Source: Flexistipes sinusarabici DSM 4947
GTDB taxonomy: Bacteria > Chrysiogenota > Deferribacteres > Deferribacterales > Flexistipitaceae
Assembly: GCF_000218625.1 (NCBI RefSeq)
Contig: NC_015672.1
Coordinates: 1,835,451-1,899,450, forward strand
Length of the DNA stretch: 64,000 nt
Direction: 5' to 3'
The notes beneath the pieces are model-generated. The model made no database searches, had not been told where the DNA came from, and saw only the letters and a program-made list of their open reading frames with translations. Each line of letters starts with the position of its first letter. Position 1 is the stretch's first letter. The position numbers and the translations under genes were made by a program. This document shows positions 1-64,000 of this stretch, in pieces.

Positions 1-306
1 TTTTCTAACATTTCCATATTTATTAAATACAACATTTACCCAAAAGTGTCAATGAATCTATTTTTATAAGAGCAGTGATATAAGGAGAAACCGTGAGGCG
101 TAATGCGAGAGGCGAGACGTTCAATGTTGGAGAAAGTGTAAGTAAATAGTTATTCATTGTTATTAATGGTTATTAATCGGAAAAGCCAGTTCTAACTTCA
201 CTGTTAAATATAAAAATTTATACAGATGGTACTTAAAACTTAGCACTTAGCACTACTTCCCTATCTCCCCACTTCACGCATCACGGCTTTAAGCATCACG
301 GTTCCT
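1..306. repeat. Composite dispersed repeat downstream of pheT
   Basis: No gene is visible. The stretch is one copy of a dispersed repeat whose parts recur in the same order elsewhere: a CGTTCAATGTT...GTGAAAGTG-like word (about 117-140), a TTATTCATTGTTATTAATGG block (about 150-180), an ACTTAGCACTTAGCAC block (about 236-252), a short pyrimidine-rich array with 8-bp period, and a terminal TCACGCATCACGGCTT word next to the pheT stop codon. The same order is seen at about 15720-16186 beside the tolC stop. It behaves as a gene-end-associated repeat; function unknown. Confidence 0.6.
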
Positions 307-2688
307 TTATCTCAACTCAGCAGAGTATTTTTCGGTCAGTCCTTCGATAATTTCTTCAAGAATCTTGTTTGTTTCCTCATCCGTAAGCGTCCTGTCCAGT
401 GCGGAATAGAATATTCTGAACGTCAGACTGAGTTTATTCTCACCGATCTTATCCCCCTGATAAATATCGTATATCACAGCATCATAGACCAGAGGACCGA
501 AATTTTTAATGTATTCAAGTAAGTCACCGGCATTTACAGTGTTATCCACCACAACCGATAAATCTTTATAAACAAACGGATAAACTGAAAATTTTTCATA
601 ATGAAAATCACCTTTCACTTTTTCATTAATCAGTTTTTCAAGATATATTTCACATAGGTAAAGATCTTCCTGAATATCTTCCTCTTCGGCAATATTAGGA
701 TGAAGCTGCCCTATAAAACCGTAACCTTTGCCTCCAACTTTTACTTCGGCAGATTTGCCGGGATGTAGAAAATCATACTTCTCATTTTTTTTATATTCAG
801 CATTTATTTTAAAGGATTTTAAAAGGTTATCCAGTACCCCTTTCATATAATAGAACGTATCCACCCGGCTGCCTGTATTCCAAGACAAAGGGAAAAAAGA
901 GGATGTGGCACAAAAAGCCAGCCCGGAAAGCTGCTCAGGAATAGATTCATTTCTGTTGATAAATGTCTTTGCGATTTCAAATAAGCGTATATTCTTAAAT
1001 CCCTGATTGATATTCTGTTTTGCTGCAGCAACTACACCGGGAAAAACATATGTTCTTAACGTATCCATATCTTCAGAGATGGGATTTAAAAGCTTTACAA
1101 AATTATCCTTTTTATCAAATCTACTCAAATAACGCTCACTCATAAACGAATAATTTATTACTTCATTGAAACCAAGTGTTTTAAGGCTGCTTTTTATATT
1201 TTTTGCTTTTTTGAGAAAAGATTCCGGAGGCACACTGTCGGCTGACAATCTGGGTACCGTAGCCTCAATATTGTTATAACCGTAAATTCTTGCCACCTCT
1301 TCCGCCAAATCCTGCCACCTTTCTATATCAATCCTGTAGGGGGGAACTTCTACCGTTAATTCTCCCTGCTTTGTTTTAACACCAAAGCCAAGCTCTTCCA
1401 GTATTTTCGCCATTTCTTTTTCGGAAATCTCTGTTCCAAGCAGTTTGTTTATTTTATCAACTTCAGCATTTACGGACAACGGAACATATTCTTTATAATC
1501 ATTGGAAAGAACGCCGTCAGCAACACTTCCGTCAGCATTTTCCTTAAGCAGCGATGCAGCATAATCCACCATTGAGAGTGTATTAACCCTGTCTATTCCC
1601 CGCTCGTATCTGTAAGATGAATCCGTCTGAAGGCCGAGTTTCCTTGCAGTCATTCTGATATTTTCCGGCTTAAAATAAGCACACTCCAGGAAAACATCTT
1701 TCGTATCATCATGAATCCCTGAATACTCCCCGCCCATTACACCGGCGATGCCTATAGGTTTCGATTCATCTGCAATCACCAGCATACTTTCATCAAGCAA
1801 GCGTTCTTTGCCGTCAAGCGTCATTATCTTCTCACCCGGCTTAGCCGTTCTAACTATAATCCCACCTTCAATTTCCCTCAGATCAAAAGTGTGTAAAGGC
1901 TGACCGTACTCAAACATGATGTAATTTGTAATATCGACAATATTGTTAATCGGCCTTACGCCAACAGCACGCAGTCTGTTCTGCATCCACAGTGGAGAGG
2001 GTTTTATTGTAACATCCTTTATAATTCTGCCCAGATAAACGGGGCACTTTTCCTCATCTGCAACCTTCACGTAACTGTAGTCAGATGCATTAAGGGATTT
2101 ATCACTTTTAATTTGGTATGAAGTTTTTTTCATTTTCCTTGAGTAAAGCGCAGCAATTTCTCTTGCCACACCCCTTACGCTGAGGCAGTCGGCCCTGTTT
2201 GGGGTAATACTGATATCAAGAACATAATCACCCAAACCGAGCACCTCATTTATGTCTTTATTTACCGGCGTATCCTCAGGAAGAGGCATAATCCCATCAC
2301 TTTTTTCTTCAAGATTCAGCTCAGCTGCAGAACATATCATACCAAAAGATTCCACACCTCTAAGCTTTGCTTTTTTAATTTTAAATCCACCCGGTAAAAC
2401 AGCCCCGACTTTGGCAAAAGGAATAATCTGCCCTTCAGCTACATTGTCAGCTCCGCATACCACATTATAAACATTTTCACCGTCATAAACTTCGCACACG
2501 GAAAGCTTGTCAGCATTGGGGTGTTTTTCCACTTTTTTAACTGCAGCGGTCACCACATTTTCAGCCGCTTCCAATTTATCCACGCCCTCAATCTCCAGAC
2601 CTGACATGGTTAACCTTTCTGCAAGTTCAAAGACTTCTATACCGGAAATATCTACAAAATCATTCAGCCAGCTTAAGCTTACCTTCAT
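307..2688 (-). CDS. pheT: Phenylalanine-tRNA ligase beta subunit
   Basis: This 793-residue protein is the large subunit of the alpha2-beta2 enzyme that charges tRNA-Phe in the cytoplasm. Its length is typical. In order it shows an N-terminal tRNA-binding OB-fold (about 40-150, with HPNADKLSVC and VVCGADN), the B3/B4 editing region (about 210-380), the B5 region (about 400-475), the catalytic-like core, and a C-terminal FDX-ACB anticodon-binding domain (about 700-793, starting near SVYPFVYKDLSVVV). It lies 9 bp after pheS on the same strand and is the last gene of the translation operon. The ATG start is supported by this tight spacing. Identification is secure. Confidence 0.98.
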   Translation of the reverse strand: MKVSLSWLNDFVDISGIEVFELAERLTMSGLEIEGVDKLEAAENVVTAAVKKVEKHPNADKLSVCEVYDGENVYNVVCGADNVAEGQIIPFAKVGAVLPGGFKIKKAKLRGVESFGMICSAAELNLEEKSDGIMPLPEDTPVNKDINEVLGLGDYVLDISITPNRADCLSVRGVAREIAALYSRKMKKTSYQIKSDKSLNASDYSYVKVADEEKCPVYLGRIIKDVTIKPSPLWMQNRLRAVGVRPINNIVDITNYIMFEYGQPLHTFDLREIEGGIIVRTAKPGEKIMTLDGKERLLDESMLVIADESKPIGIAGVMGGEYSGIHDDTKDVFLECAYFKPENIRMTARKLGLQTDSSYRYERGIDRVNTLSMVDYAASLLKENADGSVADGVLSNDYKEYVPLSVNAEVDKINKLLGTEISEKEMAKILEELGFGVKTKQGELTVEVPPYRIDIERWQDLAEEVARIYGYNNIEATVPRLSADSVPPESFLKKAKNIKSSLKTLGFNEVINYSFMSERYLSRFDKKDNFVKLLNPISEDMDTLRTYVFPGVVAAAKQNINQGFKNIRLFEIAKTFINRNESIPEQLSGLAFCATSSFFPLSWNTGSRVDTFYYMKGVLDNLLKSFKINAEYKKNEKYDFLHPGKSAEVKVGGKGYGFIGQLHPNIAEEEDIQEDLYLCEIYLEKLINEKVKGDFHYEKFSVYPFVYKDLSVVVDNTVNAGDLLEYIKNFGPLVYDAVIYDIYQGDKIGENKLSLTFRIFYSALDRTLTDEETNKILEEIIEGLTEKYSAELR

Positions 2689-2697
2689 TATCTACCT

Positions 2698-3711
2698 CTA
2701 AAACTGTTTTAAAAATTTCAGGTTATTATCAAAGAAAAGACGCAAATCATCTATGCCGTACCTAAGCATAGCAATCCTTTCGATTCCCATTCCGAAAGCA
2801 TACCCGGAATACTTTTCAGAATCATAATCAACTGACTTGAAAACTTCCGGATCCACCATGCCGCAGCCCAGAATTTCAAGCCACCCCGTGTTTCCACAAA
2901 CGCGGCATCCTTTCCCGCCGCATATAACACAGCCCATATCCACTTCCGCACTGGGTTCGGTAAACGGGAAAAAGCTCGGTCTGAACCTCACCGGCACATC
3001 ATCACCGAACATCCTTTTTACAAACAATGTCAGCGTACCTTTTAAATCCCCAAAAGTCACATCCTCGTCCACAAGCAAACCTTCCACCTGGTGAAACATA
3101 GGCGTATGTGTAACATCACTGTCACACCGGTACACCTTTCCCGGTGCAATCACCTTAACAGGCGGTTTTACCCTTTCCATAGTCCTGACCTGTACAGGAG
3201 AGGTATGTGTTCTCAAAAGTAAATCATCGGAGATATAAAAGGTATCCTGCATATCCCTGGCAGGGTGTTCTTTGGGAATATTGAGAGCCTCAAAATTATA
3301 GAAATCACTCTCCGCTTCAGGCCCGGTTTCCACTTCAAATCCCATGCTTACAAATATATCGACAATTTCATCATAGATACGCGTTACAGGATGTATGGAG
3401 CCTGCTGTAAAAGGAAACCCCGGCAGAGAAATATCGATGGACTCCGAATGCAGCTGGGCTTGTTTTTCTTTGAGTTCAACTTCTTTTTCCTTTGCTTCGT
3501 ATCTGGCTTCAAAGTCCTGCCTTATTTCATTAATTTTTTTACCAAGTTCAGCCCTTTGCTCGGCAGGCACACTTTTCATCTGTTTATTAAGGGACGATAT
3601 CTGCCCCTTTTTGCCCATATATTTTACTTTAACGGCATACAGGCGCTCAAGAGAGTCAGCCTGACTTATTTCTTCCACATATCCTTTTGCTGCAGAGAGA
3701 TCAAACTCCAT
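2698..3711 (-). CDS. pheS: Phenylalanine-tRNA ligase alpha subunit
   Basis: The 337-residue catalytic subunit of PheRS. An N-terminal coiled-coil tRNA-binding arm (about 1-90) is followed by the class II synthetase core, with motif 2 around FHQVEGLLVDEDVTF and the motif 3 region GFGMGIER-like (YAFGMGIERIAMLRYG near the C-terminus). A cysteine cluster (CVICGGKGCRVC) precedes GWLEILGCGMV; such a zinc-knuckle-like insert occurs in many bacterial PheS proteins. The gene is separated from rplT by about 100 bp containing a hairpin with a T-rich tail, so pheST may be partly uncoupled from the upstream ribosomal genes. Confidence 0.98.
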   Translation of the reverse strand: MEFDLSAAKGYVEEISQADSLERLYAVKVKYMGKKGQISSLNKQMKSVPAEQRAELGKKINEIRQDFEARYEAKEKEVELKEKQAQLHSESIDISLPGFPFTAGSIHPVTRIYDEIVDIFVSMGFEVETGPEAESDFYNFEALNIPKEHPARDMQDTFYISDDLLLRTHTSPVQVRTMERVKPPVKVIAPGKVYRCDSDVTHTPMFHQVEGLLVDEDVTFGDLKGTLTLFVKRMFGDDVPVRFRPSFFPFTEPSAEVDMGCVICGGKGCRVCGNTGWLEILGCGMVDPEVFKSVDYDSEKYSGYAFGMGIERIAMLRYGIDDLRLFFDNNLKFLKQF

Positions 3712-3774
3712 TACTCACCTCAAAAGACTTTCATCACAATGCTTATAAAAAACATAAAACGGAATCATTTTTAA

Positions 3775-3806
3775 CGGTAAAAATAAAGGGGTGCTGCATG
3801 CACCCC
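3775..3806 (-). terminator. Hairpin terminator/attenuator between rplT and pheS
   Basis: On the minus strand a perfect 7-bp GC-rich stem (GGGGTGC/GCACCCC, positions 3806-3800 and 3794-3788) closes a 5-nt loop and is followed by TTTATTTTT. This is a good Rho-independent terminator shape. It sits 10 bp after the rplT stop and 64 bp before the pheS start, so it probably reduces rather than abolishes read-through into pheST. Confidence 0.7.
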
Positions 3807-3815
3807 CTGATAATT

Positions 3816-4163
3816 TTAAGCGGAAACTTGTTTTACAAGTTGCTCAAATTCCTCCGGATTGTTGACAGCCAGCTCTGAAAGAGCTTTTCTGTCGATTTCA
3901 ATATTATTCTTTTTCAATAATGAGATGAGCTTACTGTAGCTCAAACCGTGCTGTCTTGCAGCAGCATTGATTCTTACAATCCATAATCTTCTGAAATCCC
4001 TCTTTTTCTGTTTACGTCCTCTGTAAGCGTGGGCAAGGGATCTCTCTCCCACCTCACGGGCTTTTTTGTAAACACTGTGGTTAACGCCCCTGAAACCTTT
4101 AGCCAGTTTCAGCCATTTTTTTCTTCTCTGGCGAGTTTTAAATCCGCCTTTTGCTCTTGGCAC
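3816..4163 (-). CDS. rplT: 50S ribosomal protein L20
   Basis: A 115-residue basic protein with the standard L20 sequence: N-terminal MPRAKGGFKTRQRRKKWLKL-type RNA-binding tail, then GFRGVNHSVYKKAREVGERS, then the globular domain with RRLWIVRINAAARQHGLSYS. It binds 23S rRNA early in 50S assembly and in well-studied bacteria also represses its own operon. It follows rpmI by 16 bp. Identification is certain; autoregulation here is inferred from the family. Confidence 0.98.
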   Translation of the reverse strand: MPRAKGGFKTRQRRKKWLKLAKGFRGVNHSVYKKAREVGERSLAHAYRGRKQKKRDFRRLWIVRINAAARQHGLSYSKLISLLKKNNIEIDRKALSELAVNNPEEFEQLVKQVSA

Positions 4164-4179
4164 AATTATCCTCCTTTAA

Positions 4180-4377
4180 TTACGTATAAGGTAAAAGTTT
4201 TTTAATGTTCTTGGCATCTTGCCCTTCCAGGATGCCAGGGTGGCGTAAGTCGCGCTTTCTTTTAGCGGTCTTTGAGGTGAGGATGTGCCTCAATCCCTGC
4301 TTTTTGTGTTTCACTTTGCCGGAAGCCGTAATTTTAAAGCGCTTTGCGGCTCCTCTGTGACTTTTCAACTTAGGCAT
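4180..4377 (-). CDS. rpmI: 50S ribosomal protein L35
   Basis: A 65-residue, very basic protein with the L35 pattern (MPKLKSHRGAAKRFKITASG, then HKKQGLRHILTSKTAKRKRDLRHP). It belongs to the large ribosomal subunit. It lies 13 bp downstream of infC and 16 bp upstream of rplT, the conserved infC-rpmI-rplT order. Confidence 0.98.
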   Translation of the reverse strand: MPKLKSHRGAAKRFKITASGKVKHKKQGLRHILTSKTAKRKRDLRHPGILEGQDAKNIKKLLPYT

Positions 4378-4390
4378 TACTACCTCCTAA

Positions 4391-4921
4391 TTACTCGTTG
4401 GATGGTCCTATAACCATCGTCTGCAATCTACCCTGCATCTCTGGTTTTTTTTCAACAACACAGAGATCACCGAGCTCCTTAACAACCCGGTCAAGCAGCT
4501 CAAGCCCGTGGTCTTTATATATCATTTCCCGACCTCTGAATCTGACCACGACCTTAACTTTATTTCCTTCAGATAAAAATCTTCTTATATGCTTCATTTT
4601 TGTATTGTAATCATGCTCTTCGATCTTAGGCCTGAATTTGATTTCTTTAACTTCGATTTGGTTTTGTCGCTGTTTTTTGCGGGCTTCTTTTTCTTTTTTG
4701 GCTTTCTCAAATTTAAATTTGCCGTAGTCCATTACCTTACATACAGGCGGCTTGGCCTGCGGCGCAATCTCAACCAGGTCGTATCCGCTTTCATTCGCAA
4801 TATTAAGAGCTTCCTCCAGAGAAACTATTCCTTTCTGTTCGCCATTTTCAAGAATCAGTCTTACTTCACTGCCGGTTATCTCTTCGTTTACCCTTTCCTT
4901 ATCGGCCTTTTTCGCTGCTAT
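4391..4921 (-). CDS. infC: Translation initiation factor IF-3 with apparent AUA start
   Basis: IF-3 binds the 30S subunit and proofreads start codon choice. The C-terminal domain is plain from the internal Met at 4732 (MDYGKFKFEKAKKEKE), but the N-terminal domain continues upstream in frame without any ATG, GTG or TTG: VNEEITGSEVRLILENGEQ, SLEEALNIANESGYDLVEI, then APQAKPPVCKV. The first residues of a normal IF-3 correspond to AUA at 4921-4919, placed 6 nt after a strong GGAGG that overlaps the thrS stop. That gives 176 residues, the usual length. IF-3 genes are known to use rare AUU/AUC/AUA starts for autoregulation. Taking the ATG at 4732 would delete the whole N-domain and is rejected. Confidence 0.93.
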   Translation of the reverse strand: MAAKKADKERVNEEITGSEVRLILENGEQKGIVSLEEALNIANESGYDLVEIAPQAKPPVCKVMDYGKFKFEKAKKEKEARKKQRQNQIEVKEIKFRPKIEEHDYNTKMKHIRRFLSEGNKVKVVVRFRGREMIYKDHGLELLDRVVKELGDLCVVEKKPEMQGRLQTMVIGPSNE

Positions 4922-4924
4922 AGA

Positions 4925-6847
4925 TCACCTCCACAAATTTGTACTTTTATTTTTTTCAAGTTCATTTATTACACCAATATATTCACTAAAATCAAGGTTA
5001 TTTTTATTTTCACCGCTTCTTAACCTAACAGATACGGTATTATTTTCAACTTCATCTTTACCGATTATTAACATATGAGGTATTTTTTCCAGCTGAGCTT
5101 CTCTGATCTTATATCCTATTTTCTCATTCCTGTAGTCCGTGTCAACCCTGAAACCCTCTTTTTTCAGTTTTTTTGCAATACTTTTGCAGTAGTCCAGCTG
5201 ATCGTCGGATATATTCAGAATTTTCACCTGAGCGGGTGCTATCCAAAAAGGAAAAGCTCCGGCATAATGTTCCGTTAAAACGCCGAAAAATCTTTCAAGA
5301 GAACCCAGCAGGGCTCTGTGAACCATAAAAGGTCTTTTCTCCCGGCCGTCGGAATCCACATATGTCATATCAAAACGCTCCGGAAGATTAAAATCGAACT
5401 GAATCGTGGTCATCTGCCACTCTCTGCCAATGGCGTCCTTAACCTTCAGGTCTATTTTAGGCCCGTAAAAAGCGCCTCCGCCTTCATCCATTTCAAAATC
5501 GATTCCGGATTTTTCTATGGCTTTGGTCAGGGATGATGTAGCTTTCTCCCACATGGCATCATCGCCTACACTTTTTTCAGGCTTGGTGGCAATATATCCT
5601 TTTATAGACGAAAAGCCGAAAGCCTTCCAGATATTCAGTGAAAATTCAAGAACCTCACTGATTTCATCTTCAATCTGTTCACTTGTGCAGATAATATGCG
5701 CATCATCCTGTGTAAATCCGCGCACCCTGAGCAGCCCGTGCAACACACCTGATCTTTCATAACGGTAAACCGTCCCAAGCTCGGCCCACCTTAACGGAAG
5801 ATCTCTGTATGAGCGTGTCTTTGTTTTATAAATCATTATATGAAAAGGACAGTTCATAGGTTTGATAAAATAATCCTGACCTTCTATATCCATCGGGGAG
5901 TACATATTGTCCGCATAAAAGTCGAGGTGTCCGGAAGTCTTCCATAAGTTGGATTTTCCTATGTGAGGTGTATAGAGTATCTCATAATCATTCTTAATAT
6001 GCTCATTTCGCCAAAAATCCTCTATCGTGAGTCTCATTTTGGAACCCTTGGGCAGCCAGCAGATAAGACCTGAGCCTATTTCATCAAATGAGGAGAATAA
6101 TTCAAGCTCTTTTCCAAGTTTTCTGTGGTCGCGCTTTTTTGCTTCCTCAAGACGTTGAATATATTCATCCAGCTCACTCTTTTTGAACCAAGCTGTTCCG
6201 TATATTCTCTGAAGCATTTTGTTGTTTTCGTCACCGCGCCAGTATGCCCCTGCAACTGACAAAAGCTTAAAATGCTTTATTTTGGAAGTGTTATCCAGAT
6301 GTGGACCTCTGCATAAATCTATAAAATCACCCTGCTCATAAAGGGAAACAACATCTTCATCCAATTCAGAAATTATTTCAGACTTATAGTTTTCCCCCAT
6401 TTCATTAAAAAGTTTTACCGCCTCATCTTTGGACATCTCTTTGCGTCTTATATCCATTTTTTCATCGGCAAGTTTTCTCATTTCCTTCTCTATCGAATTC
6501 AAATCCTCCGGGGTAAAAGGATTATCTATATCAAAATCATAGTAAAACCCGTCTTCGACAACGGGACCGATAGTAACTTTTGCCTCCGGAAACAGACGTT
6601 TTACGGCATGTGCCATTAAGTGGGCAGTGGAATGTCTTAAAATCTCCAAAGCTTCCCGGTCGTTTTTTGTAAATATTTTCAGATTGTCTCCGTCGGAGAG
6701 TTTATAATAAAGGTCTACCTGTCTGCCGTTCACTTCTCCGGCAATTGCATTTTTAGCCAAACCTCTGCCGATTTTTTCAGCCACATCAAGGACGGAAGCA
6801 CCTTCTTCAGCTTCAATACAGCTGCCGTCCGGCAGATATATATTCAT
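4925..6847 (-). CDS. thrS: Threonine-tRNA ligase
   Basis: This 640-residue class II synthetase charges tRNA-Thr. It has an N-terminal TGS domain (about 1-60), an editing domain with the HSTAHLMAHAVK motif (HxxxH, about 72) and CRGPH (about 180), the catalytic core with the zinc-site residues in MNCPFH and RGFTQDDAHI, and an HGTP anticodon-binding domain at the C-terminus. It is the first gene of the operon; its last codons (TGG AGG TGA) supply the infC ribosome-binding site. A short 5' leader without T-box features argues against tRNA-sensing control. Confidence 0.98.
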   Translation of the reverse strand: MNIYLPDGSCIEAEEGASVLDVAEKIGRGLAKNAIAGEVNGRQVDLYYKLSDGDNLKIFTKNDREALEILRHSTAHLMAHAVKRLFPEAKVTIGPVVEDGFYYDFDIDNPFTPEDLNSIEKEMRKLADEKMDIRRKEMSKDEAVKLFNEMGENYKSEIISELDEDVVSLYEQGDFIDLCRGPHLDNTSKIKHFKLLSVAGAYWRGDENNKMLQRIYGTAWFKKSELDEYIQRLEEAKKRDHRKLGKELELFSSFDEIGSGLICWLPKGSKMRLTIEDFWRNEHIKNDYEILYTPHIGKSNLWKTSGHLDFYADNMYSPMDIEGQDYFIKPMNCPFHIMIYKTKTRSYRDLPLRWAELGTVYRYERSGVLHGLLRVRGFTQDDAHIICTSEQIEDEISEVLEFSLNIWKAFGFSSIKGYIATKPEKSVGDDAMWEKATSSLTKAIEKSGIDFEMDEGGGAFYGPKIDLKVKDAIGREWQMTTIQFDFNLPERFDMTYVDSDGREKRPFMVHRALLGSLERFFGVLTEHYAGAFPFWIAPAQVKILNISDDQLDYCKSIAKKLKKEGFRVDTDYRNEKIGYKIREAQLEKIPHMLIIGKDEVENNTVSVRLRSGENKNNLDFSEYIGVINELEKNKSTNLWR

Positions 6848-6886
6848 TTATCACCTCGGTTGTTCTTATCAAAATATAAAATAGGT

Positions 6887-6916
6887 TTTATACAGTATTA
6901 TTGCACACTTTGTCAA
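6887..6916 (-). promoter_or_regulatory. Sigma-70-type promoter of the thrS operon
   Basis: On the minus strand a perfect TTGACA (-35, 6916-6911), an 18-bp spacer and TATAAA (-10, 6892-6887) precede thrS. The predicted start lies about 30 nt upstream of the ATG at 6847, with GAGGTGATAA as ribosome-binding site. It is the only strong promoter seen for the six-gene operon. Confidence 0.75.
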
Positions 6917-6995
6917 CTCTCAGTTGGATTTTAAGGGGATTTATGTATTTAAGTGCTCAGAAAATCAAAATTTAACAAATATCCGCATACTCTAT

Positions 6996-7131
6996 TTAAC
7001 TCTCTCCCTACTTCCCTACTTCCCTACTTCTCTACTTCTCTACCTCACTACCTCACTACCTCACTATTTCACCACTTCCCCATTTCACTACCTCACTCAT
7101 TACCCATCACGCGTCACGCATTACGGCTTAC
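6996..7131. repeat. Pyrimidine-rich octanucleotide array
   Basis: From about 7007 the plus strand reads as consecutive degenerate 8-mers (CCCTACTT three times, CTCTACTT, CTCTACCT, CACTACCT twice, then drifting), with consensus near CNCTACYT. It ends in the words ACGCGTCACGCATTACGGCTT. The last codons of the ATPase 3' fragment on the minus strand are inside the array end. The same array type occurs at 241-300, 16145-16186, 27455-27550 and, as its complement, at 14262-14310 and 26712-27080. Confidence 0.75.
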
Positions 7132-7445
7132 ACCTCTTGCCACCCATTTATCAAACTCCATTAAAACCAACAATCCTGTGGCAATTAGCAGCAATACAAT
7201 CCAGGTGTTTATTCCCACCGGCTGCACATCAAGAACTTCCTGCATTATAGGAATGTGCATACTTGCAATATGTACCAATTGAGCAAAAAGTACCATCGGT
7301 ACCAAAAATTTATTTTCAAAAAGCTTGATTTTCCAAATCTGAAGCGTTTCTGATCTGCTGTTAAATACATGAACATTTTCAAAAAGCACCATAAGAAGAA
7401 GGGCATAATTTCTAGACTCAAAAACAGAATATCCGCTGGAATAAA
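7114..7445 (-). pseudogene. P2A-type cation ATPase, 3' fragment
   Basis: In frame this encodes SSGYSVFESRNYALLLMVLF...NVHVFNSRSE and about 70 further residues with two hydrophobic segments, i.e. the last transmembrane helices of a SERCA/PMR1-type ATPase. It continues exactly the 5' part that ends at 10191: removing 7446-10190 and one TAAA copy restores FGAFYFFYSSGYSVFES without gain or loss of codons. The fragment has no ribosome-binding site of its own. The C-terminus (WVARGVSRNA) is encoded by the adjoining repeat. Confidence 0.85.
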
Positions 7446-7448
7446 GAG

Positions 7449-8633
7449 TCAACTATATTTAATTACGAAAAATTCTCTTTTTGTAAGTAAAGCAAATATG
7501 GTTCTCAGTAGCTTATTGCATAGTGCGATCATAGCCTTCCGGTGTGACATCCCCTCTGATTTCTTTTTCAAATAATATGCCCTGAAATAATCATTGAATT
7601 TCATAACCCCAGTGGCCATAAGATACAACGCTCTCCGAAGGGATTTGTTCCCCTTTTTGGTTACTTTCCCTTTGATATTTACGCTAGTACCAGACTCCTT
7701 AAATGATGGATCTATGCCTGCATAAGCAGAAAGTTTGTTCCTGTTTTCAAACCTGTTGATATCCCTTACTTCTGCGATAAAATGGGCAGCTGTGGTATTT
7801 CCTATGCCTTTGATAGAACTTAGTATTTCCATATCATCTTTTTTGGAATCGTTTATCTTATCTATAAAATCATTTGAAATCTCCTCAAGCTGGCTCTGAA
7901 GAAATTTAAGACTTTTTATGTTATGCTCCACAATCTTTGCGTAACCTTCTGATGATATACCTATAGAATCCACGGCAAGTTCTTTAAATCTATCATAAGT
8001 CAAAGAAAGTTTCCTGCCCTTCTTGCCCTTCGATGCTTTGTTAAACACTCCTTTCAATTTAGACTTCGGAGCCTTTCTTATACTTTCAGGGGTAGGGAAT
8101 ACCTCAAGGATATTAAGAATTGTATCATTGAAAATGTTGCATTCTTTGACAATCTCAGGAAATACCAAATTCAAATTCTGTTTGAGTTGGGTTTTTGTTT
8201 TGGCTATCTCTTTTACTATATTTTCCCTGAGCCTTGCCAATGCAGTCACCTCGTCCACCGAATAAGGAACAAAGCGATCTAAATATTCGATATTTTTAAA
8301 TATAAACTTTCCAATTGTAACAGCATCAAGCTCATCCGTTTTTGTCTTTCTCAGGGTTGAGCCCTCAGAAAATTTTTTTATCAAAGCGGGATTAACAAGA
8401 GCTGTTTTGAAATTGTTTGCACCTAAAAAAGACAACAGGTTTATGTGATAACTGCCGGTGGATTCCATGGCAATTATGATATCCTGGTAAAAATCTAGCT
8501 TGGATTTAAACTCCTCGAATCCGGCCCTGTTCATCTCAATACAGCCATTGTCAATGTTCTCAAGATCACCATTGATAACTGCAAAATTGAACTTATCTTT
8601 TGAAACATCAACACCGATAAAATACTTGAACAT
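7449..8633 (-). CDS. IS110-family transposase (DEDD)
   Basis: The 394-residue protein begins with the RuvC-like DEDD domain (GVDVSKDKFNFAV about residue 7; ESTGSYH about 58; KTKTDELDAVTIGKF about 97-111, supplying the conserved acidic residues). The C-terminal Transposase_20 domain follows, with SSIKGIGNTTAAHFIAEV (about 268) and YAGIDPSFKESG (about 305), containing the conserved Ser of the family (SG in ESGTS). It appears intact. IS110 recombinases act as tetramers guided by an RNA from the adjacent non-coding end; the candidate RNA is annotated separately. Confidence 0.93.
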   Translation of the reverse strand: MFKYFIGVDVSKDKFNFAVINGDLENIDNGCIEMNRAGFEEFKSKLDFYQDIIIAMESTGSYHINLLSFLGANNFKTALVNPALIKKFSEGSTLRKTKTDELDAVTIGKFIFKNIEYLDRFVPYSVDEVTALARLRENIVKEIAKTKTQLKQNLNLVFPEIVKECNIFNDTILNILEVFPTPESIRKAPKSKLKGVFNKASKGKKGRKLSLTYDRFKELAVDSIGISSEGYAKIVEHNIKSLKFLQSQLEEISNDFIDKINDSKKDDMEILSSIKGIGNTTAAHFIAEVRDINRFENRNKLSAYAGIDPSFKESGTSVNIKGKVTKKGNKSLRRALYLMATGVMKFNDYFRAYYLKKKSEGMSHRKAMIALCNKLLRTIFALLTKREFFVIKYS

Positions 8634-8659
8634 TTGTCACCTCGTGTTAAGTATTTGGT

Positions 8660-8790
8660 TAGGTCCCTAATCCAATCTCCCGATTAACAGAGGCTTTTAA
8701 GCCTAATCAACTAATGGGGACTTTAGGGACGGGGGACAGACTCAACTAGAAGCTTTTAAGCTTAAGACCTTTGAAGTCCTCTGTCCCTAA
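8660..8790 (-). ncRNA. Candidate bridge RNA (seekRNA) of the IS110 element
   Basis: Two adjacent stem-loops with large internal loops fill the transposase upstream region. Loop A: stem 8787-8780/8740-8733 (GGGACAGA with TCTGTCCC), capped by the palindrome AAGCTTTTAAGCTT (8750-8763). Loop B: stem 8730-8723/8670-8663 (GTCCCTAA with TTAGGGAC), capped by GGCTTTTAAGCC (8692-8703). Read on the transposase strand, loop A comes first and contains TTCAAAGGTCT (8775-8765), 10 of 11 identical to the target TTCAAAAGTCT in the IS5 end. Loop B contains TAGTTGATT (8713-8705), 8 of 9 identical to the element's own end TAGTTGACT. This matches the target-loop/donor-loop order known for bridge RNAs. The right-hand guides are less clear. 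Confidence 0.7.
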
Positions 8791-17809: not shown

Positions 17810-20800
17810 TCAGTTTTTCCCTTTCTTATGTCCGATAAAAATGCCCAGCAGTGAGGGAATGACAAACAGTGTAAAAACTGTCGATATTGCCAAACCACCC
17901 AGCAGGACACTTCCGATTCCTCTGTAAAGTTCCGTCCCTGATCCCTGTGCGAGAACCAGAGGCAGCATACCGAAAAATGTTGTCATCATACTCATAAAAA
18001 TCGGCCTGATTCGGGTTTCAACAGATTTTATAATAGCATCTAAACCAGCCATACCTTCATTATTCATGTTATTGAGTGTCTGATAAACAATCAAAATAGC
18101 ATTGTTAACCACAGTACCCACAAGAATTATAAAGCCCAGCATTGTCAGCACATCAAAAGCCTGCGGTGCAATAAACATATTAGCAAGTTTCAGTCCGACA
18201 AAACCGCCTGCTGCAGCGAGAGGTACTGTAAAAAGAATGATAAAAGGATAAAAGAAGTTCTCAAATATCGCCGCCATCAGCAGATAGACAATGATTACGG
18301 CAAGCAGAAAATTCCCCGATAGGGACTGCAATGCTATCGCCAGCTTATCTGCATTACCACCTAAATTGGTTTTCAACCCGGAAAGTGCCCCTTTTTCTTT
18401 CATAGGCTGTATTATTTTCTGAGCAATTGTGTCCATAGCCGTTTGAAGAGGAATATCTTCCGGCGGCGTAACTTCCAAGGAAATAACACGGCTTCTCTCC
18501 AGGTGATTAATCTGTGTCACGCCTTTCGTATATTGAAGATCGGCCAGATCGCTTAATTTTACCAAATCACCGCTTCTTGTGGCAACCGTACTGTCCATAA
18601 TTTTTTCCGGAGAATTGTATTTGTCTTCCTGACCTGTGACAACCATATCAATTGCTTTCTTACCGCCCGGCTTATAATCACCAATTTTATGTCCGTCCAT
18701 CAGGCTGTCTACAATAACACCGAGATCACGCTCACTGAAACCGTTGGCGGCCAGCTGTTTTCTTTGAGGAACAATATTCGCTTCAGGGTAACTTATCTCA
18801 AGGGAAGGCACAGGTCTGATTTGCGCATTGGGCATCGCTTTAGAAATAGCTCCGTAAAGCTTTCTTGCAGCACCTGTAATCTGCTGCAGATCATTACCCA
18901 TTACATCCACTTTGACAGTTCTACCCTCACTTATATCATTTTGGAAAATACCGGTCTGAATACTCACCCCATACATTCCCGGCATTTCATTAATCACTCT
19001 GTTAAATAACGGAATCATCTTTTTGGCTTCTGTCTCGTGAACACTTGTAGCACCGAAAAGAGTTATCCTGTCCGCACCGATATAAAATATCTCCTCTATT
19101 TTGGGAATTCCGTCTTTATAGTCCTGCTTAAAATATGGCGCTGTTTTCTCATAAATCGTATTACCTATCTCTTTTTTCTTTTCATATGACATTCCCGGAG
19201 GCGGAACAAGTATATTAAGAATCAGATTCTGATTACCCTGCGGCAGATATTCAGCCTTAGGCATGAGAAAGTAAACGGTTAATACTGCCACAAGAGTAAG
19301 GCTGATAACAGTTGCGAACCTTGTAAAATAGTTTTTCAACGACCGCTTGCTGAAAAACATGATGATATTCACGAAAAACATGCCGAACTTTCCGATAACA
19401 TCATCTTTTCCCTTTTTATTCTTTGAAATTTTAAAGAACTGATGCGCTATGGAAGGAATGGCTATCACAGAAACAAGGTAGCTGAGAATAATGGCAAAGG
19501 TAATCGCTATAGCTATGTCTTTGAAAAGCTGTCCCACTTCCTGTTGCATAAAAATAATGGGAAGAAAAACAACAACCGTTGTAGCGGTGGAAGTAAATAC
19601 GGCACTCCAAACCTCCACTGTCCCGTCATAACAGGCATTAAAAGGACTCTTGCCCATCTTTCTGTGTCTGTCTATATTTTCCAGTACAACAATGGCATTA
19701 TCCACAAGCATACCAACGGCAAAAGAAATACCTGCGAGACTGATAACATTTAACGATCGTCCAAATGCATTCATAAAGATAAATGTACCTATGGCTGAAA
19801 CCGGCAGTGCAATCGCTGTGGTAACCGTAGATCTGAAACTTCTAAGAAAAAGTATCAATACTATGAGTGCCAGTATACCGCCGATAAAAATATTTATTTT
19901 AACTGTGTCGATAGCTGTATTAATATACGGTGTCTGCTCATGCACAACTTTAAGATTTACTCCCTTCTCATGCAAAATCGACTCATTAAGTCTTTTAACT
20001 TTCTGTCTGACCTTTTTTGTAATCTCAAGGACATTGGAGCCTTTTTGTTTGGTTATGCCCATGACAATAGTGGGCTTTGCATTATGCATAATAGAATCGA
20101 GCTGTGGTTCGTATCCCATCTGTGTTTTAGCCACATCACTCACTCTTACCGTATTTACACCGTTGCTGGATAGAACAACACTGTTAGGGGCATCGGAATT
20201 TTCAAACTTACTCTTGGTTCTTATACGATAACTGTTTTTGCCCACTCCCATAATTCCTGCCGGCACATCATTGTTAGCAACAGCAACACTACCAGCCACG
20301 TCAGGAATGGACAGACTGTTTCTGGCAAGTTTATCGGTGTCGGCGGTAATCTCCAGACGGCTTGCTGTACCGCCAAACACCATAACATTACCAACGCCTT
20401 CGATCCTGGTGAAATAGGGTTTTACCTCATCATCAAAAAAGGTTTTATACGTATCCACATGCCTTTCGTTGTCCGGCATACTTTGAATAGCCATCCATAT
20501 AATGGGTGATCCCTGGGCTCCGGAAGCGTCAATAACAGGCTCATTTGCATTATCAGGATAATCGGACACTTCATTTAATTTATTGGAAACCCTTACCATC
20601 GCAGTATCTATTGGTACATTAAGATCAAACGTAAGGGTAATTTCACTCCGGCTGTTATAACTGGAACTTTCCATAAGCTGCAGACCACGAAGGTCTTTCA
20701 GTTTTTCTTCCTGTTTATCTACAATCTCAACTTCCACTTCATTCGGAGATGCCCCAGGCCATGTGGTGGTAACGGTAATTTTCGGAAGCTGAATATCAGG

Positions 20801-20911
20801 GCTCAGCTGCACAGGAAGTTTGCCGATACTCAACAAACCGAAAAGGACGATAAGCAGTATACCGACAATAACCGTAACTGGTCTGTTTATAGCAAATTTG
20901 ATAATATTCAT
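17810..20911 (-). CDS. RND efflux transporter, AcrB/MexB (HAE1) type
   Basis: 1033 residues, the usual length, with twelve predicted membrane helices in two halves and two large periplasmic loops. TM4 carries FAVGMLVDNAIVVLENIDRH, with the proton-relay Asp. Motifs such as TTTWPGASPNEVEVEI at the porter domain and TVVNNAILIV in the second half are standard. It uses the proton gradient to expel small molecules through the MFP and TolC partners. It overlaps the MFP stop codon by one base. Substrate range cannot be read from the sequence. Confidence 0.95.
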   Translation of the reverse strand: MNIIKFAINRPVTVIVGILLIVLFGLLSIGKLPVQLSPDIQLPKITVTTTWPGASPNEVEVEIVDKQEEKLKDLRGLQLMESSSYNSRSEITLTFDLNVPIDTAMVRVSNKLNEVSDYPDNANEPVIDASGAQGSPIIWMAIQSMPDNERHVDTYKTFFDDEVKPYFTRIEGVGNVMVFGGTASRLEITADTDKLARNSLSIPDVAGSVAVANNDVPAGIMGVGKNSYRIRTKSKFENSDAPNSVVLSSNGVNTVRVSDVAKTQMGYEPQLDSIMHNAKPTIVMGITKQKGSNVLEITKKVRQKVKRLNESILHEKGVNLKVVHEQTPYINTAIDTVKINIFIGGILALIVLILFLRSFRSTVTTAIALPVSAIGTFIFMNAFGRSLNVISLAGISFAVGMLVDNAIVVLENIDRHRKMGKSPFNACYDGTVEVWSAVFTSTATTVVVFLPIIFMQQEVGQLFKDIAIAITFAIILSYLVSVIAIPSIAHQFFKISKNKKGKDDVIGKFGMFFVNIIMFFSKRSLKNYFTRFATVISLTLVAVLTVYFLMPKAEYLPQGNQNLILNILVPPPGMSYEKKKEIGNTIYEKTAPYFKQDYKDGIPKIEEIFYIGADRITLFGATSVHETEAKKMIPLFNRVINEMPGMYGVSIQTGIFQNDISEGRTVKVDVMGNDLQQITGAARKLYGAISKAMPNAQIRPVPSLEISYPEANIVPQRKQLAANGFSERDLGVIVDSLMDGHKIGDYKPGGKKAIDMVVTGQEDKYNSPEKIMDSTVATRSGDLVKLSDLADLQYTKGVTQINHLERSRVISLEVTPPEDIPLQTAMDTIAQKIIQPMKEKGALSGLKTNLGGNADKLAIALQSLSGNFLLAVIIVYLLMAAIFENFFYPFIILFTVPLAAAGGFVGLKLANMFIAPQAFDVLTMLGFIILVGTVVNNAILIVYQTLNNMNNEGMAGLDAIIKSVETRIRPIFMSMMTTFFGMLPLVLAQGSGTELYRGIGSVLLGGLAISTVFTLFVIPSLLGIFIGHKKGKN

Positions 20912-21963
20912 TACTTCTCCCCTGTTACCTTAACCGGTTGATCCGGTCTGAGTCTGGAATTGCCCTCTACAATAACTTTCATACCCGGGACAATATGTTT
21001 TGAATCGGTTCCCACCATTTCTCCGAGATAACTTACAATGTTTATCGGAAGTATTTTGGCTATGCCGTCCTTAATTGTATAAACAAAGTTTTGACCGTTA
21101 TTACTGATAACTGCGTCGCGGGATACGATTCGCAGTTTTTGTGGCTCACTCACCGGCAGATTTACATTTGCCGTCATATTGACAGGTAGTTTTGTAAAAT
21201 AAGGGATGTTAATTTTCAAATAGACATTTTTTGTCTTGGGATCGGCTACCGGATCAAGTCCTGCCGCCGTTCCGGTGACATTTTTATCTAATGCAGTAAA
21301 GTTCACAAAAATTTCCGAACCTTCTTTAAAAAACTTAACATATTTTTCATTAACCGGCACCTGTACAATCACATCATCCGTTGAGGCAATGCTGCAAACA
21401 GTACTTCCGGGAGCCACCCATGCTCCGTCAGCGACCTTTTTACTTAAAATAATACCGTCATAAGGCGCTTTAATCACACTTCTCTCCTTTTTCAGCATCA
21501 GGCGCTGCAAAGCAAGTTCCTGAGCCTGTTTTTCCTTTTTCATACGCTTGTATTCAAAAAGGAGATCTTCATACTGTTTTTCACTGGCGGCGTTCTGCTT
21601 ATAAAGTTTTTCATACCGCTGCAAATCCCTGTATACATTTTCAATGCGCATTTCCAAAACTTCGATTTCCTTTTTCTTCATACCAATATCTTTATCAAGG
21701 AAATCGGTATTAAGACGAACCAGCACATCCCCTTTATTGACAACCTCACCTTCGGTAAAAGTTGTATCTTCAACAAGGCCGGAAACCTCAGAAGATAATT
21801 CAGTCGTGGTATCGTATTTGACCAGCCCTATTTTATTTTCAGTTTCTACAATTTTCTTCTCCTTTACAGTGCTGACAACAACATTGGCAGCCCTTTGACC
21901 TTCCTGGGCAAAAGCCGTTACTGCAAAGAAACAGAATAAAAACAAACTAAAGATTCTCTTCAT
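20911..21963 (-). CDS. RND efflux periplasmic adaptor (MFP)
   Basis: 350 residues with a signal peptide ending near FAQEGQ. A split biotinyl-lipoyl domain follows (VSGLVEDTTFTEGEVVNKGDVLVRL about 58-82; IKAPYDGIILSKKVADGAWV about 163-182). The alpha-hairpin between them is about 80 residues long and is followed by beta-barrel and membrane-proximal domains. It links the RND pump to TolC. It overlaps the upstream marR-type gene by 17 bp and the RND gene by 1 bp, indicating one operon. Confidence 0.93.
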   Translation of the reverse strand: MKRIFSLFLFCFFAVTAFAQEGQRAANVVVSTVKEKKIVETENKIGLVKYDTTTELSSEVSGLVEDTTFTEGEVVNKGDVLVRLNTDFLDKDIGMKKKEIEVLEMRIENVYRDLQRYEKLYKQNAASEKQYEDLLFEYKRMKKEKQAQELALQRLMLKKERSVIKAPYDGIILSKKVADGAWVAPGSTVCSIASTDDVIVQVPVNEKYVKFFKEGSEIFVNFTALDKNVTGTAAGLDPVADPKTKNVYLKINIPYFTKLPVNMTANVNLPVSEPQKLRIVSRDAVISNNGQNFVYTIKDGIAKILPINIVSYLGEMVGTDSKHIVPGMKVIVEGNSRLRPDQPVKVTGEK

Positions 21964-22408
21964 CTTTCACCTCAATATTTTCTATATTGTTATACATTTT
22001 TTGCAAAATCCCCAAAAGTTCTTGCTTCTCCTTATTACTAATACCGTTATAAATCATGCTGTTGTATTCAGGCATTATGGATTTGGCCGGCTCCTCCAGC
22101 TTTCTTCCTTTTTCAGTTAAAAACACATTGGTGCATCTGCGGTCTTGTCTGTCAGTCACACATTTGACAAAACCGCGGTCAATGAGCCTGCTTATGAGCC
22201 TTGCCGTACTCGGAGCGTCCTTTATACTGCGTTTTGCGATATCATGCTGACTTAGTCCGTCTTCATCCCATAAAATGGTGAGAATTCCCACCTGCTCCGG
22301 TGTAATATCATATTCCGACCAAAGTTTTGTAAAAATCTTTTTCATCCCGAAAAAAACTTTGGCCAGAGTCATAGAAATATCTTTTTCCAGCAAATTTTCA
22401 TCAGTCAT
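21947..22408 (-). CDS. MarR-family transcriptional regulator of the efflux operon
   Basis: 153 residues from the ATG at 22408, which is preceded by AAAGGTGG at 8 nt; an in-frame GTG at 22420 is inside that ribosome-binding site and is disfavoured. The winged helix-turn-helix lies at about 45-110 (LSQHDIAKRSIKDAPSTARLI, then the wing with DRQDRRCTNVFLT). As first gene of the efflux operon it is probably an autorepressor released by a pump substrate. The inverted repeats immediately upstream are its likely operator. Confidence 0.9.
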   Translation of the reverse strand: MTDENLLEKDISMTLAKVFFGMKKIFTKLWSEYDITPEQVGILTILWDEDGLSQHDIAKRSIKDAPSTARLISRLIDRGFVKCVTDRQDRRCTNVFLTEKGRKLEEPAKSIMPEYNSMIYNGISNKEKQELLGILQKMYNNIENIEVKDEENL

Positions 22409-22424
22409 AGCAGAAACCACCTTT

Positions 22425-22478
22425 TATTGTCGTGACAATAGTTGCCGCGACAATAAATATAATCACGTTAAAAGTCAA
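22425..22478 (-). promoter_or_regulatory. Promoter and palindromic operator of the efflux operon
   Basis: A perfect palindrome TATTGTCGTGACAATA (22425-22440) is followed by a second, imperfect one, TTGCCGCGACAA (22442-22453). On the minus strand TTGACT (22478-22473), 17 bp, then TATTGT (22455-22450) form a promoter whose -10 lies in the second palindrome. Such overlapping sites suit repression by the adjacent MarR protein. Confidence 0.65.
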
Positions 22479-22612
22479 GTAATTTCTAATCATTAAAAAA
22501 CATATCTTAATTAATATTGAAAACTTCTAAAACTAATAGTATACTTGATAATATTATCTTTACTGAAAGAAGATTTTTGTAAGGATTCAATTTGTGTATG
22601 CAAGGGGAAAAA

Positions 22613-25075
22613 ATGAATTATAGCTCCAATATTAAAGTTCAAAAAGATAACAAATTTTTCTATTCAAAAATTATAACTTTGCTAATCATGACTTCTTTAT
22701 TCATTTTTCTTCTCCCATTGGCCTCTCAAGCAGTTGAGCTGGTAAATGAACAATTTACGGACAATATAAGCGGTTGGAATGTATCTAATATTCAAAGAGT
22801 TTATCATGTACAATACGGTAATAATGGTTATATGTTTATAAGTCGCAATGCTTGGGCTGAAAAAACATATAGTTTCGGACCAAATTATGCAAATCAGAAT
22901 TTAGATATTAAAATATATTGGTGGATGTTTTGGGGAGATTCTTTGGATGTAACGGTTAATGGTGTCATATATAGTTTTCTTAGTGTGATCTATCCAATTA
23001 CCATTACAGCCCAAGCAGATGTAAATGGTGATTTCACAATTAAACTTTCTCCCCAAACAACCTCAATCTGGTTTCCTTGGGGGGGATTTGCATTTATTGA
23101 TAACATTACCATAAATGGCACACCAAGCGGTAGTGATACTCTTGATCATATTCAACTGGAGCATGACGGAGTAGGTTTAACCTGCCAGCCTGAAAATATT
23201 ACCGTAAAAACCTGCGCTAATGATAACTGCTCCTTACTATATCAAAGCCAAACAACATTCGATCTCACATCAACTGGCAGTGCTACGTGGGTAAATGGAG
23301 CATCAAAAACCTTAACAGCAGGAATCGATACTTTCAAACTCAGTGATTTTACTGCAGAAACAACAACCATCGGAGCACAAAATGTCAACCCCGCTCCTAC
23401 AGGGTCACCTCAAATAAAGTGCTTAAATACTGTCACAGGTTTAAATTCATGTGATATTACTTTTTATGATTCAGGATTTATTTTTAATATACCGGATAAT
23501 TATTCATGCAAACCTCAAAACAACATCACTATTAAAGCCGTAAGAAAGGATGACCAGACTCAAAAATGTGTTCCTGCATTTGCTAATAAAACTATCCCGG
23601 TTGATTTCGCATATAACTATGTTAATCCTGCCAGTGGAACAAAAGCACCATCAATAAACAATACTTCTTTAAACGATACAATAGATTTGACATTTGACAG
23701 CTATGGGGCATCATCTTTTAATTTTGTATATAACGATGCCGGACGGATAGGTATATCTGCCTCTTTTGACAACGCCACGGTGCAGGCAGCCGGAAGTGAC
23801 AATGTAACTTTGAAGCCGGTCGGTTTTAACGTCTACACCTCAACACCGAATTCACAAGCTGTAAATGGTGCAAACAGCTCAGTATTTGCAAAAACCGGTG
23901 AAACATTTAACGTAACAGCAGAAGCTAAATGCTGGGAAAGCGATTCTGATACAGACTTATCAAATAATCCTATCACTCCAAACTATCAAAATGATAATAT
24001 TAGCTTATCACATAACTTGTTAGAACCTGCCGGTGGCAATCCCGGAAATATCGGAATATCTTCACTGGACTTTACGGATGGCATTGCATCTATCGATAAC
24101 CAAACATTCAGCGAAGTAGGAATAATAAATTTTGATCTGACGGACAACGATTACCTTGGCGCAGGAACAATAACCGGAACAAGTCAAAATATTGGCAGGT
24201 TCATACCGGATCATTTTAAAATCACATCGAAAACAACCGGAGACTTAGCTAACCAATGTAGTAACAGTTTCACTTACACAGGGCAAAAAACGAATTATCT
24301 TGTTAACCCTGGGTTTATCATTACAGCTCAAAACAACGATAACAACACCACCCAAAACTACAAAAGCAATTTCTTCAAACTTGAAACATCAGGAATCGAT
24401 ATAACAACTCCGACAACAGACGCTAATCAGCGGGGGGAAGATGGAGTAAATAAAGTCAATGTAAGTGTTGAAAGGGATGATGTATCTTTAAATCCTAATA
24501 ATGACGGAACCGCCACATACACCTTCGGCAATGACAATATCACATATGTAAGAGATAACAATTCTCAAATTGCACCGTTTGATGCTTTAATAAATTTTAA
24601 AATAAACAGTATAGTTGACAACGATAGCGTTTCCACTGTTAATTTACCGGATAACATATCAGCAAGCGGCACAGAAATCAGGTACGGCCGAATGGACATA
24701 CTTGATAATTACGGTCCGGAAACTGAGCCTTTAAATTTGAATGTAAAAACAGAATACTGGGACGGGGATTCCTGGGAACTAAATGATAATGACAGCTGTA
24801 CTCAGCTAATTGACAGTGATTTTTCTCTGTATAATTATACGGTAAATTTAAGTTCAGGGGAAACAGTCATTGATGCCACCAGTGTCAATGGAATTAATTC
24901 CGGGATTGGCAGCTTTACACTGACAGCTCCAGGTGAAAACAATAATGGCTCTGTTGACATCAACCTTATCAACTACCCGTATCTACTGGATAACGAAACA
25001 ACTGGTACCGCAACTTTCGGAATATATCGCGGCAGGGATAGTATAATAGAGTGGAAGGAAGTGCCGGCGAAATGA
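22613..25075 (+). CDS. MshQ-like protein (DUF6701 C-terminal domain)
   Basis: 820 residues from the ATG at 22613, which follows AGGGG at 6 nt; an in-frame TTG at 22592 lacks such a site. A signal peptide (IITLLIMTSLFIFLLPLASQA) leads an exported protein. The N-terminal part (about 30-170) looks like a beta-sandwich. The middle is Thr/Asn/Ser-rich with Cys pairs (LTCQPENITVKTCANDNC). The C-terminal third has features of the MSHA-pilus MshQ family: RYGRMDILDNYGPETEPL, then TEYWDGDSW...DSCTQL, ending near IYRGRDSIIEWKEV. It starts a block of four prepilin genes, as expected for a minor-pilin or tip-adhesin role. The exact function is inferred. Confidence 0.75.
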   Translation: MNYSSNIKVQKDNKFFYSKIITLLIMTSLFIFLLPLASQAVELVNEQFTDNISGWNVSNIQRVYHVQYGNNGYMFISRNAWAEKTYSFGPNYANQNLDIKIYWWMFWGDSLDVTVNGVIYSFLSVIYPITITAQADVNGDFTIKLSPQTTSIWFPWGGFAFIDNITINGTPSGSDTLDHIQLEHDGVGLTCQPENITVKTCANDNCSLLYQSQTTFDLTSTGSATWVNGASKTLTAGIDTFKLSDFTAETTTIGAQNVNPAPTGSPQIKCLNTVTGLNSCDITFYDSGFIFNIPDNYSCKPQNNITIKAVRKDDQTQKCVPAFANKTIPVDFAYNYVNPASGTKAPSINNTSLNDTIDLTFDSYGASSFNFVYNDAGRIGISASFDNATVQAAGSDNVTLKPVGFNVYTSTPNSQAVNGANSSVFAKTGETFNVTAEAKCWESDSDTDLSNNPITPNYQNDNISLSHNLLEPAGGNPGNIGISSLDFTDGIASIDNQTFSEVGIINFDLTDNDYLGAGTITGTSQNIGRFIPDHFKITSKTTGDLANQCSNSFTYTGQKTNYLVNPGFIITAQNNDNNTTQNYKSNFFKLETSGIDITTPTTDANQRGEDGVNKVNVSVERDDVSLNPNNDGTATYTFGNDNITYVRDNNSQIAPFDALINFKINSIVDNDSVSTVNLPDNISASGTEIRYGRMDILDNYGPETEPLNLNVKTEYWDGDSWELNDNDSCTQLIDSDFSLYNYTVNLSSGETVIDATSVNGINSGIGSFTLTAPGENNNGSVDINLINYPYLLDNETTGTATFGIYRGRDSIIEWKEVPAK

Positions 25076-25079
25076 TTCG

Positions 25080-25337
25080 GTAGTAGGTGTAGTAGACGTA
25101 GTATGGGTAGTATGAGTATTATGCGTTATAGGGGTTGTAAGGGTTTGTACTGTTGAATATAACAAAATTCATACAGTGAGAGCAATGTCCGGACGGGCGT
25201 CATCGCGGCTGAGCTCTTAAAGCGTTAAGTGCCCGGGTGGCGACCTCATGCTCCGTATGGGAGATTGCTTCACTCCGTTCGCAATGACGGCAAACGTTGT
25301 AAGGGTAGTAGGGTTGTATAAGTACTGAGAGGTTTGG
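25080..25337 (+). repeat. Left part of four-helix-bundle element 1: nonamer arrays and palindromic module
   Basis: 25083-25155 reads as degenerate 9-mers (GTAGTAGGT, GTAGTAGAC, GTAGTATGG, GTAGTATGA, drifting). 25183-25295 is an imperfect palindromic module (GGGCGTCATCGCGGC ... GATTGCTTCACTCCGTTCGC, AATGACG). 25296-25320 resumes the 9-bp array (GTTGTAAGGGTAGTAGGGTT). The array is the inverse complement in style of the one after the four-helix-bundle ORF, so the ORF lies between inverted arrays. Confidence 0.7.
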
Positions 25338-26174
25338 ATGGGTAGAAGCTGGAAGGATTTAATTGTGTGGCAGAAAAGTCACGAACTGGTATTATATATT
25401 TATGGGGTTCTGGAAGACTTCCCCAAAGAGGAAAAGTACGTCTTAGCATCACAGATTAAACGAGCTGCTATCTCTATTCCTACAAATATAGTTGAGGGGC
25501 ATTCAAAGAACAGTAACAAGGAATTTTTGAAATTTTTGTACATTTCCAGAGGTTCCCTGGAGGAAGTTAAATATTTACTGATACTCTCCAGAGATTTAAA
25601 CTACATTTCCGAAGAAATATATCAGAAACTTGAAGAAAAATTGTCAAAAATCGGCATGCTTCTAAATAATCTCATCAAATCCGTCGACTCCCGTACCACC
25701 TCTACTACCCCTAATACCAATACTACCCGTACTACCCGTACTACCCATAATACCCCTAAAACCAAAGGTTTTACATTGATTGAACTTGTTATCATTATCA
25801 TTCTCGTTGGTATAGTTGCAATGGTAGTGGCACCTAAAATTACTACTTCAGATATTGAAAAAAATGCGGAAGTTGTCCGGCTGATGTCCGATATCCGATA
25901 TGTGCAGCACAAATCAATGGTGTCAGGCGGAGGAAAAGGAATACAATTTACTTCGAACGGTTATAAATTTATTAAAATTAAGGACAAAGAAAATGTAAGC
26001 GGTCTTTCTGCTATAACTCCGCCCTCACAAAACCCGCTTTACTTTGATTATTTGGGCAGGCCCGACACTGACAATATTTCGACCAATGACAATATTGTCA
26101 CAAATAAAATCACAATAACCATCGGCGGGAAAAATATTTATATAGCTCCCTATGCAGGCGGGGTCTATGAATAA
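25338..26174 (+). CDS. Four-helix-bundle (S23/bIVP) protein fused in frame to a GspH/MshC-like prepilin
   Basis: 278 residues in one frame. Residues 1-115 are a four-helix-bundle protein of the 23S-rRNA-intervening-sequence family (WKDLIVWQKSHELVLYIY, then RAAISIPTNIVEGHSKNSNKEF and SRGSLEEVKYLL). Residues 117-143 are a Thr-rich linker of TTx triplets encoded by a 9-bp array. Residues 144 onward are a prepilin: KG-FTLIELVIIIILVGIVAMVVAPK with Glu at +5, then a short GspH-like domain. A normal prepilin leader is only 5-25 residues, so the fusion looks like a mobile insertion within the leader codons. Prepilin peptidase could still cut after Gly144. The ATG follows GAGAGG at 5 nt. Whether the fusion is functional is unknown. 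Confidence 0.85.
   Translation: MGRSWKDLIVWQKSHELVLYIYGVLEDFPKEEKYVLASQIKRAAISIPTNIVEGHSKNSNKEFLKFLYISRGSLEEVKYLLILSRDLNYISEEIYQKLEEKLSKIGMLLNNLIKSVDSRTTSTTPNTNTTRTTRTTHNTPKTKGFTLIELVIIIILVGIVAMVVAPKITTSDIEKNAEVVRLMSDIRYVQHKSMVSGGGKGIQFTSNGYKFIKIKDKENVSGLSAITPPSQNPLYFDYLGRPDTDNISTNDNIVTNKITITIGGKNIYIAPYAGGVYE
25691..25766. repeat. Right nonamer array of element 1 (coding)
   Basis: TACCACCTC, TACTACCCC, TAATACCAA, TACTACCCG (twice), TACTACCCA, TAATACCCC, TAAAACCAA: eight units of 9 bp with consensus TACTACCCN, the reverse complement of the GTAGTANGN units on the left. Because 9 is a multiple of 3 the array stays open and encodes the TTx linker. It ends directly at the codons for Gly-Phe-Thr-Leu-Ile-Glu. 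Confidence 0.8.
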
Positions 26175-26694
26175 AGGGTTCACTTTAATTGAGATAATTA
26201 TTTTTATAGTTGTTTTTTCCATAGGTGTTATGGGAATAATGATGTTATTTTTTAACACACTCGGCAAAACATCCGATCCTACTTTGAGGCTTAGAGGAGT
26301 GCAGGTTGCCGAAGCCGTAATGGAGGAAATAAAGGGTAAAAAATGGGATGAATCCACTCCAAACGGCGGCGGCGATAATCAAAGTATTCCTTATATTTGC
26401 ACAGAAGAACCGATTGATCAGGAAGAAAAATTTGATGATGTAGACGATTATGTAAAAGACAGTAATTGTAATGCAAACACAAAAATTTATTCTGGCTATA
26501 CCAGCTCTGATTTCGGTTTTGACAATCTGACCAGCGGTTTTGACATTTCTATAAAAGTCGGCTTTGCAGATAATTCTACAGGTGTTTATGATTTTGTTAA
26601 CAGTCAAACCAATTTTAAATTAATAGAGGTCACAGTCACCAAAGGCGCATTGAATGAAACCTATACACTGAGAATGTTAAAGGGAAATTTTTAG
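26167..26694 (+). CDS. MshD/PilV-like minor prepilin
   Basis: 175 residues starting at the ATG at 26167 (MNKG-FTLIEIIIFIVVFSIGVMGI), a classical class III leader of four residues. An upstream in-frame ATG at 26152 is less likely. It overlaps the previous stop codon (ATGAATAA), so translation is coupled. After the hydrophobic N-helix the soluble part has VQVAEAVMEEIKGKKWDE, typical of MshD/PilV/GspI-like minor pilins, and a Cys pair (YICTEE, DSNCN) that could form a disulfide. Confidence 0.8.
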   Translation: MNKGFTLIEIIIFIVVFSIGVMGIMMLFFNTLGKTSDPTLRLRGVQVAEAVMEEIKGKKWDESTPNGGGDNQSIPYICTEEPIDQEEKFDDVDDYVKDSNCNANTKIYSGYTSSDFGFDNLTSGFDISIKVGFADNSTGVYDFVNSQTNFKLIEVTVTKGALNETYTLRMLKGNF

Positions 26695-26700
26695 ATACCG

Positions 26701-27082
26701 CAAGGCGTAAAATGGTGAAGGAGTGAAATGGTGAGGTAGGGAGATGGAGAGATAGGAAAAAGCAAAAGCAAAGGCAAAAACAAAAGCTAAGGAAAGGTTT
26801 ATCCCTTTTGGGACATTACGATGGGTACGCTTGTTAGCGGACGACGTGGTAATCTCAAGCGTCATCGCGAGGGCGAAAGCCCGCGGCGATCTCATGTTTT
26901 GTATTAGAGATTGCTTCGCTGCGCTCGCAATGATGAAGTGAAAGTGAGATGGAGAAGTGGAAATAGTGAGATGGTGAAGTGGGGAGATAGGGAGATAGAG
27001 AAATGGGGAAGTTGTGAAGTAGGGAGATAGAGAGGAAGAAAAATAGTGAAATAGTGAGATAGTAAGGGAGTGAGATAGAAAG
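26701..27082 (+). repeat. Left part of four-helix-bundle element 2: octamer arrays and palindromic module
   Basis: 26712-26755 is purine-rich 8-bp repeat (GGTGAGGTAGGGAGATGGAG). 26756-26790 is AAAGCAAAAGCAAAGGC-like. 26857-26935 is the palindromic module (GCGTCATCGCGAGGGC ... GATTGCTTCGCTGCGC, TCGCAATGA). 26936-27080 is a long array of 8-mers (GGGAGATA, GTGAGATG, GTGAAGTG and variants). Order and orientation repeat those of element 1, although the unit is 8 bp rather than 9. Confidence 0.7.
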
Positions 27083-27445
27083 ATGGAAAAACCACATAAA
27101 AAATTGAAGGCATGGCAAAAATCTGTGGAATTTTCTGTAAAAATTTATGAAATTACAGAAAATTTCCCAAAAAGTGAGCTATATGGGCTCACAAACCAGC
27201 TAAGACGGGCAGCCATTTCTGTCCCCTCTAATATTGCTGAAGGCGCTGCCAGAAATTCCATTAAAGAAAAAGCACAATTTTATAATATAGCCCGCGGATC
27301 GATCAGCGAAATTGATACACAAATAGAAATAGCATCACGATTAGGATTTATAGATGAGAGTGATAAACATATTATGATAAGTAACTTAACAGAAATTGAC
27401 AAATTACTTTACGGATTATGGAAAAAAATATGCGAAAAAAGTTGA
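27083..27445 (+). CDS. Four-helix-bundle (S23/bIVP) protein
   Basis: 120 residues (KKLKAWQKSVEFSVKIYEI, then RRAAISVPSNIAEGAARNSIKEKAQFYNIARGSISEIDTQ). It belongs to the four-helix-bundle family first seen in 23S rRNA intervening sequences; the Avd accessory protein of diversity-generating retroelements has a related fold. It is similar but not identical to the bundle domain of the fusion protein at 25338. Its last 28 bases overlap the next prepilin frame. No reverse transcriptase or variable repeat is seen in the window, so a retroelement role is not supported. Function unknown; the flanking arrays suggest it belongs to a mobile unit. Confidence 0.85.
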   Translation: MEKPHKKLKAWQKSVEFSVKIYEITENFPKSELYGLTNQLRRAAISVPSNIAEGAARNSIKEKAQFYNIARGSISEIDTQIEIASRLGFIDESDKHIMISNLTEIDKLLYGLWKKICEKS

Positions 27446-28302
27446 AAGAAACGTCATCTACCCCACGACCTCACCATTCCCCTATCTCCCCATCTCACGT
27501 CCTCACTCCCTCACCATCTCACCATCTCACCACTTCACGCGCTACGCACGGTTTCACTCTCATTGAACTGATAATAGCCATAGTTTTACTGGGCATTGTG
27601 GCAGGAGTTGGAGTAAATCTAATTATGCCGATATTTACCGGCTACGTTGACACACGGACAAAAGAATACCTGTTTAATGAAGTAAAATATGGTGTCCAAA
27701 GAATGGACAGAGAGCTGAGGATGGCTGTTCCAAATTCTGTAAAAGTTATCGACAGCGGCGATGGAATACGATTTATGAAACTTTACAGCGGAAATTATTA
27801 TGAAAAACCCAAAGGAAAAACTAAAAATTACCTAAACATTTTTGACAACTGCTCAAATATACTAAAAATTTTTAACCCTGCCACCAACACTACAAACGAT
27901 AATCTGACCGTTTATGTTACTAAACCTGACAAAATATACAATACACCGAAATATTGGTATAATGCTTCCAAATGTTACAATAAAGACAACATTACAATAA
28001 GTAATGATTTGAAAGCCCAATCTCCTTACAGCAGGTTCTACGTTATTGATGCACCGATGACTTTTTTTAAAGAAAGTACTGATATTTTTTTGAGTCGTGA
28101 TTATGACTGGACAACTTACGACGGAACCGAAAACAGCGTAGACCATTACAAACTCATGTCATATGTTAATGATATTGACTTCAATTATGAGCCGGGTATC
28201 CCGCAGAAAAGAAACGGAGTGGTGACAATTTCAATTACGATGAAAAAAGGAACCACAACACTCAATTATAAACATCAGATTCATATAAGGAATGTCCCAT
28301 GA
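27418..28302 (+). CDS. MshO/PilW-like minor prepilin with repeat-encoded leader
   Basis: 294 residues. The leader is 45 residues, far longer than usual, and residues about 12-43 (Ser/Pro/His/Thr-rich, e.g. HSPISPSH, PSPSHHLTTS) are encoded by the 8-bp array. The mature part starts after Gly45: FTLIELIIAIVLLGIVAGVG. The body has a PilW/MshO-like pattern (NEVKYGVQRMDRELRMAVPNSV) and ends in a beta-rich domain. The start (27418, or 27430) lies inside the four-helix-bundle ORF without its own ribosome-binding site, implying translational coupling. Function in pilus assembly or tip is inferred from family and context. Confidence 0.78.
   Translation: MEKNMRKKLKETSSTPRPHHSPISPSHVLTPSPSHHLTTSRATHGFTLIELIIAIVLLGIVAGVGVNLIMPIFTGYVDTRTKEYLFNEVKYGVQRMDRELRMAVPNSVKVIDSGDGIRFMKLYSGNYYEKPKGKTKNYLNIFDNCSNILKIFNPATNTTNDNLTVYVTKPDKIYNTPKYWYNASKCYNKDNITISNDLKAQSPYSRFYVIDAPMTFFKESTDIFLSRDYDWTTYDGTENSVDHYKLMSYVNDIDFNYEPGIPQKRNGVVTISITMKKGTTTLNYKHQIHIRNVP
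27455..27550. repeat. Right octamer array of element 2 (coding)
   Basis: Pyrimidine-rich 8-mers in phase: CTCACCAT, TCCCCTAT, CTCCCCAT, CTCACGTC, CTCACTCC, CTCACCAT (twice), CTCACCAC, TTCACGCG, CTACGCAC. They are the reverse complement in style of the arrays at 26936-27080. The array ends exactly where the GFTLIEL codons begin. Although 8 is not a multiple of 3, this frame is free of stops. Confidence 0.8.
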
Positions 28303-28685
28303 TTAATAACAATAAAGGCTTTTCACTCCTTTTGGCAGTTTTTCTCCTTGTGGTATTCGGATTCATCGGAGTATCTATTATCACTATGTTATCGAATCAA
28401 TCAGTGAACTCCTCTGAGGAACTCATTTCCGCACAGGCATTTCATCTTGCTGAAAGCGGTGTTGAATGGGGAATCAGAGAATCAATCGACAACGGGTCAT
28501 GTAATAACATCTCCGGAGAATTAAGAATTAAAAACCAAAGCGGATATGCGACAGTAAATGTCAGAAAAATTTCTGACAATATATCCAGCCAGCCGCCGGC
28601 AAACTATTCAGAACTTTGCGAAGTAACATCCACAGGCCAGATTAACGGCATCAAAAGAAAACTCAAAGTCAAATTTAAACGATAA
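28299..28685 (+). CDS. MshP/PilX-like minor prepilin
   Basis: 128 residues starting MINNNKG-FSLLLAVFLLVVFGFIGVS. The Glu5 of typical prepilins is replaced (FSLLL), as is common in PilX/MshP/GspK-like members. AFHLAESGVEWGIRE is the characteristic PilX N-terminal segment. ATGA overlap with the preceding gene shows coupling. It is the last gene of the minor pilin block; repeat words and an IS follow at once, so a longer operon may have been cut here. Confidence 0.78.
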   Translation: MINNNKGFSLLLAVFLLVVFGFIGVSIITMLSNQSVNSSEELISAQAFHLAESGVEWGIRESIDNGSCNNISGELRIKNQSGYATVNVRKISDNISSQPPANYSELCEVTSTGQINGIKRKLKVKFKR

Positions 28686-28736
28686 CCTCACTGCTTCACT
28701 ATCTCACGTATTACGGCTCTTCCCTACCTCACTATG

Positions 28737-30284
28737 TAGTTAACCCTGAAAAAGGTATATTTTCTTAAAATTTGCCAATATTTTTGTTTATTAAATGTAA
28801 ACTATACATATATTTTGGCATACTTTTTATCCAGAAACACTTCGTTTGCAAAATTTGCTAATTTTTTTGCAATATTATCCATAAATTTTTTGAGAAAAAA
28901 TAAAAGAAAGGCCAGTATCAGCCTTAAATTATGTCCACTTGCTGCCAAAATCGCATTAGCTTTATCTCCCTCTTTGCCTTTCAGATAATTTCTGTCCATC
29001 CGGTTATCTCGCTTAGTATGACCTATCGTCGCCTCAACACAACTTCGTCTTTTCAATAACCTCTTAAAATTAACTTTGAATTTCTTCATACTGCGTGGAA
29101 CTACATGGACTTTTGCATCCCCTCTATAATTGTGCTTCCTGTAACCCAAATCTACCAATATCGTATCTATTGTACCGTTACTACCCAAAAGGGTTTTTGC
29201 TTCACATAAATTCTCTTCTAATGTATGACCGTCATAAGGATTGCCGTGAAATGATTTGCAACTCAGTATAAAATTCTTCTTCAATGTACCAACAAAACCT
29301 ACTTTGTTACCAAACTCATACCTCTTATGGCTCTTGCCCTTGCTAATGCACTCAACCTCTGGACTGTGAAGACTGTAAAGTTTGTTCTTGCTCTTTTTAC
29401 TCCGATTCCACAAACTCTCGTAAAATAACTTTAGCTGTTGAAACTCATCCGAATTCCTCAATTCCTCAGGTAAAACCCTTTCTATAGAACGATATAATTT
29501 GCCCATCTTTGTCTTCATCTTTTTTACTGCCTTACCCGCTCTCTTGTACTGTTTCGCATGAACATAGCCACTATATTTCATCAATAGCTTCTTGCCGGAA
29601 TATTCATGTGTCTCCTTTAACCTTATCTCATGCTTCTTTGAAAATTTCACAAGATATTTGATCATTGTATAAAAAAGTTTTATGTCCGTTGGAAACGTTA
29701 TGTTCTTTTCCTGCACCGTCGTATCTGCAGCTACTTTCTTTACGTCATTCTTATTAAGATAACCACTACGAAAAGCAGTGTTAATTGTCTCCTCTAAAAA
29801 CTTCAACAAATCTTCTTCTTTTAAACGATTCCGAAATCTTGTCATGCTGGTTGGATTTATCGGCACCTTTGTCTGGAATACCTTTTCTCCAGTGAAGTAC
29901 TGCCAGTAAGGGTTTTCTTTCCAGCCATGCACCACGTCTTCATCACTCAAATTGTACGTGTATTTCAAATAATGAAACCCAACCATCATACGCATTGGAA
30001 TTCCTGGGCGACCATCGTTACGGTGATAAAGACTGCCAAATTCTTTCTCAAAATATTCCCAGTCTATTTTATCTGCTAATTGTATTAATGGATGTTTCAT
30101 ATCTAGAATGTTAACAAGCAGTGGTTCTAAAAGCTCTTGTGTCGTCGAATCTTGCTTCTTAGGACGCATATAATCCCCCGGGTTTTTTGCTTATTCCTTT
30201 ACTTTTCTGTGGGATTACTTTAGCATATTTCCTTGGTTAACTCAAGTATTATCAAATAGTTATCTAGTTTCTCAGGGCTAACTA
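28737..30284 (-). mobile_element. IS5-superfamily element (1548 bp), left copy
   Basis: Terminal inverted repeats TAGTTAACCCTGA (28737) and, inverted, TAGTTAGCCCTGA (to 30284) enclose one transposase gene. A second copy of the same length lies at 30762-32309 in the opposite direction. TA at both outer edges may be either part of the repeat or a 2-bp target duplication. The right border cuts the aat reading frame. Confidence 0.88.
28802..30169 (-). CDS. IS5-superfamily DDE transposase, left copy
   Basis: 455 residues. The N-terminal DUF772-like region (HPLIQLADKIDWEYFEKEFG, GRPGIPMRMMVGFHYLKYTYNLSDEDVV) is followed by AADTTVQEKNI (first Asp), a long Lys-rich insertion, VDLGYRKHNY (second Asp) and RRSCVEATIGHTKRDNRM (Glu). 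It differs from the right copy by two residues. A GGGGG-containing ribosome-binding region precedes the ATG. Apparently intact. Confidence 0.92.
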   Translation of the reverse strand: MRPKKQDSTTQELLEPLLVNILDMKHPLIQLADKIDWEYFEKEFGSLYHRNDGRPGIPMRMMVGFHYLKYTYNLSDEDVVHGWKENPYWQYFTGEKVFQTKVPINPTSMTRFRNRLKEEDLLKFLEETINTAFRSGYLNKNDVKKVAADTTVQEKNITFPTDIKLFYTMIKYLVKFSKKHEIRLKETHEYSGKKLLMKYSGYVHAKQYKRAGKAVKKMKTKMGKLYRSIERVLPEELRNSDEFQQLKLFYESLWNRSKKSKNKLYSLHSPEVECISKGKSHKRYEFGNKVGFVGTLKKNFILSCKSFHGNPYDGHTLEENLCEAKTLLGSNGTIDTILVDLGYRKHNYRGDAKVHVVPRSMKKFKVNFKRLLKRRSCVEATIGHTKRDNRMDRNYLKGKEGDKANAILAASGHNLRLILAFLLFFLKKFMDNIAKKLANFANEVFLDKKYAKIYV

Positions 30285-30576
30285 TATTAAGCTGCATAAA
30301 CTCGGATATGCCTATTCGATAGAAGTCTGGCAAAACAAAGACATTGTCGGCGGACTTTACGGACTTCAGATTGGTAATTACGTCTGCGGTGAATCGATGT
30401 TTCATGAAGCGGATAACGCTTCCGATGCCGCGCTTATAAAACTCCTGCAAACAGCTCATGAAAAAAATATAGGGTTCATTGACTGTCAGGTAACAAGCGA
30501 TCACATTTTCCGTTACGGTGCTGCTCAAGTCACCCGGGAATTTTTCCTCAATCTTCTATACCGGGAGCTTGCGTAA
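30285..30576 (+). pseudogene. aat: Leucyl/phenylalanyl-tRNA-protein transferase, C-terminal fragment
   Basis: The plus strand, in the frame ending at TAA 30574-30576, encodes LHKLGYAYSIEVWQ, IVGGLYGLQIG, VCGESMF and GFIDCQVTSDHIFRYGA, an unmistakable Aat C-terminal half. About 96 residues remain. The N-terminal half was removed by the IS copy at 28737-30284 and is not present on the other side of that IS. The N-end-rule transferase is therefore inactive at this locus unless another copy exists elsewhere in the genome. Confidence 0.9.
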
Positions 30577-30761
30577 ATACTCCGATAGTTCAACGTTCAA
30601 AGTTAGTGGATGTGAAAGTGAGAGTGAGAGAGGGAAATGGTGACCCACACTTCGTAAGTGTGATCTTTAAATACGAGATTGCTTCGTTGTCCTCGCAATG
30701 ACCAAATAAAAAACCGTCATTACGAGGGACAAAGTCCCGAAGTAATCTCATGTCTTTTACT
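30577..30761. repeat. Dispersed repeat and palindromic modules after aat
   Basis: It contains TTCAACGTTCAAAGTTAGTGG (split here as TTCAACGTTC and AAAGTTAGTGG), a short purine 8-bp array (GTGAGAGTGAGAGAGG), and two facing palindromic modules (GAGATTGCTTCG ... CGCAATGAC; GTCATTACGAGGG ... AGTAATCTC). No gene is seen. Confidence 0.55.
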
Positions 30762-32309
30762 TAGTTAGCCCTGAGAAACTAGATAACTATTTGATAATAC
30801 TTGAGTTAACCAAGGAAATATGCTAAAGTAATCCCACAGAAAAGTAAAGGAATAAGCAAAAAACCCGGGGGATTATATGCGTCCTAAGAAGCAAGATTCG
30901 ACGACACAAGAGCTTTTAGAACCACTGCTTGTTAACATTATAGATATGAAACATCCATTAATACAATTAGCAGATAAAATAGACTGGGAATATTTTGAGA
31001 AAGAATTTGGCAGTCTTTATCACCGTAACGATGGTCGCCCAGGAATTCCAATACGTATGATGGTTGGGTTTCATTATTTGAAATACACGTACAATTTGAG
31101 TGATGAAGACGTGGTGCATGGCTGGAAAGAAAACCCTTACTGGCAGTACTTCACTGGAGAAAAGGTATTCCAGACAAAGGTGCCGATAAATCCAACCAGC
31201 ATGACAAGATTTCGGAATCGTTTAAAAGAAGAAGATTTGTTGAAGTTTTTAGAGGAGACAATTAACACTGCTTTTCGTAGTGGTTATCTTAATAAGAATG
31301 ACGTAAAGAAAGTAGCTGCAGATACGACGGTGCAGGAAAAGAACATAACGTTTCCAACGGACATAAAACTTTTTTATACAATGATCAAATATCTTGTGAA
31401 ATTTTCAAAGAAGCATGAGATAAGGTTAAAGGAGACACATGAATATTCCGGCAAGAAGCTATTGATGAAATATAGTGGCTATGTTCATGCGAAACAGTAC
31501 AAGAGAGCGGGTAAGGCAGTAAAAAAGATGAAGACAAAGATGGGCAAATTATATCGTTCTATAGAAAGGGTTTTACCTGAGGAATTGAGGAATTCGGATG
31601 AGTTTCAACAGCTAAAGTTATTTTACGAGAGTTTGTGGAATCGGAGTAAAAAGAGCAAGAACAAACTTTACAGTCTTCACAGTCCAGAGGTTGAGTGCAT
31701 TAGCAAGGGCAAGAGCCATAAGAGGTATGAGTTTGGTAACAAAGTAGGTTTTGTTGGTACATTGAAGAAGAATTTTATACTGAGTTGCAAATCATTTCAC
31801 GGCAATCCTTATGACGGTCATACATTAGAAGAGAATTTATGTGAAGCAAAAACCCTTTTGGGTAGTAACGGTACAATAGATACGATATTGGTAGATTTGG
31901 GTTACAGGAAGCACAATTATAGAGGGGATGCAAAAGTCCATGTAGTTCCACGCAGTATGAAGAAATTCAAAGTTAATTTTAAGAGGTTATTGAAAAGACG
32001 AAGTTGTGTTGAGGCGACGATAGGTCATACTAAGCGAGATAACCGGATGGACAGAAATTATCTGAAAGGCAAAGAGGGAGATAAAGCTAATGCGATTTTG
32101 GCAGCAAGTGGACATAATTTAAGGCTGATACTGGCCTTTCTTTTATTTTTTCTCAAAAAATTTATGGATAATATTGCAAAAAAATTAGCAAATTTTGCAA
32201 ACGAAGTGTTTCTGGATAAAAAGTATGCCAAAATATATGTATAGTTTACATTTAATAAACAAAAATATTGGCAAATTTTAAGAAAATATACCTTTTTCAG
32301 GGTTAACTA
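30762..32309 (+). mobile_element. IS5-superfamily element (1548 bp), right copy
   Basis: Same length and ends as the copy at 28737-30284 but inverted. Together they form a pair of 1.5-kb inverted arms around a 477-bp spacer holding the aat fragment. The arms are nearly identical, which suggests recent duplication. Such a pair can invert the spacer by homologous recombination or act as a composite unit. Confidence 0.88.
30877..32244 (+). CDS. IS5-superfamily DDE transposase, right copy
   Basis: 455 residues, differing from the left copy only at Ile22 (Leu there) and Ile of GRPGIPIRM (Met there). DDE residues and length are intact. It would be transcribed away from the aat fragment. Confidence 0.92.
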   Translation: MRPKKQDSTTQELLEPLLVNIIDMKHPLIQLADKIDWEYFEKEFGSLYHRNDGRPGIPIRMMVGFHYLKYTYNLSDEDVVHGWKENPYWQYFTGEKVFQTKVPINPTSMTRFRNRLKEEDLLKFLEETINTAFRSGYLNKNDVKKVAADTTVQEKNITFPTDIKLFYTMIKYLVKFSKKHEIRLKETHEYSGKKLLMKYSGYVHAKQYKRAGKAVKKMKTKMGKLYRSIERVLPEELRNSDEFQQLKLFYESLWNRSKKSKNKLYSLHSPEVECISKGKSHKRYEFGNKVGFVGTLKKNFILSCKSFHGNPYDGHTLEENLCEAKTLLGSNGTIDTILVDLGYRKHNYRGDAKVHVVPRSMKKFKVNFKRLLKRRSCVEATIGHTKRDNRMDRNYLKGKEGDKANAILAASGHNLRLILAFLLFFLKKFMDNIAKKLANFANEVFLDKKYAKIYV

Positions 32310-32580
32310 CATAGCAATCTCATAAAACAAATCTTTCAGGATTAATACCAAGTTGCAGTCAAGAAAGTAATAAAACCCAAAAAACATAGTCATCTTTTGG
32401 AAGTGGCATATTAGCCCAAATTTGCCAACACGATGTTCTAAAATAATTATTTTATTGATTTTGGTTAATCATTATTAAACACAACCTCCGTAAAATACTG
32501 ATAGTTCGTTCACGGGTTAAGTAAATATGTAAGGAAGAGGCTAGCTATACGATTGTAGTGACCTAAGATAATATTTAGTA
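32310..32580. other. Gap with repeat fragment before an IS1634-like fragment
   Basis: 32341-32410 carries a dispersed repeat fragment (ACCAAGTTGCAGTCAAGAAA, then TTTTGGAAGTGGCATATTAGCCC) related to 62010-62185. The remainder, to about 32580, is probably the outer end of the IS1634-like element, including GTAGTGACCTAAG. No gene. Confidence 0.45.
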
Positions 32581-32608
32581 TTGACACCGCCTCTACTTCT
32601 GCTATAAT
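32581..32608 (+). promoter_or_regulatory. Consensus promoter of the IS1634-like transposase
   Basis: A perfect TTGACA (32581-32586) and perfect TATAAT (32603-32608) with a 16-bp spacer. The expected start falls at or within a base or two of the ATG at 32615, and no ribosome-binding site is present, so the mRNA would be leaderless. Confidence 0.7.
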
Positions 32609-32614
32609 GCGTCC

Positions 32615-33106
32615 ATGTTTATAAGATCATACATAACCAATAATAAAAAGACCGGAAAAAAGTATACTGCCTATAAGCTGGTGGAATCATACCGTACTCC
32701 CAAGGGTCCCAGACAACGTATTATTATGGACATGGGAGATCTGTCTCATATTCCTCCCATGCAGTTAAAAGAACTTGCAAACCGTATAGAGCAATTGCTT
32801 GACGGTTATGAGGAACCTGTATTCAAGCCTGATGAGGAGACGGAAGAGCTTGCCCATACTTATGCAAAGAAAGCAAAATTGAATATGATCACAGCGTCTT
32901 CAAAGCAACCTGAATCAAAGGAGAATTCTTATGAGCCGGAATACGAGCAAGTGGATGTATCCAGTATAGAAGTATCAGAGCCCCGGAGCATAGGCGGAGA
33001 GTATATATGCAATGAATCATTTAAAGAGCTTGGTATAGGAGATATGCTGAAATCTCTTGGTTTCACGGAATCCAAGATAGATATATCCAGTGTTTTTTGC
33101 AAGTAG
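32615..33106 (+). pseudogene. IS1634-like (IS4 superfamily) transposase, N-terminal fragment
   Basis: About 159 native residues: FIRSYITNNKKTGKKYTAYKL, VESYRTPKGPRQRII and SIGGEYICNESFKELGIGDML resemble the N-terminus of IS1634-type transposases (often about 550 residues). The frame is cut at 33091 by the IS21 end; the last few codons belong to IS21. The catalytic DDE domain is absent, so this is a relic. Confidence 0.75.
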
Positions 33107-33222
33107 AAATTCCCTATTTTTGCAAAAATTTTTTCCCTACTGTCAACACCGAAATAGAATTCCCCGAAATCACCGGCTGAAAATTCCCCAGTGCATTTAA
33201 ATTTTTTTAAAATGACACATTG

Positions 33223-34036
33223 TCATTTGGTGATACCCTCTGTCAGAGAATCGTTTTTTCTGTTCTCATCTGAGTTAGTCTGTCTTTCAAAGAATCCAGC
33301 CTTTTTCTTTTCTTTAATACGATAACTCTCTCCCTTGATGTTTATAGTGTTGGAGTGGTGCAGCAAACGATCAAGAATTGCAGTTGCAAGTACCGTATCA
33401 CCGAATATTTCTCCCCAAGCACCATACGACTTGTTGGAGGTCAGAATAACAGCTCCTTTTTCATATCTTTCCGATATTATCTGAAAGAAAAAAATGTGCG
33501 GCTTCATCCTCCATGCGCCGATATCCAATTTCGTCAATCACCAAGACATCAGGCTTCGTATATTTCTTCATTTTTCGCTTTATTGTGTTATTATAATAAG
33601 CAGCCTGAAGGGTTTCCACGAGCTCATGGGCTGTAGTGAAATATACAGAATAACGCTTTGCAATTGCCTCAAGCGCCAACGCAACAGCAAGGTGGGTCTT
33701 ACCAACGCCAGGAGGTCCCATAAATATTAAATTTTCCCGATGTTCAATAAATTGTAGTGTTGCCAAATCGTTGATACGCCTTTTGTCAATAGATGGCTGG
33801 AAATCAAAGTCAAACTGATCCAGTGTCTTGTAAAAGGGGAGGTTTGATAACCGCTTCTTCATCTTTATAAACCTCGAATGCTTTGCTGCCAGCTCATCCT
33901 GTAAAAGCTTGTCTAAAAATTCCAAATATGATATGTCTTCTTTAGAAGCCGCTTCCGAATGATTGTGGAGAATCTCGGGGATTTGAGTAAGCCCCAGCTG
34001 ATGGAAGGCTTCATTGAGTCGTTCGTGAATAATCAT
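33223..34036 (-). pseudogene. istB: istB, IS21 ATPase helper, frameshifted
   Basis: The first frame (34036 down to about 33490) has LIFMGPPGVGKTHLAVALA (Walker A), DVLVIDEIGYRRMEDEAAHFF (Walker B), then breaks. The second frame continues FFQIISERYEKGAVILTSNKS, YGAWGEIFGDTVLATAILDRLLHHS and the usual C-terminus. The shift is at a run of seven T on the minus strand, where six would restore AAHFFFQII. One extra base explains it: a true mutation, a slippage-dependent product or a sequencing error. IstA and IstB overlap by 4 bp. Confidence 0.85.
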
Positions 34037-35277
34037 TGGTTTACCTCCAAAGCGAATTGCTCATATACTGAAAGGTCTCTTTGAGTCACTTCGGGGGCTG
34101 AATGTTCATCCAGGCGTGGTAAAGGTTGGCTGACCTTGTTTTTGCCTGAACTGAAAATGCCCCTGAAGTGCTCTTTTTCCCTTTTTACCTGATATTTTAC
34201 AGTTGCTTTTTTATGCTCTGCAATTTTTTCATTCCCGCTGTATATACAGATTAACCCTTTTTTGTCATCCTGTACGTGAACTATGCTGCCCACATATTGA
34301 AAAGGTACTGAGTACATACTTGCACAATAAGATACTAAACAGTCGTTAGTCACTTTTCTTGGATAATAATCCACCAGCTCAAATGGTATTTGGTTGAAAG
34401 GTCTCAGTTTTTCTTTTTCTGTGTACCACCGCTCTATAGGTCTTTCTTTGGTTGTATTATGTATGCGAGCGTTAGCATGTGTATTTACCCAATCCAAAGC
34501 TTTAGCATTTAAATCGTCAAGATCATTGAATGTCCGAACTCTTTGCCAAAAGTTTTTCTTTACATAACCGATCCCATTTTCTACCTTGCCTTTTGTTCTG
34601 GGGCGATAAAACCTACAGCGTTTTAGTGTAAATCCGTGGTGTTCGGCGAAACGGGCAAAACGCTTATTCCAAATAACTCCGCCTTTCTCATCCACATCGC
34701 TGACTACTGTCTTCATGTTATCATACAGACAAGTTTCCACCACTCCCTCGAAAAAATTAAACGCCCTTGTATGACAGCCTATCAACGTATCAAGTTTTTC
34801 ATCTTCCATAAATTCCACATAAATCATACGGCTGTAGGAAAGAAGCATTACAAATATATGCAACTTCTTACTGGTGCCATTCCAGTTTACTGTCACTTCT
34901 CCCCAGTCCACCTGAGCCTGCCTGCCAGCGGGTGTTTCAAAGCGAACTGTAGCTTTCTCACGAAGTTGGGGGCGGAGTGGCTGCATAAAATCCCTAAGAA
35001 TCGTCATCTTACCTGTGTAGCCCATATCTCTTATTTCATCGTAAAGCACTACACTGTTAAAACAGCCTTCTTCCTCCATTCGGTGGATTATGTAATCTTT
35101 GAACGGATCAAGCTTGCCCGCTTTGATTACTTGTCGGCTATAACCTTCCGGAACTCCTTCTCTTAGCCATTTGCGGACTGTCTTACGGTCTCTGTTTAAA
35201 TGTTCAGAGATAGCCGTAATTGTCATTCCTTTCTCTTTCATTTCTTTGATCATAAAATACTCTCCGTTTTTTACCAT
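34033..35277 (-). CDS. istA: istA, IS21 transposase
   Basis: 414 residues. An N-terminal helix-turn-helix (KEKGMTITAISEHLNRDRKTVRKWL, about 12-37) is followed by the DDE integrase core: RQAQVDWGEVTV (first Asp, about 125), CLYDNMKTVV (second Asp, about 185) and FYRPRTKGKVENGIGYVK (Glu, about 230), then a beta-barrel domain. It works with IstB on linked IS21 ends. It appears intact. Confidence 0.93.
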   Translation of the reverse strand: MVKNGEYFMIKEMKEKGMTITAISEHLNRDRKTVRKWLREGVPEGYSRQVIKAGKLDPFKDYIIHRMEEEGCFNSVVLYDEIRDMGYTGKMTILRDFMQPLRPQLREKATVRFETPAGRQAQVDWGEVTVNWNGTSKKLHIFVMLLSYSRMIYVEFMEDEKLDTLIGCHTRAFNFFEGVVETCLYDNMKTVVSDVDEKGGVIWNKRFARFAEHHGFTLKRCRFYRPRTKGKVENGIGYVKKNFWQRVRTFNDLDDLNAKALDWVNTHANARIHNTTKERPIERWYTEKEKLRPFNQIPFELVDYYPRKVTNDCLVSYCASMYSVPFQYVGSIVHVQDDKKGLICIYSGNEKIAEHKKATVKYQVKREKEHFRGIFSSGKNKVSQPLPRLDEHSAPEVTQRDLSVYEQFALEVNQ

Positions 35278-35369
35278 TTTCTCTCCCTTATATTTTTGAG
35301 GAAGAGATTTTCAGTTTAGTGGGGAATTTTCAACCGTTTATTTTGGGGAGTTTAGCACCATTTATGACA

Positions 35370-36078
35370 TACCTCTATCAAAATTTGCAAAACCGTTTAA
35401 TTTGCCCAAAATCACTCCTGTCAGCTTTAACCCAACTCCAGGAATACTCGAAAGCAATTTATACTCTTCGACATACTTCTCCCGCAGCAATATGTCCAAT
35501 TCTTTTTCTATCTTTTTTATCTCTTTCTTAAAATTCTCTATAAGTTTTTTATAAGCATTTAGTGTGCTATTGTCTTTGAAAGGTAAATATTCAATCGCTT
35601 CAATCTGGTTACTCAACATATTTATCTGCTTATGAAAATCTTCCACCGCTTTAAGTTTCATATCTATCTTATAATAGTCTATATCCCGGGGAGAAAATAG
35701 CCAATCACCTCCGTTAATATAACCATACTCCGCTATCAAACGGGCATCGGCCTTGTCTGTCTTTGCACGTTTTAAATTCATCTGTGAGTACCTCTTTATT
35801 ACAAGAGGATTCGCTACACTTACAATATAACCACATTCCTTGCTCAAATGGGTTGCTAATCTTAAATGGTATACTCCCGTATTTTCCAGCATAAAAAGAA
35901 CTTTGGAAAAATCTATTCCCTTCTCCTTCTTAACAAAATCATTAAAAAATGATTTTATCGTGTTTCTTGTCTCATAACCGGTGTGGCTCTTACCGTCATA
36001 TACGCTGATTGACAACGTTTCCTTGGATACATCAATTCCCACTACTTTCTCATAGCTCTTCATCGTAAAGCTCCTCAT
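35370..36078 (-). pseudogene. IS110-family transposase, truncated by IS21
   Basis: About 235 residues remain, starting near MKSYEKVVGIDVSKETLSI. The DEDD domain is whole (GIDVSKE, MLENTGVYH, AKTDKADARLIAEYG) and the C-terminal Transposase_20 domain is cut just after LLSSIPGVGLKLTGVILGKL. The protein differs clearly from the complete IS110 transposase at 7449-8633. The C-terminal catalytic Ser region is lost, so it is inactive. Confidence 0.88.
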
Positions 36079-36119
36079 TTTTTACTTGAGCTTTGCTTTC
36101 CTATACGCTATCATCGTAA

Positions 36120-36240
36120 CACATGCAGGCTTTATGCCTAATGTTCCGTTCAGGTTTCGGAAAGCTGAAGGTGGGGACAACATCTCGAACGGTTTCATTG
36201 AACCAATGACAATCATGTCCTTTATCACCTTCAGTGCTCT
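36120..36240 (-). ncRNA. Candidate bridge-RNA relic of the truncated IS110 element
   Basis: In the region upstream of the truncated transposase, CTGAAGGTG (36165-36173) pairs with CACCTTCAG (36226-36234), GGACA (36175-36179) with TGTCC (36216-36220), and GGTT/AACC caps a hairpin (36191-36204). This leaves an internal loop with two unpaired strands, the shape expected of a bridge-RNA guide loop. The second loop is less clear. Since one end of the element is gone, guide matches cannot be tested here. Confidence 0.45.
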
Positions 36241-36299
36241 GGAACCTTATATTACTTTTTAACAACTTATTAAACAATTTTTCCTACTTTCTTAATATA

Positions 36300-36365
36300 C
36301 GATGACAAAAAGTCATCCCTCGCCCCGTTAAATGCCGTAGGCAATCAGCGAACCCGAGGGATCTC
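36300..36365. repeat. Palindromic GTCATCC...GGGATCTC module
   Basis: GTCATCCCTCG (36311-36321) faces CGAGGGATCTC (36354-36364). A related copy is at 42274-42301. It lies between the IS110 relic and the reductase gene. The remaining bases up to 36499 show only the reductase ribosome-binding site (AGAGGTGAAAA). Confidence 0.5.
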
Positions 36366-36499
36366 TATCTATGTACTAACAATATCTGCGTATTGTCATA
36401 GCTTTAAAAAATGGGAGGGTGCTAAGTTGTAACAGTTGACCGACAGTTTTATATGTGAGATATATGAAAAAATAAGAAAACTTAAAAAAGAGGTGAAAA

Positions 36500-37081
36500 A
36501 TGAAAGTATTTGCATTAAATGCCAGCCCCAGAAAAGACGGGAACACTGCACTTCTCATAAATAAGATATTTTCAACACTGAATAAATACAATATTGAAAC
36601 GGAAATGTATCAACTGGCCGGAGAAACACTGCGAGGGTGCACAGCCTGCAGAACATGTTTTGAAAAGAAGAATATGCAGTGCGTTTTTAAAAATGACTGC
36701 CTGAACGAAATTGTACAGAAAATCGCTGAAGCAGACGGTATAATTTTCGGCTCGCCCACGTACTTTGCTGACGTGACCGCTGAAATGAAAGCAATTATTG
36801 ACCGCCTTGGATATGTAAACAAGGCAAACGGCAATTTTCTGAAACACAAAGTGGGAGCCGGTGTCAGTGCAGTGAGAAGAGGCGGAGCAAACAGGGTTTT
36901 TGACACATTTAATCACTTTTTCCTCATCAATGAAATGATAGTACCCGGTTCAATATACTGGAATTTCGCCTTTGGACGCAATGCCGGCGAGGTTGCAAAT
37001 GATGAAGAAGGTATGCGAACTATGGAAGCTCTCGGCGAAAATATAGCATGGATTATGAAAAAGATAGGTGGAGGGAAGTAG
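36500..37081 (+). CDS. Flavodoxin-fold NADPH-dependent FMN reductase
   Basis: 193 residues. The N-terminal FALNASPRKDGNTALLI (about 4-20) is the FMN-phosphate loop of the NADPH-FMN-reductase/iron-sulfur flavoprotein family. GCTACRTCFEKKNMQCVFKNDC (here read as GCTACRTCF and CVFKNDC) gives the compact Cys motif of ISF-like members, and FGSPTYFADVTAEMKAIIDR contacts FMN. The Cys spacing (CxxCxxC...C) suggests an iron-sulfur site or redox thiols. Physiological substrate unknown. The ATG has a clear AGAGGTG site. Monocistronic. Confidence 0.85.
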   Translation: MKVFALNASPRKDGNTALLINKIFSTLNKYNIETEMYQLAGETLRGCTACRTCFEKKNMQCVFKNDCLNEIVQKIAEADGIIFGSPTYFADVTAEMKAIIDRLGYVNKANGNFLKHKVGAGVSAVRRGGANRVFDTFNHFFLINEMIVPGSIYWNFAFGRNAGEVANDEEGMRTMEALGENIAWIMKKIGGGK

Positions 37082-37254
37082 AGGTAGTTGAGGTAGTTAG
37101 TTCCCATCCGAAAACTATAAGACCCTGAACCAAGTAATTACCTTCGGTTGGCACCAGTCTTTCAGACTGGTAAATATGTGACTAATATTCAGTTTATCTT
37201 CGCTTTGGCTCAGATGATAAAGGGTGACAATATCCCAATTGTTCAAAAGTATCG
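37082..37254. repeat. Degenerate MITE-like repeat
   Basis: Reading inverted from 37249, GATACTTTTGAACAATTGGG (split: GATACTTTTGAAC, AATTGGG), then GATATTGTCACCC and ATCTGAGCCAAAGCGAAGAT match the first 60 bp of the MITE at 15780. The other end is CTATAAGACCCTG. It also contains the palindrome GGCACCAGTCTTTCAGACTGGT. This is an older, decayed copy. No gene. Confidence 0.5.
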
Positions 37255-37272
37255 TTGATTATTATAGAAAAA

Positions 37273-38766
37273 ATGATTATACCACTTCCTATGAAAAATA
37301 TAGATTTTAAACATATCCTCTTTCCGGTTTTAAGTGCAATACTGCTTGTATTAGCCTCCCCCGGCGTATTCTCAGGCTATCTGTCCTTTTTCGCACTTGT
37401 TCCCCTCATGATAATTACAAGAAAATCCGATAACAGAGAACTGATTACCTCGATTTTAATCTTTAGTCTTGTTTATTATCTGATAAGTCTCAAATGGATA
37501 ACCATAGCCGTAAGCCACTTCGGCAACGCTCCACTTTTCATAGGCTACGCAGTGCTTATTTTTTTTATCGTTTATTTGGCTGTTTACTGGGCGGTTTTTC
37601 TATACTTTTTCCGCAGCGGCTACGGGGTAGTTTTACTCAGCCTCCTTTTTGTAATACTGGAAATTGTCCGGGGCAGGTTGTTCACCGGTTTTCCATGGCT
37701 GAATTTCGGCAGCTTCGCTTACAACATTCCGTTTTTCAAGCTCAATGCATCACTAATAGGTGAACAGGGATTAAGCTTTCTGCTAATCCTTTCCAACCTG
37801 CTGATATTTCAATTTATACATTCGAAAAAAGTGAAATATCTGGGTGCCTTTATTGCCATTATATTAATAAGTTTTGGCAGCGGATATATTTTAAAACCGA
37901 CATCCGTCCCCGCTGAGGATAAAATATCATTTAGAATTATCCAGCCCTCGTACAAACAGGAAAATAAATGGATACCGGCAAAAAAAGAAGAGATTACAGA
38001 CAATGTCCTCGACATGCTTAAAAAAAACATGGATACAGAAAGTGATATAATTGTTCTGCCTGAATCCGTATTCCCAGCTTTCACTGCTAATGAAAAGGAT
38101 TTGTACAGCAAATTACAAAAGTTTTCTAAACAAAAACCTATTATTTTCGGAAGTATCCGTTTAAACAGAAATGAAAACCAAAAAATAAAATTATTCAACA
38201 GTGTGTATTATATAAATGATAATAATACAAAAATTTACGATAAAATCCACCTTGTACCTTTTGGAGAATATTTTCCATTCAAAACCATATTCAAGCCGAT
38301 AAATTACTACTTTTTCGGAGATGCTGAAGATTTTACCAGTGGAGATTCCATTTCCATTTTTATGTACAAAAACGCCAAAATGTCCCCTTTATTATGCTAT
38401 GAGGGTGCTTTCACCAATCTGGTCCATAGAGTCAAACGGAACGATGCAGATATCCTGATATTGCTTACCAACGACAGTTGGTTCGGCAAGTCATTCGGCA
38501 GATATCAGCATCTTGCTATAGATGTAATAAGAAGTATAGAGTACGGTATCCCCGTTGTAAGGGCTTCCCAGTCGGGAATTTCAGGATGTATTACTCCCGG
38601 CGGCAATGTTAAAGCAAAAACTCAGATCGATGAAAAGACGGCTGTCTCCTGCAGTGTTGCCTCCGAAGACAATCCAACTTTATTTGCAAAACTGGGCTAT
38701 TCGTGGCTTCTTATTTTTATTATTTTTTATGCATTCAGATGGATAACGAACTATTCCAGAAAATAG
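37273..38766 (+). CDS. lnt: Apolipoprotein N-acyltransferase
   Basis: About 497 residues from the ATG at 37273; ATG 37291 (MKNIDFKHILFPVLS) is equally possible. Six N-terminal membrane helices precede a periplasmic nitrilase domain (about 220-470) with the catalytic Glu in LPESVFPAF, Lys in DKIHLVPFGEYFPF and Cys in LLCYEGAF. Lnt adds the third acyl chain to lipoproteins in the inner membrane of Gram-negative bacteria. It heads a compact plus-strand group with tatA, a DUF1786 gene, ecfT and truA. Confidence 0.95.
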   Translation: MIIPLPMKNIDFKHILFPVLSAILLVLASPGVFSGYLSFFALVPLMIITRKSDNRELITSILIFSLVYYLISLKWITIAVSHFGNAPLFIGYAVLIFFIVYLAVYWAVFLYFFRSGYGVVLLSLLFVILEIVRGRLFTGFPWLNFGSFAYNIPFFKLNASLIGEQGLSFLLILSNLLIFQFIHSKKVKYLGAFIAIILISFGSGYILKPTSVPAEDKISFRIIQPSYKQENKWIPAKKEEITDNVLDMLKKNMDTESDIIVLPESVFPAFTANEKDLYSKLQKFSKQKPIIFGSIRLNRNENQKIKLFNSVYYINDNNTKIYDKIHLVPFGEYFPFKTIFKPINYYFFGDAEDFTSGDSISIFMYKNAKMSPLLCYEGAFTNLVHRVKRNDADILILLTNDSWFGKSFGRYQHLAIDVIRSIEYGIPVVRASQSGISGCITPGGNVKAKTQIDEKTAVSCSVASEDNPTLFAKLGYSWLLIFIIFYAFRWITNYSRK

Positions 38767-38847
38767 TGCAGAACAAACGTTTAATATTGATTTTATCAGA
38801 AGTTGGATGTATTAATGACATTATAGAAAGCAAAATTGGAGGAAATT

Positions 38848-39072
38848 ATGTTCGGTTTGGGAACACAGGAACTTTTGATTATTCTGGTGATCGTAATGGT
38901 CATTTTCGGAGCGGGAAAACTCCCCCAAATAGGTGAAGGTATGGGGAAAGCAATACGAAACTTCAAGAAGTCTGCAAAAGATGCTGAAGATGCCATAGAT
39001 ATAACTCCGGATGAAGACGAAAAAGCAGAAAACAAGGATGAAGAAAAGAAAGACGAAAATAAAAAGGCATAA
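38848..39072 (+). CDS. tatA: Twin-arginine translocase subunit TatA/E
   Basis: 74 residues from the ATG at 38848, placed after TTGGAGGAAATT; the upstream TTG overlaps that site and is rejected. One membrane helix ([20 protein letters not shown]), then the FGxxKLP hinge and an amphipathic helix ([18 protein letters not shown]), ending in a charged tail. TatA forms the protein-conducting complex for folded proteins. tatC is not in the window. Confidence 0.93.
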
Positions 39073-40089
39073 ATGTCTTATCTCGCAATCGATATTGGGA
39101 CCGGAACTCAGGATGTTTTGATATACAAAGAAGGGGAATTGTTGGAAAATTCCCCTAAGCTCATATATCCAGCCCCCACAAAATTATTTTCCGAAAATAT
39201 CAAAAATTTTGAAAGAGATATTTTTATAAGCGGTGTTGTCATGGGCGGCGGCCCGATTACAAAAGCTCTCAGAAATCATATAGACAAAGGTTATAATGTT
39301 TTCATCTCCAAAGACGCCGCCAAGACAATCAAAGATGACCTTGAAAAGGTTGAATCATGGGGATTTAATATTGTTGAGGCCGTCGAAAATCCTCATCTGG
39401 AATTATCTGATATAGACTTTGAACTTTTTGAAATACTGCAGGAAAAGGCTTTCTACGGGAAATTCAACAAAATACTCGTTGCAGTACAGGATCATGGATA
39501 TATAAAGGGGCAGTCTGACAGAATTACCCGGATTGATTTTCTCAAAGAATTTCTGGATGGTGATTTGTCCAAGGCCTATTTTAATAAAAACACTTCGATT
39601 CCTCAGAATTTCAGCAGATTCAGAAGTATCAGAGAAACAATCACCAATCATTACAAGAATACAGATTTTGCCATAACTGACACGGGAATAGCGGCAGCTC
39701 TCGGAGCACTTTACAAAAATGAAACAAGACCGGCAGTAACAATAGATGCGGGTAACGGCCATACATTCGCAGCTCTTATTCATGAAGAATACAAAATCAG
39801 CAGCTTTTTCGAACATCACACAGGCATGCTTGACAAAAAAAAGATCCGCTATCTTGTTAATAAAATGCTCCGGGGTGAACTTACAAACGAAGAGATTTTT
39901 AATGACGGCGGTCATGGTGCTCACCGTTTTTCAGGAAAAAGCTTTCCTGAAGATGTGCCCCTTATAATCACAGGTCCAAACAGACACCGCTTTTTTGATG
40001 AGAAAGACGACGTAACTTTTGCATCACCGGCAGGAGATACCATGATTACAGGTTCTGTGGGGCTCCTGATGCAACAGAATGTATTATAA
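39073..40089 (+). CDS. DUF1786 family protein (ASKHA-like)
   Basis: 338 residues. The start MSYLAIDIGTGTQDVLIYKEG and the later ITDTGIAAALGAL, AVTIDAGNGHTFAALI and TGPNRHRF match the DUF1786 family, which has an actin/Hsp70-like nucleotide-binding pattern (DxGTGT as phosphate loop 1). Homologues are often labelled pyruvate formate-lyase-activating, without proof. The start codon overlaps the tatA stop region directly (no gap). Function unknown. Confidence 0.65.
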   Translation: MSYLAIDIGTGTQDVLIYKEGELLENSPKLIYPAPTKLFSENIKNFERDIFISGVVMGGGPITKALRNHIDKGYNVFISKDAAKTIKDDLEKVESWGFNIVEAVENPHLELSDIDFELFEILQEKAFYGKFNKILVAVQDHGYIKGQSDRITRIDFLKEFLDGDLSKAYFNKNTSIPQNFSRFRSIRETITNHYKNTDFAITDTGIAAALGALYKNETRPAVTIDAGNGHTFAALIHEEYKISSFFEHHTGMLDKKKIRYLVNKMLRGELTNEEIFNDGGHGAHRFSGKSFPEDVPLIITGPNRHRFFDEKDDVTFASPAGDTMITGSVGLLMQQNVL

Positions 40090-40142
40090 CACAAGTTTCA
40101 CACTTACACTATTAATAACAACTCTTTGGATTAAAAAACAAA

Positions 40143-40892
40143 ATGTTAAAAAAAAACTATTTCGGTAAATACAGATATAAAAATTCCATTTTCCACAATA
40201 TGCACCCTTTGGCAAAATTTTTTATAATAATATCCTCTATTATTTTAACAGGGCTCAGTATAACGCTTTCAAAAATATCTGTTTTAATAGCCGTCTTCTT
40301 AATATTTCTTGCCGCCTCAAAAATTTCAGCAAGAGAAATATATTCAATTTTCAAGCCTTTTCGTTTTTTACTCATTTTTACCTTTATTATACAGCTATTT
40401 TTTGACAACACCGGTTTCAATCCGGGCAGTCTTAATTATACAGCTGCAGCTGCCGTTACTTTGAAGTTTTCACTTATGATACTTTTTTCGGCTGTTTTTA
40501 CAGCCACAACAAGGCCTCTGGACATTATAAAAATATTAAATCTACTGATAAAGCCTCTGAAAATTTTTAAGATTAACACTCAGGATATAACGGCATCCGG
40601 AATCATTGCTCTGCGGTTTATCCCCCTTTTGTTTGAAGAAGCTGACAAGATAAGAACTGCTCAAATACTGAGAAACGAAGAAACTCATAAAGGTTTGAAA
40701 CGTATTTTCCAAATAGAGGCTTTCATTGTGCCGCTTTTTTTCAGAGTTATCCATTTTTCCGAGCAGATAGCCATAACATTAAAATTCAGAGACAATTGGG
40801 AGAAGGTTTACAAGTTTGACAGAATTAAGATTCCGGAAATAATTTTAACAGTAATATATCTGATTTTCCTCATAGGGCTTTACTATGTATAA
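40143..40892 (+). CDS. ecfT: Energy-coupling factor transporter membrane protein EcfT (CbiQ type)
   Basis: 249 residues, about five hydrophobic segments, with HNMHPLAKFFIIISSIIL near the N-terminus and the cytoplasmic coupling helices around RFIPLLFEEADKIRTAQILRNEE. EcfT links two ATPases to a substrate-binding S component for vitamin or metal uptake. Neither the ATPases nor an S component are present in this window, so the substrate cannot be told. It overlaps truA by 8 bp. Confidence 0.8.
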   Translation: MLKKNYFGKYRYKNSIFHNMHPLAKFFIIISSIILTGLSITLSKISVLIAVFLIFLAASKISAREIYSIFKPFRFLLIFTFIIQLFFDNTGFNPGSLNYTAAAAVTLKFSLMILFSAVFTATTRPLDIIKILNLLIKPLKIFKINTQDITASGIIALRFIPLLFEEADKIRTAQILRNEETHKGLKRIFQIEAFIVPLFFRVIHFSEQIAITLKFRDNWEKVYKFDRIKIPEIILTVIYLIFLIGLYYV

Positions 40893-41619
40893 TATCAAAT
40901 GTACTGTGGAATACGACGGCACTTGTTTTGCAGGCTGGCAGATTCAGAAAAATGCCAGAACCGTCCAGAGAGAAATCGAGAAAGCCATTTCCAAAATGTA
41001 CAAAACACATATTAAAATAACGGGTTCCGGCAGAACCGACTCCGGGGTCCATGCCCTGAATCAGGTCTTTAATTATCATGCCATGGCATTTATACCGGAA
41101 GCTTCCATAACTGCAGGATTGAACAGTTTAATCAGTGATGACATTGTAATAAAAAATACAGAGTACGCTTCGGCGGATTTCCATGCCAGAAAATCCGCAA
41201 TAAGTAAAACTTATGAATATATCATACTAAACACAGCAAAACCTTCGGCCTTTTACAGAAATCACTGCTGGCATATCAATGATTATATCTATCCCGATGC
41301 ACTGACAAAAATCCTGGAACTATTTGAAGGAACCCACGATTTCAGCTCCTTCTGCAAAAAAAGAAGCATGGTTGATAACCCGGTACGGACAATTAACAGC
41401 ACTAATATCCGGCAAATCGGAGACTTTCTAAAAATAGAAATAAATGCCGATGGTTTTCTTCACAATATGGTACGCAATATCGTGGGAACAGCATTACACG
41501 TGTACAGAAAAAAACTGAATCCGGAAATCATAAAAAACATGTTTATTGCAAAAGACCGTTCTGCGGCAGGCCCCACTGCTCCTGCAAAAGGGCTGTATTT
41601 AAAAAAGGTCTATTATTAA
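40885..41619 (+). CDS. truA: tRNA pseudouridine(38-40) synthase
   Basis: 244 residues, typical length. VEYDGTCFAGWQIQKNARTVQ at the start and the catalytic Asp in GSGRTDSGVHALNQVF (about residue 52) are diagnostic, as is HNMVRNIVGTAL near the C-terminus. It makes pseudouridine in the anticodon stem of many tRNAs. Its last four bases overlap the convergent gene at 41616. Confidence 0.96.
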   Translation: MYNIKCTVEYDGTCFAGWQIQKNARTVQREIEKAISKMYKTHIKITGSGRTDSGVHALNQVFNYHAMAFIPEASITAGLNSLISDDIVIKNTEYASADFHARKSAISKTYEYIILNTAKPSAFYRNHCWHINDYIYPDALTKILELFEGTHDFSSFCKKRSMVDNPVRTINSTNIRQIGDFLKIEINADGFLHNMVRNIVGTALHVYRKKLNPEIIKNMFIAKDRSAAGPTAPAKGLYLKKVYY

Positions 41620-41849
41620 CCCTCCGGCAGCCTTATATTACCCACAGCTTCAAAATAAATATATTTTTCATACCACCTGCTGAATTCCTCTTCTATAATT
41701 TTTTTATCATAATCTGAAAGTTTCGGGAATTCAGCTTCGTATTCCTCTTTCAGACCCTTTAAACGTTCGTATTCATCATCGTACAGATATTCTTCCCTGT
41801 CACTGAGCTCAGTTATCTCCTTTTTCAATTTCAAAATTTTATTAACCAT
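41616..41849 (-). CDS. Small acidic/basic coiled-coil hypothetical protein
   Basis: 77 residues, rich in Glu, Lys and Tyr (KILKLKKEITELSDREEYL, then EEEFSRWYEKYIYFEAV). Predicted helical with heptad character; no signal peptide or membrane segment. GGAGAGGG-like sequence (minus strand, about 41857) precedes the ATG at a suitable distance. It faces truA. I do not recognise the family. Confidence 0.6.
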   Translation of the reverse strand: MVNKILKLKKEITELSDREEYLYDDEYERLKGLKEEYEAEFPKLSDYDKKIIEEEFSRWYEKYIYFEAVGNIRLPEG

Positions 41850-42426
41850 ACCCTCTCCTCTTCATTTTTTAGAAAAGATATAAATTATTCAAACTAAATC
41901 AACACCAAAATTGTTCAAAGTTCATCGTTGTGTTATTCGACAATTAAATACGAAGACTAAGCACACCTGAATATTTGTTTACTATATCGTTTCATATGGT
42001 AGAGATTTCTTCCCGAGCACTTAACGCTTTAAGTGCTCGGTCTAAAGAATCCCTGTGGACGGTATCAGTCGTTTAGACTGGTAAACCCGTCCGACGACGA
42101 GCGAGATATGTGTAACATTCTATTTATCCGCACATGGCGGATGCTATGTAAAAAACTGTCACCTCAACCGAAGCGGAGAGGTCTCTTGTCAAATAACACT
42201 ATAAGATTTCTCCGCTCCACCGAACATATAAATTATTATACGCTCGTTTTTGGTCGAAATGAGAGTGTTTTATGTCATCCCGAGCGAAGCCGAGGGATCT
42301 CCCTCTATATATTAATAATTTATGCGAATCTGCTTATGCAAAAAATACCTTTAAAAAAGAATATTATTGATTACATTGTTCTATGATGAACTTAAAAACA
42401 ATTAAAATACCCAAGAGGTAGACAAC
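41850..42426. repeat. Intergenic block of palindromic repeats
   Basis: No convincing gene. It contains GAGCACTTAACGC/TTTAAGTGCTC (42016-42038), GTTTAGACTGGTAAAC (42070-42085), a CCGCACATGGCGG module (42129-42141) like that inside the 15780 MITE, CTCAACCGAAGCGGAGAGG (about 42162) and GTCATCCCGAG...CGAGGGATCTC (42274-42301). These appear to be several decayed mobile or structural repeats. A GAGGTAG site at 42414 belongs to the next gene. Confidence 0.5.
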
Positions 42427-43275
42427 TTGTTGAAAATATTACTTTCCTTAGTGTTCCTTTTTGTTTTTGTGGATTCCGGTTTCTGCTGGGGTTTCAATAC
42501 CCATATAAAAATAGGCCTGGATATACTGGAAACCACTAATTTTTATATCATAAAGAATTATCCCATACATTTTCTTCTGGGAAACATTTTTCCTGATTTT
42601 TTCAACCTTTTCAAGGATATATCACAATTCAAAAAAAATCTTAAGACACACAGCTGGAGTACTGTCTCCAAGCTGTTCAACAATGCTGAAACGGATGATG
42701 AAAAAGCTTTCTGTCACGGATATGCAGGGCACTTGTCAGCCGATGTAATTGCACATAACTACCTTGTCCCGCAAAATTACCTTTTGTACAGCAGAAAAAA
42801 AGTTTTATCACATTTCCTGGTGGAAAGTGCTGAAGATTCCTACAATGACAAAAAACTAAAGCATACACTTACATACCTTCTGGACAATTCTGTCTTTTAC
42901 GGTGATCATTTTTTGACAACAATGAGTGTCGATAAAAATTATTTTTCCCGTGAAATGAATATCTTAAAACGCAGCATAAAGTACATGAGCATATTTAAAT
43001 TATCCGAATTGTCGAAATTCATCAGAGCCAAACAAATTCCTGATTTCAAAGAACGATGTGTGCAGTATCAGGAAAAAGCTAAAGATTATGCTCAGGCTTC
43101 GGTCGAAAACGGCTTCACGCAGTTTACTCGTTATGACCCGTCTGGAAGCAGAGCAATGAAACAGGCAAAAGATAACAGGAAAAAACTGGTAAAGGACCTG
43201 GGCAGAAAACAGCTCAAGTCTTTTGACAAAAAGACAACGTTTAAAAAGAACTATTTAATAAATGATAATGATTGA
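42427..43275 (+). CDS. Exported zinc-dependent phospholipase C-like protein
   Basis: 282 residues starting at TTG 42427 after GAGGTAG. A signal peptide (LLSLVFLFVFVDSGFC) ends in C-W-G-F-N-T-H, so the mature protein begins near Trp with an N-terminal Trp/His pair as in zinc-dependent phospholipase C. Further His/Asp residues are conserved for metal binding: GNIFPDFFN, HSWSTVS, FCHGYAGHLSADVIAHN and SHFLVESAEDSY. The C-terminal part is Lys-rich. Most likely a periplasmic or secreted PlcC/Zn_dep_PLPC-domain hydrolase; substrate unproven. Confidence 0.75.
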   Translation: MLKILLSLVFLFVFVDSGFCWGFNTHIKIGLDILETTNFYIIKNYPIHFLLGNIFPDFFNLFKDISQFKKNLKTHSWSTVSKLFNNAETDDEKAFCHGYAGHLSADVIAHNYLVPQNYLLYSRKKVLSHFLVESAEDSYNDKKLKHTLTYLLDNSVFYGDHFLTTMSVDKNYFSREMNILKRSIKYMSIFKLSELSKFIRAKQIPDFKERCVQYQEKAKDYAQASVENGFTQFTRYDPSGSRAMKQAKDNRKKLVKDLGRKQLKSFDKKTTFKKNYLINDND

Positions 43276-43523
43276 TATTCCGACAGACCCGAGTAATTCA
43301 TGAGACACGGGAAATTTAGTTCAAGGTTCAAAATTCAAGGTTCAATGTTAGTGAAATTATAACGTTGCTATCTTGAGACATCTACAACTTATACTACCTG
43401 TATAACCCGTAAAACCCTTACGACCTTTACAACTTCACTACTTCACACTTAATATTTAGCACGAATACATTGACAAATTACTTTTCTGTTAACATAGTTA
43501 TACTAAAAGGAGGTGGCGTCAGA
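43276..43523. repeat. Dispersed-repeat gap
   Basis: It holds GTTCAAGGTTCAAAATTCAAGG-like words (GTTCAAGGTTC; AATTCAAGGTTC), a pyrimidine 9-bp-like array at 43387-43445 (CTGTATAACCCGTAAAACCC, then CTTACGACCTTTACAAC) and CACTTAATATTTAGCACG. These are the same vocabulary as 1-306. The zinc-ribbon gene's AAAGGAGGTG site is at 43505-43514. Confidence 0.5.
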
Positions 43524-43727
43524 ATGAGTGAAAATGTATCCAATGAAGCGCATGACTGGTTTGGATGGATATGCAGTGAATGCGGGCATCAAAATCCGGT
43601 AAGCCAGACCATTTGCGAAAAATGCCAGAAAGTTACAAAACCCCAAAGCGGAAAAACGGAGGAGTGGTCTGATAAAGGTGAAGAAGACACCAATAATCCC
43701 AATGATGATGTACAGGTAAACAAATAA
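43524..43727 (+). CDS. Small zinc-ribbon protein
   Basis: 67 residues from the ATG at 43524, 9 nt after AAAGGAGGTG; upstream in-frame starts lack such a site. WFGWICSECGHQNPVSQTICEKCQK has two CxxC pairs 14 residues apart, a RanBP2/zinc-ribbon-like knuckle. The C-terminal tail is acidic and Asn-rich. Probably binds one zinc; partner unknown. Stop is 1 bp from the convergent glycosyltransferase gene. Confidence 0.7.
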   Translation: MSENVSNEAHDWFGWICSECGHQNPVSQTICEKCQKVTKPQSGKTEEWSDKGEEDTNNPNDDVQVNK

Positions 43728-43728
43728 T

Positions 43729-45975
43729 TTATTTGTTTTTATCGGATTGCCTGCCGGCCAGCAGACGGGCATAAAATTCGTGCATTTTACCGGCAATTTC
43801 ATCTATTGAATAGTGTGAAGCAAAATCTTGGGCATTTTCAGAAAGTTTCATATACAGTTTTTTGTCGGTAAGTATATTTTCAAGCTTTTCCAGCCAAACC
43901 TTAGGATCTTCTTTAGTTTTATAACCGTTGAAATCATTCTGGACGACATCATCGATACCGCTCGACCTCACCGAAAGAACCGGCAATCCGGCGGACATGG
44001 CTTCCAGAATAACCATTCCTTGGGTTTCCGATTTTGATGTGAAAACAAAAAGATCGGCGGCTGAATAATAATATCCCATTTCGTCAGGCTCAACTGCTCC
44101 GGTCAAAAAAACCGTACTTCCAAGATTGAGAGTATCAATCTTATTTTCCAGTACGTCTCTGTACGGGCCTTCGCCAAGCATTATAAGCCTAAAATCAAAA
44201 TCTGCCTTCTCTTTTACAAAAGCGATAGTGTCAAGGAGAAAGTCAAGATTTTTCTCTTTGCCCAGCCTTGAAACCGTAACAAGTAAATACTCATTATCCG
44301 AAACATATCGTGATCTTATTTCCTCAGCTTTTGATTTATCTATAGATTCAAATTTTTTAAAATCAATGCCGGTGGGCAAGACAGTAATATGTGTTTTCAC
44401 TCCGACAGCACGGAGATACTCTTCGGCCGAATAAGTCGGAACAACTACCCCATCACATCTGTTTGCAAATTTTCTTACCATATAATGTGAAATAAGATTT
44501 CTAAACAACTTTCCGGGCAGCGGCACATAATGAGCATACAGCTCCAAACGCGTATGATATGTATAAACAAGCGGCACATTCATTTTTTTAGCCATATAAT
44601 ACCCTTTACGCCCCATCCAGAAAGGGTGGTGGACATGGATAATATCGGGATTGAAAATTTTCAGCCGTTTATATATCTTCCCTGAGAAAATATTGGCAAC
44701 GGGAAAATCTCTGAACTTACTGTAATGAAAAAGTGATTTAACTCTGTATACATCAGTCTTATCAGTTTTTTCCTCCTCTCCGTAGTCCGGAGCAAAAACA
44801 AGAACCCTGTTTCCCAGTTTTTTAAGTCCGGTTTTCAGCCGATGGATGGAAATAGGAACTCCGCCGATAAAAGGAAGATAATTATTTGTAAACATTGCCA
44901 CATTTATCTTTTTTCCGGTAAAAAGTTCCGGATCTATGTCAAAATCCTGATAATAATTTTTCTCCACAAAAACAGCATCGTAAAGCTTAACAGCAATAAG
45001 CAAAAACAGACACAGTATAAGCAGAAAATTCAGAAACCCCACATAAAAAAGCGAATGAATAAACAACCACAAATTTTCCAGCCGTTCAACAAAACCGCTT
45101 CTGGATGCCCCAATTCTTACCACTTCATAAGAAACCTTGTCTCCTGAGACATTAACCTTCAGAAAATGATAGAAACTTCTCTCATCATCCAGGACAAAGC
45201 CTCCGCCGCCGCCTGTAACGAGATAAGTGACACCGTTAATTTCTTTCATGTGATAAATTCCCAGGTTATCTGCAAAAACAGCATCCACATTAAAACGTGA
45301 AAAGGTATTTTGATAAAATTTGCGCCGGTCTTCTTCAGATATATAATCCGTCTCATTGCCGAATATTCCGGAGACATCTATCTCCAAAGGGGCTTTACAC
45401 ATAAAAACAAAAACTTTTTCATCTTTAAGTCCTGCCAGTTTATCCAAAAGCCATTTTTTCTGCCAAATAAAGGAAGTTTTTTTCGTAGTATCCAAAAAAA
45501 TAAAATGCGAACTGCCGGCTTTAAAACTGAAGTAATAAGGGCCGAAATATTCATAAAACTTAAAACTTCCGAAATCGCTGTACTCATTGACACCGAAAGT
45601 AAGAACATACGGAATATTAAGCATCTCCAGCCCGGAATAAATGGACCTGTATTTATCTTCTCCGCCGTCACTTACAGCATTGCCGACAGAAATCATAAAC
45701 GATGCTTCTGAAGAATTTATCCTCGGAACAATCTTTTTTTCAAAAACACCTATGGAATTATGGATATTTCCGATCACAGCAAAACTGAATGACTCTCTGC
45801 TGCCCAGCTTTTCTGTAATTTCTGAAATATTTTTTACATTGAGTGCTTCAAAATTGGTTTTAAAAAGATATAGATACCCTTTATAACCGACAAGCATGGC
45901 AATAATGAGAAGATCTATATAAAAGAAAATTTTAAGTTGAGACTTTTGAATCATCCTAATATTTTTAAATTTCAT
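43729..45975 (-). CDS. Degenerate metallophosphoesterase fused to a GT4 glycosyltransferase; 5' end replaced by IS
   Basis: About 735 native residues. After an N-terminal membrane anchor (KIFFYIDLLIIAMLVGYKGY) comes a calcineurin-like domain (about 45-290) whose metal motifs are altered (GNIHN for DxH, GNAVSDGG for GDxxD, GVNEY for GNHE). A second membrane helix (FLNFLLILCLFLLIAVKLYD) follows. The C-terminal GT4 domain starts at INVAMFTNNYLPFIGGVPISI and has the donor-site EAMSAGLPVLS with E-x7-E-like spacing. An IS5-type element (45939-47275) cut off the first eight codons. The current frame starts at ATG 45975 inside the IS and stays in frame, adding MKFKNIRMIQKSQ. Original role was probably membrane-linked glycan or lipid glycosylation. 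Confidence 0.85.
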   Translation of the reverse strand: MKFKNIRMIQKSQLKIFFYIDLLIIAMLVGYKGYLYLFKTNFEALNVKNISEITEKLGSRESFSFAVIGNIHNSIGVFEKKIVPRINSSEASFMISVGNAVSDGGEDKYRSIYSGLEMLNIPYVLTFGVNEYSDFGSFKFYEYFGPYYFSFKAGSSHFIFLDTTKKTSFIWQKKWLLDKLAGLKDEKVFVFMCKAPLEIDVSGIFGNETDYISEEDRRKFYQNTFSRFNVDAVFADNLGIYHMKEINGVTYLVTGGGGGFVLDDERSFYHFLKVNVSGDKVSYEVVRIGASRSGFVERLENLWLFIHSLFYVGFLNFLLILCLFLLIAVKLYDAVFVEKNYYQDFDIDPELFTGKKINVAMFTNNYLPFIGGVPISIHRLKTGLKKLGNRVLVFAPDYGEEEKTDKTDVYRVKSLFHYSKFRDFPVANIFSGKIYKRLKIFNPDIIHVHHPFWMGRKGYYMAKKMNVPLVYTYHTRLELYAHYVPLPGKLFRNLISHYMVRKFANRCDGVVVPTYSAEEYLRAVGVKTHITVLPTGIDFKKFESIDKSKAEEIRSRYVSDNEYLLVTVSRLGKEKNLDFLLDTIAFVKEKADFDFRLIMLGEGPYRDVLENKIDTLNLGSTVFLTGAVEPDEMGYYYSAADLFVFTSKSETQGMVILEAMSAGLPVLSVRSSGIDDVVQNDFNGYKTKEDPKVWLEKLENILTDKKLYMKLSENAQDFASHYSIDEIAGKMHEFYARLLAGRQSDKNK

Positions 45976-47275
45976 TAATTTTGCAGCTAAATTTGTTAAC
46001 TACCACTTTTTTAAACAACATTATCAGCAAAAACAAAGGTATTTGTTTGTTTAAATTGCCTCAAATTGTCCAAAATAGGTAATTTTGGACACACCTGTAT
46101 GGTTAAATCTTGTCAAATCATTCTTAAAGCACCCTTTCTCAGATTATATGCCATACAATGTATAGACAATTCCAGCCTAACCTTATCAATACCTATAAAT
46201 CGGCTACGAGTATAACCAAAATGAAGTTTAATCAATCCAATTGCCTGCTCAACGACATAACGAACCTTGCTTACTGCCTTGTTATGAAATTTCTGAAATC
46301 CTGTAAGTGGCTTATTCCGCGCTGCCTTATACATTATCATATCTGCATAGGTTCCTGATATGTCTTTGCGGTTAGATTCACTGCTGTAGCCTTTATCTGC
46401 ATATATTGCCGTTCCCTTAGGCAAATTAAGCTTTTGTAATAAAGGTGCCAAATTCCGCACCTCACTCTCTCTGGCACTCTTTACCATTTCTCCCAATATA
46501 TAACCGTCCGAATTTACACAGAAAAATTGTTTGTAGCCATAATACGCTCTATTACCCTTCTTTAACCAACTCGCATCAGTGTCCTTCGAATAACTTATGT
46601 TGCTTTCATTATTCCCTCCGGAACCACCACAGGAACTATCATTGTCATCATCTCCTTCATGCCGATCTTCTGCAATATCATTTACTACTTTACGGGGACG
46701 GCACGAGGACTCTACCAATGTCGCATCTATTATCGCTTCCTTCCTGCTTTTCACTATTAAATTTAATTCCGATAACTGCCTGTTTATCTCTGAAAATAAC
46801 TCGTCAAATATCTCCAATTCAAGTAATCTGCTCCGAAACCTGCTGATGGTACTGTGATCCGGAACTTCTCCGGATACACTTACTCCTACAAATCTTATTA
46901 CTGACAACCGATCCTTTAAGGCAAATTCAGCCTGAGGGTCACTCAGCTTTTCCCACGACTGTACTAAAAGTATTTTAAACAAAAGTAACGGGGAATAAGC
47001 TCTGCTGCCAGATGTGTTCTTAGTCCATCTGTATTTCTTATCAAGGATTGATTTTACTTTCTTCCAGTCTATAAGTGAATTTATCTTATCAAGATAAGTC
47101 GAATCATTAGTTTTAAAGTCTAACATTGAATCTAATACTGTGGGTTCTATGTACTTTTCCATAACAACTCCTTTTGTCTTTAATAAATAATACATATTAT
47201 CACATAATATCATAATAGTAAAGATAAAATATATTAACTTCAAATGTTTTCATTTTTTCTTGTGCAAAGGTTTCA
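45939..47275 (-). mobile_element. IS5-family element, copy 2 (1337 bp)
   Basis: Same element as 8854-10190. It is flanked by a 4-bp target duplication AGTT (45935-45938 and 47276-47279). The left end supplies a start codon for the truncated glycosyltransferase frame. Excision with one AGTT restores ATG AAA GGA AAG AAA CGC AAA CTT AAA in frame, showing the pre-insertion gene. Confidence 0.93.
46113..47162 (-). CDS. IS5-family DDE transposase, copy 2
   Basis: 349 residues from the ATG at 47162, one residue different from copy 1 (Thr for Ala near position 18). The DDE motifs are the same: IIDATLVES, YADKGYSS and YVVEQAIG. The near identity of the two copies indicates recent transposition. Confidence 0.93.
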   Translation of the reverse strand: MEKYIEPTVLDSMLDFKTNDSTYLDKINSLIDWKKVKSILDKKYRWTKNTSGSRAYSPLLLFKILLVQSWEKLSDPQAEFALKDRLSVIRFVGVSVSGEVPDHSTISRFRSRLLELEIFDELFSEINRQLSELNLIVKSRKEAIIDATLVESSCRPRKVVNDIAEDRHEGDDDNDSSCGGSGGNNESNISYSKDTDASWLKKGNRAYYGYKQFFCVNSDGYILGEMVKSARESEVRNLAPLLQKLNLPKGTAIYADKGYSSESNRKDISGTYADMIMYKAARNKPLTGFQKFHNKAVSKVRYVVEQAIGLIKLHFGYTRSRFIGIDKVRLELSIHCMAYNLRKGALRMI

Positions 47276-47298
47276 AGTTTGCGTTTCTTTCCTTTCAT
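47276..47298 (-). pseudogene. Displaced 5' end of the metallophosphoesterase/GT4 gene
   Basis: ATG at 47298 begins MKGKKRK and is cut by the IS after 23 bases. The ATG overlaps the stop of the upstream UPF0104 gene (ATGA), so the two genes were translationally coupled before the insertion. Confidence 0.8.
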
Positions 47299-48359
47299 CT
47301 CTTTTTACCTTTACGAAAAAGATCCCAATATAAAACAATCATTCCGATAAAAACGCCGAGATAAATTGTAAAGAACCTCCAGGCTACAGTAACAAGTGTT
47401 ATATCGCTTTGAGACACAAAATTTGAAAAAAGAACACTGTAAGCACCTTCTGCAACACCTGAAGCTCCGGGGGTAGGAGCAAAATACATTAAGAATGTAA
47501 TAACCACCTGCAGTCCCACAATATAGAAATAGCCGACAGCATAGCCCAGCTGCCATAAAATTATAGCAGAAAAAGTAAAGAGAGACATCAAAAACATAAA
47601 AGTAAAAAATATAGAAGACGCCACAAATTTTATGTCACCCTTTAAAAACCATGCAAGACTTTTGGAAAATAAAATAATCTGCTTTATCGATTTGAATTTA
47701 TACCTGCAAAATCGGGAGTAAGAGATAAAATGCATTTTACGCAAAAGCTTGAGAAAGAGATATACAATGCAGCAAATGTATCTTTTTTTAAAAACCACAA
47801 CATAAAATGCCAGAAAATATAAAGCCAGAATTATAAAAATATATGTATAAATATTATCGGTCAAAAATGAGGAAAACTGACCAGTTTTAGCAAAAATGAC
47901 TATAAGGGGTGCTGCGATAAATAAAAAAATAACAGCCAGAAATGTACGTATAAGGGTAGCAGCCGAAGCTTTACCCATGGGGACACCGTTTTTGGTAAGA
48001 TAAAAAATCTGTACAAATCCTCCGCCGGTTGCCAGAGGTGTTACATTGGAAATAAAAATATTTATAAACACCAATTTAAAAATATGCCTGAACTGTACCT
48101 TTTCATTTATACTTCTCAGCACAAAATACAGCCTCAAGCCGTCAAAAAGGAAATATAGTATTAATAAAATCAAAATATATGTCAGAAAATCAAATGAAAG
48201 CAGCTGTTTATCAAATACAAAACTATTACCGCCGATTTTCTTATATACAAAGTAGATGCTCAAAAAAGAAAGTCCCAGAAATAAAAGCAGAAACAGATAA
48301 AACTTAGCAAACCTTGTGGGTACAGCCAATAAACTTAAAATTCTCTCTCTGTATTTCAC
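47295..48359 (-). CDS. UPF0104/LPG-synthase-TM-like integral membrane protein
   Basis: 354 residues with about eight membrane helices. TPLATGGGFVQIFYLTKNGVP and YFAPTPGASGVAEGAYSVLF are signatures of the UPF0104/lysylphosphatidylglycerol-synthase transmembrane family (flippase-like). The family often sits beside glycosyltransferases, as here, and may flip or handle a lipid-linked product of the downstream GT4 protein. No soluble aminoacyltransferase domain is present. Start ATG at 48359 with AAGAGGG upstream. Confidence 0.85.
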   Translation of the reverse strand: MKYRERILSLLAVPTRFAKFYLFLLLFLGLSFLSIYFVYKKIGGNSFVFDKQLLSFDFLTYILILLILYFLFDGLRLYFVLRSINEKVQFRHIFKLVFINIFISNVTPLATGGGFVQIFYLTKNGVPMGKASAATLIRTFLAVIFLFIAAPLIVIFAKTGQFSSFLTDNIYTYIFIILALYFLAFYVVVFKKRYICCIVYLFLKLLRKMHFISYSRFCRYKFKSIKQIILFSKSLAWFLKGDIKFVASSIFFTFMFLMSLFTFSAIILWQLGYAVGYFYIVGLQVVITFLMYFAPTPGASGVAEGAYSVLFSNFVSQSDITLVTVAWRFFTIYLGVFIGMIVLYWDLFRKGKKR

Positions 48360-48650
48360 CGGTCCCTCTTAAAGTTGCAGTATTATACTTAAGAAAAAAG
48401 TTTTTTAAATATTTTTTTATTATTTGACATTTAAACTGCAGAGCCTAATATTTAGGTTAAAGTTTCCTGAATTTTTTAGATAGAGCAATTTTTGTCGCAA
48501 AGCGAAGAAAAGCAACGAAAAATGACTCAAGTTTCGCACTTTGTTATGTCATTGAAACTTGAAATCTGAGTGAAATAAATAGATTTTATATAATTCTAAT
48601 GTTTACAGACTACTGGTAAAATTATATTTCAATTTAAAAATGGAGGCACA
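48360..48650. other. Divergent intergenic region before thiG
   Basis: AT-rich region shared by the divergent UPF0104 gene and thiG. A TPP riboswitch was looked for and its conserved words (CTGAGA, ACCTGATCTGG, CGTAGGGA) are absent. A weak hairpin TTTTTGTCGCAAAG/CTTTGCGAC-like is not convincing. The thiG site GGAGG lies at 48642-48646. Confidence 0.4.
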
Positions 48651-49427
48651 ATGTTTCAGAACAAACTGGAAATAGCAGGCAGAACATTCCGGAGCAGGTT
48701 GATGATAGGCACAGGGAAATTTCCTTCCAATACCGTTATGAAAAATGCACTGGAGGCGAGCGGTGCGGAAATTATTACAGTGGCATTAAGACGTGTTGAT
48801 ATTCATAATCCGGAAGACAATATATTATCACATATTGATACCGATAAATATCTTCTGCTGCCCAACACCTCCGGAGCCAGAGATGCAGAAGAAGCTGTAA
48901 GATTGAGCAGACTGGCCAGAGCAGCCGGCTGTGAGCCATGGGTCAAATTGGAGGTAACACCTGACCCCAATTACCTTCTTCCCGACCCTGTGGAAACTTA
49001 CAAAGCTGCCGAGATTCTGGTAAAAGACGGATTTAACGTTTTGCCGTATATTAATGCCGATCCGGTGCTGGCAAAGCGGCTCGAAGATATAGGAACAGTA
49101 ACCGTAATGCCTCTGGGAGCACCAATAGGCAGTAATAAGGGATTAAAAACAGTGGAAAATATTAAAATTATTATAGAGCAGTCACAAATACCTGTTGTTG
49201 TTGATGCAGGTATAGGAAAAATAAGTCATGCCTGTGAAGCTTTTGAGCTTGGAGCTGATGCTGTGCTGGTGAACACTGCCATTGCCACAGCGGAGGATCC
49301 GGTTAATATGGCAAAAGCTTTTGGTTTAGCTGTTGAAGCGGTGTGCACGGCAATAAGTGCTGGTCAGCCCGCCGAGCAGGACAAAGCATCAGCATCAAGT
49401 CCGCTTACAGGTTTTTTAAGAGATTAA
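48651..49427 (+). CDS. thiG: Thiazole synthase
   Basis: 258 residues, a TIM-barrel enzyme that builds the thiazole phosphate of thiamine from DXP, dehydroglycine and ThiS-thiocarboxylate. Recognised from [26 protein letters not shown], the Schiff-base Lys region [18 protein letters not shown], and [33 protein letters not shown] (positions about 180-215). It is followed after 15 bp by thiH. thiS and thiF are not in the window. Confidence 0.96.
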
Positions 49428-49442
49428 AAAGGAGAGTAAATA

Positions 49443-50567
49443 TTGAGTTTTTACAAAATCTTGCAGGAAAAATTTACGTGGGAAAGAATCAAAGACTTTA
49501 TTTATTCAAGAGAAAGCATACATGTGGAGAATGCTCTGTCAAAACCGGAAAAGTCCGCTGAAGATTTTGCCACTCTGCTGAGCCCTGCAGCTGAGAATTT
49601 TCTTGAAGAAATGGCGTCAACCGCAAGTAAAATAACAAGGCAGCGTTTTGGTAAAACAATAAAACTATATGCACCTATTTATCTTTCAAACGAATGTACC
49701 AATTCATGTGTATACTGCGGTTTTAACAGAAAAAATGATATCGAGCGAAAAACTCTGAGTTATAGTGAAATCGAAAAGGAAGCCACAATTATATCTTCTC
49801 AGGGGATACGCCATATACTTCTGGTTTCCGGGGAATCCCCGAATGTTGTGAATATGGAATATTTGAAAGAAGCTGTAAATATATGCAGGAAATACTTTTC
49901 ATCAATATCCATTGAAATATACCCTTTGTCTGAGGAAAATTATTACGAGCTTTATAAAGAAGGTGTAGACGGACTTACAATTTATCAGGAAACATATAAT
50001 GAAAAGACCTATTCACAGGTGCATCCTGCGGGGAAGAAACGCAATTATTTATGGAGGCTGGAATCACCGGAAAGAGGTGCCGATGCAGGGATAAGAACGA
50101 TCGGTATAGGTGCTCTGATGGGTCTGGAAGATTTCAGAACGGAAGAGTTTTTCGTGGGGATGCATGCAGATTATCTGATGAAAAATTACTGGAAAACACA
50201 TTTTACCATCTCATTCCCCAGAATCAGAAAAGCAGCCGGCAATTTCACTCCCCATCAGTTTATCAGCGATAAAAACCTGGTTCAATGTATGCTTGCCTTA
50301 AGAATTTTTAAAAATGATGCAGGACTAGTCATCTCCACAAGGGAATCATCAGAATTCAGGGATAACATTTTGCCGCTCGGTGTAACACAGATGAGTGCCG
50401 GTTCCAAAACAGAGCCCGGTGGCTATCATAATGAAAAGCATACAGGTGAGCAGTTTGAAGTGGAAGATGACAGGTCTGTAGCCGAATTCGTCCAATCATT
50501 GAAAGATAAAGGTTTTGACCCTGTAAACAAAGACTGGGACAGAGCTTTTCTGAACACGGCATCATGA
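49443..50567 (+). CDS. thiH: 2-iminoacetate synthase (radical SAM)
   Basis: 374 residues starting at TTG 49443 after GGAGAG. The radical-SAM cluster motif CTNSCVYCGFNRKN (CxxxCxxC, about residue 77-84) and the ThiH C-terminal region (MSAGSKTEPGGY, here split as MSAGSKTEPGG and YHNEKHTG) identify it. It cleaves tyrosine to give dehydroglycine for ThiG, the anaerobe-type pathway, in line with an anaerobic lifestyle. It overlaps the next gene by ATGA. Confidence 0.95.
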   Translation: MSFYKILQEKFTWERIKDFIYSRESIHVENALSKPEKSAEDFATLLSPAAENFLEEMASTASKITRQRFGKTIKLYAPIYLSNECTNSCVYCGFNRKNDIERKTLSYSEIEKEATIISSQGIRHILLVSGESPNVVNMEYLKEAVNICRKYFSSISIEIYPLSEENYYELYKEGVDGLTIYQETYNEKTYSQVHPAGKKRNYLWRLESPERGADAGIRTIGIGALMGLEDFRTEEFFVGMHADYLMKNYWKTHFTISFPRIRKAAGNFTPHQFISDKNLVQCMLALRIFKNDAGLVISTRESSEFRDNILPLGVTQMSAGSKTEPGGYHNEKHTGEQFEVEDDRSVAEFVQSLKDKGFDPVNKDWDRAFLNTAS

Positions 50568-51760
50568 ATACTCATACATTGAATATAACCGATACAGCTT
50601 ATGAAGGCTACGGTGTGGGCAGAATATCAGGAAAAACAGTCTTTGTTCCTTTTACCGTTCAAGGGGATAATGTCACCATAGACATTGTTGAGGAAAAAAA
50701 GAAATACTCCTTCGGCAGACTGCTGAAAATCAACAGCTATTCAGATCACCGCGGTGAAAAATACTGCCGGCATATCGGGGAATGCGGCAGCTGTCTTTTT
50801 GGACACATAAAGCATAACTCCCAGATAATAATAAAAAAACAGATTGTCAAAAATGCTTTCAGAAAACGTGAAGATTTCAAAATAGACAGTTTTCTTTCAA
50901 AAGAACCTTTGAATTATAGATTCAGAGTAAATATGAAAGTGAAAAACGGAAAAATCGGTTTTCTCAAGCCCAAAAGTCATGACATAGTCCCGGTGGAAGA
51001 ATGCCCGGTAATGAAACCTTCTTTAATGAATAAAATTAACGCACTAAAAGATCACACAGACAAAATCAAAGACGGGAAAATATATGTAATTGAAAATGAA
51101 GAAAGCAAAGCACTGCTGAAATCAGACTGTAATTTCAGTGACAGCACCAGAGAACAATTACTAAAAATATTTGACGGGATTTCATCACCAGCTGGCATAG
51201 AGGGTACAAAATGCATCCCTGTAAAAACTGCATTCGGAATATTTTATACCGGTTTCAACGGTTTTTCACAATCCAACAGATTTCTCACGGGTGATTTTCA
51301 AGAAACTGTCGCAGATATGATCCCGGAGGGCAGCCGTTTGCTGGAACTGTACGCCGGATCAGGATTTTTAACCCTGGCTGCGGCCGGGAAAGCAAAACAT
51401 ATAGACGCTTATGAAATATCCGGAGAATCAGTATCTCTGGCAAAAAAAGCTAAAATTCCCAACGCATGCTTTCAAAAGGAAGATGTAGACAAAAATATTC
51501 TCAGAATTTCAGTTTCATTTGATACAATCCTCGCCAATCCGGGCAGAAAAGGAATGGGAAAAAACGTAACAGAATTTATAAAACGAAATAAACCAGAAAG
51601 TTTCATCTATGTTTCCTGTAATCCTATGACAATGTCAAGGGACATCCAAAGAATTGGCGAGCACTACTATATGGATAAATTCTACCTTCTTGATATGTTC
51701 CCTGGAACATATCATATAGAATGCATAGCAAAATTGACTAAAAAGCAAAAAGTCAACTAA
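50564..51760 (+). CDS. 23S rRNA (uracil-C5)-methyltransferase, RlmD/TrmA family
   Basis: 398 residues. An N-terminal TRAM domain (about 1-55) is followed by a 4Fe-4S site CRHIGECGSC (C-x5-C-x2-C) with a further Cys in PVEECPVM. The methylase fold has LLELYAGSGFLTLAAAG (SAM loop, about 262) and the catalytic Cys in YVSCNPMTMSRDI. The usual DPPR motif reads ANPGRKG here. RlmD (m5U1939) is most likely; RlmC or TrmA cannot be excluded. Coupled to thiH, with which it shares no obvious pathway. Confidence 0.82.
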   Translation: MNTHTLNITDTAYEGYGVGRISGKTVFVPFTVQGDNVTIDIVEEKKKYSFGRLLKINSYSDHRGEKYCRHIGECGSCLFGHIKHNSQIIIKKQIVKNAFRKREDFKIDSFLSKEPLNYRFRVNMKVKNGKIGFLKPKSHDIVPVEECPVMKPSLMNKINALKDHTDKIKDGKIYVIENEESKALLKSDCNFSDSTREQLLKIFDGISSPAGIEGTKCIPVKTAFGIFYTGFNGFSQSNRFLTGDFQETVADMIPEGSRLLELYAGSGFLTLAAAGKAKHIDAYEISGESVSLAKKAKIPNACFQKEDVDKNILRISVSFDTILANPGRKGMGKNVTEFIKRNKPESFIYVSCNPMTMSRDIQRIGEHYYMDKFYLLDMFPGTYHIECIAKLTKKQKVN

Positions 51761-51871
51761 ATATTAAATCAGAAACCTTCTTTGCAATAAAATCACCCAA
51801 CTTAGAAATATAACGATATTTTGCTGATTTAAAACTTGATATTTTTATAACAATGTGCTAAGTAAAGCCTT

Positions 51872-52357
51872 ATGATTGAGAACGCAGGGGAGATAGTTCT
51901 CTCAAAAAACGTCAAGCTTTCAAAAATAAAATACAATGATATTTTAACACGAAGATTTTTTCTTCACCTTGACGGAAAAAGAAAAGTGTCCGATATAATA
52001 AGTAAACTTGGCATCAGTGACATCGATGCTGTGGAAATAATAAAGGACTTTTTAAAAAACAATTATGTCAGTGTAGTACATCCGTCTGACTTTGATCTTT
52101 CTGTATTGGGTATTTCTTCAAATGAGGCCAATAATTCCGAACGTCACAACAATCTGGAACTGGATGAAAATCTGAATGCCATTCTGAAGAAATATCTGGG
52201 CCCACTATCTGTTCCTGCCGTAAAAAAAGATCTTCTTTCCACAACAGACAAAATAATTTTTGGAGACAAACTTATATCATACACAAAATATATTACTGAT
52301 GAAGAAGATAAAGCAAGTTATTTAAATGAAATAAACAAATATTTACAAGGGGAGTAA
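51872..52357 (+). CDS. Hypothetical protein preceding a Cache-HAMP sensor
   Basis: 161 residues, soluble, no signal peptide. The first 70 residues (FFLHLDGKRKVSDIISKLGISD, split as FFLHLDGKRKVSDI and ISKLGISD, then AVEIIKDFLKNNYVSVV) look like a winged-helix module of the type that ends in a hydrophobic beta-hairpin, as in DUF4388/PqqD-like small domains. The C-terminal part contains LNAILKKYLGPLSVPAVKK and may bind a partner. Its stop is 1 bp before the sensor gene, so the two act together. Not recognised further. Confidence 0.6.
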   Translation: MIENAGEIVLSKNVKLSKIKYNDILTRRFFLHLDGKRKVSDIISKLGISDIDAVEIIKDFLKNNYVSVVHPSDFDLSVLGISSNEANNSERHNNLELDENLNAILKKYLGPLSVPAVKKDLLSTTDKIIFGDKLISYTKYITDEEDKASYLNEINKYLQGE

Positions 52358-52358
52358 A

Positions 52359-53453
52359 ATGGCTGAAAGTCAAGTGTCTAAAATGAATGAAATTGAAAAA
52401 TCAAAATTTTTTAGCGTAAAAGCTAAAATCCTTCTTATTTTCCTCATATCTTTCGGTATTATTATAGCTATCTGGGTTAGAACCTACAGTTATTTTTCAA
52501 AAAACATGATACAGAATACAGAAAAAATACTAACAGATACATCGAAGGATTTATCCAATTATCTTCAAACATGGATAAACTTTAATTTCAGACAGTTAAA
52601 TCTTTTGGCATCTATGGAAGAGTTTAAAAATATGAACCCTGCCCAGCAGAAAAAAATACTAAAAAAAATCCCTGAAAAATACCCCTGGGTATATTTGGCT
52701 TTTACCACTGATATCCGGGGCAACAATATAGCACGAAGTGATAATAATCCCTTAAAAGATTACAGTGACCGAAAATATGTTAAAGAAATAAGAGAGGGCA
52801 AACCCAGATCCTGGCAGAGACTAATAGGAAAAACCAGCGGCAAACCTGCTCTTGTTCTCTCTGTACCTATAAAAAGAGATAGCAGGAGAGTCGGTGTTTT
52901 AGCCGTAGCCATGACGTTGAAAGAAATCTCCCAATATGTGACAAACTGGTCACGTGGTAAAACCGGCTATGCCTTCTTGCTTGATAATAAAAACTACATT
53001 CTTGCCCATAAAAATCCTGCTTTTACCAGAAAAATGCAACAGTTGCCCTATAAATTAAAAAGCAAAGAAGGAGGAAACCTCTCCGGTTTTTACCATTTTA
53101 CCGACAAAACCGGCACCCAGTATGTGGCAAAAGTTGAAAAAACCGTATTTGACTGGAAACTTGTTGTGGCGCAGTCCAGCAAGGAGGCATATGCGCAGAT
53201 TATAAAAGTAAGAAACCTTATGCTGATTGCTGTAATAGTTATAATTCTTGTTGTTCTTCCCACAATATATCTTTTCACCAGAGCACTTGGAAATCAGATT
53301 ATCAAACTATCGGAGATTGCTGACAGCTTGAGCGACGGAGATCTCGGTGTTGAAAATAATATTAAAACCAATGATGAAATCGGGTTACTGGCAAACAGCA
53401 TGAGAAGACTGCAGCGCAGTCTGAAACTTGCAAAAGATATGCTGGAAAAATAA
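52359..53453 (+). CDS. Cache-HAMP membrane sensor without output domain
   Basis: 364 residues. TM1 (about 23-43) and TM2 (about 285-307) enclose a periplasmic double-Cache domain with WVYLAFTTDIRGN, YSDRKYVKEIREGKP and LSVPIKRDSRRVGVLAVAMTL. A HAMP domain follows (NQIIKLSEIADSLSDGDL, TNDEIGLLANSMRRLQ) and the protein stops right after it. Neither a methyl-accepting, kinase nor cyclase domain is present. The small upstream protein may be its signalling partner. The end is followed by a terminator-like hairpin, so the truncation looks natural. Confidence 0.85.
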   Translation: MAESQVSKMNEIEKSKFFSVKAKILLIFLISFGIIIAIWVRTYSYFSKNMIQNTEKILTDTSKDLSNYLQTWINFNFRQLNLLASMEEFKNMNPAQQKKILKKIPEKYPWVYLAFTTDIRGNNIARSDNNPLKDYSDRKYVKEIREGKPRSWQRLIGKTSGKPALVLSVPIKRDSRRVGVLAVAMTLKEISQYVTNWSRGKTGYAFLLDNKNYILAHKNPAFTRKMQQLPYKLKSKEGGNLSGFYHFTDKTGTQYVAKVEKTVFDWKLVVAQSSKEAYAQIIKVRNLMLIAVIVIILVVLPTIYLFTRALGNQIIKLSEIADSLSDGDLGVENNIKTNDEIGLLANSMRRLQRSLKLAKDMLEK

Positions 53454-53461
53454 AAATATTT

Positions 53462-53531
53462 CCGCGCACTAAACAATAAGAGAAACCGCATAATATTGCC
53501 CAGTGCGCGGTTGCGCTCCAGTGGCCTTTTT
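53462..53531 (+). terminator. Terminator-like region after the Cache-HAMP gene
   Basis: CCGCGCACT (53462-53470) pairs with AGTGCGCGG (53502-53510), and a shorter GCGC/GCGC hairpin follows at about 53505-53516, then a T-run (53526-53532). The long loop makes the first stem unusual, but position and T-run fit transcription termination before parA. Confidence 0.5.
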
Positions 53532-53611
53532 TTATTGCACGTTAAGGCTTAGACATCACATTGCCAAAATTTGCTGCAAAAAATGGGGTGACGTCAGAGA
53601 TTTTAAAAGAC

Positions 53612-53640
53612 TTGATTTTTGGCAGGCATTTCATTAGAAT
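53612..53640 (+). promoter_or_regulatory. parA promoter, leaderless layout
   Basis: TTGATT (53612-53617), a 17-bp spacer and TAGAAT (53635-53640) give a transcription start at about 53647, only a few bases before the ATG at 53650. No ribosome-binding site precedes that ATG. Confidence 0.6.
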
Positions 53641-53649
53641 TCTACGGTT

Positions 53650-54411
53650 ATGGGAAAAATAGTAGCTATAGCTAACCAGAAAGGCGGCGTGGGCAAAACA
53701 ACAACTGCTGTAAATCTTGCAGCCGCTCTTGCTTTTGCTGAGCTTAAAGTGCTTTTAATCGATATGGATCCCCAGGCCAATGCCACAAGCGGTTTGGGGT
53801 TCACACCTTCCAAGCTGAAGGCAAGTATCTACGATGTCATTATCAGTGACACCCCGATTGAAAGTATTATTTCAGATACAGAAATTGATCAGCTTTTTAT
53901 AGCACCCAGTAGAATTGAACTAACCGGAGCTGAAGTTGAGCTGGTGACAGTAATTTCAAGGGAATCCAGACTGAAAAAATCTTTAAAAAATATTACCGAT
54001 AAATATGACATCATCATTATAGACTGCCCTCCTTCTCTGGGACTACTGACAATAAACTCGCTTACAGCATCCAATTCAGTAATGATACCGCTGCAATGCG
54101 AATATTATGCGCTGGAAGGCTTGAGTCAGCTCATAAATACTATAAATCTTATTAAAGACAACCTGAATCCGGATTTAGAAATGGAGGGTATACTATTGAC
54201 AATGTATGACCCCAGAAATAACCTGTCCAGAGAAGTGCATACTCAGGTGAAAGATTATTTTAAAGAGAAACTATTTAATACTATTATTCCGAGAAATGTA
54301 AAGCTTAGTGAAGCACCAAGCTATGGAAAACCTATTTTTTCCTATGATATAAGGTCAAAAGGTTCGGAAAGTTATATAGAACTGGCAAGGGAGATACTGA
54401 AAAGATTATGA
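53650..54411 (+). CDS. parA: Chromosome partitioning ATPase ParA/Soj
   Basis: 253 residues. Deviant Walker A KGGVGKTTTAVNLAAAL (about 11-20), Walker A' DMDPQANATSGLG (about 38) and Walker B DIIIIDCPPSLGLL (about 120) are all present. It uses ATP-dependent DNA binding to move ParB-bound origin regions. The short N-terminus is that of chromosomal Soj-type proteins. It overlaps parB by 4 bp. No parS-like TGTTTCACGTGAAACA site was seen in the window. Confidence 0.96.
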   Translation: MGKIVAIANQKGGVGKTTTAVNLAAALAFAELKVLLIDMDPQANATSGLGFTPSKLKASIYDVIISDTPIESIISDTEIDQLFIAPSRIELTGAEVELVTVISRESRLKKSLKNITDKYDIIIIDCPPSLGLLTINSLTASNSVMIPLQCEYYALEGLSQLINTINLIKDNLNPDLEMEGILLTMYDPRNNLSREVHTQVKDYFKEKLFNTIIPRNVKLSEAPSYGKPIFSYDIRSKGSESYIELAREILKRL

Positions 54412-55256
54412 AAAACAAAAGCCCTCTGGGAAGAGGTTTGGAATCTTTAATACCAAAAAGTGAAGCGGAAACAAAGAATGTAATGGAACTGGACATCTCG
54501 GATATTCAGCCTAACCCCCAACAACCCCGCAAAAATTTTGACCGGGAGTCACTAAATGACCTGGTGGAATCAATAAAAAGCAAAGGGGTAATCCAGCCTC
54601 TGATTGTAGGTAAATTCGAAAACAAATTTATACTGATTGCAGGTGAGCGACGGTGGCGTGCCGCAGGGCTTGCAGGCTTAAAGAAAGTGCCGGTTGTCGT
54701 CCGGGACATAAAGGATGAGCAGGAAAAACTGGAACTTGCAATAATAGAAAACATTCAAAGGGAAAATCTCAATCCACACGAACTGGCGGCAGCATACAAA
54801 AATCTGATGGAAAAATATGGTTACAGTCAGGAACAAGTTGCAGCAGTTGTGGGAAAAAGCAGAAGTGCCGTGGCAAACAGCCTAAGACTACTTTTTCTTC
54901 CGACTGAGATTCTTAAATCGCTTGAAAAAGGCTCAATATCTGAGGGACATGCCAGAGCCCTTCTCGGCCTGAACGACAAAGAAACAATACTGGAAGTTTT
55001 CAGAAAAATTTTACAAAAAAAATTAACAGTAAGACAAACTGAAGACTTGATTAAAAAATTAAATAAAGGTAGTAATATTCAGCCGAAAAAAGAAGATAAA
55101 TCCGTATTTATTAAAGACATTGAAGAAGAACTTGAAAACTATTTCCATACGAAAGTGGAGGTAAAACACAAGAAAAACGGTGGAACAATTGAGATTAAAT
55201 ATTCTACCCAAGATGAACTAAACAGAATCATAAATGATTTAAGGGGCGAAAAATGA
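54408..55256 (+). CDS. parB: Chromosome partitioning protein ParB/Spo0J
   Basis: 282 residues. LGRGLESLIP at the N-terminus, the CTPase/ParB-N domain with IQPNPQQPRKNFD and IAGERRWRAAGLAG (GERRxR box, about 75-95), the central helix-turn-helix (YSQEQVAAVVGKSRSAVANSL), and a C-terminal dimerisation tail (TIEIKYSTQDELNRII). It spreads as a clamp around parS. Operon: parA-parB-bactofilin-tpiA-secG with ATGA overlaps. Confidence 0.95.
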   Translation: MKNKSPLGRGLESLIPKSEAETKNVMELDISDIQPNPQQPRKNFDRESLNDLVESIKSKGVIQPLIVGKFENKFILIAGERRWRAAGLAGLKKVPVVVRDIKDEQEKLELAIIENIQRENLNPHELAAAYKNLMEKYGYSQEQVAAVVGKSRSAVANSLRLLFLPTEILKSLEKGSISEGHARALLGLNDKETILEVFRKILQKKLTVRQTEDLIKKLNKGSNIQPKKEDKSVFIKDIEEELENYFHTKVEVKHKKNGGTIEIKYSTQDELNRIINDLRGEK

Positions 55257-55636
55257 TGAAAACCAAAAATGAAGACGGCACAATAAATGCTTTTCTTGGG
55301 AAAAATACCTGTTTCAACGGTACACTGGCTTTTGACGGGCTTGTCCGAATAGATGGAACTTTTGAAGGCAATGTAAAAACAAATGACACCTTTGTTATCG
55401 CTAATTCCGGCAACGTAAAAGCTGACATAGATGCCGGAACAATTAAAATATCCGGTAACTTTGAAGGAACAGTTGTTGCTAAAACAAAAGTTGAACTTTA
55501 TAAACCGGCACAGGTCACAGGTACCATAAAAACCCCTTCATTGGTGATTGAAGACGGGGTGGTATTCAACGGAACAACTGAAATGGGAAAAAATTCCGGG
55601 AAAAATACACAATCAAACGAAGGTGAAAAGAAATGA
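55253..55636 (+). CDS. Bactofilin family cytoskeletal protein
   Basis: 127 residues with a central right-handed beta-helix (GTLAFDGLVRIDGTFEGNV, then TIKISGNFEGTVVAKTKVEL and PAQVTGTIKTPSLVIEDGVVFNG), flanked by short disordered tails. Bactofilins polymerise without nucleotides and help in cell shape or in placing the ParAB system. The direct coupling to parB (ATGATG overlap) fits a link with chromosome segregation, as reported in some bacteria. Confidence 0.88.
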   Translation: MMKTKNEDGTINAFLGKNTCFNGTLAFDGLVRIDGTFEGNVKTNDTFVIANSGNVKADIDAGTIKISGNFEGTVVAKTKVELYKPAQVTGTIKTPSLVIEDGVVFNGTTEMGKNSGKNTQSNEGEKK

Positions 55637-56397
55637 GAAAACCTTTTATTGCTGGCAACTGGAAAATGAATCTAACCCTTGATATGGCACAAGAGCTGAC
55701 CGATAAAATTGCAGCCGAAAATATCGACTTTAACAGAGTTGGTGTTGCCTTAATCCCTTCTTATACGAATCTTTATCCTGTTTATAAAATACTGAAATCT
55801 ACAGGGACAGAGATCAGGTTGGGATCTCAAAATGTTCATTTCGAGAAAAACGGGGCATACACCGGTGAAGTTTCTGTTGAAATGCTAAAATCTGTTGGGT
55901 GTACGTTCGCACTTCTCGGTCATTCTGAAAGAAGAAACATACTTGGAGAAACTGACGAATTGATAAACAAAAAGCTTCATTCCTGCATTGACCAAGGTTT
56001 GGATGCCATAGTGTGCGTTGGTGAAACGCTTAATGAAAGAGAAGCTCATATTCATAAAGAGCAGACAGTTTCACAGGTTGGGAAAGCCCTGAAAGGGATA
56101 GAGAAAAAGTTTCTAAACAATATTATCATAGCTTATGAGCCGGTCTGGGCTATAGGAACAGGAAAAACAGCCGGAAAAGAGGATGCCGAGGAAATTCACT
56201 CTGCTGTCAGAGATTTTATTAAATCCAAATACGGCGAAGAAGCTGCATCTGAAATAAAAATTATTTATGGCGGCAGTGTCAAACCGGAAAATATAAAAGA
56301 GCTTATAAATATGGAAAATATAGACGGAGCTCTTGTGGGCGGAGCAAGTTTGAAGTTTGAATCTTTTAGTAAAATAATACAAAATTGTACGATATAG
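55633..56397 (+). CDS. tpiA: Triosephosphate isomerase
   Basis: 254 residues. FIAGNWKMNLTLDMAQ (Asn/Lys at about 9-11), LLGHSERRN (His about 96), and the catalytic Glu in IAYEPVWAIGTGKTA (about 168) are intact, with IIYGGSVKPENIKEL and GALVGGASLK near the end. It interconverts dihydroxyacetone phosphate and glyceraldehyde 3-phosphate. ATGA overlap with the bactofilin gene. Confidence 0.97.
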   Translation: MRKPFIAGNWKMNLTLDMAQELTDKIAAENIDFNRVGVALIPSYTNLYPVYKILKSTGTEIRLGSQNVHFEKNGAYTGEVSVEMLKSVGCTFALLGHSERRNILGETDELINKKLHSCIDQGLDAIVCVGETLNEREAHIHKEQTVSQVGKALKGIEKKFLNNIIIAYEPVWAIGTGKTAGKEDAEEIHSAVRDFIKSKYGEEAASEIKIIYGGSVKPENIKELINMENIDGALVGGASLKFESFSKIIQNCTI

Positions 56398-56406
56398 AGG
56401 TGTAAA

Positions 56407-56724
56407 ATGTATGCAATATTATTGGGAATTCATATTTTTATTTGTTTTTTGCTGATCATAGCAGTCCTTTTACAGTCAGCAAAAGGGACAAGCCTTAGTG
56501 AAGCTTTCGGCGGCGGCTCCAGCAATGTGTTCGGGCCGGGCAGTCCTGCGAGTATTATCAACAAAGTAACAACGGTCTTGGTTGTAATATTCTTTTTTAC
56601 CTCCATAGCGCTGTCAGTATTGTCAAGCAGCAAAAGCGGCAGTTCTGTAATTAATCAAATGCAACAACCGCCTGCTACACAGCAGCAACAAAGTCAGCCA
56701 AAAATTCCTTTGGAAAGCAAATAA
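56407..56724 (+). CDS. secG: Protein translocase subunit SecG
   Basis: 105 residues. Two membrane helices (IHIFICFLLIIAVLLQSAKG and VTTVLVVIFFFTSIALSVL) enclose the conserved loop with SLSEAFGGGSSNVFGPGSP. The C-terminal tail is Gln/Pro-rich. It assists SecYE-SecA export. The tpiA-secG pairing is common in bacteria. Confidence 0.95.
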   Translation: MYAILLGIHIFICFLLIIAVLLQSAKGTSLSEAFGGGSSNVFGPGSPASIINKVTTVLVVIFFFTSIALSVLSSSKSGSSVINQMQQPPATQQQQSQPKIPLESK

Positions 56725-56726
56725 TT

Positions 56727-58391
56727 ATGCATTGTTCAAAATATTTTAAACTTGCAGTTCTATTATTTAGCTTTCTGATATTCGCCTGCTCTCAGCAGGA
56801 GAAAACAAATGTTGAAAACAAGAAAGAAACTGCTCCCACTCCGACTAAAGAAGCTAAATCAGAAAAATCCTTCGGCGGTATGCTTTTTGAAGGGAGTATT
56901 GGTGATGCAAGCAACTTAATTCCAATTCTCGCTTCCGATTCCGTCTCCCACAGCGTAGCTTCTTTTGTTTACAACGGGCTGTTAAAGTACAACAAAAATC
57001 TCAAACTTGTGGGTGACTTGGCAAAAGACTGGGAAATCTCTGATAACAAGAAAACAATCACATTTAACTTGAGAAAAGATGTTAAATGGCACGACGGTGA
57101 ACCTTTTACCGCTGAAGACGTAAAATTCACATATAAAACGATTATCGATAAAGACACACCAACTGCCTACGATGCAGACTTCAAGATTATAGATAATGTA
57201 ACAATACCCGATAATTATACCGTGCGTGTAAATTATAAAACTCCATTCGCACCTGCACTAAACAGCTGGACAATGTCTATTCTTGCAAAACATCTGCTTG
57301 AGGGGAAAAAAATCACTCAGTCTCCGTTGCAGAGAAATCCCGTGGGAACAGGTCCGTTTAAATTTGTAAAATGGGAACCCGGAAAAAGTATTACACTGAA
57401 AGCCAACAAAGATTATTTCAAAGGAAGCCCGTATTTGGCTAAATATGTACTGAAAATTATTCCTGATACAGCAGCAATGTTCATGACCCTCTTAAACCAG
57501 GATATAGACCTTATGTCCATGTCACCTCTTCAGTACACTAAACAAACGGATACCTCCCAGTTTGAAAATCATTTCAACAAATATTCTTACCTGTCCAACT
57601 CATACACCTACATAGGTTACAACCTTAAAAAGGAAATGTTTGAAGATAAAAAAGTAAGACAGGCTCTCTCCTGTGCCACCCCTAAAAAGGGTATCATAGA
57701 TAGTGTACTATTCGGGCAAGGAAAGGTTGCAACAGGCCCATATAAACCCGGAACTTATTGGTATAACCCTGATGTCCCCAGATACAATTACAATTTAGAA
57801 AAGGCAAAACAGCTTTTGGCAGAAGCAGGCTGGAAAGATACAGATGGTGATAAAATTCTCGAGAAAAATGGTAAAGAATTCTCTTTTACACTAATGACCA
57901 ATCAAGGAAATTCCAGCAGGTCAAAGATAGCTGAAATTGTGCAGCAAAGCTGGGAGAAACTGGGCATAAAGGTGGAAATCAGAGTGATAGAATGGGCTAC
58001 TCTGATTAATGAATACATTGACAAAAGAAACTTCGACGCACTTGTTATGGGTTGGTCTATCCCCTTGGAACCTGACCTTTACAACGTCTGGCACTCCTCA
58101 AAGTGTAAAGGCAAGAACTTAAATTTCATTTGCTATCAGAATGAAAAACTGGACAAATTGATTGAAAAAGCCAGGCTTACATTCGACATGGAAAAACGGA
58201 AAGAATTATATTTTAAGGCGCAGGAAATTTTGGCTGAAGATCAGCCTTACACTTTTCTGTACGTTCCCAAAGCACTTGTAGGATTGCATAAAAGATTCCG
58301 CGGTGTTGAGCCCGCCCCGGCCGGCATTACATATAACCTTGAAGAATGGTATGTTCCTGAAGGTTTAAGAAAATACGAGCTTAAACAATAA
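56727..58391 (+). CDS. Peptide ABC transporter substrate-binding lipoprotein (SBP family 5)
   Basis: 554 residues with a lipoprotein signal (LLFSFLIFAC, Cys at about 21) and a Lys/Glu/Thr-rich linker. WEISDNKKTITFNLRKDVKWHDGEPFTAEDVKFTYK (read as DVKWHDGEPFTAEDV plus flanks) is the family 5 signature at about 105-130. It binds peptides or nickel-like ligands in the periplasm and hands them to the permeases downstream (140-bp gap). DppA/OppA/AppA-like; ligand unknown. Confidence 0.9.
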   Translation: MHCSKYFKLAVLLFSFLIFACSQQEKTNVENKKETAPTPTKEAKSEKSFGGMLFEGSIGDASNLIPILASDSVSHSVASFVYNGLLKYNKNLKLVGDLAKDWEISDNKKTITFNLRKDVKWHDGEPFTAEDVKFTYKTIIDKDTPTAYDADFKIIDNVTIPDNYTVRVNYKTPFAPALNSWTMSILAKHLLEGKKITQSPLQRNPVGTGPFKFVKWEPGKSITLKANKDYFKGSPYLAKYVLKIIPDTAAMFMTLLNQDIDLMSMSPLQYTKQTDTSQFENHFNKYSYLSNSYTYIGYNLKKEMFEDKKVRQALSCATPKKGIIDSVLFGQGKVATGPYKPGTYWYNPDVPRYNYNLEKAKQLLAEAGWKDTDGDKILEKNGKEFSFTLMTNQGNSSRSKIAEIVQQSWEKLGIKVEIRVIEWATLINEYIDKRNFDALVMGWSIPLEPDLYNVWHSSKCKGKNLNFICYQNEKLDKLIEKARLTFDMEKRKELYFKAQEILAEDQPYTFLYVPKALVGLHKRFRGVEPAPAGITYNLEEWYVPEGLRKYELKQ

Positions 58392-58531
58392 ACAGAGGTA
58401 GTTAAGGTCGTTGAGATGCAAACCGATCACATAAGATTTTATGTGCTCGGCTTGATTGTTGAAGAGCTCAGAGTTGGGTAAAAATTATTGGGTTGTATAA
58501 CACTTTAATTCTTACTCACAGGTGAAATATA

Positions 58532-59512
58532 TTGCTTGTATATATACTTAAACGTCTTTTGGGAATGATTCCCCTTATTATTGGCATTACCCTTATCAGT
58601 TTTTCTGTAATCCATATGACTCCCGGCGATCCCACACAATTGCTGACATCAATGAATCCCAATGTTTCTCCGGACGCATCGCAGAAATTAGTAGAAATGT
58701 ATAATCTCGATGAACCCATTCATGTTCAATACTGGCTGTGGCTTAAAAATGTAAGTATGCTGGATTTTGGCCAGTCGTTTGCATTGGACGGAATGAGTGT
58801 AACCGAAAAAATCGCTAACCGGCTGCCTTACACGATCTATTTAAACGTTATGTCGATAATCCTCATTTTCATTATAGCGCTCCCCCTGGGCATTATGAAT
58901 GCTTATTATAAAGACACGTTCTTTGACAAAATAAGTACCGTAATGGTATTTATGGGTTTTGCTGTCCCGACATTCTGGCTCGCATTGTTGTGTATGTATT
59001 TTTTCGGAATTCAACTTGGATGGTTGCCTATTTCAGGGCTGATGTCATATAATTTCAGTGAGTTGAGCCTTTGGGGTAAATTTGTCGACTTGGCAAAGCA
59101 CAGTGTACTCCCTGTCGGGGTATCAGTCTTTGGCAGTTTGGCTGGATTGAGCAGATATGCCAGAAACAGCATGCTGGATGTGCTTAACAATGACTATGTG
59201 ACTGCGGCAAGAGCTCGCGGACTCAGTGAGGGTAAAGTTCTGTTCAGACATGCACTTAAGAACGCTCTCCTTCCCATTATAACAATTATTGGACTTTCAA
59301 TACCCGGTCTTATAGGCGGCAGTGTTATTTTTGAATCCATTTTCAGTATTCCTGGAATGGGTCAGCTTTTTTATCAGTCGGTTATGATGCGGGATTATCC
59401 GGTTGTCATGGGCATACTTGTAATCGGGGCGCTGCTGACCCTTGCCGGAAATTTAATAGCCGATATACTTTACGCAGTTGTTGATCCGAGGATCCGCTAT
59501 GGTAAGAAATAG
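58532..59512 (+). CDS. Peptide ABC transporter permease DppB-like
   Basis: 326 residues, starting at TTG 58532 after AGGTGA. Six membrane helices; the N-terminal LVYILKRLLGMIPLIIGITL and HMTPGDPTQLL are standard for DppB/OppB. The EAA loop is AARARGLSEGKVLFRHALKN. It pairs with the DppC-like protein downstream, overlapping by 14 bp. The dppDF-type ATPase genes are missing from this locus. Confidence 0.93.
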   Translation: MLVYILKRLLGMIPLIIGITLISFSVIHMTPGDPTQLLTSMNPNVSPDASQKLVEMYNLDEPIHVQYWLWLKNVSMLDFGQSFALDGMSVTEKIANRLPYTIYLNVMSIILIFIIALPLGIMNAYYKDTFFDKISTVMVFMGFAVPTFWLALLCMYFFGIQLGWLPISGLMSYNFSELSLWGKFVDLAKHSVLPVGVSVFGSLAGLSRYARNSMLDVLNNDYVTAARARGLSEGKVLFRHALKNALLPIITIIGLSIPGLIGGSVIFESIFSIPGMGQLFYQSVMMRDYPVVMGILVIGALLTLAGNLIADILYAVVDPRIRYGKK

Positions 59513-60338
59513 AATATTCAGAGGTATAAACAAATACCTGCTCTTTTATACAGGGCTGTTTATAGTTTTATTCTTCATAATCGTGGCAGTATTTGCACCA
59601 TACATAAGCCCATACGACCCCACTGCTGTTCATCTGAGCAATGTACTCGCTCCCCCTTCGTTGCAGCATTTTTTCGGAACGGATGAGCTCGGAAGAGATG
59701 TTTTCAGCAGAGTGGTTTACGGCTCAAGAATATCCATATCAGTTGGATTCGTGGCAGTGGGGATATCTGTAGTCATTGGTCTTATTTTCGGGCTGTTAGC
59801 CGGCTATTTCGGAAAGTTTGTTGATACAATAATTATGAGATTTGTAGATATTATGCTCTGCTTCCCCGCTTTCTTTCTTATCTTAGCTGTAATAACATTC
59901 CTGGAACCATCCGTTTACAATGTAATGATTGTGATAGGCCTTACAAGCTGGATGGGGGTTACCAGGCTTGTCAGGGCTGAAACAATGAGTATAAAAACAA
60001 GAGATTATGTCACAGCTGCAAGACTCCAGGACCTTACGTACACCAAAATTCTTATAAAATACATACTCCCCAACGTCATAACACCCGTATTTGTGGCTGC
60101 AACACTGGGGGTTGCAGGAGCAATATTAACAGAATCAGCTTTAAGTTTTCTGGGGCTCGGTGTTCAGCCTCCAACTCCATCTTGGGGGAACATCCTGACT
60201 GCAGGCAAAGACAATATAACTTTTGCCTGGTGGTTGTCCGTTTTCCCCGGCCTTGCAATATTTATAACTGTACTGGGGTACAACCTACTGGGGGAAGGGT
60301 TGAGGGATATTCTGGATCCAAAAATAGCCAAGGAATAG
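59499..60338 (+). CDS. Peptide ABC transporter permease DppC-like
   Basis: 279 residues from the ATG at 59499 (MVRNRIFRGINKYLLFYTG), within the end of the previous gene; the earlier TTG is less likely. Typical features: PYDPTAVHLSNVLAPPSLQH, FGTDELGRDVFSRVVYGSR and the EAA loop YVTAARLQDLTYTKILIKYILPN. ATP-binding subunits must be encoded elsewhere. The gene ends 8 bp from the convergent SDR gene. Confidence 0.93.
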   Translation: MVRNRIFRGINKYLLFYTGLFIVLFFIIVAVFAPYISPYDPTAVHLSNVLAPPSLQHFFGTDELGRDVFSRVVYGSRISISVGFVAVGISVVIGLIFGLLAGYFGKFVDTIIMRFVDIMLCFPAFFLILAVITFLEPSVYNVMIVIGLTSWMGVTRLVRAETMSIKTRDYVTAARLQDLTYTKILIKYILPNVITPVFVAATLGVAGAILTESALSFLGLGVQPPTPSWGNILTAGKDNITFAWWLSVFPGLAIFITVLGYNLLGEGLRDILDPKIAKE

Positions 60339-60345
60339 CAGCCCT

Positions 60346-61239
60346 TCAAGAAAGATAAGTTTTCAGCAATTCTTTCATATTCCTTTTTTTAACACTTGTT
60401 TCTTCAAAAGCTTCGTCATCAGTGCAAACGTTACCCTCTTTCAGCATAATAAACTGATCCTTTGTAATGGGAAACCAGCTGAATCCCCCAAAAGCAGCTA
60501 TACCAGCACTTACAAAGGCTTCGGGAACAGAAACCAGCAGACGTTTTTTGTTTATAACATCCATTATAATATTTAACAGTTCCCGATAAGTATAAACCTT
60601 ATCGCCGCAAACAGAATATGTTTTGCCATACATTGTTGAAATCGGAATGCTTTCCGCGAAAATTTCCGCTACTTCATAGACACTGACGGGCTGCATTTTG
60701 TAATCACCTTTGCCGAAATAAGAAAAAACAGGCAGTTTCTTTATCATATCTGCCAGCATATTGACAAAAGAGTCCCCCGGGCCGTATATCAGTGAAGGTC
60801 TGAAAATCGTATACGTCAGCCCGGAATTTCTAACATATTCCTCTGCCTTGTATTTTGTTTTGTGATAATCCGTTACGACATTTTCCCTGGCACCGTTGGC
60901 AGACATATGTATAAAACGTTTTATTCCGTTGCTAACAGCTGTATCCACAACGTTTTTTGTTGCTTCAAAATGAAGTTTTTCAAATGTTATACCTTGTGAC
61001 GGAAACTCTCTGATTATTCCCACAAGATGAATAACAGTATCCACATCTTCCATTTCTTTCCTGAAGCTTTCCGGATTTAAAACATCACCCTCCACCGGAA
61101 TTATATCGGCAGAGTTCTCTTTTAACCTATCTTTATCTCTTACCAGCACTTTAACGCGGTAATTTTTTTTAAGAAGCTCTTCAAGTACTTCATTACCTAC
61201 AAAGCCCGTTGCACCGGTTAAAAACACAGTATTCTTCAT
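60346..61239 (-). CDS. Atypical SDR NAD(P)-binding protein (NDUFA9-like)
   Basis: 297 residues. N-terminal dinucleotide loop LTGATGFVGNEVLEELL (GxxGxxG, about 7-13), VIHLVGIIREFPSQGI, and an altered active site YHKTKYKAEEYV in place of the classical YxxxK with Ser. MSANGAREN is typical of the NDUFA9/YwnB-like group. Possible roles are quinone or lipid-linked redox, but none is shown. Two genes on the minus strand (this and radC) converge on the transporter operon. Confidence 0.8.
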   Translation of the reverse strand: MKNTVFLTGATGFVGNEVLEELLKKNYRVKVLVRDKDRLKENSADIIPVEGDVLNPESFRKEMEDVDTVIHLVGIIREFPSQGITFEKLHFEATKNVVDTAVSNGIKRFIHMSANGARENVVTDYHKTKYKAEEYVRNSGLTYTIFRPSLIYGPGDSFVNMLADMIKKLPVFSYFGKGDYKMQPVSVYEVAEIFAESIPISTMYGKTYSVCGDKVYTYRELLNIIMDVINKKRLLVSVPEAFVSAGIAAFGGFSWFPITKDQFIMLKEGNVCTDDEAFEETSVKKRNMKELLKTYLS

Positions 61240-61274
61240 TGAATATTCCTTTTAAAATAAGTATTTGATAAAAT

Positions 61275-61940
61275 TTATAAATACCCTTCCCTTTTAAATG
61301 ATAAAAAACCCTGAGCTGTAATAATGAGATGATCAAGCAGACCTATATCAAACAGAGACAAGCCTTCTTTGATTTTACGTGTAATCCTTAAATCGTCATT
61401 TGACGGTTTTAAATTGGCACTGGGATGATTGTGACATATAATCGCTGCAGTGGCACCCTTTTGTAAAGCTTTATTGGCTATTTCTCTCGGATATACGTTT
61501 GCCTGGTTCACCGTCCCTTCCGACATAACCTCGTAACCTTTTACAGCATTTGCACTATCCAGCAGCAAAACTACAAAAACCTCCCTTTCTGAATAACCTA
61601 TATGATACTTCAGAAATTCATAAACTTTTTCCGGACTGTCAACCAATGATTTTTCCTTCTCAGCCTTATCCAGATTGACTCTACGGTAAAATTCCCGAAT
61701 CAGACGGAAAAATATATCTGACTCTTCTCCAAGACCTTTAATATCCGATGATTTGCAGCCAAAGATACCGGAGATTCCCTCACACTGTTTTAAAAGATCT
61801 TTGGCCATAGGTTTCACATCTTTACCTTTCACAACATATCCAAGAAGCAGCTCTATTATTTCATAATCAAACATTGAGTCAGGATTTTTGGAAAGCCGCT
61901 CTTTCAACCTGCTCCTATGGCCATGATAGTGCTTTTTCAT
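61275..61940 (-). CDS. radC: RadC-family JAB-domain protein
   Basis: 221 residues. An N-terminal HhH-like helical region (about 1-90, ending in IKGLGEESD) is followed by the MPN+/JAB domain with the metal motif ICHNHPSANLKPSNDD (HxHPSG-type; here the Gly is Ala) at about 168-183. The family was named for DNA repair but its biochemical role is unsettled. The gene stands 226 bp before an intI-like remnant; RadC genes are common in mobile regions, but this one looks native in codon use. Confidence 0.85.
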   Translation of the reverse strand: MKKHYHGHRSRLKERLSKNPDSMFDYEIIELLLGYVVKGKDVKPMAKDLLKQCEGISGIFGCKSSDIKGLGEESDIFFRLIREFYRRVNLDKAEKEKSLVDSPEKVYEFLKYHIGYSEREVFVVLLLDSANAVKGYEVMSEGTVNQANVYPREIANKALQKGATAAIICHNHPSANLKPSNDDLRITRKIKEGLSLFDIGLLDHLIITAQGFLSFKREGYL

Positions 61941-61999
61941 ATTACAATTATAACAAAAAAAACGGGCTGCGTCATCTTTTTTTAAAAGTATTTTGTTTT

Positions 62000-62165
62000 G
62001 AGTTAATTATACCAAGTTGCGTTTGTTTGAGTAATATCTGAGGATTTACAACAAGGTAGGAAGCACGTCTTCAGGCGTGCCAAAGTAGTTTCGCAAAACT
62101 GTCATTGTGGTTATGGCGGGGCTGAAGCCCCACTTTCAAAAACTTAATATGCTTTTTTGATTTTC
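62000..62165. repeat. Dispersed repeat that truncated the intI-like remnant
   Basis: It contains ACCAAGTTGCG (about 62012), the palindromes CACGTCTTCAGGCGTG (62066-62081) and GGGGCTGAAGCCCC (62119-62132), CTTTCAAAAACTTAATATGC and TTCTTGACTGCAACTT (about 62172). Similar pieces occur at 32341-32410. It borders directly on the intI-like frame and probably replaced the rest of that gene. Confidence 0.5.
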
Positions 62166-62270
62166 TTATTTTCTTGACTGCAACTTAAAATTATTTATTT
62201 TGGAGATGGAATTTTTATTCACCAACAGACGATCATATTTTTTGAGAAGTGCCGAAGGAATTTTCAACAT
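62166..62270 (-). pseudogene. Integron-integrase-like N-terminal remnant
   Basis: On the minus strand ATG 62270 starts MLKIPSALLKKYDRLLVNKN followed by SISKINN, then reads into a repeat and stops. The pattern IPxxLxxxYxxxLxxxxI resembles the first residues of many IntI proteins. It is divergent from the cassette, and ends about 125 bp before the cassette boundary, exactly where intI should start. Only about 27 residues are available, so the call rests mainly on position. Confidence 0.4.
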
Positions 62271-62328
62271 AGCTCCAATAGCCTCATAATATTAAAATAA
62301 TCATGCTATCCAGTTAGAACATTTCTAC

Positions 62329-62358
62329 TTGACTATAAATTAATTGTCAAGTTATACT
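62329..62358 (+). promoter_or_regulatory. Promoter reading into the cassette (Pc-like)
   Basis: TTGACT (62329-62334), an 18-bp spacer and TATACT (62353-62358) point towards the cassette boundary at 62396. In integrons the Pc promoter lies between intI and attI in this direction, so this may drive the arsenite methyltransferase. Confidence 0.6.
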
Positions 62359-62390
62359 GCACTTATGAAAGATATACAGAACTGTATAAT

Positions 62391-62402
62391 AACTTGTTAG
62401 GC
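62391..62402 (+). other. Cassette insertion point (attI-type core site)
   Basis: AACTTGTTAGGC: the GTTRRRY core with the recombination point between G62396 and T62397. The GTTAGGC core is the exact inverse of the GCCTAAC (R'') of the attC at the end of the same cassette, as expected when a circular cassette opens at this point. Confidence 0.7.
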
Positions 62403-62445
62403 CGTAAGTCATTACTTTATTTAAAAAATAGAAGGAGTGAGAAAA

Positions 62446-63288
62446 ATGAAAACTTACGAAATTAGACAAATTGTGAAGACCCGCTACGGCAAATTCGCTG
62501 AAACAGGCGGCAACAAGGAGTCTTGTTGACCGAGCAAGAGACAGCCCAGTTTGGGCTATGAAATTGACTCGGGGCTTTATGAACAGGCTGAGCTTTCCCT
62601 GGTACCAGAATTTGCTCTCAATATCTCACGAGGTTGTGGCAACCCTACGGGCTTTGCGAACCTTCAGCCAGGTGATGTGGTTGTAGATTTTGGTTGTGGC
62701 GGCGGGATAGACGTCATCCTGGCTGTTCACAAAGTCGGCCCGCAAGGGAGAGTAATCGGAATAGATGGCACGCCTCAAATGATCGAACGGGCCAAGCAGG
62801 CTGTGACTGAGGCAGGATTGCAAGACAGGAACATCGAATTCTGCAATGCCTACTTGGACGAGACGCGATTTTTAGACGGCTTCGCGGATGTCGTGACATC
62901 TAATTGTGTCATCAACCTATGCCCTGACAAGGATGCAGTATACAAGGAAGCCTTTCGTATCCTGAAACCTGGTGGGCGGATTGCCATCTCGGATATTGTT
63001 TTCATAGATAACATCAATCATGAGCTACGAGAGCGCTTCCAGTCAACTTGGGCAGGATGTTTGGGAGGAGCAATAGCAGAAGAAGACTACTGGCAAACGG
63101 TGAAAAAAGCGGGCTTTGCTGAGATTCAAATTGTGGCTCGTCATACTCTCAACCCCGAAGAATTGGAAGCAATGGCCTGTTGTCCTGGCAAAGAATTCAC
63201 TCCGCCGCCGAGCAAGGAAGATCGTGTTGCTGTGGAAGGGAAGGTGACTAGCGTCAAGTTCACGGCGATCAAGCCGCTTCTGAAGTGA
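62446..63288 (+). CDS. arsM: Arsenite methyltransferase (ArsM type), candidate selenoprotein
   Basis: The ATG at 62446 lies 6 nt after GAAGGAGTGA. It opens a 280-residue frame with one in-frame UGA at codon 28: KTRYGKFAETGG, NKESC-UGA-PSKRQPSLGYEID. ArsM proteins have a reactive Cys (often a Cys pair) at this place, so Sec beside Cys27 is plausible. The SAM domain follows (VVVDFGCGGGIDVILAV, about 85), then TSNCVINLCPDKDAVYKEAF with the As-binding Cys, and MACCPGKEF near the C-terminus. A SECIS-like hairpin starts right after the UGA. The gene is richer in G+C than its neighbours and is an integron cassette, indicating transfer. Alternatives are a nonsense-mutated pseudogene or a shorter product restarting downstream (e.g. 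TTG 62551), which would lack the N-terminal Cys. Confidence 0.78.
62530..62572 (+). promoter_or_regulatory. Bacterial SECIS-like hairpin
   Basis: Immediately after the UGA (62527-62529), CCGAG (62530-62534) pairs with CTCGG (62568-62572). Inside, AGCCCA (62543-62548) pairs perfectly with TGGGCT (62552-62557), leaving a GTT loop. The loop G (62549) is 20 nt after the UGA. Bacterial SECIS elements for SelB have a small loop with a G in the first positions, about 16-37 nt from the UGA, which fits. Confidence 0.65.
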
Positions 63289-63316
63289 AGAACAAATTGA
63301 AACCACACCAACAGCC

Positions 63317-63448
63317 GCCTAACAAGCGGCTTCACTGGACAGCAGGGCTCCACTTCTTTGGGTTGGTTTTTGAGCTTTTTCACAGTTCATTTGGTCTATC
63401 AAGTTAGGTGCCCTCTCATCCTGCTGCCAGTGAGCCGCAGCGTTATGC
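63317..63448 (+). other. Integron attC site (132 bp)
   Basis: R'' GCCTAAC (63317-63323) and R' GTTATGC (63442-63448) end an imperfect palindrome. The 5' arm GCGGCTTCACTGGACAGCAGG (split: GCGGCTTCACTGG, ACAGCAGG) matches the inverse of CCTGCTGCCAGTGAGCCGC except for two extra bases (one T, one A) on one arm. Such extrahelical bases are typical of attC. The recombination point is between G63442 and T63443. Length is close to the long attC sites of chromosomal integrons. Confidence 0.85.
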
Positions 63449-63465
63449 ACTGAAAAGGATGAGCC

Positions 63466-64000
63466 TTGAATCGAACGATAACAGATAACCTATTATTTAT
63501 GTTGGCTATTGTGGTCGGAGAGCTTGTGGCAATACATGGGAAAGCTGCTTCCTCATTCTTATTCGCTGGAGGTGCTTCTTTTCTCCGCGAAATACCGCGC
63601 CCAATTTGGGTATACCTGATACTTGCAATATCGAGCGTAATTTATATCCTGCTCCGGCTCACAAAATGGAATCCATCTACAAAGATGCTTGCCGGAGTAT
63701 TTGTTGGGTTTATTGCGACGATAGGGATGCAGCTGAATGATAATAGTTCGAGTCTTATTTTGTTTCTCCAGTTATTCGTATATGCAACCGCGACAGGCAT
63801 CTTATGGATAGAAAGCTATTTTCAACTTGATCTCGAAAAAGATTTCTGGAAGTTTATGTTTGAGAATGTTTTTAAATCCATAAGATATATCCTTGTTGTG
63901 TATGGCGCAATGGTTGTGGTATTAAGATACATTTCTTCATCAAATGGAGAAAAAACAATTGGATTTATAACAACTCTATCCTATCCAACGGTTATTGTTT
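63466..64000 (+). CDS. Integral membrane protein of a second cassette (partial)
   Basis: An open frame from TTG 63466 (after AAGGATGAG) or ATG 63499 to the window edge, at least 167 residues. Several hydrophobic helices are visible (NLLFMLAIVVGELVAIHG, IWVYLILAISSVIYILLRL, LAGVFVGFIATIGMQL, LILFLQLFVYATATGILW, YILVVYGAMVVVLRYI). It begins 18-24 bp after the attC recombination point, as cassette genes usually do. Family not recognised. Its own attC must lie beyond the window and should carry R'' GCATAAC. Confidence 0.7.
   Translation, partial: MNRTITDNLLFMLAIVVGELVAIHGKAASSFLFAGGASFLREIPRPIWVYLILAISSVIYILLRLTKWNPSTKMLAGVFVGFIATIGMQLNDNSSSLILFLQLFVYATATGILWIESYFQLDLEKDFWKFMFENVFKSIRYILVVYGAMVVVLRYISSSNGEKTIGFITTLSYPTVIV

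Follow-up and report, generated by a model that had tools for sequence, protein, structure and literature searches.

The S23 (four-helix-bundle) genes of bacteria are best explained overall as belonging to a family of mobile elements, each element probably formed by the gene and a pair of inverted, cognate terminal arrays; that gene and arrays together constitute a mobile unit is very likely. Sequence comparison indicates that each S23 lineage has arms of its own, that arms and gene are jointly present or jointly absent at sites of high identity, that arms-only derivatives exist, and that the units are not confined to a single locus. Movement is suggested by these patterns of presence and absence, from which we infer the mechanism of transposition set out below. 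The window analysed is a stretch of 64,000 nucleotides from Flexistipes sinusarabici (Deferribacterota), whose genome of 2,526,590 bp contains 11 S23 (PF05635) genes, two of them inside 23S rRNA. The original prediction had described two S23 genes with arrays upstream and an inverted array downstream, repeating every 9 bp in unit 1 and every 8 bp in unit 2; both units are present and the arrays were measured at those periods. Their features are as follows.

25079-25143, + strand: unit 1 left arm, a 9-bp array (unit approximately GGTAGTATG); score 25 against the reverse complement of 25690-25754
25199-25289, no strand: REP-like palindromic repeat inserted in the unit 1 left arm, with genomic copies elsewhere
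25296-25319, + strand: inner remainder of the unit 1 left array (short second array); score 13.5 against the right arm
25338-25682, + strand: unit 1 S23 / four-helix-bundle domain (PF05635, TIGR02436); frame open to 26174
25690-25754, - strand: right arm of unit 1, a 9-bp array in inverted orientation, translated into a linker rich in Thr, Pro and Asn
25767-26174, + strand: pilin A (PF07963) from the Gly residue of the prepilin motif GFTLIE onward, in frame with S23
26705-26756, + strand: outer part of the unit 2 left array; score 17.5 against the right arm
26861-26934, no strand: REP-like palindromic repeat that separates the outer left array of unit 2 from the inner one
about 26937-27075, + strand: unit 2 inner left arm, an 8-bp array (unit approximately GAGATAGT); score 23 against the right arm
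27083-27445, + strand: unit 2 S23 / four-helix-bundle protein, 120 aa
27458-27540, - strand: right arm of unit 2, an 8-bp array in inverted orientation that codes for the greater part of the next pilin's long leader
27418-28302, + strand: pilin B ORF; a 44-residue element-encoded leader precedes GFTLIE, with the Gly codon at 27550

The left arm of unit 1 begins 3 bp past the stop codon of a DUF6701 gene. Units 1 and 2 match the S23 profile PF05635 at 136.7 and 132.7 bits (cut-off 33.8) and TIGR02436 at 128.5 and 127.1 bits (cut-off 24), and the nearest solved structure to the unit 2 protein is 2GSC (XCC0516; E 3e-31; five chains). The predicted order of arrays and ORF holds, except that the S23 frame of unit 1 lacks a stop codon and runs on into the downstream pilin as a fusion ORF of 278 aa, and that the palindromic module (GTCATCGCG...GCAATGA), which had been counted as part of the unit, does not belong to it. 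The palindrome occurs six times in the genome (with up to three mismatches), adjoins an S23 gene at one of these positions, and is missing from the sister-species copy of unit 1; it is therefore a separate REP-like insertion dividing the left array, and its membership of the S23 unit is rejected. Between the arms S23 is the only ORF, no nuclease, transposase or polymerase being recognisable in the unit, and degenerate S23 copies are common. No RNA family was found by an Rfam search at the window units, no match to S23 by tblastn against 50,697 phage records, and no defence-system annotation of S23 units by PADLOC; S23 as a phage gene and S23 as a defence component were accordingly rejected.

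Both window units are located in a pilin operon instead of in rRNA. Each terminates precisely at the prepilin motif's Gly, so that everything they encode should be cleaved off the mature pilin; removal of the element-encoded leader would render the insertion site harmless, and the pilin case may be seen as one in which S23 units are translated as a removable leader peptide. Empty homologues of pilin B in other genera have short leaders. In the sister species the two units are swapped between the pilin A and pilin B sites (a unit-2-type element is present at pilin A), and the swapped units end at the Gly codon of the cleavage motif. The in-frame fusion of unit 1 to a pilin is found in both the Flexistipes genome and the sister species. 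Values of dN/dS (about 0.17 for the unit 1 domain against its sister copy and about 0.13 for unit 2) indicate that the S23 domain is under purifying selection.

Matching of each left arm to the reverse complement of its right arm gave scores of 25.0 (unit 1) and 23.0 (unit 2), as compared with a median of 10 and a 99th percentile of 15 at random window positions of equal spacing; the maximum of that control, 362, is due to a transposase present in two inverted copies at 28802-32244. When arms were paired at random, the observed sum was never attained (0/20,000), whether over all units, within genomes, or within the Flexistipes genome alone. For 36 units of the phylum the sum for own arms was 646.5 against a permuted mean of 382 (within genomes, mean 457 and maximum 610), and for 76 loci of many phyla it was 1661 against 768 (sd 29; 0/10,000); significance values here are uncorrected for relatedness. 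The broader sample was seeded with a single S23 protein, that of unit 2, and the best 80 loci were retained. With near-duplicates removed, 86 of 119 units score above 14, the highest value reached at 138 control positions 1.3 kb away, while about 28% (33/119), several of them truncated or degenerate, stay within the control maximum. The repeated unit measures 6-10 bp and varies between S23 units, remaining the same in both arms; it is mostly 7 bp outside the Flexistipes genome, and the period is 7 in 54 of 74 units, as against the 9 and 8 bp of the window. Both arms share one period in 72 of the 74 units, an agreement partly built in because arms were picked by alignment. The order of unit variants is also common to both arms when whole arrays are taken (1449 against 1266 shuffled, sd 22; 0/300), an effect not visible within Flexistipes alone.

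Such matching might arise if the arms were RNA stems under selection, at which RNase III cuts the transcript, so that the unit is tolerated and the likeness of the arms reflects pairing selection only. Cutting of this type is known for rRNA intervening sequences (PMC4990558), the units lie in sense orientation in transcripts, the 23S copies of the Flexistipes genome have a 7-bp array stem and are located in an apical loop, and the predicted folds of units 1 and 2 are more stable than those of shuffled sequences (z -3.5 and -6.3). On the other side, mismatches on the sense strand show no excess of changes that permit G.U pairs (164 vs 190; a weak test should rewriting of arms be frequent), duplexes of the arms are equally stable in sense and antisense, and pairing selection alone leaves unexplained why arm units are shared throughout a lineage at unrelated loci. 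That RNA pairing alone causes the arms to match was rejected for lack of a G.U asymmetry, and this explanation as a whole is unlikely. Copying at the DNA level is moderately favoured over RNA pairing as the process that keeps the arms alike: slippage would lengthen the arms and make them drift, and one arm could be copied from the other across a hairpin.

The original prediction had proposed a class of small mobile units bounded by inverted, drifting arrays, and had suggested examination of other S23 copies and of empty sites; both supported the proposal. Inverted arrays flank most of the 11 S23 genes of Flexistipes sinusarabici, most copies in its phylum and at the loci sampled from many other phyla, and all 12 of the S23 genes read on cyanobacterial plasmids. 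Where two S23 proteins share at least 66% identity and lie at non-homologous loci (n = 17 pairs), they have a common arm sequence (relative score 0.91), as opposed to 0.50 for dissimilar S23 across genomes and 0.58 within one genome (p 4e-8 and 1.5e-4, with pairs counted separately despite shared members). The arms therefore appear to travel with the gene. At high identity, arms and ORF are gained or lost jointly: on Nostocales plasmids with flanks about 97% identical, one site is full in L154, where the insert has GTAAT on each side, and empty in L160 and L161. L158 and L165 (flanks again about 97% identical) form a second such full and empty pair. Only the GTAAT plasmid site gives a clear short target duplication, since TTCTA at a second site may come from the arm. 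Insertion into pre-existing hairpins fits 23S and perhaps one plasmid site; it was rejected as a general rule, as it does not fit the other sites read.

It may also be that the inverted arrays are independent dispersed heptamer repeats, with S23 as a later passenger or as a regulator acting on them. In the Flexistipes genome, arrays without S23 outnumber S23 units (density estimated from a 464-kb sample), so that it may be the arrays that are primary; of 186 GGGAATC repeats in Xanthomonas campestris, 70 pairs are convergent (PMC4692102), and the arms of Xanthomonas S23 genes are GGGAATC-type arrays. At the cysD-cysN site, genome G010 has the arms alone and G000 has arms and S23. This explanation is nevertheless improbable, since arm sequence tracks the S23 lineage and not the host genome, and since arms and S23 are jointly missing at the best-matched empty sites. 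The purB-side site is full in G000 and G016, reduced to arms in G015 and cleanly empty in G010, and the G015 state could arise by deletion between the direct copies of GTGCTAAG that flank S23 in G000.

Somewhat less probable again is a host function, e.g. the tuning of expression between operon genes, with units kept and exchanged by homologous recombination and having no mobility of their own. Purifying selection on S23, the placement of units between operon genes, and the conserved accB-accC placement in several Xanthomonas species would agree with this, but presence differs among near-identical plasmids and between sister species, degenerate copies are frequent, and one lineage is found in unrelated operons. 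Chance or an annotation artefact, i.e. short ORFs with flanks of low complexity, draws on the low complexity of the arrays, through which comparisons between unrelated arms can give scores as high as 28; it is contradicted by the permutation, positional and homologue controls and is of negligible probability.

For a mobile element with cognate arrays, the proposed mechanism is that the repeat of a unit's own arms, in the form of a DNA hairpin or of RNA, is recognised by an oligomer of S23, which then promotes movement; such direct action of S23 on the arms is put forward tentatively, at slightly less than even odds. As the unit encodes no recognisable enzyme for the purpose, movement would proceed via host or trans-acting enzymes. 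Units lie sense-wise in the gaps between co-transcribed genes, where S23 would still be translated from the host transcript; between co-directional genes, units in ++ and -- orientation number 47 and 1, and ++ is found in 47/58. If this reading is true, freely drifting recognition ends that remain matched to a protein would represent an uncommon form of co-evolution, and a role is suggested for a large, mostly uncharacterised protein family.

Among known systems, the Avd proteins of diversity-generating retroelements are distant S23 relatives by profile (bAvd PF22296, NF033474), the window units scoring 55.4 and 28.7 bits with NF033474 (cut-off 80). Three Avd-like genes adjoin a reverse transcriptase and are without arms (scores 8.0, 8.5 and 9.5), and the sole RVT_1 match of the Flexistipes genome, at 2416871, is distant from every S23 gene. 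REPINs and RAYTs likewise combine small dispersed inverted repeats with a rarer protein-coding partner; S23, however, is not a Y1 transposase, and its arms are tandem arrays. No Y1_Tnp match was found in the S23-rich genomes G010 and G013, and a Y1 transposase or reverse transcriptase as constant S23 partner was rejected because neither co-occurs constantly. MITEs and insertion sequences share with S23 units the inverted termini, short derivatives by internal deletion and a possible 5-bp target duplication, but S23 units differ in encoding no transposase and in having drifting tandem-array termini that differ per lineage.

The claim that no such element had been described was too strong, since both 23S intervening sequences and inverted heptamer repeats are known; what no paper was found to describe is a connection between the two. 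The heptamer repeats of Xanthomonas and Nostoc, GGGAATC and GGGGA(C/T)T, and related heptanucleotides, e.g. TAACTGA, resemble S23 arms in their seven-base G-rich units and in being frequently arranged, between co-directional ORFs, as inverted pairs that converge (PMC4692102). The reports on them draw no link to S23, and a text search of PMC4692102 found neither '23S' nor 'hypothetical protein'. In the intervening sequences of bacterial 23S rRNA (Coxiella, Leptospira), an ORF for a PF05635 protein lies within an inverted-repeat stem (PMC4990558), as in S23 units. These lie inside rRNA. The two units of the window, like almost every other unit, are found instead between protein genes or at their start, and their arms are tandem arrays, often far longer than the 28-bp stem reported for Coxiella. 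Should S23 units prove to be the source of both, the origin and movement of the intervening sequences and the origin of the heptanucleotide repeats could be tested with one protein and its arms. That S23 units form a pan-bacterial class of mobile elements, whose tandem-array termini keep changing in sequence while the two ends of a unit continue to match one another and the S23 protein of that unit, with the dispersed heptamer repeats of many bacteria as derivatives, has about an even chance of being correct; we read the 23S rRNA intervening sequences as one case of that class, copies that landed in an rRNA hairpin loop.

The genome, one contig of 2,526,590 bases in which the window spans 1835451-1899450, carries 11 S23 genes (PF05635, four-helix-bundle) in total. 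Two of these (L009 and L010) are located within 23S rRNA genes and share their strand. The insertion falls at model position 1218/1219, within a hairpin's apical loop; comparison with PMC4990558 suggests that this is the classic helix-45 site. Two S23 genes of the window's pilin operon each form a unit with a left arm and an inverted right arm, both short-period tandem arrays.

From behind the DUF6701 gene stop codon to the Gly codon at 25767 in the pilin A motif GFTLIE: unit 1
After the next pilin-like gene and ahead of pilin B: unit 2
7008-7097: S23-less short-period array at a gene end, CTACTTCA
14271-14299: S23-less array at a gene end, GAGATAGA
17724-17805: S23-less array at a gene end, mixed CTTTAC/ACTTAGCC
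28685-28740: S23-less array at a gene end, CCTCACT, behind the last pilus gene
28802-30169 (-): transposase gene, DUF772/DDE, 455 aa, one of a pair
30877-32244 (+): transposase gene, DUF772/DDE, 455 aa, the other of the pair

The S23 frame of unit 1 has no stop codon and reads on into pilin A, with its inverted 9-bp array coding for a Thr/Pro-rich linker between S23 and pilin. The S23 gene of unit 2, unlike that of unit 1, has its own stop; pilin B begins at an overlapping start, 27418, with a 44-residue leader that is encoded mostly by the inverted 8-bp array and ends at the Gly of GFTLIE (27550). Prepilin peptidase should take off all of this unit-encoded sequence. Another repeat has landed ahead of the prepilin cleavage motif in G011, whose pilin A leader (L057, 350-997) contains a translated palindromic repeat, SLRALAKQSG. 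The palindrome GTCATCGCG...GCAATGA, originally read as a module of the unit, is a separate repeat: only one of its six genome copies (within 3 mismatches) lies at an S23 unit, and it is missing from the copy of unit 1 in the sister species, G016. The four S23-less arrays listed above are probably remnants or arms-only members. Elsewhere in the genome, at about 407042-408870 in L181 (G000:C1:395001-415000), arrays such as TTGGTGTATTGGTTATTGG lie in apparent sugar-nucleotide biosynthesis genes and would code for Asn/Thr/Tyr-rich inserts. The two transposase genes are near-identical, inverted and about 700 bases apart.

Inverted arrays had been predicted at other S23 copies, and matched arms were found in the phylum, many-phyla and plasmid samples alike. 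In the phylum sample of 36 S23 units, the 500 upstream bases were aligned to the reverse-complemented 400 downstream bases; the own-arm score sum of 646.5 was reached in none of 20,000 permutations, and was also unmatched when right arms were permuted within genomes only or within this genome only. One search of public genomes, with the S23 protein of unit 2 as query, yielded a best 80 loci from many phyla, the closest relatives of that one protein; the 76 with enough flank had an own-arm sum of 1661, compared with 768 on average after permutation (sd 29, maximum 1015). Control positions in these loci (n=138) scored 14 at most, a value exceeded by 12/12 S23 genes read on cyanobacterial plasmids, while about 28% of units stay at or below it. 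Arrays with a 7-bp period are the main arm type, and in 83 of 88 cases the G-rich strand of the aligned arms is directed inward at both ends. Variant units follow one order, common to both arms; each arm is therefore an inverted copy of the other, beyond a mere array of the same unit.

The arms also follow the S23 lineage. Where units have good arms, S23 pairs with an identity of 66% or more and non-homologous neighbour genes have a common arm unit (relative cross-score 0.91, n=17), whereas pairs below 55% identity do not (0.50 between different genomes, 0.58 within the same genome); pairs have members in common, and p values are a guide only. On these sequence comparisons, arms appear to travel together with their S23 gene. 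Three distant Avd-like S23 relatives beside reverse transcriptases have no arms (8.0, 8.5 and 9.5). In Xanthomonas species, S23 units occupy the accB/accC gap (L074, L081, L084 and L127), L127 having a diverged S23 and a different arm sequence at that site.

Empty sites in relatives, to be looked for according to the original prediction, were found clean on plasmids with flanks about 97% identical and in G010 at the purB-side site. The unit of L154 (Trichormus variabilis plasmid C) is missing in L160 and L161, Nostocales plasmids with flanks about 97% identical; empty AAAAAGTAATTAAC becomes filled AAAAAGTAAT-[unit]-GTAATTAAC, with a 5-bp repeat around the insert. L158 against L165 gives a second clean empty site; for L151, L156 and L157 the edges of the empty counterparts are less exact. 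L162 retains one arm plus a truncated S23, and L163 has inverted ends with S23 missing. The purB-side site holds S23 and arms in this genome and G016 and arms alone in G015; in G010 the next start comes straight after a stop codon. Between cysD and cysN, this genome has arms and an S23 with one internal stop, G016 arms and a disrupted S23, and G010 arms alone. In G016 the window units are swapped, the unit-2 type lying ahead of pilin A and the unit-1 type ahead of pilin B, likewise fused in frame to its pilin; the exchanged pairs have cross-scores of 320 and 267 and the others of 12 to 26.5, the left flank in G016 being partly an assembly gap. Between species, the S23 domains have 91% and 83% identity and the neighbouring pilin gene has 96.5% over its first 200 bases, so turnover of the pilin-operon units is likely, rather than simple inheritance in place. 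G010, of another family, has an S23 unit ahead of pilin A and an empty pilin B, and G011 and G006 have short pilin B leaders. An S23 unit lies in the cas6-cas4 gap in Anabaena sp. 90, and a plasmid with 99% identical flanks holds a different hairpin repeat, GTAGGTTGGGTTGA..., there (L170 against L150); with different repeats in it, this gap is therefore a repeat target. L148 and L150 both have their unit in the cas6/cas4 gap, and in L155 a unit lies in the cas10/cmr3 gap of a type III-B CRISPR operon.

Pairing of the sense RNA might keep the arms alike, and RNA folds of units 1 and 2 do beat shuffled RNA, as those of any inverted arrays would. Such pairing predicts arm mismatches that favour G.U, but the mismatches do not (164 vs 190), a test that is weak if arms are often rewritten. 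DNA-level copying between arms, plus slippage, would on balance be what keeps them alike, and is favoured because the mismatches have no G.U excess. Random orientation between co-directional genes would make ++ equal to --; at 58 loci where genes could be called on either side, both neighbours are co-directional with S23 in 47, opposed in 1 and mixed in 10. The sense bias may reflect mechanism or selection for read-through expression. S23 may have a role in unit movement.

A search of the open-access literature found no paper that connects S23 genes to inverted tandem arrays. Related arrangements are known: TAACTGA heptamers occur in Beggiatoaceae and other groups (PMC4679880), and the GGGAATC heptamer repeats of X. 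campestris form 70 inverted pairs between co-directional ORFs (PMC4692102). The S23-family domain occurs in rRNA insertions of CPR bacteria (PMC11270868), and the Coxiella intervening sequence, whose origin and movement are called unclear, has an S23 ORF within a 28-bp inverted-repeat stem that is cut by RNase III (PMC4990558).

Follow-up and report, generated by a model that had tools for sequence, protein, structure and literature searches.

Selenoprotein forms of the arsenite methyltransferase ArsM are already known. They are entered in the tables of PMC9312934 and PMC13188914, with WP_011987699.1 (PRK11873/NF008823) as an example, and PMC9312934 credits Fomenko 2007 for them. The GOS survey (PMC2398784) also has a selenoprotein ArsM, and in one table of PMC5029168 the entry for selenoprotein arsenite methyltransferase is 39 and 41. 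The conserved cysteines of CmArsM are placed at residues 44, 72, 174 and 224 in PMC5552862.

We analysed a 64,000-nucleotide stretch of the genome of Flexistipes sinusarabici DSM 4947 (NC_015672.1, positions 1,835,451 to 1,899,450 of the forward strand; hereafter the window), in which an ArsM-type gene interrupted by a single UGA lies between sites of integron type. As judged from sequence, the UGA is very probably read as selenocysteine (Sec), giving an ArsM-type enzyme built with that residue. The whole reading, in which the gene encodes a Sec-containing arsenite methyltransferase and reached the genome as an integron gene cassette, has in our estimate a probability of about 0.9. The features of the locus are collected in Table 1.

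Table 1. Features of the locus, in window coordinates except where a locus is named
Feature	Position	Strand	Basis
Promoter-like TTGACT-18-TATACT upstream of the cassette	62329..62358	+	Consensus match only
GTTAGGC, taken to be an R'-type core (attI or broken attC) bounding the cassette on the left	62396..62402	+	Sequence; consensus assumed
Gene cassette, 1046 bp, between G^TT cut points	62397..63442	+	Derived from core sites
ArsM-type arsenite methyltransferase gene, predicted Sec at codon 28, 280 residues	62446..63288	+	Frame, profile match, relatives, 5evj alignment
In-frame UGA taken as selenocysteine (Sec28)	62527..62529	+	Same-codon UGA in 11 relatives, Cys in 3
Bacterial SECIS-like hairpin; conserved core 62543-62557 (6 bp, loop GUU)	62530..62572	+	Stem conservation, folding energy
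Upper stem, 6 bp	62543-62548/62552-62557		
Loop GUU	62549-62551		
Lower stem, 5 bp	62530-62534/62568-62572		
attC: R'' GCCTAAC (63317-63323), arms, R' GTTATGC (63442-63448)	63317..63448	+	
ORF of the second cassette, 216 aa, membrane-like by eye	63466..64000, continuing at L045 1916-2566	+	

The ArsM-type frame and its internal UGA

The frame of the gene is broken before its terminal TGA only by the TGA of codon 28, which directly follows Cys27; the translation reads MKTYEIRQIVKTRYGKFAETGGNKESC-U-PSKRQPSLGYEIDSG..., with the local motif C-U-P-S-K. The best NCBIfam model is NF008823 (arsenite methyltransferase), matched over residues 2-278 with 244.6 bits (E 1.3e-72). Since this score stays below the curated cut-off of 263 bits, we call the protein ArsM-type and not a certified member of NF008823. 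The closest solved structure is the arsenite methyltransferase 5evj (E 2e-24), presumably the Chlamydomonas enzyme, and in the alignment with it U28 falls on the N-terminal Cys, while C64, C154 and C205 likewise fall on Cys. By motif, U28, C64, C154 and C205 are thus the predicted equivalents of CmArsM Cys44, 72, 174 and 224, which accounts for all four cysteines of ArsM. The pairing of U28 with Cys44 is inferred through 5evj, because the CmArsM alignments begin at residue 55. The preliminary description had proposed an ArsM-type frame with one UGA, set behind a Cys at a position where ArsM enzymes have a functional Cys; the open frame and the profile match bear out the former, and the neighbourhood of Cys27 and the 5evj alignment the latter. 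A structure prediction from a 14-row alignment has a mean pLDDT of 73.8, with residues 24-44, including the Sec28 loop, below 50, and we therefore take no geometry for Sec28 from the model.

One scan of a genome collection gave 23 loci, of which eight (L037-L044, 28-43% identity) were left out as other methyltransferases. In the 15 close relatives, codon 28 is TGA in ten and Cys in three, and the N-terminus is absent from the remaining two (L035 and L036, truncated short of the UGA column). L065, found in a sample of 395 genomes, is an additional UGA relative, the eleventh, and is not part of the protein alignment or the tree. Identity to the window protein is 66-84% for the UGA relatives and 60-65% for the Cys relatives (L032-L034), which are Nitrosomonadales with TGC at the UGA column. 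The expectation that homologues would have Cys at this column is therefore borne out by these three and by 5evj, and the locus has the pattern of a bacterial selenoprotein, with a UGA conserved in 11 relatives and Cys as the alternative in three. A further relative at 56% identity, L076, has no UGA and carries V at the C205 position. In the tree the deep forks are weak, and the cassette rows cluster with L024 and L025 at 88/91, a pattern compatible with a single origin of the cassette form as well as with several.

The hairpin and the Sec-decoding genes

A hairpin stands directly behind the UGA, from which the G of its loop is separated by 19 nt. It folds at -19.1 kcal/mol (z -3.42), a value equalled by one of 200 shuffles. 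Across 12 sequences, 94.4% of the 72 cells of the upper stem are paired, compared with at most 52.8% when the stem is slid along the alignment, and two of its pairs are altered on both sides; in L029, for instance, a C-G pair has become A-U by silent substitutions in two codons (CCC to CCA, TCG to TCT). Of 500 shuffled controls of the upper stem, 8 did at least as well in percentage paired and covariation score, 35 had at least as many pairs altered on both sides, and 290 at least as many further pair types. The innermost pair is broken in 4 of the 12 sequences. The share of paired cells in the lower stem is 56.7%, so we regard this stem as a peculiarity of the window sequence and have dropped it as a general feature of the family. 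It is the upper stem that identifies the element as a SECIS-type hairpin. Of the two-stem hairpin proposed earlier, the 6-bp upper stem and the loop starting with G stand and are conserved; the 5-bp lower stem is present in the window and is not conserved. Nor do the closest relatives combine a sense codon with a missing hairpin, as both the UGA and the upper hairpin are kept in them. A scan of 62400-63500 with Rfam found no match at the hairpin up to E 10, and two weak matches elsewhere.

The host genome (2,526,590 bases in one contig) holds the sel genes that the preliminary description had asked for: selA (558.5 bits), selB (310.5) and selD (335.3) all exceed their cut-offs, selA adjoins selB, and selC is present as a tRNA-Sec with anticodon TCA. 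A second RF01852 match above the cut-off is a tRNA-Leu according to ARAGORN. The host selD (C1:2185607-2186524, L018) carries an in-frame TGA of its own, and for that reason is itself likely to be a selenoprotein. In a comparison of 13 metagenome assemblies, ten with the UGA form and three with the Cys form, and with the genome of L065 left out, selB exceeds the cut-off in eight of the ten UGA genomes; the other two have pieces of selB at contig ends (207.8 and 83.8 bits). None of the three Cys genomes has selB above the cut-off, and the best matches there are EF-Tu-like in appearance.

In the mechanism that we propose, SelB and Sec-tRNA would decode UGA28 as Sec, aided by the hairpin directly behind it. 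Where ArsM has its N-terminal Cys (Cys44 of CmArsM) the enzyme would have Sec28, accompanied by Cys64, Cys154 and Cys205. Sec28 may act as a fast redox partner in a thiol relay that restores As(III) or arsenic intermediates, and the enzyme itself, between methylations.

Were the gene instead a pseudogene, a nonsense mutation or a sequencing error in a Cys codon would have truncated it at codon 28, and the Cys forms L032-L034 do have TGC here, one base from TGA. Against this stand the same-codon UGA in 11 relatives, the co-occurrence of the UGA form with selB, and purifying selection downstream of the UGA, where dN/dS of the window gene is 0.14 against L022, 0.11 against L023 and 0.12 against L024, and 0.11-0.20 across all six pairs compared. 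The true start might also lie downstream of the UGA, for example at TTG 62551, from which a 245-aa ORF runs, and the protein would then lack the N-terminal Cys. However, the 27 codons ahead of the UGA are conserved as protein (RYGKFAE, for instance), dN/dS in 26 of these codons is 0.05 to 0.33 in four of the six pairs, the other two being saturated, and a Shine-Dalgarno-like AGGAG precedes ATG 62446. Given the conservation of the UGA, its co-occurrence with selB, the protein conservation of the N-terminus and dN/dS, we have rejected both accounts, each of which we consider highly improbable, and retain UGA28 as a probable Sec codon.

A probable integron-type cassette around the gene

The left-hand GTTAGGC, which we take to be an R'-type core, lies 43 bases upstream of the start codon, and a 132-base attC stands behind the stop codon, folding at -48.8 kcal/mol (z -3.45; equalled by 1 of 300 shuffles). 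The ends of the cassette follow from a cut at G^TT, a rule that we assume here. The ORF of the second cassette, for which no Pfam family was found, runs at its 3' end into a second attC (L045 2524 onwards, just beyond the window end; z -3.97, again equalled by 1 of 300 shuffles). Both cassettes thus consist of a single ORF and an attC with the order R''-L''-L'-R'. In the host genome no integrase of integron type scores above the cut-off, so the locus has the look of a two-cassette array that lacks an integrase. The preliminary description had not noted this setting. As for the promoter-like match upstream, five such sites occur in the region compared with 2.2 in shuffles.

The gene is part of a 13.4-kb stretch absent from a genome of the same genus that is 88% complete (G015): between the matching stretches with radC and a Mrp-type gene there are 196 bases there as against 13.4 kb here. 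The rest of the stretch (L045 2400-13843) is filled by a transposase, a type III restriction-modification pair, an HSDR_N-like ORF and an AbiEi-like gene. In another genome, G016, the contig ends before the insertion site can be compared, and its last 350 bases (L067) show GTTAG-type motifs behind radC, perhaps from a separate insertion at this site. Plasmid sequences, searched with the gene (at E 1e-40) and with the attC region, gave no match, and neither did IMG/VR when searched with the gene.

Integron signs are also found around two of the UGA relatives. The genome holding L022 (G050, Desulfobacterales CG23) has two integron integrases above the cut-off, and the ArsM gene of L022 is flanked there by an attI-type core and an attC. 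On the integrase contig L069 of that genome, the sequence upstream of an integrase gene reads CCTGATAATCAATG-GTT-CCCGAGG, and the related region of L022 (82.6% over 69 bases) reads CCTGATAATCAATG-GTT-AGACGG, followed by the ArsM gene and then by an attC that ends GGGGCG-TT-CCCGAGG; the last 54 bases of the L022 contig are identical to L069. Insertion of an ArsM cassette at attI, before the same next cassette, would give this pattern. The L022 contig, from a metagenome, breaks off 53 bases past the junction, and the assembly of repeats could also yield the shared 54-base end; L022 and L069 may be two integrons or two variants of one. Ahead of the L023 gene, at a distance of 22 bases, stands an attC preceded by a 126-aa ORF, and downstream of the gene there is, by eye, only a shortened attC-like remnant. 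The sites of L022 (z -2.46, for a slice with 23 extra bases) and L023 (z -2.63) fold more weakly than those of the window locus.

The selenoprotein could be real and the repeats that flank it be chance inverted repeats with no relation to integrons. Such an account would fit the lack of an intI above the cut-off in the host genome and the absence of any attC- or attI-type site from nine of the 11 UGA relatives (L024-L031 and L065, in about 300 bases of flank, less at contig ends). It would also fit a structure scan that misses the second attC, whose R'' is non-canonical, and yields two weaker look-alikes in the stretches scanned. Chance does not readily place two attC-like sites in the same orientation, one behind each ORF, or produce the G^TT junctions seen between L022 and L069. 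Furthermore, an AAC-13-GGAC spacing is common to four sites, the two attC of the window locus and the sites of L022 and L023, and is absent from every other flank of the 14 relatives scanned (those two included); the pattern YAACAAGCGN8GGAC, built from these same sites, is expected 0.01 times in the window. We therefore judge chance repeats to be unlikely, if less remote than the two alternatives for the UGA, and favour acquisition as a cassette. Acquisition would have come about by integrase-driven insertion, the integrase acting from elsewhere or having since been lost. Because the hairpin is inside the reading frame it travels with the gene, and a full-length enzyme would be made from the cassette only in hosts with sel genes.

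Among 50 genomes of the window's phylum the gene was found in the window genome only; six others pass E 1e-40 with loci of 38-42% identity and no internal stop. At E 1e-70 there are matches in the phylum of G051 (3 of 395 genomes), the phylum of G052 (1 of 400) and the class of G050 (3 of 389), in samples that overlap; five of the seven matches were already known, and one new match is L076. The host also has a Cys-type ArsM of 253 aa, which exceeds the NF008823 cut-off (307.1 bits) and lies behind an ArsR-family gene; the two genes are at L062 1154-2250, with selD some 4 kb away, and L062 is the locus that was examined among L056-L062 (38-42% identity). The arsenosugar radical SAM protein ArsS, scoring above its cut-off, is encoded close to the Cys-type relative L034 of Gallionella (L034 4046-5224), an indication that the family has to do with arsenic. 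Ten flanking ORFs of relatives, examined by Pfam and two of them also by NCBIfam, showed no other arsenic genes.

Comparison with known systems

Integron cassettes with selenium-related cargo have a precedent in cassette 75 of Vibrio sp. DAT722, whose product is selenocysteine lyase-like. That product is annotated as acting on selenocysteine, and is not called a selenoprotein in the available part of PMC1382264. A search of open-access full text, with subscription papers outside its scope, found no report of a selenoprotein gene on an integron cassette (compare the accessible portions of PMC1382264 and PMC2709254), and none of arsM on an integron gene cassette or of a Flexistipes integron or selenoprotein.

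To judge by this locus, genes that depend on a modified genetic code may pass from one bacterium to another already packaged as cassettes. We think it likely that integrons carry selenoprotein genes in this form, as small mobile units with UGA and hairpin inside the ORF that spread across phyla and whose success is set by the Sec decoding of the host. Two fields meet in a recoded gene carried by an integron cassette, and both the horizontal movement of expanded-code genes and the possible filtering of cassette pools by the decoding ability of hosts become testable. The locus also places a predicted Sec-type arsenic-methylating enzyme on a mobile element whose host possesses a Cys-type arsM as well, preceded by an arsR gene.

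In its architecture the locus resembles other integron gene cassettes, with one ORF and one attC per cassette, head to tail, and no integrase gene near, an arrangement known as CALIN. It differs from usual cassettes in that the cargo requires recoding of UGA, and therefore a Sec-decoding host. Three other families of selenoproteins, NF041536 (ArsM/DUF2284), NF041537 (ArsM/AhpD) and NF047649 (methyltransferase/UXPK-star), share a related methyltransferase domain; the window protein scores far below their cut-offs, is matched over the methyltransferase part alone, and has no second domain that we could find. With the known selenoprotein ArsM of NF008823 it shares its nature as an ArsM-type methyltransferase selenoprotein, and it differs from it in scoring below the cut-off of that model, in its integron-type cassette location and in its motif, C-U-P-S-K as against the UxxG listed for the known protein in a review. 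Selenoprotein ArsM is an already known kind, and what is new is the vehicle, an apparent integron cassette.
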